DNA of 64,000 nt from an uncultured Bacteroidota bacterium (GTDB lineage Bacteria > Bacteroidota > Bacteroidia > Flavobacteriales > Flavobacteriaceae). The DNA lies in NCBI GenBank assembly GCA_902554655.1, contig CACDPE010000004.1, positions 1 through 64,000 on the forward strand. The letters are read 5' to 3'. Positions 1 to 64,000 of the stretch are shown piece by piece; the first letter of the stretch is position 1, and each line of letters begins with the position of its first letter. The notes beneath the pieces were generated by a model. It was not told the DNA's origin. It saw nothing but the letters and a program-made list of their open reading frames with translations, and ran no database searches. Made by a program: the position numbers and the translations under genes.

Positions 1-351
1 AATCCAAGTACATTGCCTTATGCATCCAATGTTGGAGCACCCGCGATTAAACCATCAAACTTAACATCATTTAAAGAAGAAAAGCTTTCAAAAACAAATA
101 AGTATTTTTCTTCCAGATATGAAGAAATTAAGGAAGAGTATAAAAAATTGATGGAGTCCTATGAATGGAATAAATTGATTTATAACTGTAGTTTTAGTTT
201 TAAACCTGATAAAGGAGAAATTTATCATCTTTATCAAAGAAACGATCAAAATTTATTTCTTTCCATAATTGGCCCTAATGAGTGGGATGAAATTTACATT
301 GGATCATTTAGATTAGATTCAAATGATAAATGGGAGAAGGTAGATATATAG
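1..351 (+). CDS. DUF2452 family protein, C-terminal part (5' truncated by window edge)
   Basis: The frame is open from base 1 (Asn-Pro-Ser-Thr-Leu-Pro) to the TAG at 349-351, so the gene begins outside the window; the internal TTG at 13 is not a credible start. The visible 116 residues carry the phrase PYASNVGAPAIKP and, later, YHLYQR and LSIIGPNEW, which I recognise from the Bacteroidota DUF2452 family. No membrane segment or signal is visible in this part; the middle is charged and probably helical. The family has no established function, so none is given. It lies 6 bases upstream of lpxH and is probably co-transcribed with it. Confidence 0.75.
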   Translation, partial: NPSTLPYASNVGAPAIKPSNLTSFKEEKLSKTNKYFSSRYEEIKEEYKKLMESYEWNKLIYNCSFSFKPDKGEIYHLYQRNDQNLFLSIIGPNEWDEIYIGSFRLDSNDKWEKVDI

Positions 352-357
352 TTTATT

Positions 358-1122
358 ATGACAACTATAAATTTAAATCCTGCAAAAAAAATCTATTTTA
401 GTTCAGATAATCATCTTGGATCACCAAATAGAGAAATAAGTCTTAAAAGAGAAAAAATATTTATCTCTTGGCTTGATAAAATAAAATCTGATGCTCAAGC
501 AATTTTTTTTCTGGGTGATTTATTTGATTTTTGGTTTGAGTACAAAACTGTTGTCCCTAAAGGCTTTACTCGTCTTTTTGGAAAATTGGCTGAGCTCTCA
601 GATTCAGGAATTGATCTTTTTTTCTTTGTCGGAAATCATGATTGTTGGATGAAGAATTATTTAGAAGATGAAATTGGGTTTAAAGTTTTTACAAATTCTT
701 GCGAATTTAAGATTGATGATAATAATCTTTTAATTGGCCATGGTGATGGTTTGGGACCGGGGGATATAAAATATAAATTTTTAAAATTTTTATTTAGGTC
801 TAGTATTTTAAGAAAGCTCTTTTCTTTAATTCACCCTGATATTGGCATTTCATTAGGAAGATTTTTCTCGGACAACAATAAAATTCTTTCAGGAAATAAT
901 AGTCCTTTTGAATCAAAAGATAAAGAAATGTTATATACATATTGTAAAAATGTATTAAAGACAAAACATTATGATTACTTTATTTTTGGCCACAGACATT
1001 TACCACTTGAATTAGATTTAGGAAACAATTCAAAGTATTTTAATACAGGCGACTGGATTTCTCATTATTCATATTTAGTGTATGATGGCACATCATTCAC
1101 TCTTAATTATAACAATAAATAA
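358..1122 (+). CDS. lpxH: UDP-2,3-diacylglucosamine diphosphatase (LpxH-type metallophosphoesterase)
   Basis: A calcineurin-like phosphoesterase of 254 aa. The metal-binding blocks are all visible: SSDNHLG (residues 15-21), GDLFDFWFE (53-61), GNHDCW (92-97), GHGDG (127-131) and FGHRH near 211. This block pattern matches LpxH, which cleaves UDP-2,3-diacylglucosamine to lipid X and UMP in lipid A synthesis at the inner face of the cytoplasmic membrane. The SDNHLG spelling in place of SDLHL, and the Bacteroidota-type length, fit homologues in this phylum. The ATG at 358 lies 6 bases after the DUF2452 stop, and hflX starts 2 bases after this stop, so the three genes form one transcription unit. 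Confidence 0.85.
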   Translation: MTTINLNPAKKIYFSSDNHLGSPNREISLKREKIFISWLDKIKSDAQAIFFLGDLFDFWFEYKTVVPKGFTRLFGKLAELSDSGIDLFFFVGNHDCWMKNYLEDEIGFKVFTNSCEFKIDDNNLLIGHGDGLGPGDIKYKFLKFLFRSSILRKLFSLIHPDIGISLGRFFSDNNKILSGNNSPFESKDKEMLYTYCKNVLKTKHYDYFIFGHRHLPLELDLGNNSKYFNTGDWISHYSYLVYDGTSFTLNYNNK

Positions 1123-1124
1123 GT

Positions 1125-2270
1125 TTGATTGAGAATAAAAAAACTGAATATGAAAACACTATTATTGTTGGTGTTGTCAATAGAGATCAAAATGAAGCTG
1201 TAGTAAAAGATTATTTAGATGAACTTTCTTTTTTGTCAGAAACAGCTGGGGGAGTAGTAAAAAAAAGATTTATACAGAAACTTGATAGTCCTAACCCAAA
1301 AACATTTATAGGTTCTGGAAAAATATCTGAAATACAGATATTTAATAAAAAAAATGATATAAGTTCTGTAATTTTTGATGATGAATTATCCCCTACTCAA
1401 CAAGGTAACTTAGAAAGAATTTTGAAATGTAAAATTATTGACAGGACAGGCCTTATCCTTGATATTTTTGCTCAAAGAGCAAAAACAAGTTACGCTAAAA
1501 ATCAAGTTGAACTAGCACAATACCAGTATTTAATGCCCAGATTAAAAGGACTTTGGACTCACCTTGAGAGACAAAAAGGAGGTATTGGAATGAGGGGTCC
1601 TGGTGAAACTGAAATAGAAACTGATAGAAGAATTGTTAGAGATAAGATAAGTTTATTAAAAAATAAACTTAAAAACATAGACAAACAAATGTCGGTTCAG
1701 AGAGGAAATAGAGGAAGTCTAGTAAGAGTATCACTAGTTGGTTATACAAATGTTGGAAAATCAACTTTAATGAATATTATATCAAAATCAAATGTTTTTG
1801 CAGAGGACAAACTATTTGCAACTTTAGATACTACTGTCAGAAAAATAGTAATTGAAAATTTACCTTTTTTAATTACAGATACAGTTGGGTTCATTAGAAA
1901 ATTGCCAACTCAATTAGTAGAATCATTTAAAAGCACATTGAATGAGATAACTGAGTCAGATTTAATTCTACATATTGTTGATGTTTCACATCCTAATTTT
2001 GATGATCATATAGATTCAGTTAATAAAATTCTGGAACAAATTAAATGTGCAGAAAAACCCAGTTTATTAGTTTATAATAAAGTAGATAAATTAAATGAGG
2101 AAGAATTAGAAAATTACAAGTTTAAAGAAAATGGTGAAATAAATTTATTTATATCTGCGCAAAATAAAATAAATATTGATGAGTTAAAAATAAAGCTTTA
2201 CAGTGAGGTTAGAAAAATTCATATTCAGAGATTTCCCTACAATAATTTTCTATATCCTGATTTGAATTAA
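1125..2270 (+). CDS. hflX: ribosome-associated GTPase HflX
   Basis: A 381-residue GTPase. The N-terminal HflX domain (about 1-180) includes NPKTFIGSGK, IFDDELSPTQQ and the glycine-rich GGIGMRGPGETEIETDRR, followed by a coiled linker. The G domain shows G1 GYTNVGKST near 206-214, G3 DTVGF near 252 and G4 NKVDK near 316. HflX splits stalled 70S ribosomes and is involved in ribosome rescue in other bacteria. The start is a TTG at 1125; no ATG is available, and the downstream residues IENKKTEYENT line up with the N-terminus expected for flavobacterial HflX. The region after G4 is shorter than in homologues I recall, which accounts for the small size. The stop codon overlaps tail to tail with the DUF3078 stop (shared TTAA). 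Confidence 0.92.
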   Translation: MIENKKTEYENTIIVGVVNRDQNEAVVKDYLDELSFLSETAGGVVKKRFIQKLDSPNPKTFIGSGKISEIQIFNKKNDISSVIFDDELSPTQQGNLERILKCKIIDRTGLILDIFAQRAKTSYAKNQVELAQYQYLMPRLKGLWTHLERQKGGIGMRGPGETEIETDRRIVRDKISLLKNKLKNIDKQMSVQRGNRGSLVRVSLVGYTNVGKSTLMNIISKSNVFAEDKLFATLDTTVRKIVIENLPFLITDTVGFIRKLPTQLVESFKSTLNEITESDLILHIVDVSHPNFDDHIDSVNKILEQIKCAEKPSLLVYNKVDKLNEEELENYKFKENGEINLFISAQNKINIDELKIKLYSEVRKIHIQRFPYNNFLYPDLN

Positions 2271-3169
2271 ATTTTTAAATTAACTCCAATACCCATAACT
2301 TCACGAACCTGCAATCTTTTTATAGAGTTGTCATCGTAAATAAACTGTAAAATTAAATTAGTTGTTAAGTATTTATTGACTTTCATTGTTGTGTTTATTG
2401 TGTAATCTAAGTCAATATTTCCTGGGTTTTCAAGGTAATCTGAATACAAGCTAATTCTGTTGGATACTTCAACATTTTCAATAAGTTCAAATTTAAAGTA
2501 GGATCTCAAAGATGCACCTAGCTCAAATCTACTATTAGAACCTTTACTTACACCAAAGTATTGTTTACCTTCAGAGAGATTTTCAGTAAATGTTCTATTA
2601 ACCATAATTAATCTTCCTGTAGCAGGGGCAAAATTTACCCACAAATCTTTAGTTTTTCTCCAATATAAACCGACACCAATTTGCAAATAAGCCGGGGAGA
2701 AAAAACGTGTTAGTTCAGTTCTTTCTTCCTCTCCGCTTGAATTTTTTTTGAATCTATAACCCTTTGTCCATTGAGTCTTAAAGTTTACAAAAGATGAATA
2801 GCTCCAATTTCCAATTAAGTTATTTGTAAATTTTTTGCCTAAAAGAGAGTTTAACTCGAGCCTATCATCTGTTTTCTTTAAGTATTTACTACCACCAATA
2901 CTGTTTAAGCCATATGCAGTTATTACTTTAGTATCCCAATTCCAACCATTGTTTTCAAAATTAAAGTCATAATCAATTTTAATTGTTCCTGATAAACTTG
3001 TTTGACCTCCTGCAGTCCAATAACTATAACTTGATTGGTTTCCTAAAAAAGTAAATTTTCCAGAACTATTCCAATTACTTTTTACTATGGTTGAGTCAGA
3101 TAGATTTTCCTGAGATAAAGAATATGTGAAAAATAAAATAAATAAAAAATTAAAAAAGTATTTAATCAT
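2267..3169 (-). CDS. DUF3078 family exported protein
   Basis: A 300-residue protein that starts with a Sec signal peptide: Lys, a hydrophobic stretch to about residue 17, then SLSQ as a likely cleavage region. The mature part alternates short aromatic-rich beta strands (SYWTAGGQTSLSG, NNGWNWDTK, LELNSLLGKK) and ends on a hydrophobic residue, consistent with the DUF3078 family of predicted outer-membrane or periplasmic beta proteins found in Bacteroidota. No molecular function is known. It is the last gene of the SUF transcription unit, and its ATG overlaps the DUF2480 stop as ATGA, so it is translationally coupled; whether it has any iron-sulfur role is not shown. Confidence 0.75.
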   Translation of the reverse strand: MIKYFFNFLFILFFTYSLSQENLSDSTIVKSNWNSSGKFTFLGNQSSYSYWTAGGQTSLSGTIKIDYDFNFENNGWNWDTKVITAYGLNSIGGSKYLKKTDDRLELNSLLGKKFTNNLIGNWSYSSFVNFKTQWTKGYRFKKNSSGEEERTELTRFFSPAYLQIGVGLYWRKTKDLWVNFAPATGRLIMVNRTFTENLSEGKQYFGVSKGSNSRFELGASLRSYFKFELIENVEVSNRISLYSDYLENPGNIDLDYTINTTMKVNKYLTTNLILQFIYDDNSIKRLQVREVMGIGVNLKI

Positions 3170-3672
3170 TTTCTCTTATAAACTGGAACAGCAGAACATG
3201 CCTCACCAAACATGATTGATTTTGCGATAGGTTGAAGCTTTTCAATTATTAACGAGTAAAAGTAATTATTGTCAGAAATATCTGAACAACCTTTTATAAT
3301 TATAGGTTTATCAATAAATAGTTTTTCATCTAAACTTTTTATTCCATCAATTATTTGATAATTTTTAAATTCATTTTGATTTCCAATAAAATTTCTAATT
3401 CCAAATTCTGTTAACTTTGAAGAAATTAGTAAATATGCCCAGTGCGGAATAATAGCATCATTTGAACATTGTATCAAAACAGTTTTATTTTTAAAATCTG
3501 ACCAATCATAATCTTTTATTTTTTGTCTGAACTCAGCTTCGATCAAAATAATTTCATCTTTAAGCCAATCTTTTAGATCAAAAATTTCAAAAATAGTTTG
3601 AGTTAAAAAGTCATTAAAATCAATAGTAGTGATTTTACTTTTAGAAACTCTATTTATGATTTTATATTCCAT
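3166..3672 (-). CDS. DUF2480 family protein
   Basis: A 168-residue soluble protein with no signal peptide or membrane segment. The opening INRVSKSKITTIDF and the block SNDAIIPHWAYLLISSKL match the DUF2480 family, which I know only from Bacteroidota and which is often found beside suf genes. Two cysteines occur in the C-terminal half (KGCSD and GEACSA), and the C-terminus is basic (VPVYKRK). No function is established. It lies between the DUF59 gene (0-base gap) and DUF3078 (4-base overlap), so it is firmly within the SUF operon. A role linked to Fe-S assembly is plausible by context only. Confidence 0.75.
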   Translation of the reverse strand: MEYKIINRVSKSKITTIDFNDFLTQTIFEIFDLKDWLKDEIILIEAEFRQKIKDYDWSDFKNKTVLIQCSNDAIIPHWAYLLISSKLTEFGIRNFIGNQNEFKNYQIIDGIKSLDEKLFIDKPIIIKGCSDISDNNYFYSLIIEKLQPIAKSIMFGEACSAVPVYKRK

Positions 3673-3999
3673 CTATAAAAATCCTAGCTCTAACTTTGCT
3701 TCTTCACTCATCAAGTCTCTAGACCAAGGAGGTTCAAAAGTCATTTCAACTTCAGCATTTTTTACTCCATCAATTTCTGCTACCTTATCCTTTACTTCTT
3801 GAGGTAAACTTTCAGCTACCGGACAATTTGGTGTTGTTAATGTCATTAATATTTTTACTTCATTATCTTCATTTAAGAAAACATCATATATTAAACCAAG
3901 TTCATATATATCAACAGGAATCTCTGGATCATAAATAGTCTTTAAAACTTTAACTACTGTTTCACCGAGTTCATTTGGATTAATCATTTTATCAGTCAT
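3673..3999 (-). CDS. DUF59/MIP18-family Fe-S assembly protein (SufT-like)
   Basis: A small 108-residue protein of the MIP18/PaaD (DUF59) family. Diagnostic text is YDPEIPVDIYELGLIYDV near residues 22-39 and the block TTPNCPVAESLP around 56-67, which holds the single conserved Cys. The C-terminus VEMTFEPPWSRDLMSEEAK is also typical. Members act in Fe-S cluster maturation or insertion (SufT in several bacteria, MIP18 in eukaryotes) by a mechanism not fully settled. It sits directly after sufE and before DUF2480 in the SUF operon, which supports the assignment. I leave the gene symbol blank because the family also includes proteins outside SUF. Confidence 0.85.
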   Translation of the reverse strand: MTDKMINPNELGETVVKVLKTIYDPEIPVDIYELGLIYDVFLNEDNEVKILMTLTTPNCPVAESLPQEVKDKVAEIDGVKNAEVEMTFEPPWSRDLMSEEAKLELGFL

Positions 4000-4001
4000 T
4001 T

Positions 4002-4421
4002 TTAATTTAATTTACTATATGCTAGAGCATAAAATTTAATTTGTTTTAACATAGATGATAAGCCATTTGCTCTGTTAGGAGACAAATGTTCTTTCAACCC
4101 TATTTCATCAATGAAACTCATGTCTGCAGATAATATTTCATTCGGAGATCTATCATTTAAAATATTGAGTAATATCGCTACTATTCCTTTACTGATTATT
4201 GCATCGCTATCAGCTTGAAAATGAATCTTCTTGCCATCAAAGCTTGAGTGTAACCAAACTTTACTTTGACATCCCTTAATTAGATTATCATCTGTTTTAA
4301 ATTTAGAGTTCATTTTATCAAGAGACTTAGATAAATCAATCATGTACTGATATTTTTCAGTCCAGTCTTCCATAAATGAAAAGTCTTCAGCTAAGCATTT
4401 TCCTTGTTCAGAAATAGTCAT
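4002..4421 (-). CDS. sufE: SufE sulfur acceptor protein
   Basis: SufE accepts persulfide sulfur from SufS and hands it to the SufBCD scaffold. The 139-residue product contains the active-site block IKGCQSKVWL (the acceptor Cys) and the conserved EHLSPNRANGL near the C-terminus. I chose the ATG at 4421: an in-frame TTG three codons upstream (4430) would add only three residues, and the ATG gives the expected MTISEQGK start. It lies 18 bases after the sufS stop. Cytoplasmic, no signal peptide. Confidence 0.92.
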   Translation of the reverse strand: MTISEQGKCLAEDFSFMEDWTEKYQYMIDLSKSLDKMNSKFKTDDNLIKGCQSKVWLHSSFDGKKIHFQADSDAIISKGIVAILLNILNDRSPNEILSADMSFIDEIGLKEHLSPNRANGLSSMLKQIKFYALAYSKLN

Positions 4422-4439
4422 ATATTTCAAAGATACGAA

Positions 4440-5657
4440 TTAGCTCAACATTGTTTTTGCAATATTTATAGCTTCAATTAACTTATCAATTTCTTTTTTT
4501 GTATTAATAAACGATAAGGACACTCGAACAGTTCCGGAAATAAGAAAATGGTCCATAATTGGCTGAGCACAATGCTGACCAGTTCTAACGGCAATTCCAA
4601 ACTTGTCTAATATTGAACCAATATCATAGGGATGAAGATTCTCAATGTTGAAGGATATTACGGAGGTTTTATTATTAGTATCTCCATATATTTTGAGACC
4701 TTCAATTTTTTTTAATGATTGCGTAGCATAATTAAGCAATTCATTTTCATAATTATATATATTGTCTAGTCCAATTTTGTTTATATAATCTAATGCATAG
4801 CCGAAAGCTATAGCACCCGATATATTTGGAGTACCAGCTTCAAATTTATGTGGAAGTTCTGCATAAGTAGTTTTTTCAAAAGTAACATCAGAAATCATTT
4901 CTCCTCCTCCCATTAAAGGAGGCAGCTTTTCAAGTAAATTCTTTTTTCCGTAGAGAAAACCAATTCCAGTTGGCCCACACAACTTATGCGCTGATGCGGT
5001 GAAGTAATCAACATCAAGTTTTTGTAAATCAATAGTAAAATGAGCTGAGCTTTGAGCTCCGTCTATTAAAACTACAGCTCCATTTCTATGAGATATTTCA
5101 ATTATTTCTTCAATAGGATTTATTATCCCAAGTGCATTAGAAACGTGATTAAGAAAGACAATCTTGGTTTTTTCGGAGATAATTGACTTGAAATGATCAA
5201 GATCAAGCTCACCGTTTTCTTTCAGCGGAATTACACTTAATTTGGCATGATTTTTTTCAACCATCATCTGCCAGGGTACAATATTAGAATGATGTTCCAT
5301 TCCAGAAACAATTATTTCATCATCACTAGTTAATAAGTCAGTATATCCATTTGCTATTATATTAATTGAGTGTGTTGTTCCAGATGTAAAAATAATTTCT
5401 TCACTAAAATTAGCGTTAAAGTGTTTTTGAATTTTTTTTCTTGAACTTTCGTAAGCTTCAGTAGCCTCCTCACTAACTGAATGAACTCCTCGGTGGATAT
5501 TAGCATTATACTTTTTATAATAATCAGAAATTGATTCAATTACACTTATAGGAGTTTGTGATGTTGCAGCATTGTCAAAGTAGATTAAGCTTTTTCCATT
5601 TATCTTTCTCTCTAATATTGGAAAGTCTTTTCTAATATTTTCAACATTAAAAGTCAT
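4440..5657 (-). CDS. sufS: cysteine desulfurase SufS
   Basis: A group II PLP-dependent cysteine desulfurase of 405 aa, which supplies sulfur to SufE. Visible landmarks are DNAATSQTP near residue 28, GTTHSIN in the cofactor-phosphate region, DGAQSSAH, the Schiff-base lysine in TASAHKLCGPTG, and the catalytic cysteine in RTGQHCAQP near residue 360. The loop around that Cys is short, as expected for SufS as opposed to IscS. The start codon ATG at 5657 overlaps the sufD stop as TGATG, so the two are coupled. Start and length agree with the family. Confidence 0.95.
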   Translation of the reverse strand: MTFNVENIRKDFPILERKINGKSLIYFDNAATSQTPISVIESISDYYKKYNANIHRGVHSVSEEATEAYESSRKKIQKHFNANFSEEIIFTSGTTHSINIIANGYTDLLTSDDEIIVSGMEHHSNIVPWQMMVEKNHAKLSVIPLKENGELDLDHFKSIISEKTKIVFLNHVSNALGIINPIEEIIEISHRNGAVVLIDGAQSSAHFTIDLQKLDVDYFTASAHKLCGPTGIGFLYGKKNLLEKLPPLMGGGEMISDVTFEKTTYAELPHKFEAGTPNISGAIAFGYALDYINKIGLDNIYNYENELLNYATQSLKKIEGLKIYGDTNNKTSVISFNIENLHPYDIGSILDKFGIAVRTGQHCAQPIMDHFLISGTVRVSLSFINTKKEIDKLIEAINIAKTMLS

Positions 5658-7009
5658 CAGAGCTCAAAGCCTAAATTAACTCCAATTTTATTGGCAATAA
5701 TTTTTTTGATTTTATTTTTTAATGCTTGCATTTTAACATTTTCTAAAACATTATTAGCAAAAGCGTAAGTTAGCAGACCTTTGGCTTCATGTTCAGAAAT
5801 ACCTCTAGTTTTCAAATAAAACATAGCAGAATCATCTAATTGACCAATAGTACATCCATGTGAACATTTAACATCGTCAGCAAAAATTTCTAATTGAGGT
5901 TTTGTATTCACAGAAGCTTTATCTCCAACAAGAAGATTATTGTTCTGCTGGAAAGCATTTATTTTTTGAGCTATTTTATCAACAAGTACCCTTCCGTTAA
6001 AAACACCAGTTGAGTTCCCATTATAAATTCCTTTATATTCTTGGTAGCTTTCACAATTTGGATTGGCATGGTGGACTAAAGTATGATGATCTGTATGCTG
6101 ATTGCCACCAAGAATTGTAATTCCTTTCATAATTGAATTTATATTTTGTCCATTTTGAAAAAAATTAAGATTGTTCCTAACAATATTGCCTCCAAATGAA
6201 AATGTATGGCAGCTCACTTCACTATCTCTTTTTTGATTTATATAAGTATTATCGATTAGAGAAGTTGTTTCTAAATCATTTTGAATTTTATAGTAATCAA
6301 GATTAGCATTTTCTTTAACATGAATTTCCGTAAGAGTATTAGTCAAAGGATCAATAAAACCTGGATAAGTATAAGGTGATTTATCATTCTTACCAACTAA
6401 CGAATAATGACTCTCTAATATTTGAGCTTTGGAGTTTTTTTCTAATATTATCAAATTTCTTGGCTGAAGCATTAATGATGATTCACCACCTGAATTAATA
6501 TGAATTATTTCAATAGGTTTATCTAATTCCATACTTTTTGGTATGTGTATAAATGCACCTTCTTTAGAAAAAGAACTATTTAATAAGCTAAAAGACTCAT
6601 TTTTGTCAACAATTGTGTTATAATGTTTTTTTATTAAGTTTTCATACTTTTTATTTTCAATAATAGATGAAAGTATACAAATATCAACGCCATCATGTGA
6701 GGTGTTTGACCATAGAGGATCATAGGCACCATCAATAAAAACGATTTTATAAGATTCAATACCTGAAAGAAAAAAATCTTTTACTTTATCAAACTCAATT
6801 AGATGTCTTTTTTTCTTAAAAATTGTAAGTTTGTCATTCAATACTTTATTTATTGGGGTATATTTCCAATATTCATTTTTTTTACCAGGAAATCCAATCT
6901 TTTCAAAATCCTTTATTGATTTTGATCTGATCTCGTGAACTGATGTATTAATATCAGTATCTAGCTCGAAAGCTAGAAAAGATGACACCATTTTTTCTTT
7001 TAAAGACAT
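5657..7009 (-). CDS. sufD: Fe-S assembly scaffold protein SufD
   Basis: SufD is the partner of SufB in the SufBC2D scaffold. The 450-residue protein has KNEYWKYTP near residue 45, a long right-handed beta-helix core with NPNCESYQEYKGIYNGNSTG, and the C-terminal block KCSHGCTIGQLDDSAMFYLKTRG (written here in part), which carries the conserved Cys and His region shared with SufB. I chose the ATG at 7009 (MSLKEKMVSS): the upstream in-frame TTG at 7027 would overlap sufC by 10 bases and adds six residues not expected in the family. The gap to sufC is 8 bases. Confidence 0.93.
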   Translation of the reverse strand: MSLKEKMVSSFLAFELDTDINTSVHEIRSKSIKDFEKIGFPGKKNEYWKYTPINKVLNDKLTIFKKKRHLIEFDKVKDFFLSGIESYKIVFIDGAYDPLWSNTSHDGVDICILSSIIENKKYENLIKKHYNTIVDKNESFSLLNSSFSKEGAFIHIPKSMELDKPIEIIHINSGGESSLMLQPRNLIILEKNSKAQILESHYSLVGKNDKSPYTYPGFIDPLTNTLTEIHVKENANLDYYKIQNDLETTSLIDNTYINQKRDSEVSCHTFSFGGNIVRNNLNFFQNGQNINSIMKGITILGGNQHTDHHTLVHHANPNCESYQEYKGIYNGNSTGVFNGRVLVDKIAQKINAFQQNNNLLVGDKASVNTKPQLEIFADDVKCSHGCTIGQLDDSAMFYLKTRGISEHEAKGLLTYAFANNVLENVKMQALKNKIKKIIANKIGVNLGFEL

Positions 7010-7017
7010 ATTAGTTT

Positions 7018-7752
7018 TTAAATCCAATCATAACCTTTTTCTTCAAGCTCAAACGCAAGCTCTTTATTACCAGATTTAGCAATTTTACCATCTTGTAAAA
7101 CATGAACATAATCAGGAATGATATGGTCTAGTAATCTTTGGTAGTGAGTAATTATGACAATAGCATTTGACCTACTTTTAATTTTATTAACACCATTAGC
7201 AACAATCCTTAAAGCATCAATATCAAGACCTGAATCAGTTTCATCTAAAATTGCAAGCGAAGGTTCAAGCATAGCCATTTGAAATATTTCATTTCTCTTT
7301 TTTTCACCACCTGAGAATCCTTCATTCAAAGATCTTGAAAGAAACTTTGAATCGATTTCGAGTAGGTTCGCTTTTTCTCTTATCTTTTTCAACATTTCAT
7401 TTGCTGCCATCTCTTTTTGTCCTCTTGCTTTGAGATTAGAGTTGATAGCTGTTTTAATAAAATTTGTTACAGTTATTCCAGGGATTTCTACTGGATATTG
7501 AAAAGACATAAAAATGCCTTTATTGGCTCTTTCTTCAGCTGAAAGATCCTCTATATTTTCATTTTTGTAAATAATTGACCCATTAGTTATTTCATAATCT
7601 TCATTTCCAGCTATAACTGAAGACAATGTGCTTTTACCTGATCCATTTGGCCCCATTATAGCATGGATTTCTCCAGCTTTTACACTGAGGTTTAAACCTT
7701 TTAAGATTTTTTTATCATCTATACTTACATGTAAATCTTTAATTTCTAACAT
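7018..7752 (-). CDS. sufC: Fe-S assembly ATPase SufC
   Basis: An ABC-type ATPase of 244 aa that powers the SufBCD scaffold. Walker A is GPNGSGKST near residues 34-42, the signature is NEGFSGGEKKRNEI near 148, and Walker B is LAILDETDSGLD near 168. The ETDSGLD spelling and SGGEKKR signature are specific to SufC among ABC proteins. It has no membrane segments. It lies 10 bases downstream of sufB and 8 bases upstream of sufD, the standard order for SUF operons. Confidence 0.96.
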   Translation of the reverse strand: MLEIKDLHVSIDDKKILKGLNLSVKAGEIHAIMGPNGSGKSTLSSVIAGNEDYEITNGSIIYKNENIEDLSAEERANKGIFMSFQYPVEIPGITVTNFIKTAINSNLKARGQKEMAANEMLKKIREKANLLEIDSKFLSRSLNEGFSGGEKKRNEIFQMAMLEPSLAILDETDSGLDIDALRIVANGVNKIKSRSNAIVIITHYQRLLDHIIPDYVHVLQDGKIAKSGNKELAFELEEKGYDWI

Positions 7753-7762
7753 AATTATAATA

Positions 7763-9208
7763 TTAACCTACAGAACCTTCCAAGGATATTTCAAGTAATT
7801 TTTGAGCTTCAACTGCAAATTCCATTGGCAATTTATTCAATACTTCTTTACTAAATCCATTTACTATTAATGCTATAGCTTTTTCTGTATCAATACCTCT
7901 TTGATTACAGTAAAAAATTTGATCTTCTCCAATTTTACTTGTAGTTGCTTCATGTTCTATCTGTGCTGTTTTATTTTTTGCTTCGATGTATGGGAATGTG
8001 TGTGCTCCACAATTATTTCCCATAAGTAATGAGTCACATTGAGAAAAGTTTCTTGCATTTTCAGCATTATTGCCAATTCTGACAAGTCCTCTATAACTAT
8101 TCTGAGATTTTCCAGCTGAAATTCCTTTTGAAATAATTGTACTCTTTGTGTTTTTTCCAAGATGAATCATTTTTGTCCCAGTATCAGCTTGTTGATAATT
8201 ATTTGTTACTGCAATTGAATAAAATTCACCAACGCTATTATTACCCTTTAAAATACATGAAGGGTATTTCCATGTTACAGCAGAACCAGTTTCAACTTGT
8301 GTCCATGATATTTTAGAATTTTCATGACATAAACCTCTCTTTGTAACAAAATTGAATACGCCTCCTTTTCCTTGTTTATTACCAGGATACCAATTTTGTA
8401 CTGTTGAGTACTTGATTTCTGCATCATCAAGAGCAATTAATTCGACAACTGCTGCATGTAATTGATTTTCATCTCTTGAAGGAGCTGTACATCCTTCTAA
8501 GTAACTTACATAACTGCCCTCATCTGCAATTACAAGTGTTCTTTCAAATTGTCCTGTTCCTGCCTGGTTAATTCTAAAATAAGTAGATAATTCCATCGGA
8601 CATTTTACTCCTTTGGGGATGTAACAAAAAGAGCCATCAGAAAATACTGCAGAGTTTAAGGCAGAGTAGAAATTATCTTTTTTAGGAATAACAGTTCCAA
8701 GATATTTTTTAACAAGATCTGGATGTTCTTGAATAGCTTCTGAAATTGAACAAAAAATAATTCCTTTTTTTGAAAGAGTTTCTTTGAATGTAGTAGCTAC
8801 AGAAACAGAATCCATTACTATATCAACTGCAACCCCAGCCAGCTTCTTTTGTTCATCAATTGAGATTCCAAGTTTATCAAAGGTTTTTAAAAGTTCAGGA
8901 TCAACTTCATCAAGGCTATCATATTTTGCCTTAGTTTTAGGAGCAGAGTAATAAGAAATGTCTTGGAATTTAGGTTTTTTATAATTAACATTTGACCATT
9001 CTGGTTCTTCCATTTTTTCCCATGCTTCAAATGCGCTTAATCTCCAATCAGTCATCCACTTTGGTTCATTCTTTTTTTCTGATATTTTTCGAACAATATC
9101 TTTATTTAGGCCAACAGGAAATGTTTCAGATTCAATCTTAGTTGTAAATCCATATTGATACTCTTGTTGTTCTAATTCTTTTTTTAATTCTTCTTCGGTA
9201 TATGCCAT
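7763..9208 (-). CDS. sufB: Fe-S assembly scaffold protein SufB
   Basis: SufB is the main scaffold subunit on which nascent Fe-S clusters are built. The product is 481 aa. Recognisable blocks are [12 protein letters not shown] near residue 50, [39 protein letters not shown], and the C-terminal region with [19 protein letters not shown] followed by [18 protein letters not shown]. These cysteines include those proposed to bind or relay sulfur and iron in E. coli SufB. The ATG at 9208 is preceded by the sufA stop with a gap of 6 bases. Length and order match the family. Confidence 0.96.
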
Positions 9209-9214
9209 ATCTTT

Positions 9215-9544
9215 TTATAATGAGAAACTTTCGCCACAACCACACGTTCTGCTTGCATTTGGGTTAATGAATACAAAACCTTTTCCATTCAAACCTCCAG
9301 AGTAATCAAGTGTTGTTCCAACTAAATACAAAAAACTTTTTTTATCTATTGCAATTTTGATACCATTATCTTCAAAAATCTTATCAGATTCTGAGGAAAC
9401 TTTATCAAATTTAAGTTCGTACGAAAGACCAGAACAACCACCGCTTTTAACTCCAACTCTAATAAAATCAACAGAAGGATCATAACCATCATGTTTCATT
9501 AATTTAGCAGCTTCAATTCTCGCTTTGTCGGCAACCTTAATCAT
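9215..9544 (-). CDS. sufA: A-type Fe-S carrier protein (SufA/IscA/HesB family)
   Basis: A 109-residue A-type carrier that can deliver Fe-S clusters to target proteins. The three ligand cysteines are in SGGCSGLSYELKF near residue 36 and RTCGCGESF at the C-terminus. I chose the ATG at 9544 (MIKVADKARIEAAK). An in-frame TTG at 9553 exists, but it is the end of the TATATTTG promoter box and gives a four-codon shift not expected for this family. As first gene of the SUF operon it sets expression of the following eight. The box leaves almost no room for an untranslated leader. The sufA name is given by context; sequence alone cannot separate it from IscA or ErpA. Confidence 0.9.
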   Translation of the reverse strand: MIKVADKARIEAAKLMKHDGYDPSVDFIRVGVKSGGCSGLSYELKFDKVSSESDKIFEDNGIKIAIDKKSFLYLVGTTLDYSGGLNGKGFVFINPNASRTCGCGESFSL

Positions 9545-9550
9545 ATTTTG

Positions 9551-9558
9551 CAAATATA
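9551..9558 (-). promoter_or_regulatory. putative -7 box TATATTTG of the suf operon
   Basis: TATATTTG read on the minus strand matches the Bacteroidota -7 consensus TAnnTTTG. Only six bases separate it from the sufA ATG at 9544, so the transcript would be leaderless or nearly so. No TTG -33 element is present at the usual 17-23 base spacing, so confidence is moderate. Confidence 0.5.
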
Positions 9559-9582
9559 ACTCTTTAATAAATAATTATAATC

Positions 9583-9590
9583 TAAATTTG
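9583..9590 (+). promoter_or_regulatory. putative -7 box TAAATTTG for thiL
   Basis: TAAATTTG on the plus strand fits TAnnTTTG and lies 44 bases upstream of the thiL ATG at 9635. It faces away from the sufA box, and the two lie within 40 bases of each other in a divergent intergenic region. No clear TTG is seen at the -33 spacing. Confidence 0.45.
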
Positions 9591-9634
9591 AAATTCATTA
9601 AAATTCAATTTCTGTACCAAAACATGGAATTCAT

Positions 9635-10669
9635 ATGGAAAAAAAAACTAAAAAACTAACTAATCTAGATCAAATTGGGGAATTTGGGTTAATCGAACTA
9701 ATTACAAAGGATTTCGAAGTTTTCAATGATACTACTGAATTATCATTTGGTGATGATGCAGCAATTTTAGATTATAAAAGAGATAAATCAATAGTAACTA
9801 CTGATATGTTGGTTGAAGGTGTACATTTTGATTTGTCTTATTTTCCTTTAAAACATTTAGGATACAAGTCTGTAGTTGCATCAATATCTGATGTATGTGC
9901 AATGAATGGAATTACAAAGCAGATAACAGTTTCTATTGCAGTTTCAAATAGATTCAAACTAGAATCAATACAAGAACTTTATTCTGGAATTAGGTTAGCC
10001 TGTAAAAGATATAATGTTGATTTGGTTGGTGGAGATACAACATCATCTTTAAAAGGATTGGTTATTTCTGTAACTGCCATTGGTATACCCGCAAAATCTG
10101 GATATGTAACTCGAGGTGGGTCAAAACATAATGATATAGTAGTTGTATCAGGCTCCTTAGGTGGTGCTTATTTAGGATTACAAGTTCTTGAAAGAGAGAA
10201 ACAAGTTTTTTTAGTTAATCCAAACAGTAAACCAGATCTTTCTAAATACAAACATATAGTAGAGCGTCAGCTTAAACCAGAGGCACGAAACGATGTAATT
10301 GATTTTTTCATTGAAAATGAAATTAAACCAACCTCAATGATTGACATCAGTGATGGTCTTTCGTCTGAAATTTTACATTTGTGCAAAAACTCAGGATTAG
10401 GTTGTAGAATTTATGAAGATAAAATCCCAATTTCACAGGAATCTTTAGATACTTGTGAAGAATTTAAGTTAGAGGCGAGTACGATTGCGCTTTCTGGAGG
10501 AGAGGATTATGAACTATTATTTACCGTTGATACAAAAAATTTAGAAAAAGTTGAAAATCACTCTGATTTTTCTATTATTGGACACATGACTAAAGAAAGT
10601 GATGTGAATTTAATTACTAAGGGAGGTAAAACAACTCCAATTTCATCTATGGGCTGGAAGTCTTTCTAA
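9635..10669 (+). CDS. thiL: thiamine-monophosphate kinase
   Basis: A 344-residue ThiL, which phosphorylates thiamine phosphate to thiamine diphosphate, the last step of cofactor synthesis. Visible PurM-like fold motifs are FGDDAAILD near residue 42, TTDMLVEGVHFDLSYFP, SDVCAMNG, VGGDTTSS near residue 130, DISDGLSSEILHL near 237 and ALSGGEDYELLF near 287. The start ATG at 9635 gives a normal N-terminus; an ATG at 9624 is out of frame. No other thi gene is nearby, so it stands alone between the divergent suf operon and convergent pepP. No TPP riboswitch is visible upstream. Confidence 0.95.
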   Translation: MEKKTKKLTNLDQIGEFGLIELITKDFEVFNDTTELSFGDDAAILDYKRDKSIVTTDMLVEGVHFDLSYFPLKHLGYKSVVASISDVCAMNGITKQITVSIAVSNRFKLESIQELYSGIRLACKRYNVDLVGGDTTSSLKGLVISVTAIGIPAKSGYVTRGGSKHNDIVVVSGSLGGAYLGLQVLEREKQVFLVNPNSKPDLSKYKHIVERQLKPEARNDVIDFFIENEIKPTSMIDISDGLSSEILHLCKNSGLGCRIYEDKIPISQESLDTCEEFKLEASTIALSGGEDYELLFTVDTKNLEKVENHSDFSIIGHMTKESDVNLITKGGKTTPISSMGWKSF

Positions 10670-10734
10670 TATTAAGGCAGTTCAAATAAGTCTTCAACTT
10701 TACATTATTTTTTAAATGTTACGCAAAGGTTACA

Positions 10735-12027
10735 TTATTTTTTTTTCATCAAAGATTCTATGTGATCAATTTCAATTGGAATTTCTGCCATAAGATTTGT
10801 TGGATCACCTGAACTGTTTATTACAACATCATCTTCAAGTCTGACCCCAAACCCTTCTTCCATTATATAGATTCCAGGCTCCACTGTAAGTACATTATTT
10901 TTTTCAAAAGGAATTTTCAAATCACAATAATCATGAGTGTCTAGACCTAAATGATGAGATGTACCATGACTAAAGTATTTTTTATAAGCAGGTTTTTGTT
11001 TGGTCTCACTTTGAATATCTGATTTATCAAGTAATTTAATTCTTAGAAGTTCTGAAGTCATGATTTTGCCAACTTCTTTATGATAATCACTCCACAAGAT
11101 ACCTGGTCTGAGTAGTTTTGTAACTTCATTTTTAACATTTAAAACTGCATTATAAACTGTCTTTTGTCTTTCAGTAAATCTTCCATTAACAGGAATAGTT
11201 CGAGTCATATCACTAGAGTAATTCGCATACTCTGCACCAACATCCATTAGGATAATTTCTCCGTCAAGACATTGTTTGTTGTTTTTTATGTAGTGCAGAT
11301 AATTGGAGTTTTTTCCAGATGCTATTATGGGCGTATAAGCAAATCTTTTTGATCTATTTTTTAAAAATTCATGAGAGAATTCGGCTTCAATTTCATACTC
11401 CCAAACTCCAGGCTTCACAAATTCTAAAACTCTTTCAAATCCTTTTTTAGTTATATCACATGCCTTTTTAATCAGACTTAATTCAATTTCATCTTTGACA
11501 GATCTTTGATATTGTAGAATTGGATTACTCTTTTTGAAGCTTAAACCACCAAAATTTTTAAGTTTTTCAATAAAACGATCTTCTCTAGTTTGAGTTTCAA
11601 CATTTTGCCTATAATGTTCGTTAGTATTAATATAAACGTGGTCAGCTTCTTCTAATATTTTACTTAAGATTTCATTAAATTCCCCAAGCCAATGAATATT
11701 CTTAATACCAGAAATTTCAAAAGCGACAGATTTGGTTAATTTCTCTCCTTCCCAGTGTAGAATTTGATCATTTGTTTCTCTTATAAAAAGAATTTCATTA
11801 AAATTTTCGTTTACTGAATCAGGAAATAAGACTAAAATACTTTCCTCTTGATCGATGCCGCTTAGATAAAATATATCTCTATGTTGTTCGAATGGAAGAG
11901 TAGAGTCTGCACTTATGGGATATATATCATTTGAATTAAAAAAAGCTACACTTTTTGGGTCAAGTTTACTTTTAAAATTATTACGGTTTTTAATGAATAG
12001 TGTTTTGTCTATTTTATCGTATTTCAT
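10735..12027 (-). CDS. pepP: Xaa-Pro aminopeptidase (aminopeptidase P, M24B)
   Basis: A 430-residue M24 metallopeptidase that removes an N-terminal residue before proline. The N-terminal AMP_N domain (about 1-150) contains PFEQHRDIFYLSGI. The C-terminal pita-bread domain carries the metal-binding Asp pair in MDVGAEYANYSSDMTRT, the His in HGTSHHLGLDTHD and the two Glu in TVEPGIYI and VRLEDDVVI. No signal peptide is seen, so it is cytoplasmic. The 12-base gap to the upstream S10 gene suggests co-transcription of two peptidases. The symbol pepP is by family and may not reflect the strain's nomenclature. Confidence 0.9.
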   Translation of the reverse strand: MKYDKIDKTLFIKNRNNFKSKLDPKSVAFFNSNDIYPISADSTLPFEQHRDIFYLSGIDQEESILVLFPDSVNENFNEILFIRETNDQILHWEGEKLTKSVAFEISGIKNIHWLGEFNEILSKILEEADHVYINTNEHYRQNVETQTREDRFIEKLKNFGGLSFKKSNPILQYQRSVKDEIELSLIKKACDITKKGFERVLEFVKPGVWEYEIEAEFSHEFLKNRSKRFAYTPIIASGKNSNYLHYIKNNKQCLDGEIILMDVGAEYANYSSDMTRTIPVNGRFTERQKTVYNAVLNVKNEVTKLLRPGILWSDYHKEVGKIMTSELLRIKLLDKSDIQSETKQKPAYKKYFSHGTSHHLGLDTHDYCDLKIPFEKNNVLTVEPGIYIMEEGFGVRLEDDVVINSSGDPTNLMAEIPIEIDHIESLMKKK

Positions 12028-12039
12028 TATTCGAAATAT

Positions 12040-13536
12040 TTAATATTTAGCTGGTTTTCCACCAGTCAGAGAATTGAAAATAAATTCCCTAATATCATCA
12101 TTTGATTTAGCTAAATCTTCAGTCCTTAGATACATCATATGCCCACTTTCATAGGCTTTAAAATAAAAACGATCTTTCATTCTTCCACTTGGATCTATTT
12201 GCCACATTGTATATTTTGCTTGAAAATAGTTTGTTGCACCATCATAATATCCTGATTGTATTAAAACCTTAAGAAATGGATTTTGACCCATCGCTTTTCT
12301 TAAATTATCTCTGGTATTATCATTTTGTCTATCCCATGGGTGTACTGGACCAAAAACATAATACTTTAAATCTGTTTTAAAATTAAGTTCATTTCTTATA
12401 TAGTAATTAATAGCAGGAGTAAAAGAGTGATTCCATGAATTAAGTTCTATATTATTTTCAGGTGTCGATCCTGCCACTTTCTTATCAAAACCTCTATATC
12501 TGGAATCTAATCTTCCAATTGTATATCCACCTTTATTTTTTAGAAGCTCTTTCCAAAAAAAATTACTAGGTACATCTAAGTTATTATTTAGTACAAATTT
12601 TATGTCTAACCCCGAAAAAAAAGAATATTTTTCAGCAATTGATTTTCTTTCACTATCATTAATGAATCCTCCCTTTGCTAATGCTGGCATTAAGTGATTT
12701 ATTGTAAAATTTTCAGCCTCAGGTAAAATATCTTCTAATTTCTTATTTTGTAAATCTTCATCTAGGGCTTTGTGATACCATGCAGTAGCTGTGTAGTAAG
12801 GTAAATTTAAAGCTGAATATACTGGACTACCGGTATTGTACAGTTTATAATCAGCAGGAGAAACCATTATTACACCATTTAAATACATCCAATGTTTATT
12901 TTGTAACTCATATGACAATCCCATTACTCGAGTCCCACCATAGCTTTCACCAATTAAATACTTAGGAGATTCCCATCGGTTTTTTCTTGAAACAAATGAA
13001 TTAATCCAATCTGCCAAATATTTTATGTCAGAATTGATTCCAAAAAATATTTCTCTATTTGGATATTCGCCATTTTTATTTTTTAACATCCTCGAGAATC
13101 CTGTATTAACAGGGTTAACAAATACTATATCAGCTACATCAATTATTGAATGAGGATTATCTTTGACACCATATGGTTGAATTGGAAATCCTTCATCATC
13201 GATTTTCAAAATTTTTGGTCCTGTGTAACCAATATGCATCCATAAAGAACCTGAGCCAGGACCACCATTGAAAGATATTATTAACGGTCGTTTAATAGAA
13301 TTATTTTTTGAACTTTCTTTAAAGGATCTTTTGTAATATGTATAGAATAAGCTTGCAATAATATTTCCATCATCATCCCACACAGGTTGTGTTCCTGTTT
13401 CAGCTACATAATTTATTTTTTCATTTTTTATAGTTGTCTCATGAAATGTTTTTACTATAGTGTCGGATGAAATTTTTATGTCCTGTGAGTTAACAAAAAA
13501 GGAAAATAATAAAATACATTTGAAAATATTTTTCAT
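12040..13536 (-). CDS. exported S10-family serine carboxypeptidase-like protein
   Basis: A 498-residue protein with an N-terminal Sec signal peptide (MKNIFKCILLFSFFVNSQ). The alpha/beta hydrolase core shows the oxyanion block SFNGGPGSGSLWMH near residue 90, the nucleophile elbow LIGESYGGTR near 195, an Asp in IQSGYYDGAT near 432 and the His in YESGHMMYLR near 465. This is the Ser-Asp-His order of peptidase family S10. It is likely periplasmic and would trim C-terminal residues from peptides; activity is inferred from the intact triad. It lies 12 bases upstream of pepP, which would fit a shared role in peptide use. No clear TAnnTTTG box is seen upstream. Confidence 0.88.
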   Translation of the reverse strand: MKNIFKCILLFSFFVNSQDIKISSDTIVKTFHETTIKNEKINYVAETGTQPVWDDDGNIIASLFYTYYKRSFKESSKNNSIKRPLIISFNGGPGSGSLWMHIGYTGPKILKIDDEGFPIQPYGVKDNPHSIIDVADIVFVNPVNTGFSRMLKNKNGEYPNREIFFGINSDIKYLADWINSFVSRKNRWESPKYLIGESYGGTRVMGLSYELQNKHWMYLNGVIMVSPADYKLYNTGSPVYSALNLPYYTATAWYHKALDEDLQNKKLEDILPEAENFTINHLMPALAKGGFINDSERKSIAEKYSFFSGLDIKFVLNNNLDVPSNFFWKELLKNKGGYTIGRLDSRYRGFDKKVAGSTPENNIELNSWNHSFTPAINYYIRNELNFKTDLKYYVFGPVHPWDRQNDNTRDNLRKAMGQNPFLKVLIQSGYYDGATNYFQAKYTMWQIDPSGRMKDRFYFKAYESGHMMYLRTEDLAKSNDDIREFIFNSLTGGKPAKY

Positions 13537-13605
13537 ACCAATTCATTTATTTTTCTAAAATATGAATTTACGATAATAATTTTTTAGTTAAATAAACCAT
13601 ATTAC

Positions 13606-13636
13606 TTGTTTCTAACCACTTTGTAAGTTAATTTTG
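13606..13636 (+). promoter_or_regulatory. sdhCAB promoter: TTG - 20 bases - TAATTTTG
   Basis: The -33 element TTG at 13606-13608 and the -7 element TAATTTTG at 13629-13636 are separated by 20 bases, a good match to the Bacteroidota sigma-A (RpoD-type) consensus. The sdhC ATG follows 16 bases later, implying a leader of about 10 bases. Confidence 0.65.
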
Positions 13637-13652
13637 TAAACTAATAATTGAG

Positions 13653-14315
13653 ATGAAAAAGATTTTTAAATCGTCAATTGGCAGGAAACTAGCTATGGCT
13701 CTTTCGGGATTATTTTTAATTGTTTTCCTTTTGCAACATTTTATTATAAATTTTACGTCCGTAATTGACCCTAAAATTTTTAATGCTTTCTCACATTTTA
13801 TGGGAAATAATCCACTTGTTCAATTTATTCTTCAACCCATTTTAATTGCTGGAGTTCTTTTTCATTTTATTATGGGCTTTGTTCTAGATTGGCAAAATAG
13901 AAAGGCAAGACCTGTCAAATATGTCTCATTTAAAGGTAGCTCTAATTCAAGTTTAGTTTCCAGAAATATGATTATTTCGGGTATAGTAGTATTGTCTTTC
14001 ATGGCTCTTCATTTTTATGATTTTTGGGTACCAGAAATGAAATATAAATACATTGATGTTTTACCCGAAAACCCTGATAGATATTTTGAAGAGTTAGTAC
14101 ATAAATTTGAAGATCCATTAAGAGTTGGGATTTATTGTATTTCTTTTATATTCCTTGCTCTCCATTTAGTTCACGGCTTTGCGTCATCTTTCAAATCAAT
14201 TGGAACTAATAATAAATACGCAGTCTTAATTAAAAAAATCAGCTACTCCTATGGAATTCTTATCCCATTAGGATTTTGTTTTATAGCAGTATATCATTAT
14301 TATTCAACTATATGA
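13653..14315 (+). CDS. sdhC: succinate dehydrogenase cytochrome b subunit
   Basis: The membrane anchor of complex II, 220 aa with about five hydrophobic helices (near 13-35, 65-80, 105-125, 155-180 and 195-217). Conserved histidines likely to bind two b hemes are in QHFII near residue 30, HFIMGF, LHFYDF and LHLVHG. The single large anchor subunit is the form known from Wolinella and Bacillus type enzymes that use menaquinone; this matches the phylum. Its TGA overlaps the sdhA ATG (ATGA at 14312-14315), so the subunits are translationally coupled. Confidence 0.93.
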
Positions 14316-16315
14316 GCGTAATTAATTCAAATATTCCTGAAGGTCCAATTGAAAAGAAATGGATCAAGCATAAAAATGAAATTAAGCTAGTTAGTCCTGC
14401 AAATAAAAGAGGAATTGATATTATAGTTGTTGGGACTGGACTTGCTGGAGGTTCTGCAGCTGCAACACTTGCAGAACTTGGATATAATGTTAAAGCTTTT
14501 TGTTTTCAAGACTCACCTAGAAGAGCACACTCTATTGCTGCTCAAGGAGGAATTAATGCTGCCAAGAATTATCAAGGTGATGGGGATTCTATTCATAGAT
14601 TATTTTATGACACAGTTAAAGGTGGAGATTACAGATCACGTGAGGCAAATGTTTACAGACTGGCTGAGGTCTCCTCAAATATTATTGATCAATGTGTTGC
14701 TCAAGGTGTTCCTTTTGCGAGAGAATATGGAGGTCTATTAGATAATAGGTCATTTGGAGGGGTACTTGTTTCTAGAACTTTCTACGCAAAAGGACAGACA
14801 GGACAACAACTTCTTTTGGGTGCTTATTCAGCAATGAATAGACAAATAGCTAGAGGAAAAATAAAAATGTTTAGTAGACATGAAATGATGGATATTGTAC
14901 TTATTAATGGTAAGGCACGAGGAATAATTGCAAGAAATTTAATTTCTGGTGAACTGGAAAGACATTCAGCTCACGCTGTTGTCATAGCTTCTGGAGGTTA
15001 TGGGAATGTTTTTTATTTATCTACTAATGCTATGGGAAGTAATGTTTCTGCTGCCTGGAAAATTCATAAAAAAGGTGCTTTTTTTGCAAATCCTTGTTTT
15101 ACTCAAATTCATCCAACTTGTATTCCTGTTTCAGGTGATTACCAATCCAAACTAACTTTGATGTCTGAATCATTGAGAAATGATGGTAGAATTTGGGTGC
15201 CAAAGAAAAAATCTGATTCCGAGGCTATAAGAGCTGGTAAGCTTAAACCAACTGAGATATCTGAGGAGAATCGAGATTATTATTTAGAAAGAAGATATCC
15301 TTCATTTGGAAATTTAGTTCCAAGAGATGTTGCATCAAGAGCTGCAAAAGAGAGATGTGATGCTGGATACGGTGTTAATAAAACTGGTGAAGCTGTTTAT
15401 CTTGATTTTTCATCAGCTATATTAAGATACGGAAGGGAAAAAGCATTACTTAAGGGAATTGATCAGAATGACGAAAATAAAGTTAAAGCTTTAGGTAAAG
15501 ATGTGGTGAAAGCAAAGTATGGAAATCTTTTTCAGATGTATGAGAAAATTGTGGATGAAAACCCCTACGAAACACCTATGATGATATACCCTGCTGTCCA
15601 TTACACTATGGGTGGAGTGTGGGTTGATTATAATCTTATGACAACAATTCCTGGATGTTTCGCTATTGGGGAAGCTAACTTTTCTGACCACGGAGCTAAT
15701 AGATTAGGAGCTTCTGCTCTAATGCAAGGTTTAGCTGATGGATATTTTGTACTTCCATACACTATTGGGGAGTACTTATCTGATGATATAAAAACTGGAA
15801 AAGTTTCTACTGATACTAATGAATTTAAAGAAGCTGAAAAATCTGTTGCTGATAAAATTGACGCCTTATTAAATACAAATGGGTCGAAATCTGTAGATTA
15901 TTTTCACAAAAAACTTGGAAAAATTATGTGGAATAAATGTGGAATGTCAAGAAATGAAGTTGATTTAAAAAAAGCAATTGAAGATATTCAAAAGCTTAGA
16001 TCCTCCTTTTACAAAAATGTTATTATCCCTGGTGATAAAAGCTCGTATAATGAATCTTTGTGTAAAGCTATGAGATTAGCTGATTTCTTGGAGCTTGGAG
16101 AATTATTTGCGATGGATGCTTTAAAGAGAAATGAATCCTGTGGAGGACATTTTAGAGAAGAGTTTCAAACAAAAGAAGGTGAAGCTCTCAGAATGGATGA
16201 TAATTTTTCTTTTGTTTCAGCATGGGAAAATAATGGCGATATTAGCAATTCAAAACTTCACAAAGAAAATTTAGAATTTTCCAATGTTGAATTAAAAAAT
16301 AGATCATATAAATAA
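14312..16315 (+). CDS. sdhA: succinate dehydrogenase flavoprotein subunit
   Basis: The 667-residue flavoprotein oxidises succinate to fumarate. The dinucleotide-binding motif is [19 protein letters not shown] near residue 40; the FAD-linking region is [17 protein letters not shown] near 70; substrate-binding blocks include [23 protein letters not shown] (active-site Arg) and [11 protein letters not shown]; the C-terminal part has SCGGHFREE. The start was set at the ATG at 14312: it overlaps the sdhC stop as ATGA. A TTG at 14276 would extend back into sdhC and adds residues not seen in the family. The stop overlaps the sdhB start by one base. Confidence 0.96.
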
Positions 16316-17061
16316 TGAAACTTTTTCTTAAAATTTGGAGGCAAAAAGATACTAAATCAAAAGGATCGATTGCCAATTATGAAATTGATGGAATTTCACC
16401 TGATATGTCGTTTCTGGAAATGATGGATGTTCTAAATGAAAAGATAATTTTAAATGGTGGAGATCCTGTTGCTTTTGACCACGATTGCAGAGAAGGTATT
16501 TGTGGTTCTTGCTCAATGTTCATAAATGGTGAGCCTCATGGTCCTGACAGGTATGTGACTACTTGTCAATTACATATGAGAAAATTTAAAGACGGTGATA
16601 CCATATACATAGAGCCCTTTAGAGCAAAATCATTCCCAGTCATTAAAGACCTTGTTGTTGATAGATCTTCATTTGATAGAATTCAGCAAGCAGGTGGTTA
16701 TATTTCTGTTAATACATCGGGTAACCCTCAAGATGCTAACGCAATTCCAATTGAAAAAGAGAGTGCTGATAAAGCTTTTGATGCAGCTACCTGTATTGGT
16801 TGTGGAGCTTGTGTCGCATCTTGTAAAAATTCCTCTGCAATGTTATTTGTATCTGCAAAAGTATCCCAATTTTCATATCTTCCTCAAGGTAAAGTTGAAG
16901 CAACTGATAGAGTGCTGAATATGGTTAAACAAATGGACGAAGAGGGTTTTGGAAATTGCACCAACACTGGAGCATGTCATGTTGAATGTCCAAAGGGAAT
17001 TTCTTTAGATTATATAACAAGGATGAATAGTGAATACTTAAAAGCTAACATAAAGAAATAG
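16315..17061 (+). CDS. sdhB: succinate dehydrogenase iron-sulfur subunit
   Basis: The electron-transfer subunit of complex II, 248 aa. Three cluster motifs are intact: the [2Fe-2S] site [12 protein letters not shown] with a later C in VTTCQL (residues about 60-90), the [4Fe-4S] site [15 protein letters not shown] near 160, and the [3Fe-4S] site [14 protein letters not shown] near 218. The length and spacing match the Bacteroidota non-classical SdhB. TAATG overlap with sdhA at 16313-16317. The next gene is convergent and ends two bases away, with no obvious terminator between them. Confidence 0.96.
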
Positions 17062-17063
17062 AT

Positions 17064-18635
17064 TTAAATTCTTTCTCTTATAACCCAATTAGCTCTGACC
17101 TTTATAGTATCATTGTAATGAACAACATTCTCAGGTTTGATTTTCTTCAAATAGTTTCCTGTGTCCCATTTTCCGTTATTATTTGTATCATGAATAATCC
17201 TTAGATTGTATTCTCCTGGTCTAATATTTTCAAACACACAGGGTTCAAAACTATTTGCTAGTTTTTTTGACATTACAATATCTTCATTCATATTTATTAA
17301 ATCAACTATAATTGGTTTAAATGATATATTTGATAAATTGACAAATATTTTACCATAGTCAGATCTCTTTTTTGTAGTAAATGAGTAATTTAAAGTATCT
17401 GTTGTATTACCAAAAAAATCTATAATACCTTCAGGTAAAATTTCAATTAAATATTTATCATTTGGTAAAATCTCAAAATCTAAAATAAGATCAACTCCAT
17501 TAACAATTTTATTCTTAAAAGTTTGAATAACAGAGTCTTGATTAATTATGCTTATCTTTTTTGAATCAAATTTATCAATTGGTATAGAACTGTTTAAAAT
17601 AAATTTTTTACCAAGATCTATTGAATTATTTTCTTTTGATATGATTAATGTGTCACTATCAAAATCTTTTAGGGGAATTTTGAAAAAATTAATAGAGTCT
17701 TTATTCTCAATTTTAAAATGTAAGCTATCAAATTCAATATCTTTAAACCAGTAATGTAAAGTATCTTTATATTTTTCTTTCGTTAAAACTCCTTTTAAAT
17801 CTTTATTCTCGAGTGATATATTTATGGAGTCAATATTACCTCTATAACCAAAACTGATTTTGTTTGAATATTCTTGAAAAGGTTTAAATATTTTATAAGT
17901 TGGAATCTCTTTAAATAAACTCAAATTAAAAATACTGTCATTTGGTAAACTAATTATTGAATCAAAATATGCAATCTTATCATTCAATGGGTCAAAAATA
18001 AAGTTATTGTTTATATCTTTTAATGCAATTAACCTATAATTACCACCTTTTAAATTAGTAAAATTAAAAAAAGTGCTATCTAGAGTACTTGCTACATAAA
18101 GTGGTTTTTCTTTAAATATTATCGAATCATTATAATTTTCATTCACAGGATATAACATAGCTGTAACAAAATCATTTTGTTTTCTGTCGTATGAAGTGAT
18201 AATATTCCCTTTAAGTTCTAAAGAGTCAATATATGATCCAGTTGAAAAAACGTATTTGAAATATGGCAATAAATTACCCTCATTATTATCTTTTATGCTT
18301 TCTCCAAAATTAAAAACAAAAGTTGTGTTATTTTGAAATTCTTCATTTATTTCAATATCAATAAATTTCGATGCTCCACCCTGTGGAAAAATTGAATACT
18401 TAAACTTTTCAATTGGAGGAGATACAACTAGTTGAGAACTTAATTTATCAAGTTTTATATATTCATCAAAGTAAATTCGAATTTTATTTTCTTTAAAAAA
18501 AATTGAATTATTCTCTGGTTGTGCTTTTATAAATATCGGAGGATCTTCATCTTTTTCTCCACCTTCAGGTACACCTCTTTTTGCACAAGACAAGACTATT
18601 ATTATGACTAGAAGAAATAAATAATTTGATCTCAT
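17064..18635 (-). CDS. lipoprotein with SbsA Ig-like (Big_5) N-terminal domain
   Basis: A 523-residue predicted lipoprotein: hydrophobic leader LFLLVIIIVLSC ends in a lipobox Cys near residue 18. The following PPIFIKAQPENNSIFF and FDEYIKLDKLSSQLVVSPP match the Ig-like SbsA domain found at the start of a conserved Bacteroidota family. The rest is predicted all-beta, ending with IRPGEYNLRIIHDTNNNGKWDTG, which resembles a carboxypeptidase-regulatory-like beta sandwich. Function is unknown; probably attached to the outer membrane. I chose the ATG at 18635; the TTG two codons upstream (18641) is less likely. It is asparagine- and lysine-rich like its neighbours. Confidence 0.78.
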   Translation of the reverse strand: MRSNYLFLLVIIIVLSCAKRGVPEGGEKDEDPPIFIKAQPENNSIFFKENKIRIYFDEYIKLDKLSSQLVVSPPIEKFKYSIFPQGGASKFIDIEINEEFQNNTTFVFNFGESIKDNNEGNLLPYFKYVFSTGSYIDSLELKGNIITSYDRKQNDFVTAMLYPVNENYNDSIIFKEKPLYVASTLDSTFFNFTNLKGGNYRLIALKDINNNFIFDPLNDKIAYFDSIISLPNDSIFNLSLFKEIPTYKIFKPFQEYSNKISFGYRGNIDSINISLENKDLKGVLTKEKYKDTLHYWFKDIEFDSLHFKIENKDSINFFKIPLKDFDSDTLIISKENNSIDLGKKFILNSSIPIDKFDSKKISIINQDSVIQTFKNKIVNGVDLILDFEILPNDKYLIEILPEGIIDFFGNTTDTLNYSFTTKKRSDYGKIFVNLSNISFKPIIVDLINMNEDIVMSKKLANSFEPCVFENIRPGEYNLRIIHDTNNNGKWDTGNYLKKIKPENVVHYNDTIKVRANWVIRERI

Positions 18636-18694
18636 AATCAATGCAAAGTAAAATTTTATTTTTGAATCAATTAAGTCTTTAGTTATGAAAGTGC

Positions 18695-18702
18695 TATTTT
18701 TG
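18695..18702 (+). promoter_or_regulatory. putative -7 box TATTTTTG for glyS
   Basis: TATTTTTG matches TAnnTTTG and ends four bases before the glyS ATG at 18707. Transcription from it would begin at or near the start codon, giving a leaderless message. No TTG at the usual -33 distance is seen. Confidence 0.5.
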
Positions 18703-18706
18703 TAAA

Positions 18707-20245
18707 ATGTCTGATGAAATATTTAAAAAAATTGTATCTCATGCAAAGGAATATGGTTTTGTTTTTCAATCAAGTGAAATATATGATGGTTTGAGTGCTG
18801 TTTATGATTATGCTCAAAATGGAGTTCTTTTAAAAAATAACATCAAAGACTATTGGTGGAAATCAATGGTTCAATTAAATGATAATATTGTTGGTATAGA
18901 TTCTGCTATTTTTTCTCATCCCACAACATGGAAAGCCAGCGGACACGTAGATGCTTTTAACGATCCAATGATTGACAATAAAGATTCCAAAAAAAGATAT
19001 AGAGCTGATAATTTAATTGAAGATTACATTCAAAAAGTTGAAGGAAAAATCAATAAGGAAAAAAAGAAGCAGCACAAAAGATTTGGAGAAAATTTTGATG
19101 AAAAAACTTTTCTCTTAACCAATCCAAAGGTTTTAAAATATCAAAAAGAAATTGATTTAGTTAATAAAAGGTTTTCTGAAGCACTAAATAAAGACAACCT
19201 TGAAGAGCTAAAAAATATTATTGAAGATTGTGGAATAGTTTGCTCAATTTCTGGAACAAAAAACTGGACTGATGTAAAACAATTCAACTTAATGTTTAAA
19301 ACGCAGCTTGGCTCAACTGAATCAAATTCAACTGATTTATTTTTAAGGCCTGAAACTGCTCAGGGTATATTTCTTAATTATTTGAATGTTCAAAAAACTG
19401 GAAGAATGAAAATACCTTTTGGAATTGCACAAATTGGAAAAGCTTTTAGAAATGAAATTGTTGCTAGGCAGTTTATATTTAGAATGAGAGAATTTGAGCA
19501 GATGGAAATGCAATTTTTTATTAAGCCTGGCACTCAAATGAAATGGTATGAATATTGGAAAAAAATCAGATTAAATTGGCACCTTTCCCTTGGCTTAGAT
19601 AAAAGTAATTATAGATTTCACGATCATGAAAAATTAGCACATTATGCTGATGCTGCATGTGACATAGAGTTTAATTTTCCTTTTGGATTCAAAGAATTAG
19701 AGGGAATTCACTCTAGAACTGATTTTGATCTTGGCAATCATGAAAAATTTTCTACAAAACAAATTAAATATTTTGATCCCTCAGATAATTCAAAGTTCAC
19801 TCCTTACGTACTTGAAACATCAATTGGTGTAGATAGAATGTTTTTGGCTATTTTTTCCTCCTCTTTAAAATATGAAAAACTAGATGATGGAACTGAAAGA
19901 ACTGTATTAAAAATACCTTATATTTTATCACCACACAAAGTTGCTATCTTACCACTAGTAAAGAAAGATGGGCTTCCTGAATATTGTAGAAAAATAAAAG
20001 ATAAATTGAAACTTAAGTTTAGTACTGTTTATGATGAAAAAGATGCTATTGGTAGAAGATATAGAAGACAAGATGCTATTGGAACACCCTTTTGTGTAAC
20101 AATAGATCATCAAACTATTGATGATGACACTGTTACAATTCGAGATAGAGACAGCATGAAACAAGATAGAATTCATGTCAAAGAAATCCATAGTTTCTTA
20201 GATTCATCACTAGATATTAATAATTGGTTATTAAATAGTGATTAA
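18707..20245 (+). CDS. glyS: glycine--tRNA ligase (dimeric, eukaryote/archaeal-type)
   Basis: A class II synthetase of 512 aa, the single-chain alpha2 type and not the split alpha/beta form. Motif 2 and neighbours are visible: RPETAQGIFLNYLNVQ near residue 216, PFGIAQIGKAFRNEI near 240, FRMREFEQMEMQFF near 263 and motif 3 ETSIGVDRMFLAIF near 372. The N-terminal block YGLSAVYDYAQNG appears as IYDGLSAVYDY near 25. The C-terminal anticodon-binding domain begins near KVAILPLVKKDGL. It charges tRNA-Gly. The following xth gene starts inside its last codons (8-base overlap), so the two are coupled. Confidence 0.95.
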   Translation: MSDEIFKKIVSHAKEYGFVFQSSEIYDGLSAVYDYAQNGVLLKNNIKDYWWKSMVQLNDNIVGIDSAIFSHPTTWKASGHVDAFNDPMIDNKDSKKRYRADNLIEDYIQKVEGKINKEKKKQHKRFGENFDEKTFLLTNPKVLKYQKEIDLVNKRFSEALNKDNLEELKNIIEDCGIVCSISGTKNWTDVKQFNLMFKTQLGSTESNSTDLFLRPETAQGIFLNYLNVQKTGRMKIPFGIAQIGKAFRNEIVARQFIFRMREFEQMEMQFFIKPGTQMKWYEYWKKIRLNWHLSLGLDKSNYRFHDHEKLAHYADAACDIEFNFPFGFKELEGIHSRTDFDLGNHEKFSTKQIKYFDPSDNSKFTPYVLETSIGVDRMFLAIFSSSLKYEKLDDGTERTVLKIPYILSPHKVAILPLVKKDGLPEYCRKIKDKLKLKFSTVYDEKDAIGRRYRRQDAIGTPFCVTIDHQTIDDDTVTIRDRDSMKQDRIHVKEIHSFLDSSLDINNWLLNSD

Positions 20246-21002
20246 AATTCTTTCCTACAATATAAATGGGATAAGAGCAGCAATTCGAAAAGGTTTTATT
20301 GAGTGGCTTGAAGACTGCAATCCAGATATTATTTGTTTACAAGAGACAAAAGCAAATATTGATCAGTTCGATCAAAGTGTTTTTAAAAAATTAGGCTATA
20401 ATGATTATTGGTTCTCAGCTGAAAAAAAGGGATATAGTGGAGTCGGAATATTGACAAAGTTGAAACCTAATAAAATTCATTATGGTGTTGGAATTGACTA
20501 CATGGATAGAGAAGGTAGAAATCTAATGTTAGATTTTGATAATTTCTCTGTTATGAGTCTCTATCTGCCCTCTGGAACTAATATCGATAGATTAGGATTT
20601 AAATTTAAATATATGGATGATTTTTTTTCTCTTGTAAATGAAATAAGAAAATCAAAAAAAAATTTAATTATAGCGGGAGACTACAATATATGTCATGAAG
20701 CTATTGACATTCATGATCCGATTAGAAATGCCAAAGTATCTGGTTTTCTTCCTGAAGAAAGACAATGGTTAGATAGATTTTTAAAATCTGGATTCACAGA
20801 TACTTTCAGATATCTTAATAAAGATCCTCATCAATACTCTTGGTGGAGTTATCGAGCAAATTCAAGAGCAAACAATAAAGGATGGAGAATTGACTATCTT
20901 TTGTCCTCTGAAAATTTAAATAAACATATAAAAAAATCGTATATAATGAATGATGTTCATCATTCTGATCATTGTCCAATTGGAGTTAATATTGAATTAT
21001 AA
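20238..21002 (+). CDS. xth: exodeoxyribonuclease III (AP endonuclease family)
   Basis: A 254-residue Exo III-type AP endonuclease for base-excision repair. Active-site blocks are present: LSYNINGIRAA near residue 4, CLQETKA near 34, SLYLPSG near 108, GDYNICHEAID near 147, WWSYRAN and RIDYLLSS near 220, and HSDHCPIG near the C-terminus with the catalytic Asp-His. The start is GTG at 20238; the first catalytic block follows at once, so no later start is possible. It overlaps glyS by 8 bases and the next gene by one base (TAATG). Confidence 0.94.
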   Translation: MIKILSYNINGIRAAIRKGFIEWLEDCNPDIICLQETKANIDQFDQSVFKKLGYNDYWFSAEKKGYSGVGILTKLKPNKIHYGVGIDYMDREGRNLMLDFDNFSVMSLYLPSGTNIDRLGFKFKYMDDFFSLVNEIRKSKKNLIIAGDYNICHEAIDIHDPIRNAKVSGFLPEERQWLDRFLKSGFTDTFRYLNKDPHQYSWWSYRANSRANNKGWRIDYLLSSENLNKHIKKSYIMNDVHHSDHCPIGVNIEL

Positions 21003-22033
21003 TGGAATATAATTATTTACCAGATACTAATATTAAGGTTAGTAAAATATGTCTAGGAACCATGACTTGGGGAAGACAAAATACTCAAGAAGAAGCTTTT
21101 GAACAAATGAATTTTTCTCTAGAAAATGGTGTTAATTTTTTTGATACAGCAGAACTTTATCCTGTTCCTGCCACCCCAGATAAATATGCTGACACAGAAA
21201 AAATAATCGGTAATTGGTTTTCAAAAACTGGAAAGAGAGATAAAGTTATTTTAGCTACAAAAATTGCTGGACCTGGTGATTATACTGCTCATATCAGAAA
21301 GACAGGATTTAAAGGAAATTCAATTAATGAAGCTATTGAGGGAAGCCTAAAAAGACTTCAAACTGATTATATTGATCTATATCAATTGCATTGGCCTGAA
21401 AGAATTACTAATACATTTGGCAACAGAAGTTTTCAATATTATAATGATTCTTGGGAGGATAATTTTGAGGAGATTTTACATATTTTAAAGTCATTGATTG
21501 ATGAAGGTAAGATAAGACACGTTGGGCTTTCCAATGAAAACCCTTGGGGAATTATGAAATTTCTTGAATATGTAAAAAAAGGCTTACCTAAAATGATTAC
21601 CATACAGAATCCCTATTCCTTATTAAACAGATTATTTGAGGTAGGAAGTTCAGAAATATGTAAAAGAGAGTTTGTTGGATTACTAGCATATTCTCCTCTT
21701 GGATTTGGTGTGCTATCGGGAAAATATATGAATAAAAAAATGCCTAAAAACAGTAGGTTAGATTTGTTTCCAAATTTAAAACGATATAGCAACGTGAATT
21801 CATTTAAAGCAACTGAATTATATAATGAAATTGCTATGAAACATGGAATTTCTCTAACAGATCTATCATTGTCTTTTGTCAATGATAGACCATTTGTAAC
21901 AAGCAATATAATTGGAGCTACATCGATTTCTCAGTTAAAAGAAAACATAGAAAGTGTAAATGTGAAATTGAGTCCTGAAATAATTAAGGAAATTAATGCG
22001 GTGAATGAACTCATTCCTAACCCTGCTCCTTAA
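21002..22033 (+). CDS. aldo/keto reductase (Tas-like)
   Basis: An NADPH-dependent aldo/keto reductase of 343 aa with a TIM-barrel fold. Landmarks are LGTMTWGRQNTQEEAF near residue 18, FFDTAELYPVP near 46 (catalytic Asp and Tyr), ATKIAGPG near 84 (catalytic Lys), YQLHWPER near 128 (His) and GATSISQLKENIESV in the cofactor-binding C-terminal part. The insertion VPATPDKYADTE and the general layout resemble E. coli Tas. The natural substrate is unknown. Its 3' end overlaps the convergent radA by 17 bases. Confidence 0.87.
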   Translation: MEYNYLPDTNIKVSKICLGTMTWGRQNTQEEAFEQMNFSLENGVNFFDTAELYPVPATPDKYADTEKIIGNWFSKTGKRDKVILATKIAGPGDYTAHIRKTGFKGNSINEAIEGSLKRLQTDYIDLYQLHWPERITNTFGNRSFQYYNDSWEDNFEEILHILKSLIDEGKIRHVGLSNENPWGIMKFLEYVKKGLPKMITIQNPYSLLNRLFEVGSSEICKREFVGLLAYSPLGFGVLSGKYMNKKMPKNSRLDLFPNLKRYSNVNSFKATELYNEIAMKHGISLTDLSLSFVNDRPFVTSNIIGATSISQLKENIESVNVKLSPEIIKEINAVNELIPNPAP

Positions 22034-23375
22034 AAATACTCTTTACAACCTCTTTAACATTAGAAAGTTTCTTAACATTAATTTTTGTTGAATTAAAATC
22101 TTGTTTTATATCACTCGAAATATAAATATTCTTGTAGCCTAATCTTTGAGCTTCATTAACTCTCTTTTCAATACTTGATACAGATCTCAATTCACCTGAA
22201 AGATCAACCTCTGCACAAAAACATGAATCTTGATCAATTGCCAAATTAATATTTGAGGATAGTATTGCACATATTACTGCAAGATCTGTAGCAGTATCTT
22301 CAATTCTAAATCCTCCAGTAACATTAATAAAAACATCCTTAATTCCAATTTTGAAACCAGCTCTTTTTTCTAAAATAGCTAACAGCATATTTAATCTTTT
22401 AGAGTTAAATCCATTTGAAATTCTTTGAGGTGTCCCATAAACAGCGGAACTGATAAGAGCTTGAATTTCAATCATTAAAGATCTACTTCCATCAAGAGTA
22501 ACACAAACAGCTGAGCCTGAAGATTTTTTTTCTTTTTTAGAAATGAATAGTTCACTTGGATCACTAACTTCATTTAATCCTTTAGAATTCATTTGATAAA
22601 TTCCAATTTCATCTGTTGAGCCAAATCTATTTTTTTTAGACCTTAAAATTCTATATTGATTTTGTTTATCACCTTCAAAATGAAGAACAACATCAACCAT
22701 ATGTTCTAATATTTTTGGTCCAGCTATACTTCCTTCTTTAGTAATGTGTCCAACAATAATAATTGGTAATCCTGTGTTTTTAGCTAGTTTAATTAAAATA
22801 CCAGTACATTCTCTAATCTGTGTCAAGCTTCCTTGACTACTTTCGTGTATGTCAGTTTGTATGGTTTGAATAGAATCAACGATTAAAATGTCTGGTTTAA
22901 TTTCTTCGACATTTTTTAAAATTAATTCAAGATTAGTTTCAGTAAGAATAAAACAATTTTTCAGTTTGTTAGTAATTCTATGGGCTCTTAATTTTATTTG
23001 ACTAGAACTTTCTTCACCTGAAATGTATAATACTTTTTCGCTAGAACTTAATGAATTTTGTAATAAAATAGTAGATTTTCCAATTCCAGGCTCACCAGAA
23101 ATTAATACTACGGACCCTTTAACTAAACCACCGCCTAAAACTCTATTAATTTCATTTTCTGAAAAGAAAATTCTTTGATCATTTGCATAATTTATTTCAT
23201 TAATATTAACAGCTTTTGATTTTGAGATAAATTCATAGTCATTTTTATTTTTGGTATTTACTACTTCTTCGGCTACAGTATTCCACTCACCACAGGTTGT
23301 ACATTGACCAAGCCATTTAGGATATTTTGCTCCACAATTTGAACATGAGTAAATTAGTTTTATTTTGGAGGACAT
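22017..23375 (-). CDS. radA: DNA repair protein RadA/Sms
   Basis: A 452-residue RecA-like helicase that processes recombination branches. Domains in order: a C4 zinc finger CSNCGAKYPKWLGQCTTC at residues 11-28, a RecA-type ATPase with Walker A GEPGIGKST near 92 and Walker B ILIVDSIQT, the RadA-specific KNRFGSTDE near 250, and a C-terminal Lon-protease-like domain with GGFRIEDTATDLA near 355. All key motifs are intact. The panD gene ends 3 bases upstream of its ATG, so panC-panD-radA form one unit. Confidence 0.96.
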   Translation of the reverse strand: MSSKIKLIYSCSNCGAKYPKWLGQCTTCGEWNTVAEEVVNTKNKNDYEFISKSKAVNINEINYANDQRIFFSENEINRVLGGGLVKGSVVLISGEPGIGKSTILLQNSLSSSEKVLYISGEESSSQIKLRAHRITNKLKNCFILTETNLELILKNVEEIKPDILIVDSIQTIQTDIHESSQGSLTQIRECTGILIKLAKNTGLPIIIVGHITKEGSIAGPKILEHMVDVVLHFEGDKQNQYRILRSKKNRFGSTDEIGIYQMNSKGLNEVSDPSELFISKKEKKSSGSAVCVTLDGSRSLMIEIQALISSAVYGTPQRISNGFNSKRLNMLLAILEKRAGFKIGIKDVFINVTGGFRIEDTATDLAVICAILSSNINLAIDQDSCFCAEVDLSGELRSVSSIEKRVNEAQRLGYKNIYISSDIKQDFNSTKINVKKLSNVKEVVKSIFKEQG

Positions 23376-23378
23376 TAA

Positions 23379-23723
23379 TTATATCTGGTTATTTTCGTCA
23401 GGAAAAATAACGGTTGGTTTAAAGTTTTTTGCTTCACTCAATTCAATTGAAGCATATGAAATTATAATTACTTGGTCACCTTTTTGAACTTTTCTTGCAG
23501 CAGGTCCATTTAATGTAATTTCACCACTGCCTTTAATCCCTTTTATTACATATGTTATTAGTCTTTCACCGTTATTTATGTTAACGACTTGTACCTTTTC
23601 ACCTTCAATAATTTTGGATGCTTCCATTAATAATTCATCAATTGTAATACTCCCAATATAATTTAAGTCAGCACCAGTAACAGTAACCTTGTGTATTTTT
23701 GATTTTAAAATATCAATTTTCAT
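23379..23723 (-). CDS. panD: aspartate 1-decarboxylase (pyruvoyl enzyme precursor)
   Basis: PanD makes beta-alanine from aspartate for pantothenate and CoA synthesis. The 114-residue proenzyme contains the self-cleavage site Gly24-Ser25 (YIGSIT), where Ser25 becomes the pyruvoyl group. Other conserved parts are [12 protein letters not shown] before it, [12 protein letters not shown] and [19 protein letters not shown]. It lies 13 bases after panC, so two of the pathway's enzymes are co-transcribed; panB is not in the window. Confidence 0.96.
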
Positions 23724-23736
23724 TCATTAAATATAA

Positions 23737-24585
23737 TTATTTCGCATCGATGTTATCAATTAATCTTATGCCATTAACTTTTACACAAATAAATATATGT
23801 AGATTTTGATTTTCTTTGCTAGATATTATTTTTTCAAGTGAATTTGAATTTCTAAAATCCAGATAAACTAATTCAAAATTAGGAACACTATTAATTTTAT
23901 TTGAAACATGCTCTTTAATTTCATTTATTTTTAATTTATTGAAACTATCTTTTGCAAAAACAAGCATTTCATAAATTATTTTAGAATTAACATAGTCATT
24001 ATGATCTAATAATCTATTTCTTGAGCTTATTGCTAAACCATTAGCTTCTCTGACGGTCTTACACGTAATGAGTTTGGTTTCTTTAAATTTTTTTTCAATT
24101 ATATTTTTTATAATTAAAACTTGCTGAAAATCTTTTTGACCAAAAAAAGTATAATCAGGTTTAAAAATATCAAATAATTTTGTTACGATAGTGGCTACTC
24201 CATTAAAATGATTTGGCCTGTGTTTGCCCTCCATTACTTTAACTATTTTTCCAAAATCAAATTTTTCATAACTAACACCTTCAGAGTACATTTCATTGAT
24301 TTTGGGAGAAAAAATTCTAATATTTTTTGATAATGAGTGTATTATATTAATATCTTGATTTAAGGTTCTTGGATAATTTTTATAATCATTCAGATCATCA
24401 AATTGTGATGGGTTAATAAAAATTGAAACCCAAACTACATCAGATTTTTTTATAGCCTCTTCAATAAGAAAAATATGCCCTTTATGAATAGAACCCATTG
24501 TAGGTACAAGCGAAATTTTTTTATTATTTCTTTTATCATAAGAAATGCTTTTTTTTACATTTTTAATTTTATTCTCAATAATCAT
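23737..24585 (-). CDS. panC: pantothenate synthetase
   Basis: PanC condenses pantoate and beta-alanine with ATP. The 282-residue product shows the HIGH-like motif VPTMGSIHKGHIFLI near residue 24, WVSIFINPSQF, the block FGQKDFQQVLII and REANGLAISSRNRLL near 180. I chose the ATG at 24585 (MIIENKIKNVKK); an in-frame TTG at 24609 would add eight residues and coincides with the promoter box. The C-terminal third is more divergent than the rest. It is the first gene of panC-panD-radA. Confidence 0.94.
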   Translation of the reverse strand: MIIENKIKNVKKSISYDKRNNKKISLVPTMGSIHKGHIFLIEEAIKKSDVVWVSIFINPSQFDDLNDYKNYPRTLNQDINIIHSLSKNIRIFSPKINEMYSEGVSYEKFDFGKIVKVMEGKHRPNHFNGVATIVTKLFDIFKPDYTFFGQKDFQQVLIIKNIIEKKFKETKLITCKTVREANGLAISSRNRLLDHNDYVNSKIIYEMLVFAKDSFNKLKINEIKEHVSNKINSVPNFELVYLDFRNSNSLEKIISSKENQNLHIFICVKVNGIRLIDNIDAK

Positions 24586-24606
24586 TAAGAAAAATTTAAC
24601 AGAAAG

Positions 24607-24614
24607 CAAACATA
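24607..24614 (-). promoter_or_regulatory. putative -7 box TATGTTTG for panC-panD-radA
   Basis: TATGTTTG on the minus strand fits TAnnTTTG and ends 21 bases before the panC ATG. No TTG lies at the expected -33 distance. It is back to back with the box for the divergent gene. Confidence 0.45.
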
Positions 24615-24645
24615 ATACTTTAATGTCAATCTTATATAATTTTTG

Positions 24646-24653
24646 TAATTTTG
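24646..24653 (+). promoter_or_regulatory. putative -7 box TAATTTTG for the GT5-DUF4270 pair
   Basis: TAATTTTG on the plus strand fits TAnnTTTG and ends 24 bases before the ATG at 24678. The same octamer occurs in the sdhCAB promoter. The -33 element is not obvious. Confidence 0.45.
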
Positions 24654-24677
24654 TAAACCTTAAAGAAACATGGATTT

Positions 24678-25490
24678 ATGAAAGGAAAAAAAATATTATT
24701 TATTTCATCAGAGGTGGTGCCATACATGCCTCAAACTGAAATTTCTACACTGACTTTTAATTTACCGAAATTAGTTAATGAAAATGGTGGTCAAACAAGA
24801 ATATTCATTCCGAAATATGGAAATATAAATGAAAGAAGACATCAACTACATGAAGTAATAAGACTTTCAGGGATTAATTTAATAATTGACGACATGGATA
24901 TGCCATTGATAATTAAAGTTGCTTCTATTCCAAAAGAGAGAATGCAGGTTTATTTTATTGACAGTGAAGATTATTTTAAAGGAAGACCAGGCTATGCTAA
25001 AGATGAAAACGATGATTTTTATGAGGACAATGACGAAAGATCTATTTTTTATTGTAAAGGTGTAATTGAAACATTAAAGAAACTTAACTGGGCTCCCGAC
25101 CTTATTCATGTTCATGGGTGGATTGCTTCATTATTACCGCTTTACATGAGACATTATTATAATGATGATCCAATTTTCGATGGTACTAAAGTTATAGTTT
25201 CCCTATATGAAGATAGATTAAATGGCAACCTTGATAAAAACTTTACAAAAAAAATAAAATTTGATGATATTGAAGATTCAAACTTGACTATTTTAAAAAA
25301 ATCATCATATGAAAACTTATATAAATTATCTGTTATCCATTCGGATGGTTTAATTCTTAGTCCCAAAATAAAAAAAGATTTTTCAGATGTATTAAATGGA
25401 TTAGATATTCCTTTTTTAGAATGCTCTAATGATTCTGAAGACTATAAAGAGAAGTATAAAAATTTTTATAATAGTTTTTTAAATGATTAA
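24678..25490 (+). CDS. short glycogen/starch-synthase-like protein (GT5 N-terminal domain only)
   Basis: A 270-residue protein that matches only the N-terminal half of GT5 glycogen synthases. The opening KKILFISSEVVPYMPQTEIS and ENGGQTRIFIPKYGNI resemble the ADP-glucose-synthase N-domain, and DLIHVHGWIASLLPLYMRH near 139 matches its conserved HxHDWQ-like region. The C-terminal GT-B domain with the nucleotide-sugar site is absent; full enzymes have about 480 residues. The frame runs to a clean stop overlapping the next gene, so this is a stable short form and not a frameshift. Similar short proteins paired with DUF4270 genes are known to me from other Flavobacteriia. Catalysis is doubtful without the second domain. 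Confidence 0.75.
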   Translation: MKGKKILFISSEVVPYMPQTEISTLTFNLPKLVNENGGQTRIFIPKYGNINERRHQLHEVIRLSGINLIIDDMDMPLIIKVASIPKERMQVYFIDSEDYFKGRPGYAKDENDDFYEDNDERSIFYCKGVIETLKKLNWAPDLIHVHGWIASLLPLYMRHYYNDDPIFDGTKVIVSLYEDRLNGNLDKNFTKKIKFDDIEDSNLTILKKSSYENLYKLSVIHSDGLILSPKIKKDFSDVLNGLDIPFLECSNDSEDYKEKYKNFYNSFLND

Positions 25491-27297
25491 TAAATTGTAT
25501 AAATACCTATTAATTATTATTCTGTTTATACTTTATTCATGTACTAAAGACTATAATTCAATTGGTACTGATATTTTAAAATCCGATACTTTCAAAACAA
25601 GTGTGGAGCATATTCCTGTTTATGCTACACAAAAACTTATTTCTCCTTTTAAATCTAATGGATTAAGCTCATATCAATTAGGACAAATTAATGATAATAT
25701 TTTTGGAAAATCTGAGTCTTCATTTGTAACTCAGCTAAGACTGTCGCAATATGATCCTTTTTTTGGTATATGGAGTTCTGAAAAAGAAAAAAATGGAGAT
25801 TCAAATAATATCAAAGTAATACAAGAAAATGAAAATGTAACTAAAGTTGTTTTAGAAATACCCTTTTACAATAATACAATTGATTCTGATGGCGATGGAG
25901 TTATAGATCTGTATGATGTCGATAGTAACGATATAAATAGTGATAGTGATGGTGATGGAGTTTCTGATATACAAGAAAGAGCTAATGGTACAAACCCACT
26001 GAATCCAGATACAGATGGAGATGGAATTACTGATAACCTAGACACTGAATCAATTAATCCTGATGATGGATCCACCGTTTATGATATAGATTCTTTAATT
26101 GGGAACATTGATGCAACCTTTAAGATAAAGATTCAAGAATTGGACTATTATTTGAGAGATTATGATCCTAATAATAATTTTGAGACTTTTCAAAAATATT
26201 ATTCTGATGATCATTTTATTAAAGATTTTGCGAATAAAATTTTATATGATGACTTTGTTGATTTAGATACAAGTGAAATAACTACATATGAGGAAGATGA
26301 CCCTGATACAGACGAAGTTGATGAATCAACTCAAGTAAAAGAAAGACTTTCACCAAGACTAATAATTCCATTAGATACTCCTTTTTTTCAATCAAAGATT
26401 ATTGATCAAGAAGGTAGTATTGATCTTTCAAATCAGGATAATTTTAACCTTCACATTAAAGGACTTGTACTTAGTGCTTACGATTTTTCTGATGATTTAT
26501 TAATGATTCTTGATTATGATAATGCGAGAATAAAAATAACATATGAATATGATCTGTATAATGATAATAACACAACAGATGACACGTCTGATGATATAAT
26601 TGAAAGAGCAGAAAAAGATTTTGAAATTTTGTTAGCAGGGAATCAAATAAACTTAATAAATAATGGGAATTTCATTCAACCCATTTTAGATAATATAGGC
26701 TTAAGTGAAAATCTTAAAACTGGATATTTGAAGGGGGGGCAAGGTGCATTACTAGAGTTAAATTTATTTACAGAAAATAATGGAGTTAATATTTTGGATG
26801 AAATTAGATCAAAAGGTTGGTTAATTAATGAAGCTAATTTGACTGCATATATTGATCAAAAAACTATTAGTTCTTATGGTGGCTTAGTTGAGCCATCTCG
26901 CTTATACTTATATGATATGGAAACTCAAACACCATTAATTGATTATTTTGTGGATAATTCAACAGGTCAAAAAGAATCTGATAAAAAAATTAACCATGAT
27001 GGATTAATTCAATATGATTCCGATAAAAAGGGTATTAAATATAAGATAAGAATCACTGAGCATATTAAAAATATTATTAGAAATGATTCAATTTCTAATA
27101 AATTAGGCTTAGTAGTATCTTCATCAATTGATAATTCACAAAATTTAGAATTGAGAGATAATGTAGATTTGAATGTAATCCCAATTACATCTGCTGTAAA
27201 TCCACTGGGAACTATAATTTATGGACCAAATCCAGATCAGGAAAATTATGATAAAAGACTTAGGTTGGAATTATATTACACTGAAATCAATAATTGA
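25483..27297 (+). CDS. DUF4270 family lipoprotein with acidic DxDxDG repeats
   Basis: A 604-residue predicted lipoprotein: hydrophobic segment LLIIILFILYSC ends in a lipobox Cys near residue 20. The text after it (SIGTDIL, PVYATQKLISPFKSNG, YQLGQINDNIFGKS) is typical of DUF4270, a Bacteroidota surface or outer-membrane family of unknown role. An acidic segment near residues 134-196 interrupts the domain with DSDGDG repeats (see separate entry). The C-terminal half is predicted beta-rich and includes YDSDKKGIKYKIRITEHI. Its ATG overlaps the GT5-like gene by 8 bases, so they are coupled; its 3' end overlaps the convergent GT2 gene by 11 bases. Confidence 0.78.
   Translation: MINKLYKYLLIIILFILYSCTKDYNSIGTDILKSDTFKTSVEHIPVYATQKLISPFKSNGLSSYQLGQINDNIFGKSESSFVTQLRLSQYDPFFGIWSSEKEKNGDSNNIKVIQENENVTKVVLEIPFYNNTIDSDGDGVIDLYDVDSNDINSDSDGDGVSDIQERANGTNPLNPDTDGDGITDNLDTESINPDDGSTVYDIDSLIGNIDATFKIKIQELDYYLRDYDPNNNFETFQKYYSDDHFIKDFANKILYDDFVDLDTSEITTYEEDDPDTDEVDESTQVKERLSPRLIIPLDTPFFQSKIIDQEGSIDLSNQDNFNLHIKGLVLSAYDFSDDLLMILDYDNARIKITYEYDLYNDNNTTDDTSDDIIERAEKDFEILLAGNQINLINNGNFIQPILDNIGLSENLKTGYLKGGQGALLELNLFTENNGVNILDEIRSKGWLINEANLTAYIDQKTISSYGGLVEPSRLYLYDMETQTPLIDYFVDNSTGQKESDKKINHDGLIQYDSDKKGIKYKIRITEHIKNIIRNDSISNKLGLVVSSSIDNSQNLELRDNVDLNVIPITSAVNPLGTIIYGPNPDQENYDKRLRLELYYTEINN
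25882..26070 (+). repeat. thrombospondin type 3-like acidic Ca-binding repeats in the DUF4270 protein
   Basis: Three copies of the core DSDGDG / DTDGDG (residues near 134, 152 and 172) with spacings of about 18-20 residues, separated by Asp/Asn-rich linkers such as ERANGTNPLNPDTDGDG. This is the pattern of TSP3 or calcium-binding EF-hand-like loops common in Bacteroidota surface proteins. Calcium binding is inferred from the motif. Confidence 0.7.
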
Positions 27298-28174
27298 ATT
27301 TCTGCATAAACTTTATTAAAATACCCCTTTTTAGCTTTGAAAATGGTGATAATAAAGTATGTTCTAAAAGAATTGATATATAAATTATCGAGATCAACAT
27401 TAATTTTTTTAAACCAAAAAAATGCTTATCAACATATTTAATTTTAGATAATAAAACTTCTGTTTTTGTTTTTATTTTTGTTTCAAGATTAGTTCTTGTT
27501 GATAGTCCGTGAAAATGGTAGCATGAAATAGTATTAATCATAATTATTTCAACTCCAATTTTTTTTATTTTTTTACATAGATCCATATCTTCATAATACA
27601 TCCAAAATCTTTCATCCCACTTATTTACTTTTCTAAAAATATTTTTTGATATCAGAATAAATGAACCAGATATCCAGTCAGGATTAAATGAGTCGAGTTT
27701 TTCAAGTCTTTTTTTTGTCTTATTCTTAAATATCCTATTAATTGATCTTAATATTCCATTAAAGGTGTAAAAAGATAAAAATTCCCCATATGCATATGTA
27801 TTTTTATTTTTATTATCAAGTTGCTTAATACTTACTACATTTAAATTGAAATCTAAATTTTTAGAAAAAATTTTATTTAAACAATTGGCACCTAGAATTG
27901 TATCTGGATTTAAAAATAAGAGTAAGTCAAATTTTGATTTAAGTTCTCCAATGTTACAAGCTTTTGAAAAACCATAATTTGAATTATTTTCTATCCAAAT
28001 CACTGATTTATACTTTTTTTTAAAATAAATTATTTTGTTATCGTTAGAATTATTATCAACTATAATAATTTCAGTCTTTATTTTCTTTTGATTAAGTATG
28101 CTATTTATACAATTTTCTAAAGGATCCCATGATTTGTAGTTAACAATTATAATTGAAATTCCATTTTCATTCAT
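27287..28174 (-). CDS. family 2 glycosyltransferase (rhamnosyltransferase-like)
   Basis: A 295-residue GT2 with a GT-A fold. The N-terminal strand ISIIIVNYKSWDPLENCINSIL and IIIVDNNSNDN are typical; a metal-binding aspartate lies in LLFLNPDTIL near residue 90; the acceptor region shows DWISGSFILISK and ERFWMYYEDMDLCKKIKK near 195. A hydrophobic C-terminal segment (LMLISIIYISILLEHTLL) suggests membrane association. The family adds sugars to cell-surface glycans; donor and acceptor cannot be told from sequence. Its ATG overlaps the rpoN stop (TAATG), so it is coupled to rpoN, an unusual functional pairing that probably reflects packing and not shared function. Confidence 0.85.
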   Translation of the reverse strand: MNENGISIIIVNYKSWDPLENCINSILNQKKIKTEIIIVDNNSNDNKIIYFKKKYKSVIWIENNSNYGFSKACNIGELKSKFDLLLFLNPDTILGANCLNKIFSKNLDFNLNVVSIKQLDNKNKNTYAYGEFLSFYTFNGILRSINRIFKNKTKKRLEKLDSFNPDWISGSFILISKNIFRKVNKWDERFWMYYEDMDLCKKIKKIGVEIIMINTISCYHFHGLSTRTNLETKIKTKTEVLLSKIKYVDKHFFGLKKLMLISIIYISILLEHTLLSPFSKLKRGILIKFMQKFNY

Positions 28175-29622
28175 TATAATTTTTTTCTAAGCCGAGCTAC
28201 TGGTGCACCAATCATTTCTCTGTATTTTGCAACTGTTCTTCTCGCAATTGGATAACCTTTTTTATTAAGTAATTTAGTTAATTGATCATCAGTATATGGA
28301 ATATTTTTGTTCTCTTTTTCAATAATATCTTCTAGAGTTTTTTTAACTTCAATTGTAGATATTTCTACTCCATCTGAATTTTTAATTCCCTCTGAAAAGA
28401 AAGATTTTATAAGTTTAATTCCATATGGAGTGTCAACATATTTACTATTAGCTACTCTTGAGATAGTTGAAATATCCATTTCAATTTTTTCAGCTATATC
28501 CTTTAAAATCATTGGTTTCATTTTAGTTTCATCACCGGTTAAAAAATACTCTTTTTGAAAATTAACTATTGATGACATTGTCATTATTAGGGTTTGATTT
28601 CTTTGTTTAATCGCATCTATGAACCATTTAGCTGAGTCAAGCTTTTGCTTGATAAACATAACTGCATCTTTATGACTTTTAGTTTTATTTTTTGACTCAG
28701 AATATCCAGAAAGCATATTTTTGTATTCTTCTGAAACATTAAGTTGAGGTGCATTTCTTGAATTTAATTCAAGTTTTAGCTCACCATCAATAATTTTGAT
28801 AGTAAAGTCAGGGACAATCGAAGAATTAATTTTTGTATTTTCATTAAAAGCTCCACCAGGTTTAGGGTTTAATTTTTCTATTTCAGTGATCACATTTCTT
28901 AATTCTTCACTACCTATATTTAATTTTTGTTTTATTTTTTCAAAATGTTTCTTTGAGAATAAATCAAAAAAATTTTCAATTATGTTTATTGATAAATCAA
29001 TTGTTTTATTTTTACTTTTTCTTCTTAGTTGTAAAAGTAAGCATTGTTTAAGATCACGGGCACCTATACCTGGAGGATCCAATAAATATATCTTGTCGAG
29101 AATTCTCTGAATTAATGTTTCATCAGCCTCAATCCCTAGTGTAAAAATTAAATCGTCAGAAATATCTAAAATATCTCTTCTTAAATAGCCAAAAGGGTCT
29201 AAACTACCTATAATAAACTCAGCTATCTCAAGTTCTTTTTTATTTAAAGAGAAAGAATGTAATTGAGCTTTTAAAAATTGATTAAATGAAGTTCCAGATG
29301 CAAATGGAATATTTTTTTCTGATTCCTCACTGTAATTATTTGATTTAAGTCTATAATCTGGTGTGTCATCATCTGAAAGATAATCAGAAATGTCGATTTC
29401 ATCATGATCGTTCTCTTCTTTTTCAAAACTATCGTCATTCTCATTAAAATTATCAGAATCTGTATTATCACTATTTTTTGTATCTAGGGCTGGATTTTCT
29501 TCAATTTCTCTTGATAGCCTCTGCTCAAACTCTTGAGTAGACAATTGAATTAACTTCATCAATTGAATTTGTTGAGGTGAAAGTTTTTGAGATAGTTTTA
29601 ATTTTAATTTTTGATTAAGCAT
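28174..29622 (-). CDS. rpoN: RNA polymerase sigma-54 factor
   Basis: A 482-residue sigma-54. Region I at the N-terminus is glutamine- and leucine-rich (LSQKLSPQQIQLMKLIQLS) with EIEENPALD; region II is a very acidic linker (about 50-100, Asp/Asn/Glu-rich); region III contains the core-binding domain and the helix-turn-helix with MDISTISRVANSKYV near 375; the RpoN box is ARRTVAKYRE near 465. All are intact. It recognises -24/-12 promoters and needs enhancer-binding activators, none of which is in this window. Confidence 0.95.
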   Translation of the reverse strand: MLNQKLKLKLSQKLSPQQIQLMKLIQLSTQEFEQRLSREIEENPALDTKNSDNTDSDNFNENDDSFEKEENDHDEIDISDYLSDDDTPDYRLKSNNYSEESEKNIPFASGTSFNQFLKAQLHSFSLNKKELEIAEFIIGSLDPFGYLRRDILDISDDLIFTLGIEADETLIQRILDKIYLLDPPGIGARDLKQCLLLQLRRKSKNKTIDLSINIIENFFDLFSKKHFEKIKQKLNIGSEELRNVITEIEKLNPKPGGAFNENTKINSSIVPDFTIKIIDGELKLELNSRNAPQLNVSEEYKNMLSGYSESKNKTKSHKDAVMFIKQKLDSAKWFIDAIKQRNQTLIMTMSSIVNFQKEYFLTGDETKMKPMILKDIAEKIEMDISTISRVANSKYVDTPYGIKLIKSFFSEGIKNSDGVEISTIEVKKTLEDIIEKENKNIPYTDDQLTKLLNKKGYPIARRTVAKYREMIGAPVARLRKKL

Positions 29623-29666
29623 TTTTTTGTACTACGTTAAAAGTACGAAATGTCAAAGGATATATA

Positions 29667-31085
29667 CTAAAACTCTGCGCTTTTTGGAGTTCTAGGAAAT
29701 GGAATCACGTCTCTAATATTATTCATTCCAGTTATAAATAAAATTAGCCTTTCTAGACCAAGTCCAAAACCGCTGTGTTTTACACTTCCATATTTTCTAA
29801 GATCAAGATACCACCAAAGCTCTTTATTTTCAATACCTAAAGCTTCAACCCTTTGATTTAAAATATCAAGCCTTTCCTCTCTTTGTGATCCACCTACAAT
29901 TTCACCAATTCCTGGAAATAAAATATCCATGGCTCTTACAGTTTTTTTGTCATCATTTAATCTCATGTAAAAAGCTTTAATTTTTGCTGGATAGTCGTAT
30001 ACAATAAGTGGGCACTTAAAATGTTTTTCAACTAAAAACCTTTCATGTTCACTTTGAAAATCAATTCCCCAATCTTTAACAGGATATTTAAATTTTCCTT
30101 TTTTATTAGGCTTTGAATTTCTTAAAATTTCAAATGCTTCAGAATATGTAACTCTTTTAAAATTATTATTTATTACAAACTCAATCCTTTCAGTCAGTGA
30201 AAGTTCACTCCTTTGATCTTTTGGCTTAGACATTTCTTCTTTTTCTAATCTATCACTCAAAAAAACTATATCTTCCTTACATTTTTCATAAGTATTTTTA
30301 ATTACATTCTGAATAAACTCTTCAGCCAAATCCATATTATCATTTAAATCATAGAAAGCCATTTCTGGTTCAATCATCCAAAATTCAGCTAGGTGTCTAG
30401 AAGTATTTGAGTTTTCAGCTCTAAAAGTTGGTCCAAATGTATAAACATTCCCAAGCCCTAAAGCTAAAGCTTCAGCTTCAAGTTGTCCTGAAACGGTTAA
30501 ATGTGTTTCTTTACCAAAAAAATCTTCAGAATAATCGAAATTCTTATTATCTGAATCTAGTGTTGTTACTCTAAACATTTCCCCTGCTCCCTCAGCATCA
30601 CTTCCTGTAATAATTGGTGTGTTTACATAATAAAAATTCTTTTTATTAAAAAAATCATGAATAGCATATGACACTTCGGATCTTATTCTAAAGACTGAGC
30701 TTAAGGTTTTGGTTCTAACTCTCAAGTGAGCATTTTCTCTTAAAAACTCAAATGAGTGTTTTTTTGGTTGAATTGGAAATTTTTCTGGATCACTCTCGCC
30801 TAAAATATCAATACTATTTGCAATTAGCTCAATATTTTGTCCTCGCCCTTGACTTTTTACTATTTCGCCTTCAACTTTTAAACAAGCACCAGTATTAATT
30901 TTTGACAATTTTGATTCTTCAAGTTTTTCATAATCAACTAGACATTGAAGATCATTTAAACAAGAACCGTCATTTAAGTTAATAAACCTATTAGAACGAA
31001 ATGTTTTAACCCAGCCATAAACAATGATATTTTTTCCAACATAATCATTATTTAATATAGACTTAATTTGTAATCTTTTTGACAT
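29667..31085 (-). CDS. asnS: asparagine--tRNA ligase
   Basis: A class IIb synthetase of 472 aa. The N-terminal OB-fold anticodon-binding domain (to about 115) includes VYGWVKTFRSNRFINLNDGS; the catalytic domain shows INTPIITGSDAEGAGEMF near 160, TVSGQLEAEALALGLGNVYTFGPTFRAENSNT (shown in part as TFGPTFRAENS, motif 2) near 215, and motif 3 GFGLGLERLILFITG near 440. The GAGEMF text is characteristic of AsnRS over AspRS. It ends 44 bases upstream of rpoN and starts 2 bases after frr stops. Confidence 0.95.
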   Translation of the reverse strand: MSKRLQIKSILNNDYVGKNIIVYGWVKTFRSNRFINLNDGSCLNDLQCLVDYEKLEESKLSKINTGACLKVEGEIVKSQGRGQNIELIANSIDILGESDPEKFPIQPKKHSFEFLRENAHLRVRTKTLSSVFRIRSEVSYAIHDFFNKKNFYYVNTPIITGSDAEGAGEMFRVTTLDSDNKNFDYSEDFFGKETHLTVSGQLEAEALALGLGNVYTFGPTFRAENSNTSRHLAEFWMIEPEMAFYDLNDNMDLAEEFIQNVIKNTYEKCKEDIVFLSDRLEKEEMSKPKDQRSELSLTERIEFVINNNFKRVTYSEAFEILRNSKPNKKGKFKYPVKDWGIDFQSEHERFLVEKHFKCPLIVYDYPAKIKAFYMRLNDDKKTVRAMDILFPGIGEIVGGSQREERLDILNQRVEALGIENKELWWYLDLRKYGSVKHSGFGLGLERLILFITGMNNIRDVIPFPRTPKSAEF

Positions 31086-31087
31086 TA

Positions 31088-31639
31088 TTAGACAGATAAA
31101 ATTTCTTTTTCTTTAGTTGAAAAAATTGAATCGATTTTTGAAATGTATTTATCAGTAATGTTTTGAATATCTATTTCAAAGTTTGATTTCATATCGTCGC
31201 TTGCATCAGATTTTCTAATTTCATTATTAGCCTCTTTTCTAGCATTACGAATACTTACTTTAGCCTTTTCAACTTCAGATTTTGCAACTTTTACTAACTC
31301 TATTCTTCTTTCTTCAGTCAATGGAGGAATACTAATTATTATGGATTCACCATTGTTCATTGGATTAAATCCTAAATTACTTGAAAAGATAGCCTTTTCT
31401 ATATCTTCAAGTTTGTCTTTTTCCCATGGTTGAATGGACAGGGTTTGTGAATCTGGGGTATTAATATTTGCAATTTGATTTAATGGAGTTTGCGCACCAT
31501 AATAATCAACTTTTACACTAGATAACATATTAGGATTAGCTTTACCTGCTCTGATATTTAAAAGCTCTTTTTCCAAAAAATAAATGGAGTTAACCATTGA
31601 TTCTTTTGTAGCTTCTATAATAAACTCTAATTCTTCCAT
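31088..31639 (-). CDS. frr: ribosome recycling factor
   Basis: RRF splits post-termination ribosomes together with EF-G. The 183-residue protein shows ELLNIRAGKANPNML near residue 25, VDYYGAQTPLNQIANI, LSIQPWEKD, and the C-terminal ISIPPLTEERRIELVK followed by SIRNARKEAN. Length and motifs match the family. The ATG directly abuts the pyrH stop, and asnS follows after 2 bases, so pyrH-frr-asnS form one unit. Confidence 0.96.
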   Translation of the reverse strand: MEELEFIIEATKESMVNSIYFLEKELLNIRAGKANPNMLSSVKVDYYGAQTPLNQIANINTPDSQTLSIQPWEKDKLEDIEKAIFSSNLGFNPMNNGESIIISIPPLTEERRIELVKVAKSEVEKAKVSIRNARKEANNEIRKSDASDDMKSNFEIDIQNITDKYISKIDSIFSTKEKEILSV

Positions 31640-32344
31640 TTAATTAACTATTGTACCAATTTGTTTTCCATCAATAATTTTCTTCAAATTTCCAGGTTTG
31701 TTCATATTAAAAACAATAATTGGTAAATTATTCTCTTTGCTTAATGTAAATGCTGTTGAATCCATTACTTTTAATTTTTTTGCAATGGCATCATCAAATG
31801 TTAAATGTTCAAACTTTATAGCATCTTTATTTTTTTCTGGGTCTAAATTATATATTCCATCCACTCTAGTTCCCTTTAAAATAACGTCTGCATTGATTTC
31901 AATTGCTCGTAAAACTGCAGCAGAGTCAGTTGTAAAAAAAGGATTTCCAGTTCCAGCGCTAAAAATGACAACTCTCTTTTTTTCAAGATGTCTTACAGCT
32001 CTTCTTTTTATATATGGTTCAGCAATTGATTCCATTTTAAGAGCTGTTTGAAGCCTAGTTTGAACACCACTTTCTTCAAGAGTGCTTTGTAAAGCAAGTC
32101 CATTAATTACAGTGGCTAACATCCCCATGTAGTCAGCCTGGACTCTATCCATTCCATTGCTAGCTGCGGATAATCCTCTAAAAATATTACCACCGCCAAT
32201 AACAATTGCTACTTCAACGCCAGTATTTACAAGTTCGCTAATTTCTTTACAATAGGCCTTGATTCTTTTTGGGTCAACACCATGGGTCCTATTACCCATG
32301 AGAGCTTCACCACTTAGTTTTAATAAAATTCTTCTATATGGCAT
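31640..32344 (-). CDS. pyrH: UMP kinase
   Basis: An amino-acid-kinase-fold UMP kinase of 234 aa that makes UDP. Motifs: [13 protein letters not shown] near residue 5, [11 protein letters not shown] near 46, [17 protein letters not shown] near 70, [20 protein letters not shown] near 130, [11 protein letters not shown] and the C-terminal IIVFNM. Bacterial PyrH is hexameric and allosterically regulated by GTP and UTP. The order tsf-pyrH-frr is widely conserved. A 48-base gap to tsf holds no perfect TAnnTTTG box. Confidence 0.96.
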
Positions 32345-32392
32345 TTTAATGATTATGTAAATATAATCATAGTATTTAAAAGGGTGTTTTAA

Positions 32393-33217
32393 CTACACTA
32401 ATGAAACCCTTTTAAAGTCTGTAATTGAACAATCTGAGTTAACAGATTTAATGTACTCATTAACTGACGTCTTATTATCTTTAATAAATGCTTGATTAAT
32501 TAAAGTGTTCTCTTTGAAAAATTTCTTCAATTTACCTTTGGCTATATTTTCAAGCATGGCCTCTGGTTTTCCTTCAGCTCTTAATTGTTCTTTAGCAATT
32601 TCAATTTCTTTTTCAATTATTTCTTTACTCACTCCATCTTCATTAAGAGCAACTGGATTCATCGCCGCAGCTTGCATACATACATTTTTTGCAACTTCAA
32701 ATGATCCATCGAAATTGTTAGATAACCCAACAATAGTAGCAATTTTATTTCCAGCATGAATGTAAGATCCAACAAAGTTTGAATTTATTTTTTCAAACGA
32801 ACCTATTTCTAATTTTTCACCAATAACACCTGTTTGTTCGATTAATTTTTCCTGAACAGACATTGATTCAATTTTTGTTTCTAAAAGTTCTTCTTTTGTA
32901 TTGGAAATTAATGCTAATTCAGCTATCTGATTAGCAAGAGAAATAAATGATTCATTCTTTGCAACAAAATCAGTTTCACAATTAAGAGAAATTATTACTC
33001 CAGAGTTTGAATCAGAATTTACTTTTGCTATAACTGCACCTTCACTTGATTCCCTATCAGCTCTTTTTGCAGCAACTTTTTGACCTTTTTTTCTCAAATT
33101 TTCTATAGCTAGTTCAAAATCACCATTAGCTTCAACTAAAGCCTTCTTACAGTCCATTATACCAGCACCAGTACTTTTTCTTAATTTATTTACATCTGCA
33201 GCAGTTATATTACTCAT
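32393..33217 (-). CDS. tsf: elongation factor Ts
   Basis: EF-Ts exchanges nucleotide on EF-Tu. The 274-residue product has the N-terminal UBA-like VNKLRKSTGAGIMDCKKAL, the core LNCETDFVAKNESF with the TDFV block near residue 80, and the C-terminal EGKPEAMLENIAKGKLKKFFKE. It is typical in length for Bacteroidota. It begins 5 bases after the rpsB stop, in the universal rpsB-tsf order, and is presumably co-transcribed with it. Confidence 0.96.
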   Translation of the reverse strand: MSNITAADVNKLRKSTGAGIMDCKKALVEANGDFELAIENLRKKGQKVAAKRADRESSEGAVIAKVNSDSNSGVIISLNCETDFVAKNESFISLANQIAELALISNTKEELLETKIESMSVQEKLIEQTGVIGEKLEIGSFEKINSNFVGSYIHAGNKIATIVGLSNNFDGSFEVAKNVCMQAAAMNPVALNEDGVSKEIIEKEIEIAKEQLRAEGKPEAMLENIAKGKLKKFFKENTLINQAFIKDNKTSVNEYIKSVNSDCSITDFKRVSLV

Positions 33218-33222
33218 AATAT

Positions 33223-33996
33223 TTATTTATCTTTTTTTTCTTCATTAGTTTTATTTTCAGGCTCATCACCTTTTTCTTTTATAGCTTGATTTTCCGCCTT
33301 TTCTTTATCTCTTAGTTGAAGACCTTCTTTGATAGATTCAGTCACTTTCTTTAAAATAATTTCAATTGACTTGGAAGCATCATCATTTGAGGGTATACCA
33401 AAATCAACTTTATTAGGGTCGGTGTTAGTATCAACCATAGCAAATATTGGAATATTAAGTTTATTAGCTTCTCTTACTGCAATATGTTCTCTTCTAATAT
33501 CTACAACAAATAGAGCGCCAGGAAGTCTAGTCATACTGGTGATTGACCCTAAATTCTTTTCAAGTTTTGCTCTGGTTCTATCAACTCTTAATTTCTCTTT
33601 TTTAGAAAGCGTTTCAAATGTTCCGTCTTCTTTTGTTCTATCAATTGCAGACATTTTTTTTACAGCTTTTCTAATGGTTACAAAATTTGTTAACATACCT
33701 CCAGGCCACCTTTCAGTGATATAAGGCATATTGACTTCAGAAGCACATTCTGAAATAATATTTTTTGCTTGTTTCTTAGTAGCAACAAAAAGAATCTTTC
33801 TTCCAGATGACGCAATCTTTTCTAAAGCAGAGCACGCTTCATCAAGTTTATTGACTGTCTTATATAAATTTATGATATGAATTCCGTTTTTTTCGGAGTA
33901 AATAAAAGGAGCCATGTTTGGGTTCCATTTTCTAGTTAGATGTCCAAAGTGAACACCTGCCTTTACAAGGTCTTTGATTTCAGTTTTTTTTGCCAT
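33223..33996 (-). CDS. rpsB: 30S ribosomal protein S2
   Basis: S2, 257 aa. Landmarks are LVKAGVHFGHLTRKWNPNMAPFIY near residue 8 (in part), ILFVATKKQAKNII, ITERWPGGMLTNF, LPGALFVVDIRREHIAVREA and the IPIFAMVDTNTDP region. The C-terminal tail (about 235-257) is highly charged and rich in Lys and Glu. It starts 121 bases downstream of the rpsI stop, a stretch with two inverted repeats that may form an mRNA leader. Confidence 0.96.
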   Translation of the reverse strand: MAKKTEIKDLVKAGVHFGHLTRKWNPNMAPFIYSEKNGIHIINLYKTVNKLDEACSALEKIASSGRKILFVATKKQAKNIISECASEVNMPYITERWPGGMLTNFVTIRKAVKKMSAIDRTKEDGTFETLSKKEKLRVDRTRAKLEKNLGSITSMTRLPGALFVVDIRREHIAVREANKLNIPIFAMVDTNTDPNKVDFGIPSNDDASKSIEIILKKVTESIKEGLQLRDKEKAENQAIKEKGDEPENKTNEEKKDK

Positions 33997-34041
33997 TTTT
34001 TTTAGTTTACTTTCCTGTTCTTTAGCAACGTACCATTTGGC

Positions 34042-34078
34042 AGTTTAGATGCTAAACTAAATTTCGATTAACGAAATT
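34042..34078 (-). promoter_or_regulatory. two tandem inverted repeats in the rpsI-rpsB gap (possible rpsB leader)
   Basis: AGTTTAG-ATG-CTAAACT (34042-34058, 7-base arms) is followed after one base by AATTTCG-ATTAA-CGAAATT (34060-34078, 7-base arms). Neither is followed by a T run on the minus strand, so they are not simple terminators. Placement about 45 bases upstream of rpsB would suit an autoregulatory leader bound by S2, but I know no matching Bacteroidota motif. A one-mismatch box TAACGTTG lies just upstream on this strand. Confidence 0.35.
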
Positions 34079-34117
34079 CGACAACGTTATTATTATGAAC
34101 TTAATTCAAGAACTCTA

Positions 34118-34504
34118 TTATCTCTTAGAGAACTGGAATTTTTTTCTGGCCTTCTTCTGACCAAATTTCTTTCTTTCAACCATTCTGGGATCTCGCGTTA
34201 GCAATCCTTCACTCTTCAATGCTGATTTATTATCTTCTGAAATTTTACACAATGCTCTTGAAATAGCAAGTCTAATAGCTTCAACTTGTCCAGTACTACC
34301 ACCACCATAAACGTTTACAGATAAATCGTATTTACCAGTGTTGTTAGTTAATTGAAATGGTTGCATTATTTTGTACTGTTGTGTGGTGGTAGGAAAATAT
34401 TCTTTGTAGTCTTTACCATTAACAATTACATTGTCTTTTCCTTTTGACATGTATATTCTAGCTACAGATGTTTTTCTTCTACCAATTGTGTGAACTACTT
34501 CCAA
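34118..34504 (-). CDS. rpsI: 30S ribosomal protein S9
   Basis: S9, 128 aa. Conserved text: HTIGRRKTSVARIYM at the start, VYGGGSTGQVEAIRLAISRAL near 64, and the C-terminal LLTRDPRMVERKKFGQKKARKKFQFSKR tail (final residues FSKR), which reaches the P site. The start is a TTG at 34504; no ATG is possible before the conserved block, and the resulting MEVVHTIGRR agrees with the expected flavobacterial N-terminus. It begins one base after the rplM stop. Confidence 0.96.
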   Translation of the reverse strand: MEVVHTIGRRKTSVARIYMSKGKDNVIVNGKDYKEYFPTTTQQYKIMQPFQLTNNTGKYDLSVNVYGGGSTGQVEAIRLAISRALCKISEDNKSALKSEGLLTRDPRMVERKKFGQKKARKKFQFSKR

Positions 34505-34505
34505 A

Positions 34506-34958
34506 TTATATCTTATTTAAGTTAATTGGTTCAGGGCTTTGAGACTCTTGTTTGTGTAATTCATCATTATAAACTCTCAAATTTTTAAAAATTGCAGCTC
34601 CTAATTTATTTTTAGGAAGCATACCCTTAACAGCTTTTTCAATAATAATTGATGGATTTTTGTCATATAGTTGCTGAGCAGTTTTTACTCTTTGTCCACC
34701 AGGATATCCAGTATAACTAATATATTTTTTATCTGACCATTTATTTCCAGTTAAATTAATTTTACTGGCGTTAATTACAATTACATTATCGCCACAGTCT
34801 ACGTGAGGGGTGAAACTTGGTTTATGTTTACCTCTCAATATCTTAGCAACCTTAGAACACATTCTACCTAAATTTTGATCACTTGCATCAACAAGAAACC
34901 ATCTCTTTTGAACGTCTTCTTTTCTGATTGAAACTGTTTTAAAACTATTAGATTCCAA
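34506..34958 (-). CDS. rplM: 50S ribosomal protein L13
   Basis: L13, 150 aa from the start I prefer. Conserved blocks: WFLVDASDQNLGRMCSKVAKIL, THVDCGDN (as TPHVDCGDNVIVINA), YTGYPGGQR and KGMLPKNKLGA. The start is the TTG at 34958, giving MESNSFKTVS, which lines up residue for residue with MDTLSYKTVS as I recall it in relatives. An earlier in-frame TTG at 34982 would make 158 aa but is the end of the promoter -7 box, so it cannot be translated from that promoter. Together with rpsI this makes two adjacent ribosomal protein genes with TTG starts. Confidence 0.93.
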   Translation of the reverse strand: MESNSFKTVSIRKEDVQKRWFLVDASDQNLGRMCSKVAKILRGKHKPSFTPHVDCGDNVIVINASKINLTGNKWSDKKYISYTGYPGGQRVKTAQQLYDKNPSIIIEKAVKGMLPKNKLGAAIFKNLRVYNDELHKQESQSPEPINLNKI

Positions 34959-34979
34959 ATCAATTATTTTAATGGTCGA

Positions 34980-35009
34980 CAAAACTACAATAATTAATCA
35001 ATATTGCAA
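34980..35009 (-). promoter_or_regulatory. rplM-rpsI promoter: TTG - 19 bases - TAGTTTTG
   Basis: On the minus strand the -33 TTG (35009-35007, TTTG if one base is added) and the -7 box TAGTTTTG (34987-34980) are 19 bases apart, the best match to the Bacteroidota consensus in this window. The TTG start of rplM follows 21 bases later. A strong promoter is expected for ribosomal protein genes. Confidence 0.75.
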
Positions 35010-35032
35010 ATCATTTATAAAATAAATATAAA

Positions 35033-37669
35033 CTAGTGTGCCTCAAGCCAATTGTTGCCTTGACCAATGTCAACTTTAAGGGGAACTTTAAGTTTGTAGG
35101 CACTTTGCATGTTTGATGTAATAATTTCTTTTACAATGTTTAACTCATCAATTAAACAATCAAAAATAAGTTCATCATGAACTTGTAAGACAAGTTTTGA
35201 TTTAATTGATTGATTTTGAAATACGTTATTAATTTTGACCATTGCAATTTTTATAATATCTGCAGCGCTACCTTGAACTGGAGTGTTTATTGCATTTCTT
35301 TCTGCTGATGATCTTAATATTGCATTTCTTGAATTTATATCATTTAAAAATCTTTTTCTTCCTAGAATTGTTTTCACATATCCATTTTCCCTAGCAAATT
35401 CAATTTGATCCTGTGTGAAATCTTTTAGTTTAGGATATGATTTATAATAGTTTTCTATTATTTCTTTTGATTCGGATCTACTTAGTTTAGTTTGATTACT
35501 CAATCCAAAAGCAGAAACACCATAAATAATTCCAAAGTTTACAACTTTTGCATGACTTCTTTGTTCTGGCGTAACATCCTGAAGCTTAATTCCAAAAACA
35601 TTTGCAGCTGTTGCGGTATGAATATCTTCATCATTATTAAATGCATCAATCATACTTTTGTCATTACTCATTGAAGCAATAACTCTAAGTTCAATTTGGG
35701 AATAATCTGCCGATACTAGAATGTGTTTATTATCTCTTGGTGTAAAAGCTTTTCTAATTAATTTTCCATTCTTTGTTCTAATCGGAATATTTTGAAGATT
35801 AGGGTTTAAACTACTTAATCTACCAGTTGATGTTAGAGTCTGATTAAAAATGGTATGAATTCTTTTAGTATAACTATTTATTTGTTTTGGAAGAGCAGTG
35901 ACATATGTTGTAATGAGTTTCTGTAAAGATCTCCATTTTAGAATTTTTTCAACTATTTTATGTTTTTCAGAAAGTTTTGATAAAGTTTCTTCACTTGTAG
36001 AGTATTGTCCAGTCTTTGTTTTTTTTGCCTTGGATTCGATTTTTAATTTATCAAATAGTATTTCTCCAAGTTGTTTTGGAGACGCTAAATTAAACTCTTC
36101 ACCAGAGAAACTAAAAATTTCGGATTGCAGTTTTTTTAAAGAGTTATCAAATTGTTTGTATATATCATCTAACAACTTAGTATCAATATTTACTCCTTCA
36201 TTTTCCATTTCGGTTAATATTATAGATAAAGGCATCTCAACATCTTCAAAAAGAGATTCAATTCCATGCTCAATAATTTCTTTAGTAACTATTGCAGACA
36301 ATTTATTTATATAAAATACTCTTTCATAAGAGCCTGAATTAAAACCATAAATTTTTAAAAATGATTCAAAGTCATCTCGTCTGCTCGAATCAATTAGGTA
36401 GTTAGCAATTTTTAAATCAAAAAATTTTTTAGGATCATGGCTCAAGTTGTGTTTTTTAAAAAAGCGTAAAACCTTTTTTACATCAAAAACATAAATTTTT
36501 GAATTAGCACTAAATAACGGTTCAATTATTTTAATAAATTTATCTGAATTTATTTGATCAAGATTAATTGAATAAATTGAATTTTCAGTCCAACAAAAAG
36601 TTAAAAATTTTTCTTTATTAACATCAATAGAAAAAACTTCTTCATTGTGTAGTTTTTCGTATAAAAGCCTAAAAGATGTTTCGTTGTAGACATCTTGAAT
36701 TAAAAATTTATTTGAAGATATGAGCGTTTCCTCATTGTTAGTAAATAAGTCAATATTTTTATCAATTTCTTTAATCTCTTGATTATCATTAACGAAAATC
36801 TTTTTATATGTTTCAGTTAATCTTTTAAACTCTAGTTCACTAAAAATTTTAGTTATTTCACTGTTATTAGGTGTTTTTAACTTTAAATCTTCAAGTTCAA
36901 ATTCAACAGGAACATTTGTAATTATTTTTGCTAATTTTTTTGATAAAAAACCAAGTTCTTTATTGTCTTCAATTTTTTCTTTTAATTTTCCTTTTAAATG
37001 TTCTATATTCTCAATTAATCCTTCAAGCGAACCGTATTCTTTTAAAAATTTTTTAGCTGTTTTGTCCCCAACTCCAGGGAGGCCAGGTATATTATCAACA
37101 GAATCACCCATCATCCCTAAATAATCAATAACTTTTGTTGGATGATCAATTTCAAATTTATTATTCACTTCATCAACTCCCCAAATTTCAATTCCATTTC
37201 CAAATCGAGCTGGTTTATATAAAAATATATCCTCAGTAACTAATTGTGCAAAATCTTTATCTGGAGTTACCATAAATATTTGAAATCCTTCTTTTTCAGC
37301 TCTCATCGCAATAGTCCCTATAATATCATCAGCTTCGTAACCATCTTTATCAATTGTATTTATACCTAAGTTTTTTAGTATATCATAAATAATTGGTACT
37401 GATTCAAGAATTGGTTCTGGGGTAGCATGTCTATTAGCTTTATATTCTCGAAATATTTCTCTTCTGTCTTTTGAACCACCTTTATCAAAAACAACTGAAA
37501 AATAATCAGGTTTTTCTCTGTTTAAAATATCAAAGATTGAATTCAAAAATCCCATTATTGCACTTGTGTCAAATCCTTTTGAATTAATTCTGGGGTTTTT
37601 TATAAAAGCATAATATCCTCTAAAAATAAGAGCATAAGCATCAATCAAAAAAAGTTTTGGTTTATTCAT
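35033..37669 (-). CDS. polA: DNA polymerase I with degenerate proofreading domain
   Basis: An 878-residue family A polymerase for repair and Okazaki processing. The 5' nuclease (about 1-290) has FLIDAYALIFRGYYAF, FDKGGSKDRREIFREYKANR and GVGDKTAKKFL. The polymerase domain (about 490-878) has the motif A VSADYSQIELRVIA near 655, motif B around RSHAKVVNFGIIYGVSAFGLS (in part) near 700, and motif C LQVHDELIFD near 828. The central region (about 320-470) has the fold position of the 3'-5' exonuclease, but the DxE motif reads IDVN and the other two acidic motifs cannot be found. Loss of proofreading is therefore inferred, as in Taq or Bacillus enzymes. Confidence 0.95.
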   Translation of the reverse strand: MNKPKLFLIDAYALIFRGYYAFIKNPRINSKGFDTSAIMGFLNSIFDILNREKPDYFSVVFDKGGSKDRREIFREYKANRHATPEPILESVPIIYDILKNLGINTIDKDGYEADDIIGTIAMRAEKEGFQIFMVTPDKDFAQLVTEDIFLYKPARFGNGIEIWGVDEVNNKFEIDHPTKVIDYLGMMGDSVDNIPGLPGVGDKTAKKFLKEYGSLEGLIENIEHLKGKLKEKIEDNKELGFLSKKLAKIITNVPVEFELEDLKLKTPNNSEITKIFSELEFKRLTETYKKIFVNDNQEIKEIDKNIDLFTNNEETLISSNKFLIQDVYNETSFRLLYEKLHNEEVFSIDVNKEKFLTFCWTENSIYSINLDQINSDKFIKIIEPLFSANSKIYVFDVKKVLRFFKKHNLSHDPKKFFDLKIANYLIDSSRRDDFESFLKIYGFNSGSYERVFYINKLSAIVTKEIIEHGIESLFEDVEMPLSIILTEMENEGVNIDTKLLDDIYKQFDNSLKKLQSEIFSFSGEEFNLASPKQLGEILFDKLKIESKAKKTKTGQYSTSEETLSKLSEKHKIVEKILKWRSLQKLITTYVTALPKQINSYTKRIHTIFNQTLTSTGRLSSLNPNLQNIPIRTKNGKLIRKAFTPRDNKHILVSADYSQIELRVIASMSNDKSMIDAFNNDEDIHTATAANVFGIKLQDVTPEQRSHAKVVNFGIIYGVSAFGLSNQTKLSRSESKEIIENYYKSYPKLKDFTQDQIEFARENGYVKTILGRKRFLNDINSRNAILRSSAERNAINTPVQGSAADIIKIAMVKINNVFQNQSIKSKLVLQVHDELIFDCLIDELNIVKEIITSNMQSAYKLKVPLKVDIGQGNNWLEAH

Positions 37670-37797
37670 TGAAGTAGGTCCTAAATTACAAACTAATGAT
37701 TAGAAATCTTAATATTTATTAACCTAAAATAGTTTGACTTAAAACAGTAAAAATCACTTATTTATAAAAAATGTTATTTTTACGCTAAATTTTATAT

Positions 37798-38094
37798 ATG
37801 TCTAAATTTGGTGAACTTATCGATTCCGAAATGCCGATTCTTTTAGATTTTTATACTGATTGGAATGAATCATCAACATCAATGCATCCTGTTCTAAAAG
37901 ATGTTGCTGCTGCAATTGGAGATAAAGGAAAGGTAATAAAAATCAATGTTGACAAAAACAATGAATTAGCTCAGGCCCTTCGAATTAAAGGTCTTCCAAC
38001 TTTGATGATTTATAAGTCAGGTGAAATGGTATGGAGGCAGAGTGGCGAACAAGATGCCAATACTCTTATAAATCTATTAAACGAATTTCTATAA
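37798..38094 (+). CDS. thioredoxin-fold protein lacking the CxxC active site
   Basis: A 98-residue protein with a full thioredoxin fold: PILLDFYTDWNESS near residue 13, VIKINVDKNNELAQALRIKGLPTLMIYKSGE and a C-terminal helix. The cis-proline (GLPTLM) is kept, but the CGPC position reads NESS after the conserved Trp, so there is no redox pair and no cysteine anywhere in the protein. It is cytoplasmic (no signal). I recall similar DWNE-type thioredoxin-like proteins in other Flavobacteriaceae, which argues for a conserved non-redox role, for example as a structural partner or chaperone; the role itself is unknown. It is divergent from polA and convergent with the DUF2723 gene. Confidence 0.85.
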   Translation: MSKFGELIDSEMPILLDFYTDWNESSTSMHPVLKDVAAAIGDKGKVIKINVDKNNELAQALRIKGLPTLMIYKSGEMVWRQSGEQDANTLINLLNEFL

Positions 38095-41000
38095 ACTAAA
38101 ATTATCAACGAAATTCAAGTATTCATTTAATTCAGATTTAATATATTTTTTATCCTCATATTCAGATATTATGTTAATTAATTCTTCATAATTAACTAAC
38201 TCTTGTTCGGATAATGAATTTATGTAATCAGCTGAAGAATCATCCCTCGCAGAAATTAAATTTTTTAACCTTTCCGAAATTAATTTTTTATTTGTTTCAT
38301 AAAGGTCTCTTGCCTCAGATGTTTTTTCTGCTAAATATAAAGGAGAAATAAAACTTGTTAAATAATTGAAGAAATCATACTCGCCATACAAGCTTTTAAA
38401 AACATTAGATGTTTCTATGTATTTTAATAAATAATCACTGACAAATTCAATTTCTCCTAAATTTATTTGATTCTCAAGAAGACCTCTTAATCTTTCATTA
38501 TAGGTAAAAATATTTTCAGCATATGATTCTAAATCAAAACTATTTTCATTATAGATCATAGATTTTGAGTAATAATTGATTTGATCATGATATTTTTCCT
38601 CAATTACTTTAAATAGGTCTCTACCCTTTTTAATTTTTCCAATTTTATAATAGCTATCTATATATGGCTCACTTAGACTGTAGTATCCGAAATATTCAAT
38701 AGGTAATTTTTCAAAAGAAAGATCTAAAATTTCATTAGCCTTATCATAGTCTCCAAGTGAGATAAATTCTTCCGCAAGTCTATGTAAATTACTTCTAAAA
38801 GTTATACTATTTTTCCTCGTTTCAGGATCATGGTAAATTTCATCTGATTCTGAATTACCCCATTGCCATTTTTTTACAATATTGTACATATTGTTTGGAT
38901 CAATTCTCCCCATCTGGTATGGGTTATTCGGATTTAATGGAGTTTTAATTGGAACAAGCTTATAAACTAATCCATCTAACTGAAGATAATCTTTCATCCA
39001 CAAATATTCTGAATCTTTGTAACTTCCACCTGTAAAATATATTGGTCTTTCCCAATCATTTTTAGAAAGAATATCAAGCATAAGTATTTGATTTTTATAT
39101 AGACCTGATTTTGGAAGATCGATATCTATATAATCAACAATTAAATTTTCATTTTCTTTTTTTACAACACCAGAATTAAGAACATTTTTTTTATTAACGT
39201 AAAATCGCACCTTATTAGTAGGGTAAAAAACCATATTTTGGGTAAACTTTGGAACATTATTTAAATCAGATTTATCATAACCATATTGTTCTAATAAAAA
39301 TTTGTATTTAGTTCTTTCATTATCACTGCTAATCCAGTTCATAAAATCTTTTAAGTCCCACCTAACTGAATCAATTAGCGCCTCGTATTTAATGTAATCT
39401 CTTATACCATGTGCATATTGACTGTGCTTTAGTTGGGATTTTATTGGCTCACTTTTATATGCCTTTCTCTTCATTTGATCCATATACCAGTCCGTAGCTA
39501 TTAAACTAGTATTTATTGTCCTTACATCAGTTCTATGTTCTTCAATCTCTTGAGCATACCAAAGAGCAAAAGTGTCATTGTCTCCAATTGTAAAAATCAT
39601 GGCTTGTTTGTCTTCCACAATTGAATCAAGATATGCTTTAGCTAAAGTTTGAGCTGTATATCTGTCAGATCTGTCGTGATCATCCCAATTATTGAATGCA
39701 AGTAATACAGGAGCAACTAATACAATCACGAATGAAATTATCGAAGAATAACGTTCATTTAAATAGTGTTTTATGGATTTAAAAAAGTACATAAAACTTA
39801 ACCCTATAAAAATTGAAAATACATAAAATGAACCAACTAAGGCATAATCCCTCTCTCTTGGTTCAAAGACTCTTTCATTTAAATAAAACTTAAGAGCTAT
39901 TCCAGTAAAAACAAATAATAGAAATAGAGGCCAAAAAGTCTTAAAATCTATTTTTAATAAATAGAAGAAACCTAATAATCCTAAAATTAATGGAATCATA
40001 AAATATTTGTTTCGAGCCTTATTATTAATTACATCAAGTGGTAAATTATCTTGAGGACCCAATCTAACTTCATCAATAATTTTAAAACCTGAAATCCAAT
40101 TTCCATTTTCGAGGTCAAATTTCCATTGATTATCATTTTGCCTTCCAGAGAAATTCCACATAAAATATCTAAAATACATTTGCCCCAGTTGATAGGAAAA
40201 AAAGTAATTAAGATTAGCTAAAAAACTAGGTTTTTCAATCTCAATGTAACTGTTAAAGTTTGATAAAAATTCATTGAATTCTTCTGCAGTTACATCATCA
40301 TTATCAATATCATTTTTAAAGTTTTGAACAATTTCTTGAACTTGAGGTTCATTTTTGTATTCATCTTTGATTTCAAAATTTAAAAATCCGTAGTATTTTA
40401 AATAATTAACAGCGTTATTGTCGCTCCACATTCTTGGGAAAAATCCTCTATGTTTTTTATTAGAATTAATTTTTCCCTTTTCCCAATCATTAACAATTAT
40501 ATATTTATTAAGTCTTTCATCTTTCTCATATTTTGGCTTATCGTCTTTGTATGGTTCATCTTCATCTTGTCCAGCATAAGCATCGGAAAACATTGGTCCA
40601 TAAAATAAATAAGTATCAGGATACTGTTCTAAATTATAGTATGCTAATAATGATCTTGCATCTTTGGGTGAATTTTCATTGATTACAGTATCAGCATTAG
40701 ATCTTATTGGAATCATTAACCAAGACGAGAACCCAACAAATATAAAAGTTATGCATAGTATTAAAGTATTCAATTTATATAGTTTTTTCTTTTTAGTAAA
40801 ATTGATTGTGCTATATAAAATGAAAATCAATAGAAATGCAGTAAAAATTGTTCCTGAATTAAATGGAAGACCTAATTCATTGACAAAAAACACTTCTAAA
40901 TAACCAAATAATTTTAGTGTTGACGGCAGCAATAATTTAAAGATGAATAATAAAATTGAAACAGAAATAATATTTGCAAGTATGAATTTTTTTAAATCAA

Positions 41001-41631
41001 TTTTTTGATATTTTTTAAAAAAATAAATTAGTCCGATCGAAGGTAATGCAAGAAGACCCATAAAATGAACTCCAAATGATAAACCAATAACAAATGAAAT
41101 TAAAATTAACCACTTGTCTGATCTGTCACTACCAAATTCAGATTCCCACTTTAAACCAAGCCAAAATAAAACAGATAAAATTAACGTAGCCATTGCATAT
41201 ACTTCAGCTTCAACAGCATTAAACCAGAAGCTATCTGTGAATGTAAATGTAAGAGCACCAAGAAATGATGAGCCAAAAACTTTTAGAAACTCATCTTTTT
41301 TTAACAGATCACCAATTCCAAGAATTTTTTTTGTTATCAATGATATTGACCAAAAAAGAAAGACTATAGTAAATGCACTTGACGTCACTGACATCATATT
41401 TACTGTGAATGCAATTTGTTCTATATCAAAAGCAAAAATTGAAAAAATAGCACCTAGCATTTGAAATAATGGAGCTCCAGGGGGATGCCCTATTTGAAGT
41501 TTTGCGGATGTAGAAATATATTCTGCGCAATCCCAATAGCTTGCAGTCGGCTCTACCGTCAGGCAAAAAACTAAAAATGCAATTGAACCAGTTAAAAATC
41601 CGAAAAAATTATTGTATTTATTAAAATTCAA
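38089..41631 (-). CDS. DUF2723 multi-pass membrane protein with C-terminal helical repeats
   Basis: A giant 1180-residue protein. The N-terminal part (about 1-320) has many membrane helices and the family signature EPTASYWDCAEYISTSAKL followed by QIGHPPGAPLFQMLGA, typical of DUF2723, a family related to protein O-mannosyltransferases (GT-C fold). A second set of helices lies near 550-680. The block FTIGDNDTFALWYAQEIEEHRTD (in part) begins a large soluble domain. The C-terminal 250 residues are helical and TPR-like (LAEEFISLGDYDKANEILDLS). The start is TTG at 41631; an in-frame TAG lies five codons upstream and no ATG exists. Glycosyl transfer is inferred from the fold only. The last six bases overlap the convergent thioredoxin-like gene. 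Confidence 0.83.
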   Translation of the reverse strand: MNFNKYNNFFGFLTGSIAFLVFCLTVEPTASYWDCAEYISTSAKLQIGHPPGAPLFQMLGAIFSIFAFDIEQIAFTVNMMSVTSSAFTIVFLFWSISLITKKILGIGDLLKKDEFLKVFGSSFLGALTFTFTDSFWFNAVEAEVYAMATLILSVLFWLGLKWESEFGSDRSDKWLILISFVIGLSFGVHFMGLLALPSIGLIYFFKKYQKIDLKKFILANIISVSILLFIFKLLLPSTLKLFGYLEVFFVNELGLPFNSGTIFTAFLLIFILYSTINFTKKKKLYKLNTLILCITFIFVGFSSWLMIPIRSNADTVINENSPKDARSLLAYYNLEQYPDTYLFYGPMFSDAYAGQDEDEPYKDDKPKYEKDERLNKYIIVNDWEKGKINSNKKHRGFFPRMWSDNNAVNYLKYYGFLNFEIKDEYKNEPQVQEIVQNFKNDIDNDDVTAEEFNEFLSNFNSYIEIEKPSFLANLNYFFSYQLGQMYFRYFMWNFSGRQNDNQWKFDLENGNWISGFKIIDEVRLGPQDNLPLDVINNKARNKYFMIPLILGLLGFFYLLKIDFKTFWPLFLLFVFTGIALKFYLNERVFEPRERDYALVGSFYVFSIFIGLSFMYFFKSIKHYLNERYSSIISFVIVLVAPVLLAFNNWDDHDRSDRYTAQTLAKAYLDSIVEDKQAMIFTIGDNDTFALWYAQEIEEHRTDVRTINTSLIATDWYMDQMKRKAYKSEPIKSQLKHSQYAHGIRDYIKYEALIDSVRWDLKDFMNWISSDNERTKYKFLLEQYGYDKSDLNNVPKFTQNMVFYPTNKVRFYVNKKNVLNSGVVKKENENLIVDYIDIDLPKSGLYKNQILMLDILSKNDWERPIYFTGGSYKDSEYLWMKDYLQLDGLVYKLVPIKTPLNPNNPYQMGRIDPNNMYNIVKKWQWGNSESDEIYHDPETRKNSITFRSNLHRLAEEFISLGDYDKANEILDLSFEKLPIEYFGYYSLSEPYIDSYYKIGKIKKGRDLFKVIEEKYHDQINYYSKSMIYNENSFDLESYAENIFTYNERLRGLLENQINLGEIEFVSDYLLKYIETSNVFKSLYGEYDFFNYLTSFISPLYLAEKTSEARDLYETNKKLISERLKNLISARDDSSADYINSLSEQELVNYEELINIISEYEDKKYIKSELNEYLNFVDNFSL

Positions 41632-41746
41632 AATATTTTTAAAAGTCTAAAAATAAATAAACATTGTCAATTTCGCAGTTATTTCAATGTTAAAGATTAA
41701 AGTGATAATTATTTCATATAAACTGGTATATAATTGAAAGTTATTT

Positions 41747-41754
41747 TAAATTTG
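41747..41754 (+). promoter_or_regulatory. putative -7 box TAAATTTG for tRNA-Gln
   Basis: TAAATTTG fits TAnnTTTG and ends 8 bases before the tRNA 5' end at 41763, the spacing expected if transcription starts next to the mature end. No exact TTG at -33. Confidence 0.55.
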
Positions 41755-41762
41755 CATGCTCT

Positions 41763-41835
41763 TGGCCTATGGTGTAACTGGCAACACGTCTGGTTTTGGT
41801 CCAGAAGAGTCTAGGTTCGATCCCTAGTAGGCCAA
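41763..41835 (+). tRNA. tRNA-Gln (anticodon TTG)
   Basis: The cloverleaf folds by hand: acceptor stem TGGCCTA/TAGGCCA, D stem GTGT/ACAC with an AACTGGCA loop, anticodon stem TCTGG/CCAGA with loop TTTTGGT (anticodon TTG), T stem CTAGG/CCTAG with loop TTCGATC, discriminator A at 41835. The CCA end is not encoded. The anticodon reads CAA and CAG (wobble) for Gln. Confidence 0.95.
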
Positions 41836-41855
41836 CAAAGTTTGTAAGATATTTA

Positions 41856-41863
41856 TATATTTG
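41856..41863 (+). promoter_or_regulatory. putative -7 box TATATTTG for nusA-infB
   Basis: TATATTTG fits TAnnTTTG. It lies 21 bases past the tRNA-Gln end and 20 bases before a strong terminator-like hairpin, with the nusA ATG 62 bases downstream. No -33 TTG is seen at normal spacing; that element would fall at the tRNA 3' end. Confidence 0.45.
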
Positions 41864-41882
41864 CACAGCTGAACGAAAATTA

Positions 41883-41908
41883 GAGGGGACATTGTCCCCT
41901 CCTTTTTT
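41883..41908 (+). terminator. Rho-independent terminator or attenuator between tRNA-Gln and nusA
   Basis: A perfect 8-base GC-rich stem GAGGGGAC-ATT-GTCCCCTC (41883-41901) is followed by one C and six T residues (41903-41908), the textbook terminator form and the strongest hairpin I see in this AT-rich window. It would end the tRNA-Gln transcript. Because the only promoter-like box for nusA is upstream of it, it may also attenuate nusA-infB. Confidence 0.8.
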
Positions 41909-41925
41909 ATATATAATTTAAAAAT

Positions 41926-43161
41926 ATGGATAATTTATCATTAATTGAATCTTTTTCAGAATTTAAGGATGAGAAGTTTATTGATAGGGTAACTTTGATG
42001 TCTATTCTTGAAGAAGTTTTCAGAAATACCTTGAAAAGAAAATTTGGGGATGATGAAAATTTTGATGTCATTATTAACCCGGATAAAGGTGACTTAGAAA
42101 TTTGGAGAAATAGAGTTGTAGTTGCTGATGATGATGTAGAGGATGACAATAGTCAAATCTCTCTTACTGATGCAAGGAAAATTGAACCTGATTTTGAAGT
42201 TGGTGAAGATGTTTCTGAAGAAGTAAAGCTCATTGATTTAGGTAGAAGAGTAGTTCTTTCACTCAGGCAAAACCTAGTTGCTAAGGTGCATGAACATGAC
42301 AATGGTATAATTTACAAGCAATTTATTGACTTAGTTGGAGAAATTTACACCGCTGAAGTTCATCATATAAGACACAACGTTGTTATTCTGTTAGACGACG
42401 ATGGAAATGAAATAATAATGCCAAAGGATAGGCAAATACCTTCAGATTTCTACAGAAAAGGTGATTCAATTAGAGGGATCATTGAATCTGTCGAATTAAA
42501 AGGCACAAAACCTTCTATAATCATGTCAAGAACATCACCAAAGTTTTTAGAAAAGCTTTTTGAGCAAGACATTCCTGAGGTTTTTGATGGTTTAATTAAT
42601 ATAAAAAAAGTAGTTAGAATTCCTGGTGAAAAAGCTAAGGTAGCAGTTGATTCATATGATGACAGAATTGACCCTGTTGGAGCTTGTGTAGGTATGAAAG
42701 GGTCAAGAATTCATGGCATTGTTAGAGAGCTTGGCAATGAGAATATTGATGTTGTTAATTACACTACTAATACTCAGTTATTTATTTCTAGATCATTGAG
42801 TCCTGCAAAAATAACATCACTAAAAATTGATGATGAAAATAAAACAGTTCAAGTTTATTTAGATTCAGATCAAGTTTCTAAAGCTATTGGAAGAGGTGGG
42901 TATAATATAAAGCTTGCTGGTCAATTGACAGGGTATGAAATTGATGTTTTTAGAGAAGATTCTGAAGAAGATGTTGAGTTAACTGAATTTTCTGACGAAA
43001 TTGACTCATGGATTATTGATGAGTTTAAAAAAGCTGGACTTGACACTGCTAAAAGTATATTAGAGCAAGATGTTGAGGATCTTGCTAAAAGAACTGATTT
43101 AGAAGAAGAAACTATTGTTGATGTTAGAAAAATTTTAAGTGAAGAGTTTGAAGAAAATTAA
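41926..43161 (+). CDS. nusA: transcription termination/antitermination protein NusA
   Basis: NusA, 411 aa, binds RNA polymerase and modulates pausing, termination and antitermination. Domains in order: N-terminal RNAP-binding domain (1-~125, ending ADDDVEDDN...DVSEEVKLI), S1 domain (~135-200, with [19 protein letters not shown]), KH1 with [12 protein letters not shown], and KH2 with [22 protein letters not shown] and [12 protein letters not shown]. The C-terminal part is short and acidic ([17 protein letters not shown]). Its stop overlaps the infB start (TAATG). The rimP gene usually found just before nusA in many bacteria is absent here. Confidence 0.96.
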
Positions 43162-45707
43162 TGAGTGACTTAAATAAAATAAGATTAAATAAGGTAATTA
43201 GAGAATTTAATATCTCTCTTGAAAGAGTTGTAGAATTTCTTTCTTCTAAGGGACATAACATTGAAGCTAGACCCACTACCAAGATTTCAACAAGTCAGTA
43301 TGATCTGTTACTTTCGGAGTTTAGATCTGATAGATCCAGTAAGGTTGAGTCTCATGATTTAACCGAGGAAAAATTGAAAGAAAAAGAGGAATTACGAATC
43401 AAATTTGAAAAAGATCAAGAAAAAAATAAAAACAGGATAATTACATCTAAATCATCTATTCACAAATTTAAAAAAATTGGAGAAATTGATCTTGACAAAA
43501 AATCTTCCAATCAAGATATTGAAATTAAAAATGATGTAAAAATTTTAAATTCAAAAGAAGATGATAATGAAAAAGTTCGAGATAAAAATGAATCCAAAAT
43601 TCATACTAAATATGAAAAACTATCAGGTCTTAAAAAAACAGGCGAAAAAATAAATCTTGAAAAGTTTAATAAATCTGATTCAGAAAACGATAGTACAAAG
43701 AGTAAGAGAAAAAGAAGAAGAATTGCTAAAGATATTATAAACCAGAAAGATGCTTCAAAAAATACTACTGACAAACAAAAGAAGTCGAGGAATATTGCAA
43801 TTACCCCATCAGATGATGAAGTTCAAAAGCAAATTAAGGAAACACTAGAAAAACTACAAACTTCCAAATCCAAAGCAGCAAAATATCGAAAAGAGAAAAG
43901 AGATACTCATAAAAAAAGAAGCGAGGATCAAGAAAAAACTGAATCTGAAAAGAAAGTTATCAAGGTGACTGAATTTATAACTGTTGGTGAGGTGGCTACA
44001 ATGATGGATATTTCTGGAAATGATATTATTTCAGCCTGTATGTCGCTTGGTATTATGGTGACCATGAACCAAAGGCTTGATGCCGAAACACTTTCTGTTG
44101 TTGCTGATGAATTTGGATTCGAAGTAGATTTTGTAACTGCAGAAATTGAAGAATCAATTAATGTTAATTCTGACTTGCCTGAAGATCTTCTTCCACGCCC
44201 TCCAATTGTTACGGTTATGGGCCATGTGGATCATGGTAAAACATCATTACTTGATTTTATAAGAAAAGAAAATGTTATAGCTGGAGAATCAGGTGGAATT
44301 ACTCAACACATTGGCGCATACAGTGTTAAACTTAAAAATGATAATAAAATTACATTTTTAGACACTCCTGGTCATGAGGCTTTTACAGCTATGAGAGCTA
44401 GAGGTACTCAATTGACTGATATAGTAGTTATTGTCATAGCTGCTGATGATGATATAATGCCTCAAACCAAAGAAGCAATTAGTCATGCCCAAGCTGCTGG
44501 TGTTCCAATTGTTTTTGCAATAAATAAAATAGATAGAGATGTAGCTAATCCTGAAAAAATAAAAGAGAAGTTATCAGGAATGAATTTACTAGTTGAGGAA
44601 TGGGGTGGTAAAATACAATCTCACGATATCTCAGCCATGAAAGGTACCGGAGTAGATGAATTATTGGAAAAAATTCTTTTGGAATCTGAAATGTTAGAAT
44701 TAAAAGCAAATCCAAATAAAGCACCTAGTGGATCTGTAATTGAAGCTAGATTAGATAAAGGGAAAGGTTATATTTCTACTTTACTTGTTCAGACTGGGAC
44801 ATTGAACATTGGAGATTATATTTTAGCTGGTCAATACAGTGGTAAAGTAAAGGCATTGTATGATGAAAGAGGTCATCAAATTAAATCTGCAGGTCCATCA
44901 ACACCTGTTTCCGTTCTTGGGCTCGACGGTGCTCCGCAGGCAGGTGATAAATTCAATGTTTTTGTTGATGAAAAAGAGGCTAAACAAATTGCGGCAAAAA
45001 GAACGCAACTTGTAAGAGAACAAAGTGTCAGAACTCAAAAACATATAACATTAGATGAAATTGGTAGAAGGATTGCCATTGGTGATTTCAAAGAACTAAA
45101 TATAATTTTAAAAGGTGATGTTGATGGTTCAGTAGAAGCACTTTCTGATTCTTTTCAAAAATTATCCACCGATGAAATCATTGTCAATATTATTCATAAG
45201 GCTGTAGGCGCTATAACAGAATCAGATATTTTATTAGCTTCAGCTTCAGATGCAATTGTAATAGGATTTAATGTAAGACCTTCAGGCAATGCACGGTCTA
45301 TAGCCGATAAAGAAGAAGTTGATATTAGAAATTATTCCATTATTTATGATGCAATTAATGATCTTAAGGATGCCATGGAAGGGTTGCTATCCCCTGAGCT
45401 AAAGGAGGAAATAACTGGTTCAGCTGAAATACGAGAAACATTTAAAATTTCAAAAATTGGAACTATTGCAGGATGTATGGTTATGAATGGTAAGATTAAT
45501 CGAAAATCAAAAGTTAGACTCATCAGAGAAGGGATTGTTATAACTACGACTGAACTTTCCTCACTAAAAAGATTTCAGGACGATGTTAAAGATGTTTCCA
45601 AGGGATATGATTGTGGTATTCAGTTAAAAAACTACAATGATATCAAGGTTGGTGATATTTTAGAATGTTTTAACGAGCTTAAAGTAAAAAAGAAACTAAA
45701 AAAATAG
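43161..45707 (+). CDS. infB: translation initiation factor IF-2
   Basis: IF-2, 848 aa. The N-terminal 270 residues are a lysine- and glutamate-rich, low-complexity linker with few conserved positions except a start domain [23 protein letters not shown]. The IF2_N-like domain begins near [16 protein letters not shown]. The GTPase domain has G1 GHVDHGKTS near residue 353, G3 DTPGHEAF near 400 and G4 NKID near 454, followed by domains II-IV (C-terminal [25 protein letters not shown]). It places fMet-tRNA on the 30S subunit. Length is typical for Bacteroidota. Confidence 0.97.
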
Positions 45708-45715
45708 ATTAATCT

Positions 45716-46084
45716 TTAAATGTCAGGTATAAATATAAATGCAGATTTAAATTCTTTTCTTAAAATTTTTAATTTTTTTTCAGCATTCAATTTTGATTTA
45801 AATTTACCTAAACGAACTTTATAGTTTGGAGTTTCAAAATAAAAATAAACACTATCATCTATAAATTTTTCAGAAACTAACTTTGATATTGAATCTCCAA
45901 TTCCAAATTGTCCACTAAATAATTGAATTGAATAATAGTTTTTTTTGAAAATTCTTTTATCAATCACTTTTTTAATTTTTAGAACACTATCTAATTTTGG
46001 ATTACCGAACAAATTATATTTATCAGTCTGAGAATAAGTTATATTTAATAATAATAAACCAATGATTGCTAATTTTTTTTTCAT
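45716..46084 (-). CDS. exported SPOR-domain protein
   Basis: A 122-residue protein with a short signal peptide (MKKKLAIIGLLLLNITYSQ). The mature part has a C-terminal SPOR domain: YYSIQLFSGQF near residue 50, YKVRLGKFKSKLNAEKKLKILRKEF and AFIFIP at the end. SPOR domains bind denuded peptidoglycan and mark septal cell-wall sites, so a cell-envelope role is likely. The position between infB and the act operon is the same as in relatives I recall. It converges on infB with 8 bases between stops. Confidence 0.85.
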   Translation of the reverse strand: MKKKLAIIGLLLLNITYSQTDKYNLFGNPKLDSVLKIKKVIDKRIFKKNYYSIQLFSGQFGIGDSISKLVSEKFIDDSVYFYFETPNYKVRLGKFKSKLNAEKKLKILRKEFKSAFIFIPDI

Positions 46085-46092
46085 TTTAATAA

Positions 46093-46100
46093 CAAATATA
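46093..46100 (-). promoter_or_regulatory. putative -7 box TATATTTG for the SPOR gene
   Basis: On the minus strand TATATTTG fits TAnnTTTG and ends 8 bases before the ATG at 46084, so the leader would be absent or very short. No -33 TTG at normal spacing. Confidence 0.45.
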
Positions 46101-46218
46101 ATTCTTTACTTTTTTAATTTATTTTACTTAATTATTAAACATATTTGACTTAAATTTTTTTAAATGTTAAAAAATAAAAATAGATTAAAAATATGTTTTT
46201 TGTATGGTTAATGTTTAT

Positions 46219-46226
46219 TATTTTTG
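46219..46226 (+). promoter_or_regulatory. putative -7 box TATTTTTG for the act-cox operon
   Basis: TATTTTTG fits TAnnTTTG, with a TTG 16 bases upstream (46200-46202), slightly shorter than the usual spacing. The actA TTG start at 46253 follows 26 bases later. This is the only plausible promoter seen for the eight-gene respiratory operon. Confidence 0.5.
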
Positions 46227-46252
46227 ATCTCTAAAATCAAGCAATTTTTTAA

Positions 46253-47560
46253 TTGTTGGAAACTATTAAAAACAAAAACCTAAGTCAATCTTTTAAGAAA
46301 CTTATTGTCTCTAGATTTTTTGCGCTTTTAATTCTTGTTTTTTCATTTTCTTTTAATGCTTTTTCTCAAGAAGTTGATATTGCAAAAGGTAAGTCTTTAT
46401 TTAATGCAAACTGTGCTGCTTGTCATAAATTAAACAAAAATCTTATTGGTCCTGCGCTTGCTGGTGTTTCAGCTAAATATGAAAAAGAATGGCTGTATTC
46501 ATGGATTAAAAATAGTAATGCGATGATTAAATCTGGTGATGAGAGAGCTGTTGCTATTTGGGAAGAATGGAATAAAGCTGCTATGAATGCTTTCCCACAA
46601 CTTACAAATATGGATATTGACAATATTCTAGCCTACACTGATTATGTTCCTGAACCAGTTGCTGTTACAGCATCTAATGTTGTTACATCCCAAGTTTCAA
46701 CTGCAGGTTCTGTTTCTACTGATATTATACTTGTTGTCTTAGTTATAATTCTTTGTGTTTTAGTTTCTATGTTATTTTTGGTTAACAAAACACTCAAAGC
46801 AATTGCTAATAAAAACGGAATTGAATTTGAAAAATCAAAACCATTATTTAAAGTTCCAATTTGGAAATTATTTATCAAAAATCAATTTCTAGTTTTTTGT
46901 TCTGTAGTTTTCTTTTTACTTTCAAGCGCTTATTTTGCATACGGTTGGATGATGCAAATAGGTATAGATCAAGGTTACATGCCTGTACAACCAATTCACT
47001 ATTCTCACAAAATACATTCTGGAGCAAATCAAATTGATTGTCAATATTGTCACTCCTCAGTAAGATCTTCCAAGCATTCTGGAATTCCATCTTTAAATGT
47101 TTGTATGAACTGTCATGAAAATATTGCTGAATATAATGGTGAAGAAGATCTTGAAAAAGGTTACACAAAAGATTTTTATACTAATGAGATAAAAAAATTA
47201 TACAAAGCTGTGGGATGGGATGAGCAAAGTAGAACATATACAGGAGATACTGAGCCAGTCAAATGGGTTAGGATTCATAACTTGCCCGATTTTGTATATT
47301 TCAATCACTCACAACATGTTAATGTTGCAGGTATTGATTGCAAAGAATGTCATGGTCCTATTGAAGAAATGGAAATAGTATATCAGCATTCATCATTGAC
47401 AATGGGATGGTGTATTAGTTGTCATCGAGAGTCTGATGTAAAAGTAAAAAATAATGACTATTACACCAAGATTCATGAAGAGTTATCTAAAAAGTACGGT
47501 GTTGAAAAATTAACTGTAGCTCAAATGGGAGGTCTTGAATGTGGTAAATGTCACTATTAA
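46253..47560 (+). CDS. actA: alternative complex III, multiheme cytochrome c subunit ActA
   Basis: A 435-residue membrane-anchored cytochrome. After a signal-anchor (about 20-38) comes a mono-heme cytochrome c domain (CAACH near residue 54), a transmembrane helix near 155-178, another near 215-235, and a C-terminal cytochrome c7-like domain with five CxxCH motifs: CQYCH, CMNCH, CKECH, CISCH and CGKCH. Six hemes are thus predicted. ActA transfers electrons within complex III, which replaces bc1 and oxidises menaquinol. The start is TTG at 46253 (or the next codon, TTG at 46256); no ATG lies in frame before the signal sequence. Confidence 0.9.
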   Translation: MLETIKNKNLSQSFKKLIVSRFFALLILVFSFSFNAFSQEVDIAKGKSLFNANCAACHKLNKNLIGPALAGVSAKYEKEWLYSWIKNSNAMIKSGDERAVAIWEEWNKAAMNAFPQLTNMDIDNILAYTDYVPEPVAVTASNVVTSQVSTAGSVSTDIILVVLVIILCVLVSMLFLVNKTLKAIANKNGIEFEKSKPLFKVPIWKLFIKNQFLVFCSVVFFLLSSAYFAYGWMMQIGIDQGYMPVQPIHYSHKIHSGANQIDCQYCHSSVRSSKHSGIPSLNVCMNCHENIAEYNGEEDLEKGYTKDFYTNEIKKLYKAVGWDEQSRTYTGDTEPVKWVRIHNLPDFVYFNHSQHVNVAGIDCKECHGPIEEMEIVYQHSSLTMGWCISCHRESDVKVKNNDYYTKIHEELSKKYGVEKLTVAQMGGLECGKCHY

Positions 47561-47571
47561 AATTTGATTGA

Positions 47572-50500
47572 ATGAATCAAGAAAAAAAATATTGGAAAAG
47601 TGAAATTGAGTTAAAGCCTAACAGCGCTATTGATCAGTTAAGAAATAATGAGTTTACTGAAAAATTACCTGTAGACGAAAATATTTTTACTAATGACTCA
47701 ATTAATAATGCACAAACTGATAGAAGAGACTTTTTAAAATATTTAGGCTTTAGCACAACAGCTGCTGTACTTGCAAGTTGTGAGGGGCCGGTTCACAAAT
47801 CTGTTCCTTATGTGGTTCAGCCTGATAGAATAATTCCAGGTATTGCAAATTATTATGCAACTACACTATATGATGGCTACGACTTTGCAAATGTCCTTGT
47901 TAAAACTAGAGAAGGTAGACCTATTAAAATTGAGAATAACAAACTATCCTCTTATAATGGATATGCAAATGCTAGATTAAATGCTTCAATTCTTGGTCTT
48001 TATGATAGCGGTAGAGTTCAAGGACCAACTATAAATCAACAAGATGTTTCTTGGGAAAATTTTAGTAACAATATTAAAGCACAATTGAGTTCATTAAAAT
48101 CCTTGAATCAACCAGTTGTTTTATTGACATCAACTATTAATAGTCCAACTAGTAAAAAAATTATATCTGAGTTCATTAACAAATATCCTAATATTGAACA
48201 CATTGAGTATGATTCAATCTCTGAGTCATCAACATTAGACGCTCATGAATTAATGTATGGTTTAAGAGCACTTCCGTACTATGATTTTCAAAATGCCAAA
48301 TGCATTGTTTCAATTGGTGCAGATTTTTTAGGTGATTGGCAAGGTTCAAATTACGATCATGATTATGTAAAAGGAAGAATTCCAAATAAAAATAATGGAA
48401 AAGCTTCCATGTCAAAACATATACAAATTGAATCAAACATGTCGATTACCGGATCGAATGCAGATTTGAGAGTTCCATTATCGTTAAGTGACCAAAAATT
48501 ATTTTTAGCTCATTTGTACAAAAAAATATCAGGTGATTCTAGCTCAATTCAATCTATTTCAGGTGATCTAGTAAAGAAAGTAAATTATACTGCTGAACAC
48601 TTACTTTCTAATCCTTCACAGTCTGTTGTTGTTTGTGGATTAGATGATTTAAGTGCTCAAATAATCACCAATAGAATTAACGATTTATTAAATACCAATG
48701 TAAAGAGTAAAACTAAAGTCTCTTTAGCAAGAAATGGTAGTGATTCAAAAGTAAATAGTCTTTTAAATAGAATAAAAAAAGGAGATATTAAAGGATTAAT
48801 AATGAGTGGTGTAAATCCTTGCTACACATTATCCAATTCAAATGATTTTGCAGAAACTTTAAAAAAATTAAACTTTAGCGTTACTTTCTCAATGAAAATT
48901 GATGAAACAGCTATCAACTCATCACACGTTGCAGCTATTCCACATCAGTTAGAATCGTGGGGAGATTTTGAATTTATTAATGGAGAATACAGCTTAACAC
49001 AGCCAACCATTAAGCCTCTTTTTGATACTAAACAGTTTGAAGATTGTTTACTGAGTTGGTCTGAAAGCCAAAGTTCTTTCTATGATAAAATCAGAGAAAA
49101 TTGGAAAAATAATATTTTAGATTCATCTCAAAAATGGAATTCTTCCTTACATGATGGAGTTTATTCCTCAAATAGTACAATTAATTTAAATTCTAACAAT
49201 CTACAATATTCTACTTATTTATCTAAGTTAGGATCTATTAACAATGACGGATATGATTTGATTATGTATTCTAAAATTGGAATGGGTGATGGACAACAAG
49301 CTAACAATCCTTGGTTACAAGAATTTCCAGATCCATTGACTAGGGTATCGTGGGATAATTATATAACTGTTTCAAAATTTGATGCTGAAAAAATTGGTTT
49401 AAAAAATTATAATGAATCAAACGGAGCTTTGAATAGTAATTATGCCAAGATTAAGCTGAATGAAACAGAACTAAAAGTCCCCGTAATTATTCAACCTGGT
49501 CAGGCAAAAGGAACTGTTGGTTTAGCCTTTGGATATGGAAGAGAGATTGGAATTAAGGATGAGATGAAAACTGGTGTTAATGCTTTCAAGCTCTACAAAG
49601 ATTTTTCAAAATCTCAAAAAGTTACATTATCGTCAGTATTTGAAATTCATGAGTTTGCATGCGTACAGCTGCATAATACTCTTATGGGTAGAGGCGATAT
49701 TATTAAGGAAACTACATTAGATATTTATAATTCAAAAGATAAAGAATATTGGAACCCTATTCCAAAAGTATCTAAAAATCACATTGAGACACCTGTTAAC
49801 TCTAGTGAGGTTGACATGTGGACTGAGTTTGATAGATCTATTGGCCACCATTTTAACTTATCCATTGATCTTAATGCATGCACTGGTTGTGGTGCCTGTG
49901 TAATTGCTTGTCACGCTGAAAATAATGTTCCAGTAGTTGGTAAAGAAGAAGTTAGAAAATCTAGAGACATGCATTGGTTAAGAATAGATAGATATTATTC
50001 CTCAGAAGACAATTTTTCATCAGATATTGAAAAGAAAGAAAATATATCAGGCTTAGGTGAATCCCTCTCGATTTTTGGAGAAATGGAACAGCCAAGCGAT
50101 AATCCCCAAGTTGTATTCCAGCCTGTTATGTGTCAGCATTGTAATCATGCTCCATGTGAAACTGTTTGCCCAGTTGCTGCTTCAGCACACGGAAGACAGG
50201 GTCAAAACCACATGACTTATAATAGATGTGTGGGAACGAGATATTGTGCAAATAACTGTCCTTATAAAGTAAGAAGATTTAACTGGTTCTTATACAATAA
50301 TAATAATGAATTTGATTTTCATATGAATGATGATTTAGGAAAAATGGTTCTGAATCCCGATGTAGTTGTTAGATCAAGGGGAGTTATGGAAAAATGTTCT
50401 TTCTGTATACAAGGGACCCAGTCTGTTATATTGAAAGCTAAAAATGAAGGAAGAGAAGTTGAAAAAAATGAGTTTAATGATGCTGTTGCATGTTCTGCAG

Positions 50501-50670
50501 CATGTTCAACAGGCGCTCTTCAATTTGGAGATATTAATAATAAAGAAAGTGAAGTATATAAAAGAAAACAAGATGATAGAGTATACCACCTTCTTGAATA
50601 TGTAGGAACAAAACCTAATGTATTTTATCATACAAAGGTTAGAAATATTGACAAAAATAAAAGTATATAG
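47572..50670 (+). CDS. actB: alternative complex III, Fe-S/molybdopterin-fold subunit ActB
   Basis: A 1032-residue fusion of a molybdopterin-oxidoreductase-like domain and a four-cluster ferredoxin domain. The N-terminus has a Tat-like RRDFLKYLGFSTTAAVLASC near residue 52. The large domain (about 75-740) lacks an obvious cofactor-binding Cys, in line with ActB, which binds no molybdenum. The C-terminal domain begins at ACTGCGACVIACHAENN near 769 and continues with CQHCNHAPCETVCPVAA, CVGTRYCANNCPYKVRR and CSFCIQG plus CSAACSTGAL. It sits on the periplasmic side in known complexes and passes electrons between clusters and hemes. Confidence 0.92.
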   Translation: MNQEKKYWKSEIELKPNSAIDQLRNNEFTEKLPVDENIFTNDSINNAQTDRRDFLKYLGFSTTAAVLASCEGPVHKSVPYVVQPDRIIPGIANYYATTLYDGYDFANVLVKTREGRPIKIENNKLSSYNGYANARLNASILGLYDSGRVQGPTINQQDVSWENFSNNIKAQLSSLKSLNQPVVLLTSTINSPTSKKIISEFINKYPNIEHIEYDSISESSTLDAHELMYGLRALPYYDFQNAKCIVSIGADFLGDWQGSNYDHDYVKGRIPNKNNGKASMSKHIQIESNMSITGSNADLRVPLSLSDQKLFLAHLYKKISGDSSSIQSISGDLVKKVNYTAEHLLSNPSQSVVVCGLDDLSAQIITNRINDLLNTNVKSKTKVSLARNGSDSKVNSLLNRIKKGDIKGLIMSGVNPCYTLSNSNDFAETLKKLNFSVTFSMKIDETAINSSHVAAIPHQLESWGDFEFINGEYSLTQPTIKPLFDTKQFEDCLLSWSESQSSFYDKIRENWKNNILDSSQKWNSSLHDGVYSSNSTINLNSNNLQYSTYLSKLGSINNDGYDLIMYSKIGMGDGQQANNPWLQEFPDPLTRVSWDNYITVSKFDAEKIGLKNYNESNGALNSNYAKIKLNETELKVPVIIQPGQAKGTVGLAFGYGREIGIKDEMKTGVNAFKLYKDFSKSQKVTLSSVFEIHEFACVQLHNTLMGRGDIIKETTLDIYNSKDKEYWNPIPKVSKNHIETPVNSSEVDMWTEFDRSIGHHFNLSIDLNACTGCGACVIACHAENNVPVVGKEEVRKSRDMHWLRIDRYYSSEDNFSSDIEKKENISGLGESLSIFGEMEQPSDNPQVVFQPVMCQHCNHAPCETVCPVAASAHGRQGQNHMTYNRCVGTRYCANNCPYKVRRFNWFLYNNNNEFDFHMNDDLGKMVLNPDVVVRSRGVMEKCSFCIQGTQSVILKAKNEGREVEKNEFNDAVACSAACSTGALQFGDINNKESEVYKRKQDDRVYHLLEYVGTKPNVFYHTKVRNIDKNKSI

Positions 50671-52053
50671 ATGGCATCTCATTACGAAGCACCAATTAGA
50701 AAGCCTTTAGTTACTGGTAATAAAACGTATCATCAGATTTCTGTTGATGTTGCAAAGCCAATTGAGGGCAACGCCAATAAGCAATGGTGGATTGTTTTTT
50801 CAATCTCTCTTGTCCTGTTTATTTGGGGTGTTGGATGTATGATTTATACAATATCTACAGGAATCGGAGTCTGGGGATTAAATAAAACTGTTGGATGGGC
50901 TTGGGATATTACAAATTTTGTTTGGTGGATCGGAATTGGACACGCAGGGACATTAATTTCTGCTGTTTTACTTCTTTTCAGACAAAAATGGAGAATGGGT
51001 ATTAATAGGTCTGCAGAGGCTATGACAATTTTTTCAGTAATGCAGGCAGGTTTATTTCCTCTTATTCACATGGGAAGACCATGGCTTGCATATTGGGTCT
51101 TACCAATACCAAATCAATTTGGTTCATTGTGGGTTAATTTTAATTCACCTCTTTTATGGGATGTTTTTGCAATATCAACATACTTGACAGTGTCCCTAGT
51201 TTTTTGGTGGACAGGTCTGCTGCCTGATTTTGCAATGATTAGAGATAGAGCCGTTAAGCCTTTTCAAAAGAAAATTTATAGTCTTGTTAGTTTTGGTTGG
51301 AGTGGAAGAGCTAAAGACTGGCAAAGATTTGAGGAAATTTCACTTGTATTAGCTGGTTTAGCTACGCCTTTGGTATTATCAGTTCATACTATTGTATCTT
51401 TTGACTTTGCTACTTCAGTGATTCCTGGTTGGCATACTACAATTTTTCCGCCTTATTTTGTTGCTGGAGCTATTTTTTCTGGTTTTGCAATGGTAAATAC
51501 ATTACTTATTGTGATGAGAAAAGTCTGTAATCTTGAAGACTATATTACACTTCAACATATTGAACTTATGAATATTGTAATAATGATCACAGGTTCTATA
51601 GTTGGTTGTGCATATATAACGGAGCTTTTTATCGCTTGGTATTCAGGGGTTGAATACGAACAATATGCATTTTTGAATAGAGCTACTGGTCCTTACTGGT
51701 GGGCTTATTGGGCAATGATGACTTGTAATGTTTTTTCTCCTCAATTAATGTGGTTTAAAAAATTAAGAACAAGTATAATATTCTCCTTTGTGATTTCAAT
51801 AGTAGTTAATATTGGAATGTGGTTTGAAAGATTTGTTATTATTGTAACTTCTTTACACAGAGACTATTTACCATCATCTTGGACTATGTTTTCGCCATCG
51901 TTTGTAGATATTGGAATTTTCATTGGAACTATTGGATTTTTCTTTGTATTATTTTTGTTATATGCAAGAACATTTCCGGTTATTGCTCAGGCAGAGGTCA
52001 AAACGATTTTAAAATCTTCAGGGGATAATTATAAAAAATTGAGAGATAAATAA
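50671..52053 (+). CDS. actC: alternative complex III, NrfD-like membrane subunit ActC
   Basis: A polytopic subunit of 460 aa with about ten hydrophobic helices, of the NrfD/PsrC family, which forms the quinol site in related complexes. Text such as FVWWIGIGHAGTLISAVLLLF near residue 88 (in part), LIHMGRPWLAYWVLPIP and the helix SVHTIVSFDFATSVIPGWHTTIFPPYF (in part) is typical of ActC. It starts immediately after the actB stop. Quinol binding is inferred from family and structures. Confidence 0.93.
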   Translation: MASHYEAPIRKPLVTGNKTYHQISVDVAKPIEGNANKQWWIVFSISLVLFIWGVGCMIYTISTGIGVWGLNKTVGWAWDITNFVWWIGIGHAGTLISAVLLLFRQKWRMGINRSAEAMTIFSVMQAGLFPLIHMGRPWLAYWVLPIPNQFGSLWVNFNSPLLWDVFAISTYLTVSLVFWWTGLLPDFAMIRDRAVKPFQKKIYSLVSFGWSGRAKDWQRFEEISLVLAGLATPLVLSVHTIVSFDFATSVIPGWHTTIFPPYFVAGAIFSGFAMVNTLLIVMRKVCNLEDYITLQHIELMNIVIMITGSIVGCAYITELFIAWYSGVEYEQYAFLNRATGPYWWAYWAMMTCNVFSPQLMWFKKLRTSIIFSFVISIVVNIGMWFERFVIIVTSLHRDYLPSSWTMFSPSFVDIGIFIGTIGFFFVLFLLYARTFPVIAQAEVKTILKSSGDNYKKLRDK

Positions 52054-52054
52054 A

Positions 52055-52585
52055 ATGGCAAATAAATTTTTACATGCTATATATGATGACGATGATAAGC
52101 TTTTATACGCTGTTAAGCATCTAAAAAAAGAGGGAGTTTATATTGAGGATGTCTTTACTCCGTTTCCTGTTCATGGACTGGACAAAGCTTTAGGCTTAGA
52201 GCCTACAAGAATTTCTATAGCAGGCTTTTTGTACGGTTGTGTTGGATTTGCATTTGCAATTTTTATGATGAATTATATCATGATTGAAGATTGGCCTCAA
52301 AATATTGGTGGGAAACCAAGTTTTAGTTTTATAGAAAACATGCCAGCATTTGTGCCTATTATGTTTGAATTAACTGTGTTTTTCTCGGCGCACTTAATGG
52401 TTATTACATTTTATCTTAGAAGCAGACTTTGGCCTTTTAAGGCCGCTGAAAATCCAATTCCAGAAACAACTGATGATAAGTTTTTAGTTCAAATTCCCAT
52501 AACTAATAATGAAAAAGAACTTAAATCAAAAGTCAAGAAAACAGACATATTTAAAATTGATATAGTGGAAAATATACATGAATAA
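52055..52585 (+). CDS. actD: alternative complex III subunit ActD (DUF3341)
   Basis: A 176-residue DUF3341 membrane protein with two helices (near 50-70 and 100-120). The conserved cytoplasmic N-terminal block FLHAIYDDDDKLLYAVKHLKKEG, YIEDVFTPFPVHGLDKALGL and RISIAGFLYGCVGF match ActD. It makes no cofactor contact in known structures and stabilises the complex. The C-terminus is charged and variable. It overlaps actE by 8 bases, so actE is translationally coupled. Confidence 0.92.
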   Translation: MANKFLHAIYDDDDKLLYAVKHLKKEGVYIEDVFTPFPVHGLDKALGLEPTRISIAGFLYGCVGFAFAIFMMNYIMIEDWPQNIGGKPSFSFIENMPAFVPIMFELTVFFSAHLMVITFYLRSRLWPFKAAENPIPETTDDKFLVQIPITNNEKELKSKVKKTDIFKIDIVENIHE

Positions 52586-53123
52586 GTTAAATTACATATA
52601 CATATTATTATCATTCTTTCTTGTTTCATGTTTTGATTCATCAAAACCTAACTATCAATTTTTTCCAAACATGTATGAATCTGTTGGTTATGATACTTAT
52701 GCAGAATCATCGGCATTTGCTAATGGAATTGAAGCACAGAAACCAGTGGAAGGAACTATTTCTAGAGGATGGGAACCTTATGAGTATGAAGACACAAATG
52801 AAGGTTATGAGCTTGCTAAGCTAAATTTGAAATCACCAATACAAAAAACAGAAGAAAGTGTTAAAACAGGAAAAGAACTTTATGAAATATATTGTTCAGT
52901 ATGTCATGGATCAAAAGGTGACGGACAAGGGATTTTAATGACAAGAGAGAAATTTTTAGGAATCCCAAGTTATGCGGATAGGGATATTACAGAAGGAAGT
53001 ATATACCATGTTTTAATGTATGGAATAAATTTAATGGGATCTCATGCATCTCAAGTTGATCAAGATGAGAGGTGGAAAATTTCACAATATGTCATGGATT
53101 TAAGAGATGAATTAAAAAAATAG
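52578..53123 (+). CDS. actE: alternative complex III, mono-heme cytochrome c lipoprotein ActE
   Basis: A 181-residue cytochrome c. The leader IYILLSFFLVSCFDSS ends in a lipobox Cys near residue 18, so the protein is lipid-anchored in the periplasm. The heme site is CSVCHGSKGDG near residue 110, and the sixth ligand is probably the Met in GINLMGSHAS. It is the electron exit of complex III toward the oxidase. It starts inside the last codons of actD. Confidence 0.93.
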   Translation: MNKLNYIYILLSFFLVSCFDSSKPNYQFFPNMYESVGYDTYAESSAFANGIEAQKPVEGTISRGWEPYEYEDTNEGYELAKLNLKSPIQKTEESVKTGKELYEIYCSVCHGSKGDGQGILMTREKFLGIPSYADRDITEGSIYHVLMYGINLMGSHASQVDQDERWKISQYVMDLRDELKK

Positions 53124-53128
53124 TTTGA

Positions 53129-54475
53129 ATGTTTATATTAACTAAAAAAATAAAAATCTTTTCACTAGTTCTAATAATTTTAGGTTTACTAGGAATAGCT
53201 TTTGGTTTTTATTCTGCTCCGAGTACTATTGAAGAAGCAAAAGAAATCATTGCAAACTCTCACCATGGTGACGATCATGCATCAAATCATAATTATAATG
53301 GAGAGGCACATTCTTCAATGATGGAATCTAATAAAGATCATTATTCAGATCATTTAGAAGATCATGAAATGTCACATGATGAACATGTTTTTCATCAATT
53401 AGCTAACAGACCCTGGGCTGCAGTATACGTAGCAGCATTTTTCTTTTTTATGATCTCACTTGGTACTCTTGCATTTTATGCAATTCAAAGAGCTGCTCAA
53501 GCTGGATGGTCTCCGTTATTATTTAGAGTTATGGAAGGTATTACTGGATATTTACTTCCAGGAGGAATTATTGTTTTAGTTGTTCTTTTATTATCAGCTC
53601 TACACTTTAATCATTTGTTTATTTGGATGGATCCTGAGGTTGTTGAACATGATAAAATTATTAAAGCTAAAAGTGGATATCTTAATGTTCCGTTTTTCTT
53701 AGCAAGAGGAGTTTTTTATTTGGCTGGGTGGTCTCTTTATAGATATTTTTCCAGAAAATTTTCAATTGCACAAGATAATTCTAATGATATTTCAAACCAT
53801 GTAAAGAACTTCAAATTATCTGCTGGTTTTTTAGCATTTTTTATTGTGACTGAATCTATGATGTCTTGGGATTGGATAATGTCGATAGATCCACACTGGT
53901 TTAGTACATTATTTGGGTGGTATGTTTTTGCAAGTATGGTTGTTTCGGCAATCACAGTAATTGCTCTCATGATAATATTTCTAAAATCGTTGGGATACTT
54001 AGAAAAAGTTAACCATAATCATTTACATGACTTAGCCAAATTCATGTTTGGTTTTAGTGTATTTTGGGCTTATTTATGGTTCTCACAATTTATGTTAATA
54101 TGGTATGCTAACATACCCGAAGAAGTTACATATTTTATAACACGACTTGAGGACTATCAAATTCCATTTTTAGGAATGCTGGTTATGAATTTTATTTTAC
54201 CATTTCTAATACTTATAAATTCAGATTTTAAAAGGTTGAATTGGATTATTGTAATGGCAGGTATAATTATTTTAATTGGACATTACATGGATGTATTTAA
54301 TATGATCATGCCTTCTGCTGTAGGTGACCAATGGTCTTTTGGAATCCCTGAGTTAGGATCTTTAATGTTTTTTACAGGATTATTTGTTTACATTGTTTTT
54401 GATTCATTAACAAAAGCTCCATTAGAAGCTGCTGGTGATCCTTTAAATAAAGAAAGCGAAAAATTTGTTTACTAA
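53129..54475 (+). CDS. actF: alternative complex III, membrane subunit ActF with histidine-rich loop
   Basis: A 448-residue membrane protein with about ten helices, homologous to ActC (NrfD-like halves). After helix 1 (about 8-28) there is a histidine- and aspartate-rich segment near residues 45-90 (HHGDD, DHEMSHDEHVFHQ), then NRPWAAVYVAAFFFFMISLGTLAFY. Such His-rich stretches are known to me in flavobacterial ActF; metal binding is not shown. It lies 5 bases after actE and 23 bases before coxB. Confidence 0.92.
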   Translation: MFILTKKIKIFSLVLIILGLLGIAFGFYSAPSTIEEAKEIIANSHHGDDHASNHNYNGEAHSSMMESNKDHYSDHLEDHEMSHDEHVFHQLANRPWAAVYVAAFFFFMISLGTLAFYAIQRAAQAGWSPLLFRVMEGITGYLLPGGIIVLVVLLLSALHFNHLFIWMDPEVVEHDKIIKAKSGYLNVPFFLARGVFYLAGWSLYRYFSRKFSIAQDNSNDISNHVKNFKLSAGFLAFFIVTESMMSWDWIMSIDPHWFSTLFGWYVFASMVVSAITVIALMIIFLKSLGYLEKVNHNHLHDLAKFMFGFSVFWAYLWFSQFMLIWYANIPEEVTYFITRLEDYQIPFLGMLVMNFILPFLILINSDFKRLNWIIVMAGIIILIGHYMDVFNMIMPSAVGDQWSFGIPELGSLMFFTGLFVYIVFDSLTKAPLEAAGDPLNKESEKFVY

Positions 54476-54498
54476 TTTATGATAAAAGATAAAATATA

Positions 54499-55572
54499 AT
54501 GACAGTATTACTTTCTATAATAGCAGTTACATTATTGGCAATATCCGTTTGGCAAATAACTAAGATTTTTGAAATATCAAATCTTGGAGCTAAAAAAGAT
54601 AATTCACAGATTGCATCTGAAAAAGATAACGATCTTCAAGGTAAATTAATGTTTGCTTTCTTAGTATTTATTTATCTAGTAACAATTTATTCATTTGCTT
54701 CATACACTAAAGTTCTTCTTCCAGAGTCAGCATCTGAGCATGGCTATACATATGACAAACTTTTGCTTATTTCATTTCTTGTAATTTTTATAGTTCAAAC
54801 CATAACTCAAGCATTATTACATTATTTTGCATATAAGTATAGAGGAATAAATGGTAGAAAAGCATCATTTATCACACATAATAACAAGTTAGAATTGGTT
54901 TGGACAGTCATTCCAGCCATAGTACTTTTTGCTTTAATACTTTATGGAATGACTACATGGTCTGATATAATGAATTTTGAAGAAGATGAAGATGCTTTGA
55001 TTGTAGAGTTATATGCTCAGCAATGGAACTGGAAAGCTAGATATGCTGGTGACGACAATGTTTTAGGCGATGCAAATGTTAGATTTTTAAATGATTTTGA
55101 TGGTAGAAATTCTGTTGGTATTGATGCCTCAGATCCTAATAGTCTGGATGATGTTGTTGTTACACAAGAGTTTCATCTTCCTGTTGATAGGAAGGTAATA
55201 TTTAAAATTAGATCTCAGGATGTTTTACATTCTGCTTACATGCCACATTTTAGAGCTCAAATGAATTGTGTTCCAGGAATGATTACTGAATTTTCTTTTA
55301 CACCAACTACAACTACAGCTGATATGAGATTAAATCCAGATGTAGTTGAAAAAGTCAATAGAATTAATAAAATTAGATATGATAATAGTCAAGAATTGAT
55401 TGCTAAAGGTGAGGAACCGTTAGAGCCATATCAATTTGATTATTTACTTCTTTGCGCAAAAATATGTGGATCTTCACATTATAACATGCAAATGAAGATT
55501 GTTGTAGAATCTGAAAAAGATTTTAATAAATGGTTAAATCAGCAGAAAACGTTTTCTGAGGTTATTCAATAA
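54499..55572 (+). CDS. coxB: cytochrome c oxidase subunit II
   Basis: CoxB, 357 aa, accepts electrons at CuA. Helix near 45-70, a second near 90-115, a third near 133-150, then the periplasmic cupredoxin domain. The CuA ligands are in LLCAKICGSSHYNMQMKIVV near residue 315-335 (C-x3-C-x3-H...M). AQQWNWKARYAG near 173 is the aromatic W-rich block. No fused cytochrome c domain is present, so the electron donor is likely ActE or another small cytochrome c. The 23-base gap to actF and the shared direction make it part of the act-cox operon. Confidence 0.94.
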   Translation: MTVLLSIIAVTLLAISVWQITKIFEISNLGAKKDNSQIASEKDNDLQGKLMFAFLVFIYLVTIYSFASYTKVLLPESASEHGYTYDKLLLISFLVIFIVQTITQALLHYFAYKYRGINGRKASFITHNNKLELVWTVIPAIVLFALILYGMTTWSDIMNFEEDEDALIVELYAQQWNWKARYAGDDNVLGDANVRFLNDFDGRNSVGIDASDPNSLDDVVVTQEFHLPVDRKVIFKIRSQDVLHSAYMPHFRAQMNCVPGMITEFSFTPTTTTADMRLNPDVVEKVNRINKIRYDNSQELIAKGEEPLEPYQFDYLLLCAKICGSSHYNMQMKIVVESEKDFNKWLNQQKTFSEVIQ

Positions 55573-55580
55573 AAAATAAT

Positions 55581-57380
55581 ATGTCTGTAGCTGTAAATAA
55601 TAATGTAGAAAATCACGATGAACATCATCATCACAAAGAAACTTTTATAACTAAATGGATCTTTAGTCAAGATCATAAAATGATTGCAAAACAGTATTTC
55701 GTTACTGGTGTACTAGTAATGGGTGTAATTGGTGTTTTGATGTCTTTATTATTTAGAATTCAACTTGCATGGCCTGAAGAATCCTTTTCAGTTTTTGAAA
55801 TTTTTTTAGGTGACAGATGGGCTCCTGATGGAGTTATGGATCCTAATATATATTTAGCATTAGTAACGATTCATGGTACAATTATGGTGTTTTTTGTTCT
55901 TACTGCTGGACTGAGTGGTACATTTAGTAATTTGTTAATTCCTCTTCAAATTGGTGCAAGAGATATGGCTTCTGGTTTTTTAAATATGGTTGCCTATTGG
56001 TTATTTTTTATCTCAAGTGTAATTATGGTTGCTTCACTCTTTGTTGAGGCTGGCCCTGCAGCAGCTGGATGGACAATATATCCACCACTCAGTGCGCTTC
56101 CACAAACACAGCCTGGTTCCGGTGCTGGAATGACATTATGGTTGGTGTCAATGGCATTTTTTATTGCATCTTCTTTGTTAGGGTCATTAAATTATATAGT
56201 TACTGTATTGAACTTGAGAACTAAAGGAATGACCATGTTTAGACTTCCCTTGACAATATGGGCTTTCTTTGTAACAGCAATTATTGGAGTTATATCGTTT
56301 CCTGTTTTATTATCTGCCGCATTACTTTTGATAATGGATAGATCTTTTGGAACATCATTCTTTTTATCAGATATTTTTGTTCAAGGTGAAGTTCTTCATT
56401 ACCAAGGCGGATCTCCAGTTCTTTTTGAACATTTATTTTGGTTTTTGGGACATCCTGAAGTTTATATTGTGTTATTACCAGCGCTTGGAATTACATCTGA
56501 GATAATCGCTACAAATTCTAGGAAACCTATTTTTGGATATAGAGCAATGGTTGCTTCAATTTTAGCTATTGCCTTTTTGTCAACTATTGTTTGGGGACAC
56601 CACATGTTTGTTACTGGAATGAATCCTTTTTTAGGTTCTGTATTTACATTTACAACTTTGTTAATTGCCATACCGTCTGCAGTTAAGGCATTTAATTATA
56701 TAGCAACTTTATGGAAAGGAAATTTGCAATTAAATCCCGCGATGTTGTTCTCAATTGGACTAGTTTCTACTTTTATCACTGGTGGTTTAACTGGTATAAT
56801 TTTAGGTGATAGCGCTTTAGATATTAATGTTCATGATACTTATTTTGTTGTTGCTCATTTCCATCTTGTGATGGGAATTTCAGCTCTCTATGGACTATTT
56901 GCTGGTGTTTACCATTGGTTTCCAAAATTATATGGAAGAATGATGAATAAAACGCTTGGTTATGTACATTTTTGGATTACAGCCATAGGTGCTTACGGTA
57001 TCTTTTTTCCAATGCATTTCATTGGAATGGCAGGTTTACCTAGAAGATATTACACAAATACTGCATTTCCATATTTTGATGATTTAGCTGATATCAATGT
57101 TTTAATTACAGTATTCGCTTTGATTACTGGTTTAGCCCAACTTATCTTTTTATATAACTTTATTCATAGTATGTATTTTGGAAAAAAATCTGAAAAAAAT
57201 CCATGGAAATCTAATACACTTGAATGGACAGCCCCTGTTGAGCACATTCACGGAAACTGGCCAGGTAAAATTCCTGAGGTTCACAGATGGGCATATGACT
57301 ATAGTAAGCCAGGGAAAAAACAAGATTTTGTTCCCCAGTCAACTCCAATTGCTAGTGGTGAAAATATTACAGAGCATTAG
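55581..57380 (+). CDS. coxA: cytochrome c oxidase subunit I (A1-type heme-copper oxidase)
   Basis: CoxA, 599 aa, about 12-14 helices. The heme a ligand His is in IHGTIMVFFVLTAGLSG; the CuB site has HPEVYIVLLPALG (Glu and the Tyr cross-linked to His) and WGHHMFVTGM near 345; the last heme ligands are HDTYFVVAHFHLVMG near 420. The Glu in GHPEVY marks the A1 type. The N-terminus is His-rich (NHDEHHHHKETF). Subunit III and assembly factors (SCO, Cox11) are not in the window. It reduces oxygen to water and pumps protons. Confidence 0.96.
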   Translation: MSVAVNNNVENHDEHHHHKETFITKWIFSQDHKMIAKQYFVTGVLVMGVIGVLMSLLFRIQLAWPEESFSVFEIFLGDRWAPDGVMDPNIYLALVTIHGTIMVFFVLTAGLSGTFSNLLIPLQIGARDMASGFLNMVAYWLFFISSVIMVASLFVEAGPAAAGWTIYPPLSALPQTQPGSGAGMTLWLVSMAFFIASSLLGSLNYIVTVLNLRTKGMTMFRLPLTIWAFFVTAIIGVISFPVLLSAALLLIMDRSFGTSFFLSDIFVQGEVLHYQGGSPVLFEHLFWFLGHPEVYIVLLPALGITSEIIATNSRKPIFGYRAMVASILAIAFLSTIVWGHHMFVTGMNPFLGSVFTFTTLLIAIPSAVKAFNYIATLWKGNLQLNPAMLFSIGLVSTFITGGLTGIILGDSALDINVHDTYFVVAHFHLVMGISALYGLFAGVYHWFPKLYGRMMNKTLGYVHFWITAIGAYGIFFPMHFIGMAGLPRRYYTNTAFPYFDDLADINVLITVFALITGLAQLIFLYNFIHSMYFGKKSEKNPWKSNTLEWTAPVEHIHGNWPGKIPEVHRWAYDYSKPGKKQDFVPQSTPIASGENITEH

Positions 57381-57416
57381 ATAGTTTTTTCAATTATTCT
57401 TAAGTCAACTTTTGAC

Positions 57417-57424
57417 TATATTTG
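57417..57424 (+). promoter_or_regulatory. putative -7 box TATATTTG for ruvB
   Basis: TATATTTG fits TAnnTTTG and ends 3 bases before the ruvB ATG at 57428. A start site here would place the ATG at the transcript's 5' end. An in-frame TTG within the box (57422-57424) should not be taken as the start. No -33 TTG is seen. Confidence 0.4.
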
Positions 57425-57427
57425 AAT

Positions 57428-58453
57428 ATGAATGAAAATCTTGATCCTACCAATGAAAATTTTTCAAAAGAGGATTTAGAGATTGATAAAGCATTAAGGC
57501 CACTAAATTTTGATGATTTTAATGGTCAGAAAAAAGTTTTAGATAATCTTAAAATTTTTGTTCAGGCAGCAAATCAGCGTTCAGAAGCATTAGACCACAC
57601 ATTACTTCATGGTCCACCAGGCTTAGGTAAAACAACTTTGGCTCATATTATTGCAAATGAATTAAGTGTTTCTCTAAAAGTATCATCCGGACCAGTTATT
57701 GATAAACCTGGTGACTTAGCTGGTTTATTAACCAGTCTTGAAAATAGAGATGTTTTATTTATTGATGAGATTCACAGACTTTCTCCGGTAGTTGAAGAGT
57801 ATTTATACTCAGCTATGGAGGATTATAAGATTGATATTATGATAGAATCAGGTCCAAATGCACGATCTGTTCAAATTAATCTCAATCAATTTACGTTAAT
57901 TGGTGCTACAACAAGATCTGGATTACTTACTGCTCCCATGAGAGCAAGATTTGGAATTAATAATAGGCTTGAATACTACGATAATGATACTTTATCTAAA
58001 ATTATAAGAAGAAGTGCAAAAATTTTAAATATTAAAATTGATAATTCAGCCTCAGTCGAGATTGCAAGTAGAAGTAGAGGTACCCCTAGAATATGTAATT
58101 CATTACTTAGAAGAGTTAGAGATTTTGCTCAAATTAAAGGAGATGGAAATATTGATTTAGAAATTACAAAATATTCCTTGGAAGCTCTTAATGTAGATAA
58201 GTATGGGCTAGATGAAATGGATAATAAAATACTTACTACTTTAATTAAAAAATTTAGGGGTGGGCCAGTAGGTATAACTACCTTAGCTACTGCTGTTTCA
58301 GAAACTTCTGAAACAATTGAAGAAGTATACGAACCATTTCTTATTCAACAAGGCTTTCTAATGCGAACTCCCAGAGGAAGACAAGTTACAGAGAAAGCTT
58401 ATAAACACTTAGGCTTAACACCCTTAAATGATCAAAGTAACCTTTTTAGTTAG
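57428..58453 (+). CDS. ruvB: Holliday junction branch migration ATPase RuvB
   Basis: RuvB, 341 aa, the AAA+ motor for branch migration. Motifs: [11 protein letters not shown] near residue 25, Walker [14 protein letters not shown] near 61, Walker [24 protein letters not shown] (in part) near 111, sensor 1 [19 protein letters not shown] and the arginine finger in RSRGTPRI near 215. The C-terminal winged helix has [10 protein letters not shown] and [13 protein letters not shown] chose the ATG at 57428 (MNENLDP); the upstream TTG lies in a promoter-like box. Confidence 0.96.
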
Positions 58454-58456
58454 ATT

Positions 58457-59377
58457 TTGTCAACAATCAATTCAAATACATTACTTGTTAAATCTATCGC
58501 AAAAGATTTAGGATTTATGTCATGTGGTATTTCCAAATCTGGTTTTCTTGAAGATGAAGCCGATAGATTTGAAAAATGGCTAAAAAATAACTATCATGGA
58601 ACAATGTCTTATATGCAAAGAAATTTTGATAAAAGACTTGATACAACCAAACTGGTAGAGGGGTCAAAAAGTGTTATATCACTTTTATATAATTATTATC
58701 CAAAAAAAAAACAAAATCCTAATTCATATAAAATTTCAAAATATGCATATGGAATTGATTATCACTATGTTATAAAAGATAAATTAAAAAATTTTGTTTC
58801 TATTTTGAAAGAGAAAATTGGAGATGTGAATTCAAGAGTTTTTGTTGATTCTGCTCCAATACTTGAAAGAGCTTGGGCAAAAAAAAGCGGGTTGGGTTGG
58901 ATTGGTAAAAACACAAATTTAATTAGTAAAAAAACTGGATCATTCTTTTTTATTTCAGAGATTATTATCGATTTAGATTTAATTCCTGACAACGAAGTTA
59001 CAGACCATTGTGGACAATGTACAGCTTGTATGGATTCTTGCCCAACTGGAGCATTTTATGAGCCATATAAGCTTGATGCATCCAAATGTATTTCTTATTT
59101 AACCATAGAGCTTAAAGATAAAATTTCAGATAAGTTTGATGCTCAATTTAAAGATTGGATTTTTGGTTGTGATATATGTCAGGATGTTTGTCCTTGGAAT
59201 AAATTTTCAAGTGAGCACAATGAGCCTTTATTTAATCCAATAGATCAGGTTGTAAATTATTCAAAAAAAGATTGGATAGAAATTACTAATGAAGTTTTTG
59301 ATGCAATTTTTGAGAACAGTCCAATTAATAGACCTAAGTTTGATGGTTTTAAAAGGAATATTGAATTTGTAAAATGA
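58457..59377 (+). CDS. queG: epoxyqueuosine reductase QueG
   Basis: QueG, 306 aa, reduces epoxyqueuosine to queuosine in tRNA using cobalamin and two [4Fe-4S] clusters. The catalytic region shows [24 protein letters not shown] (in part) near residue 131, with the catalytic Asp. Cluster ligands are in [16 protein letters not shown] near 191 and [11 protein letters not shown] near 238. The start is TTG at 58457, three bases after the ruvB stop; no earlier or later ATG fits before the conserved N-terminal [15 protein letters not shown]. The stop overlaps the next gene as ATGA. Confidence 0.94.
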
Positions 59378-60357
59378 GTTATAAATCACTTCCAAAAATC
59401 GAACTTCATATTCATCTCGATTGTAGTCTTAGTTACAATGTTGTGAAGAAATTAAGACCAGAAATTACAATTCAAGAATACAATCAAAATTTTAAAGCTG
59501 GAGCAAGTTGTTATTCTTTAAATCACTATATACAATGTGCCGATAATGCAATTTCTCTAATGCAAACTAAAGAAAGTTTAGAGTTGGTTTTAGAAGATTT
59601 CTTTGATCAATTAGTTGAAGACAATGTGATTTATTGTGAAATAAGATTTGCCCCACTTTTACATATTGAAAAAAATTTAAATTCAATGGAAGTTGTAGAT
59701 ATTTTATGTAAGAAAATGAATCAACTTTCAAAAAAAACTGGAATTATTACAGGCTTAATATTATGTACTCTTCGCCATTATTCTAAATCACAAAGTATGG
59801 AAACTGTTAAATTGGTAAATGAATTTTATGATAAAGGTGTTGTTGGTTTCGATATTGCAGCAGATGAGGCAGGGTTCCCAATTGACAATCATATATCAGC
59901 CTTTGAATATGCACAATATAACAAGTTAAATTGTACTGCACATGCTGGTGAAGCCATGGGCGCTGAAAGTGTTTGGGAAACAATAAATAAACTTAAGCCA
60001 AAAAGAATAGGTCATGGAGTGAGATCAATTGAAGATGAAAAATTAATTGATTTTATTTTAGAAAATAACTATCATCTTGAAGTTTGTCCTACAAGTAACA
60101 TTAAAACCAAAACTTTTGAATCTATCAATAAACATACTATTGACAAATTATTTAAAAAAAATATATCGTTGAGTGTAAATACTGATGGTAGAACAATTTC
60201 AGATGTTAACTTAAATGAAGAGTATCACAAGCTAAGTAATTCTTTTGGCTGGTCAGTTCAACAATTAAAGCAATGTAATTTAAATGCTATTGATCATGCT
60301 TTCACTACAGACAATAATAAAGAACTTCTCAGGCAAGAAATTAATCGAGCTTACTGA
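59374..60357 (+). CDS. add: adenosine deaminase
   Basis: A metal-dependent deaminase of 327 aa that converts adenosine to inosine. Zinc ligands are in [12 protein letters not shown] near residue 8 (HxH), TAHAGEAMG near 190 (His and catalytic Glu) and [11 protein letters not shown] near 265 (Asp). The HLDCS text has Cys where most family members have Gly, and NTDGRT replaces NTDDP, but the catalytic residues are kept. Specificity for adenosine over adenine or other nucleosides is by family. It is coupled to queG through a 4-base overlap and followed after 4 bases by tRNA-Arg. Confidence 0.88.
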
Positions 60358-60361
60358 AAAT

Positions 60362-60433
60362 AGCCCTATAGTTCAACGGATAGAACAAAAGTTTCCTAAA
60401 CTTTAGATCTAGGTTCGATTCCTAGTAGGGCTA
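60362..60433 (+). tRNA. tRNA-Arg (anticodon CCT)
   Basis: Hand fold: acceptor AGCCCTA/TAGGGCT, D stem GTTC/GAAC, anticodon stem AAAGT/ACTTT with loop TTCCTAA (anticodon CCT, codon AGG), T stem CTAGG/CCTAG with loop TTCGATT, discriminator A at 60433. CCA is not encoded. It sits 4 bases after the add stop and 3 bases before the end of the convergent photolyase gene, so it is probably processed from the queG-add transcript. Confidence 0.94.
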
Positions 60434-60436
60434 CAA

Positions 60437-61900
60437 TTACCTGTCAAAAGCTGTCCTATCCGAGTTTGTATGTTTTAACAGTATTCTTTTAGATTCTAAT
60501 TTTACTTTAGGGTCATTTTTCATGGCCCAAAGTTGTGATGCAGCATGTTTATATGTTGAACTAATGTCTACAATAGGTTCAGGATAATCCTCACCAATTT
60601 TACAATTAAATGTTTCTTGATCGATTTCACTTAATTTCCAAGGTTCAAAAACCAATGGTGTAGGAATTTCTTTTAGTTTAGGTATCCATTTTTTTATAAA
60701 AACACCTTCACTATCATGTTCTTTTGCATTTTTTGTTGGGTTATATATTCTAATCATATTTATTCCAGTTTCACCTGCCTGCATTTGAAACTGGGAATAA
60801 TGAATACCTGGTTCGAAGTCAAGAAAATTATTTGCCAGAAAAACAACACCTTCTTGCCAGGGTTGCCAGAGATGATGGGTTAAAAACGAAACTAACATAG
60901 CTCTCATTCTAAAATTTAAATATCCAGTTTCTACTAAACAATTCATACATGCATCAACTAGTGGATAACCAGTTTCTCCCATCTCCCAGGCTTTTATATA
61001 TTTTTTATTTACTTTTTTTTCTAGTTTTTGATAACCTTTATTTACACTCCTAAATTGCATTTTACTTTCCATTTCAAATTTCTGAATAAAGTGGGCCTGC
61101 CATCTTAACCTGGAGGTAAACCCATTTACCTGAAATTTTGATTTTCCATGACTTGATTGTTCTTTAGCTCTTTGCCATACATATCTTGTTGAGATATTGC
61201 CCCACGAAATATATGGGGATAATCTTGAACAATTAGTTCTAGATAATTCCGGCTTACTTATATTGTTTTGATATTTATTTATTCTGGAATCTAGAAAGCT
61301 ATCTAAATATTTTAAGGCATTTGTAGTACCTCCTTTTTGAAATTTAGACTCTGAGTTTATTTTAATTTTTTTTTCTTTAAAAGTATTTTTATTTAGAGTT
61401 ATAAAATCATCGAGTTTTGGATTTATTAACTCAATTTTTTTTTTCATGTAATTATTCCAATTTAAAATCCAATTTTTTCTATTCTTAAGACCTCTAAAGA
61501 CTCCGTTATTTATTTCTTCAATCCACTTAATTTTATTTTTATTACAATAGTCCTTAAATTTTAAATCTCTTTTAAAAGATTTTTCTAAGCCAGTTTCCGT
61601 GTGTGAAAAAACTTTCTCGATATCAAATTTTGTTTTTAGCTTTTTGATAATTGAAATAATATTATCTTCAAAAAAATGAACTCTAGTTCCAAGTTTTTTA
61701 AAATACAAATTTAAATCAATCAAAGATTCGTTAATAAAACGGATATGTCTTTTGCTGAAATGTTCGTCCTCGAGTAAAGGCTTATCAAAACAATAAATCA
61801 AAAGCAATTTATTTTTTTGCTTTAAAGCATTTGCAAGAGCTAGATTGTCTACAGTTCTTAAGTCTCTTTTAAACCAATAAATATTTATTGATTCTTTCAA
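60437..61900 (-). CDS. photolyase/cryptochrome family protein with unusual active site
   Basis: A 487-residue flavoprotein. The N-terminal antenna-binding alpha/beta domain (about 1-130) starts with INIYWFKRDLRTVDNLAL. The FAD domain (about 200-487) has RLSPYISWGNISTR, TSRLRWQAHFIQKFE, YIKAWEMGETGYPLVDACM, LNFRMRAMLVSFL, WQPWQEGVVF and MIRIYNPTKNAKEHD. The first two tryptophans of the E. coli electron chain (in KAWEMG and QPWQEG) are kept. The segment that reads NNGGWQW in E. coli is here HYSQFQMQ, so the FAD-proximal Trp and the Asn near flavin N5 are both replaced. It may be a light sensor or act on a different lesion. The start is TTG at 61900; it lies 5 bases after the Rieske gene. Confidence 0.88.
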   Translation of the reverse strand: MKESINIYWFKRDLRTVDNLALANALKQKNKLLLIYCFDKPLLEDEHFSKRHIRFINESLIDLNLYFKKLGTRVHFFEDNIISIIKKLKTKFDIEKVFSHTETGLEKSFKRDLKFKDYCNKNKIKWIEEINNGVFRGLKNRKNWILNWNNYMKKKIELINPKLDDFITLNKNTFKEKKIKINSESKFQKGGTTNALKYLDSFLDSRINKYQNNISKPELSRTNCSRLSPYISWGNISTRYVWQRAKEQSSHGKSKFQVNGFTSRLRWQAHFIQKFEMESKMQFRSVNKGYQKLEKKVNKKYIKAWEMGETGYPLVDACMNCLVETGYLNFRMRAMLVSFLTHHLWQPWQEGVVFLANNFLDFEPGIHYSQFQMQAGETGINMIRIYNPTKNAKEHDSEGVFIKKWIPKLKEIPTPLVFEPWKLSEIDQETFNCKIGEDYPEPIVDISSTYKHAASQLWAMKNDPKVKLESKRILLKHTNSDRTAFDR

Positions 61901-61905
61901 TATTT

Positions 61906-62436
61906 TTAAACATTAATAACGAGACTATTGTCATTAACAGTAGCTGTATAACATTTTAGTGAACCATTTTTAGATCCATTTTGGGCAATGTTACTGGTGT
62001 TGCAGTCCGCATCAAATACACCACCATGTGCGCTACAAGAAAATTTATTATTGGAGTAAGACCATGAATTTTTGCTTCCAGCGTGAGGACATGTATTGGA
62101 AAATGCTCTGTAGCTTGTGGAATTAATTTTTAAAATTAACATGTTTTGAGCAGTGAAATTTATCCAATTGTTTGAATGGAGTGTACTAAACATGGCGTGA
62201 TTCAAGTCAACTGTTACAGTAGTGCCACTCACAGTGTATCCTTGACCAGAGTTATTGTTACCATTTCCGTTACTATTATTGTTATTATTCGATCCGTTTC
62301 CATAACCATAGTCTGAGTCATCGTCACCAGATGAACATGAATCTAAAACTGTTATACCCAAAAATGCCATGGCCACGGTGGGGCATACATTCATTAAAAA
62401 ATCGCGTCTATTATTGTTTTTGGCATTTTTTTTCAT
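61906..62436 (-). CDS. Rieske [2Fe-2S] lipoprotein with Tat-type signal
   Basis: A 176-residue protein. The N-terminus MKKNAKNNNRRDFLMNV has a twin-arginine motif, then a hydrophobic stretch and a lipobox Cys (ITVLDSC), so it is probably exported folded and lipid-anchored. A low-complexity linker of Asp, Gly and Asn follows (about 40-65). The Rieske domain holds NTCPHAGS and FSCSAHGG, with 15 residues between His and Cys, the full 2Cys-2His ligand set. No oxygenase domain or cytochrome b partner is adjacent. I chose the ATG at 62436; an upstream in-frame codon at 62502 lies beyond the promoter. Confidence 0.88.
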   Translation of the reverse strand: MKKNAKNNNRRDFLMNVCPTVAMAFLGITVLDSCSSGDDDSDYGYGNGSNNNNNSNGNGNNNSGQGYTVSGTTVTVDLNHAMFSTLHSNNWINFTAQNMLILKINSTSYRAFSNTCPHAGSKNSWSYSNNKFSCSAHGGVFDADCNTSNIAQNGSKNGSLKCYTATVNDNSLVINV

Positions 62437-62471
62437 ATTAAATTTTACATACACATTTTCAAATCTTGTGC

Positions 62472-62502
62472 CAAATTTAATTTGATTAATATGCCATTTC
62501 AA
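62472..62502 (-). promoter_or_regulatory. Rieske-photolyase promoter: TTG - 20 bases - TAAATTTG
   Basis: On the minus strand a TTG (62502-62500) is followed after 20 bases by TAAATTTG (62479-62472), a full match to the Bacteroidota consensus. The ATG at 62436 is 35 bases further on. It should drive the Rieske and photolyase genes. Confidence 0.65.
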
Positions 62503-62580
62503 GAAATTATTATATTATGTTTGCTTGAAATTTTATTTAAAGCACATCAAAATTAAATTTTACCTATACACACAGAAAAA

Positions 62581-62588
62581 TACTTTTG
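62581..62588 (+). promoter_or_regulatory. putative -7 box TACTTTTG for the right-edge sensor gene
   Basis: TACTTTTG fits TAnnTTTG, with the ATG of the next gene 42 bases downstream at 62631. At the -33 position the sequence is TTT, not TTG. It points away from the Rieske promoter. Confidence 0.4.
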
Positions 62589-62630
62589 ATTGTTTTGTTT
62601 GTTTAAATATTTATGTAATAATCTGATTGT

Positions 62631-64000
62631 ATGATAATTAACCATTTAAAATATACACTAGTATTCTTTTTATTTTCTATTCATTCTCAAGAGATTCCAC
62701 CTATACAATCTTTTCAGCCTGATGATTACGATGCTGATATACAAAATTGGATGATTACTCAATCAGATGATGGTTCTATTGTCGTTGCTAATAGTTCAGG
62801 TATTCTGACTTATAACGGCTCTTGGAATTTTTATGAATCTCCGAACAGCACTATTATTAGATCTGTTAAGTATATTGATGGAAAAATATATTCTGGAAAA
62901 AACACAGATTTTGGATTTTGGTCTAAAAATTCTAAAGGTGAATATTCATATATATCAATTCCTGAAAAATTTGATTTTCAATTGATTGAGGATGAGGAAT
63001 TTTGGGATATTAAAAAATTGAGAAATTGGATTGTTTTTCAATCGCTTTCAAGACTAATTTTTGTAGATAACAGTTCTCAAAATATCAAAGTTATTGAGCC
63101 TGGAGGTGCAATCACTAAATCTTTTGAAATAGATAAGTCACTTTTTTTTCACATGCCTGATCAAGGAATTTTTACTGTCAAAGACGGTAGTGTAACTCCT
63201 TTTTTAACAAATAAAATTTTTAGAGACAATGTTGTTATTAATATGTTTAAAATTGATAATGAATACATTATATTGACTGAAGATGCAGGTTTTTATAAAT
63301 TTATAAATGGTGAATTATCAGAATGGTCAACAGATTTAGACCCAAATAAATTAACTGTTTACTCTGCAACTTTATCATCAGATAATTCCATTTTAATTGG
63401 AACTATTGGTTCTGGTTTTATTAAGTTAAGCCTTTCTGGAAAAGTAGTGGAAAAGTTAAATAAAAGCAATGGTCTTATTAACAACACTGTTTTATCAATT
63501 TTTGAAGATAAAAACCTTAATATTTGGTTGGCTTTAGATAATGGTATTTCTGTAATCAATGATAAATCTCCTTTTAGAATTTTTAATGATTTGGATGGTA
63601 AGTTAGGTGCTGTGTATGCTTACAAAAAATTTAAAGATTTTTCTTATGTAGGAACCAATCAAGGTTTGTTTTTTAAAAACAATTATTCAAATGATGACTT
63701 TCAGCCAGTTGAAGGTACATCAGGTCAAGTTTGGAGTTTAGTTGAATTGGATGGTGAGCTTTTTTGTGGTCACAATCAAGGAACTTTCATTATTAATAAT
63801 TCAATAGCAAAAAAAATCCCTGGAACAAATGGATCCTGGACATTTAAAAAAAGTAATACTAATAATTTAATTTTTGAAGGTCATTATAAAGGGATTAATG
63901 TCCTTGAGAAAAAAAATGGTAATTGGACTTTACGAAATTCATTGCAAGGTTATGATATTTCAGCACGGTTTTTTGAAGTTTCCGACAATAATCAAATCTA
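62631..64000 (+). CDS. beta-propeller sensor-type regulator, N-terminal part (3' truncated by window edge)
   Basis: The frame is open from ATG 62631 to the window end (456 codons and two bases) with no stop. A signal sequence is present (LKYTLVFFLFSIHSQ). The rest is a series of blades of about 40-50 residues with short motifs such as MITQSDDGSIVVANSSGI, IYSGKNTDFGFW, IFEDKNLNIWLALDNGISVIND and FSYVGTNQGLFF, which match the two-component regulator propeller repeats. In Bacteroidota such propellers precede a triple-Tyr (Y_Y_Y) domain, a membrane helix, and a LuxR-type or histidine-kinase output. That part would lie outside the window, so the type of output is unknown. Confidence 0.75.
   Translation, partial: MIINHLKYTLVFFLFSIHSQEIPPIQSFQPDDYDADIQNWMITQSDDGSIVVANSSGILTYNGSWNFYESPNSTIIRSVKYIDGKIYSGKNTDFGFWSKNSKGEYSYISIPEKFDFQLIEDEEFWDIKKLRNWIVFQSLSRLIFVDNSSQNIKVIEPGGAITKSFEIDKSLFFHMPDQGIFTVKDGSVTPFLTNKIFRDNVVINMFKIDNEYIILTEDAGFYKFINGELSEWSTDLDPNKLTVYSATLSSDNSILIGTIGSGFIKLSLSGKVVEKLNKSNGLINNTVLSIFEDKNLNIWLALDNGISVINDKSPFRIFNDLDGKLGAVYAYKKFKDFSYVGTNQGLFFKNNYSNDDFQPVEGTSGQVWSLVELDGELFCGHNQGTFIINNSIAKKIPGTNGSWTFKKSNTNNLIFEGHYKGINVLEKKNGNWTLRNSLQGYDISARFFEVSDNNQI

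Follow-up and report, generated by a model that had tools for sequence, protein, structure and literature searches.

A photolyase-like protein family with an altered active site, encoded beside a Rieske lipoprotein in one flavobacterial genus and fused to uracil-DNA glycosylase in Deinococcus

The window analysed in this study is a stretch of 64,000 nucleotides from the partial genome (47 contigs with a total of 1.10 Mb, completeness 68%) of an uncultured member of the Flavobacteriaceae. Near its far end a gene for a Rieske lipoprotein is followed, 5 bases on and on the same strand, by a gene for a photolyase-like protein, with a tRNA-Arg gene 2 bases beyond its end. The initial annotation had described the two protein-coding genes and the gap between them, and their open reading frames, spacing and strand were all borne out. 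The features of the site are as follows.

60362..60434, plus strand: tRNA-Arg(CCT), a flanking marker of the site that lies outside the unit
60437..61900, minus strand: photolyase-like gene, 487 residues, TTG start, PF00875 and PF03441
60779..60814, minus strand: motif EPGIHYSQFQMQ, residues 363-374, with H367 (N378 in the literature), F371 (W382) and M373 (W384) by alignment
60857..60859, minus strand: W348, the W359 equivalent and the sole Trp of the classical triad that is retained
60986..60988, minus strand: W305 of KAWEMG, by alignment the W316 equivalent and not that of W306
61016..61018, minus strand: K295, which aligns with W306, the outer Trp of the triad
61906..62436, minus strand: Rieske lipoprotein, first gene of the pair, 176 residues, PF00355
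62460..62474, minus strand: upstream element TTGGCACAAGATTTG, which resembles a -24/-12 site (pattern drawn from these sequences afterwards)

The photolyase-like protein belongs to the cryptochrome/photolyase superfamily by its domains, as PF00875 and PF03441 both score above their cut-offs. An AlphaFold2 model, made with an input alignment of 53 sequences (the window protein and 52 from the best 80 of at least 552 related loci), reached a mean pLDDT of 92.2 and a pTM of 0.90, and VIA-align gave it a Z of 39.8 to 2e0i and of 36.0 to the E. coli structure 1dnp. The 50 structure entries listed for the model range from Z 34.8 to 39.8 and comprise class I, class III, DASH, 6-4, and plant and animal CRY entries. 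Class II and FeS-BCP are not represented among these 50, an absence that excludes nothing. The predicted structure shows a full photolyase fold. A sequence search for the solved structure of a close relative found none, the best match being Sulfolobus 2e0i at 130 bits. By eye, the start of the protein lacks an export signal of the kind seen in the Rieske protein (twin-Arg/lipobox). Its close relatives are found in marine Flavobacteria, e.g. MED-G14 at 88% identity. In addition, contig C9 of the same genome encodes a class I-type photolyase that directly adjoins a DPRP-type protein (PF04244).

The residues of the active site were compared with those of E. coli Phr, taken from the K-12 genome and numbered as in the literature, with the start Met uncounted. 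N378, W382 and W384 correspond to H367, F371 and M373, the very replacements by His, Phe and Met that the initial annotation had read by eye, and E274, N341 and M345 correspond to R264, F330 and A334. We take E274, N341, M345 and W384 to be contacts of the CPD and N378 to be located at flavin N5. The two active-site His residues of the Drosophila 6-4 photolyase, H365 and H369, align with F330 and A334 of the window protein. It had further been claimed that the middle and the outer Trp of the electron-transfer chain are retained. The former is correct, as W359 equals W348 and is Trp in 116/116 rows of the family. The latter is not: W305 in the KAWEMG segment aligns with W316, a position that is Trp in 16/16 class I-type rows, and the position of W306 is taken by K295. 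With W306 replaced by K295 and W382 by F371, the triad is broken at both ends and two of its three positions are lost. The initial annotation had named a proper alignment as its own possible refutation; the alignment restored neither Trp382 nor Asn378, and supports the reading of a divergent cryptochrome/photolyase with substitutions expected to alter flavin photoreduction and lesion contact.

The same pattern was found throughout the family. We have aligned 116 distinct sequences (118 rows before the removal of duplicates) from three phyla, Bacteroidota, Proteobacteria and Deinococcota, which are not independent since many of them stem from related Flavobacteriia. His378, Met384, Arg274, Phe341 and Gln381 are present in 116/116 of these and in 0/34 comparators, one of which reads X at 341. 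Position 382 is Leu in 58 rows, Phe in 29, Ile in 17, Val in 7, Met in 4 and Cys in 1, and is never Trp, and position 345 is Ala in 109 and Ser in 7. Trp306 is lost in 115 of the 116 rows, in a gappy part of the alignment where Lys occupies the position in 82 and Trp in 1. Y222, R236, R344 and D372, which presumably line the FAD pocket, are invariant (116/116), which makes FAD binding likely. The comparators are all from Bacteroidota and consist of 16 class I-type proteins, the 10 best hits of the plant-cryptochrome model, all under the cut-off of that model, and 8 DASH proteins above theirs; N378 and W382 are retained in 34/34 of them and also in E. coli Phr. One of the alignments with class I-type neighbours used 25 rows out of 57. 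A family member occurs in 19 of 147 Bacteroidota genomes (completeness at least 90%, contamination at most 5%), with one match each (E up to 1e-80), and the wider family has members in Vibrio, Salinivibrio, Tritonibacter, Pseudoalteromonas, Novosphingobium and on Deinococcus plasmids.

Phylogenetic placement, which the initial annotation had proposed as a check, gave the family a clade of its own (support 100/100) in a tree of 62 proteins, with a stem of 1.54 as compared to 1.57 for DASH, and an earlier tree of 79 rows likewise showed one group (100/100). In the 62-protein tree the class I-type, DASH, DPRP-type and class II rows each formed their own clade, the hits of the plant-cryptochrome model did not form one, E. 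coli Phr stood alone, and the order of the groups was unresolved. This tree is a subsample that uses 23 of 44 family rows and 8 of 16 class I-type rows; the long branches of the DPRP and class II groups meet in it, several rows have an unusual composition, and the comparators are taken from Bacteroidota and E. coli, with eukaryotic proteins left out.

With the class I CPD photolyases (E. coli Phr and the enzyme on contig C9) the family has in common the two-domain fold, the four invariant residues of the FAD pocket, W277, R342 and W359. In contrast to class I, it has retained W359 alone of the triad W306-W359-W382, with Leu, Phe, Ile, Val, Met or Cys instead of W382, and it shows E274R, N341F, M345A/S, W384M and N378H at the CPD contacts and at N5. 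It forms a separate clade and scores below the NCBIfam cut-offs (TIGR03556, 170.7 of 884.6 bits; PRK10674, 152.9 of 506 bits), which are a weak test of class I because the Bacteroidota class I-type neighbour also remains below both (373.6 and 326.2 bits). Cry-DASH proteins resemble the family in their fold and in the aromatic residue that is usual at position 379, whereas N378 and W382 are present in 8/8 DASH rows; the window protein reaches 156.2 of 317 bits with TIGR02765 and lies outside the DASH clade in both trees. With the plant cryptochrome/class III model TIGR02766 it reaches 146.9 of 603.9 bits and, in the 62-protein tree, lies outside the 10 best hits of that model, and with the class II model TIGR00591 it reaches 58.3 of 550 bits and lies outside the class II clade. 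The two His residues of eukaryotic 6-4 photolyases and animal CRY are replaced by F330 and A334. The prokaryotic 6-4 photolyases, or FeS-BCP (PhrB, CryB), are the usual operon neighbours of the family and lack the classical triad as well; the family differs from them in having no PF04244 match and in its separate, distant position in the tree. In addition, a 13-row cross-phylum alignment contains no invariant Cys, and the family thus has no conserved site for a four-Cys cluster.

The bifunctional CPD/(6-4) proteins related to PhrSph98 are, like the family, bacterial and have an altered electron chain, for which reason identity with them was considered. The family differs in scoring only 58 bits against the class II model and in having R and F at the positions of E274 and N341, which we take to be equivalent to E310 and N384 of PhrSph98. 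Both of these residues are reported as kept in the PhrSph98-like proteins, the reported sister of class II (PMC9649867, available text), and on the basis of these residues and the class II score the identity was ruled out. Published groupings distinguish eight CPF groups, including one named 'DASH-like' (Chen/Xu; PMC9178010), or ten clades (PMC9649867), and the accessible portions of these two papers describe no group with the family motif. The 'DASH-like' group, which is named there without a description, may be this class. A literature search by words rather than motifs, with many journals outside its coverage, turned up neither this motif class nor a pairing of Rieske and photolyase genes nor a photolyase fused to a uracil-DNA glycosylase (UDG), and this silence is a weak sign of novelty.

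A scan of genome contigs yielded at least 552 confirmed relatives, of which the best 80 were kept, 5 from the genus of the window and 75 from outside it. Of the latter, three (L040, L060 and L064) were set aside for short upstream sequence. In 53 of the other 72, the gene immediately upstream, on the same strand, codes for a DPRP-type (prokaryotic 6-4) photolyase; PF04244 was found in the single upstream neighbour of this type that was scanned. The remaining 19 of the 72, Flavobacterium included, have no such gene directly upstream. Within 6 kb, the best 80 of the at least 552 loci contain another photolyase (67), an SDR (62), TIGR03643/DUF2805 (55), an ABC1 kinase (47), a flavin reductase (43), FolE (GTP cyclohydrolase I; 40) and TspO (38), where each identity rests on one example and the other photolyase was of class I type in the one scanned. 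In the genus of the window, the gene has left the photolyase cluster. According to the available part of a study on Pseudomonas, phrB, folE and cryB are light-induced under LitR-type control and an SDR gene is part of the phrB cluster (PMC9758184); by analogy, we infer that the operon of the photolyase-like gene may be under light control. Small uncharacterised proteins are also encoded beside the family photolyase, TIGR03643/DUF2805 in Flavobacteria and Vibrio and DUF2256 in Tritonibacter and Salinivibrio, and their function may be linked to this photolyase class. The genes concerned are the following.

L115:8340-8591, L091:9898-10170, L116:4142-4279 and L117:11442-11690: TIGR03643/DUF2805 and DUF2256 genes

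In seven plasmid records, all from Deinococcus, the photolyase-like domain is fused to a uracil-DNA glycosylase, with one place covering at least 80% of the D. radiophilus protein as the criterion.

L135:5998-8280: fusion gene
L137:3998-6271: fusion gene
L138:3962-6286: fusion gene
L139:3974-6256: fusion gene
L178:4995-7265: fusion gene
L230:583-2862: fusion gene
L231:589-2910: fusion gene

Each of the seven is a single frame of 756-774 residues without an internal stop, and each contains EPGIHW(S/A)Q(M/V)QMQ followed by GQDPYHG and HPSP, the latter two presumably being the catalytic motifs of uracil-DNA glycosylase. PF03167 was present in 4/4 fusions scanned, and in the one scanned with NCBIfam the UDG part was above the cut-off. 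The annotation of the fusions mentions uracil-DNA glycosylase only. In D. gobiensis (L178:5001-7265) the annotated start at 5631 lies some 630 bases inside the full-length match, while the stretch that was read begins upstream; the photolyase part is thus truncated in the annotation. A term search of the available text of the D. gobiensis genome paper gave four mentions of photolyase and none of 'uracil' or 'glycosylase'. The fusion was seen in Deinococcus only. Such a fusion of domains usually means that they work in one pathway. The cytosine of a CPD deaminates to uracil derivatives (PMC7694213, in the part available), so that reversal followed by excision of uracil would be a sensible coupling.

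The Rieske protein carries a twin-Arg motif, a lipobox with Cys34 and the ligands C116xH118 and C134xxH137, the signal being judged by eye. PF00355 scores 34.2 against a cut-off of 20.3 bits, and the four ligands are found in 13/13 Rieske proteins of the genus, as are, by eye, the twin-Arg motif and the lipobox Cys, so that the protein is probably exported. The genus sample contained 23 genomes, 55-87% complete, in which family members were told from other photolyases by their scores; 13 have the Rieske gene and 12 the photolyase-like gene. The two genes adjoin each other in 11/11 members with readable flanks, at gaps of 5-13 bases, and in the twelfth (L015, genome G012) the contig edge falls inside the photolyase-like gene. 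In two genomes, G013 (L130, 83% complete) and G018 (L122, 69%), the Rieske gene occupies this site, next to the same deaminase-like gene, and the photolyase-like gene is missing, which is a clean loss or an empty site. Outside the genus, the pair was not found in any of the 75 family loci (from the best 80 of at least 552), by similarity or by the Rieske motif, in flanks of at most 8 kb on each side that are shorter near contig ends, and a looser motif matched 5 genus loci only among the best 80. Two genomes of the same order (L016 and L017) have no Rieske motif within about 1.5 kb. Conversely, Rieske relatives were present in 15 genomes of a family sample of 149, one being that of the window itself, and 0/14 of the others have a photolyase-family gene in their flanks, which were read for up to about 1.5 kb. 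By eye, some of the 14 are near what we take to be TonB-receptor-like, YceI-like, thioredoxin-like or ApbE-like genes. The survey of the pair, whose absence outside the strain the initial annotation had named as a second possible refutation, found it kept beyond the strain, but seen inside the genus only.

The shared promoter that had been claimed is plausible, but it seems to be that of the Rieske gene. A relaxed element, TGG(C/T)A(C/T)N5TTG, precedes the Rieske gene in 13/13 genus loci, both photolyase-less ones included, which suggests that the photolyase-like gene uses the Rieske promoter in the genus; the strict form is found in 10/13. When one mismatch was allowed, the first pattern had 12 sites where 8.15 are expected; as 12 of 100 shuffles reach this number, there is no excess. 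Perfect matches to TTGGYAYNNRWWTTG, a tighter pattern drawn from the sites themselves, number 2 in the window against 0.23 expected, as 3 of 100 shuffles do, and are located as follows.

9606-9620, minus strand: TTGGYAYNNRWWTTG match before the SufA-like/SufB-like pair
62460-62474, minus strand: TTGGYAYNNRWWTTG match before the Rieske gene

We take 9215-9553 and 7763-9208 to be a SufA-like/SufB-like gene pair for Fe-S assembly. In the whole genome this tighter pattern has 8 sites against 2 for a reversed control, and of the other six sites several fall within open frames. The relaxed element is also found before sufA in 10/21 genus members. The TTGGYAYNNRWWTTG element looks like a sigma-54 -24/-12 site that lacks the final C, and Fe-S genes may be under common control through it. 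A sigma-54 (RpoN) DNA-binding domain is encoded in the window at about 28183-28656 (minus strand) and in 19/23 genus genomes.

The reading that we favour, with a confidence only just past even, is that the protein is a FAD-dependent, DNA-acting flavoprotein of a separate cryptochrome/photolyase class, most likely a light-driven repair enzyme or repair partner with a chemistry or substrate unlike that of the CPD and 6-4 photolyases. Such a protein would bind FAD. In E. coli, W382 mutants fail in the usual photoreduction, and with Trp382 lost the usual photoreduction should fail here too. The flavin would be reduced by another route, for instance by tunnelling from the retained Trp359 equivalent or by a reductant of the cell, for which the flavin reductase that is often encoded nearby would be a candidate, and the His at flavin N5 could readily give or take up a proton. 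The target may be UV-damaged DNA, possibly dimers with deaminated cytosine, from which the freed uracil would then have to be excised. The Rieske lipoprotein would be an unrelated exported electron carrier whose promoter is shared by the photolyase-like gene in the genus. The authors of a PhrB study (PMC4619345, in part) conclude that Trp342 passes electrons to FAD by tunnelling across 7.9 Å, with no residue as a bridge, and SePhrB shows photoreduction despite a putatively broken chain (PMC9178010, in part). A more specific version of the favoured reading, held tentatively and with little confidence, would be an uncharacterised photolyase class for a lesion outside CPD and 6-4, e.g. deaminated, uracil-containing dimers, with a His-faced N5 and reduction without the Trp triad, where the Deinococcus fusion would join reversal and uracil removal on one polypeptide.

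The loss of the lesion-contact residues of known photolyases would fit a protein without repair activity equally well. We rank DNA repair or repair coupling first, by a slight inclination, and place a light sensor second, as unlikely. Such a bacterial cryptochrome would sense blue light, having kept the fold and FAD and lost repair, with the N5 His setting the photochemistry, and would signal through partners. The replacement of the CPD and 6-4 catalytic residues and the recurrence with light-regulon-like genes agree with it, as does the presence, in 18/23 genus genomes, of another photolyase with the length of class I (396-444 residues), by which repair would already be covered. Nevertheless, the UDG fusion and the tight linkage to photolyase genes indicate work on DNA, and the window protein, at 487 residues, has no long output extension. 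The change could also be one of sequence only, in an ordinary CPD or 6-4 photolyase where other residues stand in for the lost ones. Known classes do vary in their Trp chain: the accessible text of PMC4619345 describes it as absent in FeS-BCP and replaced by another triad in class II, and SePhrB repairs 6-4 lesions with a putative chain interrupted by Phe and His (PMC9178010, in part). We nonetheless consider an ordinary photolyase quite improbable, given that E274, N341 and W384 are exchanged for invariant other residues and M345 for Ala or Ser, and that the same genome already encodes class I-type and DPRP-type photolyases. The initial annotation had suggested that the photolyase-like and Rieske proteins form a redox or light-response unit while judging direct contact unlikely. 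The Tat/lipoprotein signal, by eye, agrees with the latter, as it suggests opposite compartments. The unit itself we regard as very improbable, in spite of the constant adjacency within the genus, a probably single transcript and the fact that no readable genus site has the photolyase-like gene without the Rieske gene. The finding of the pair in 0/75 loci outside the genus (best 80 of at least 552) and in 0/14 Rieske relatives, together with two genomes where the Rieske gene keeps its site without the partner, argues against such a unit, and as a general feature a functional unit of the two was rejected.

The photolyase family is a textbook case for electron transfer along a Trp chain and for the way in which the residue at N5 controls the flavin. 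In all sequences examined, from three phyla, this class carries His at N5 and never Trp382, and is a natural test of both ideas. Moreover, the Deinococcus fusion provides a direct clue to the job of the class, as well as a ready protein for assay.
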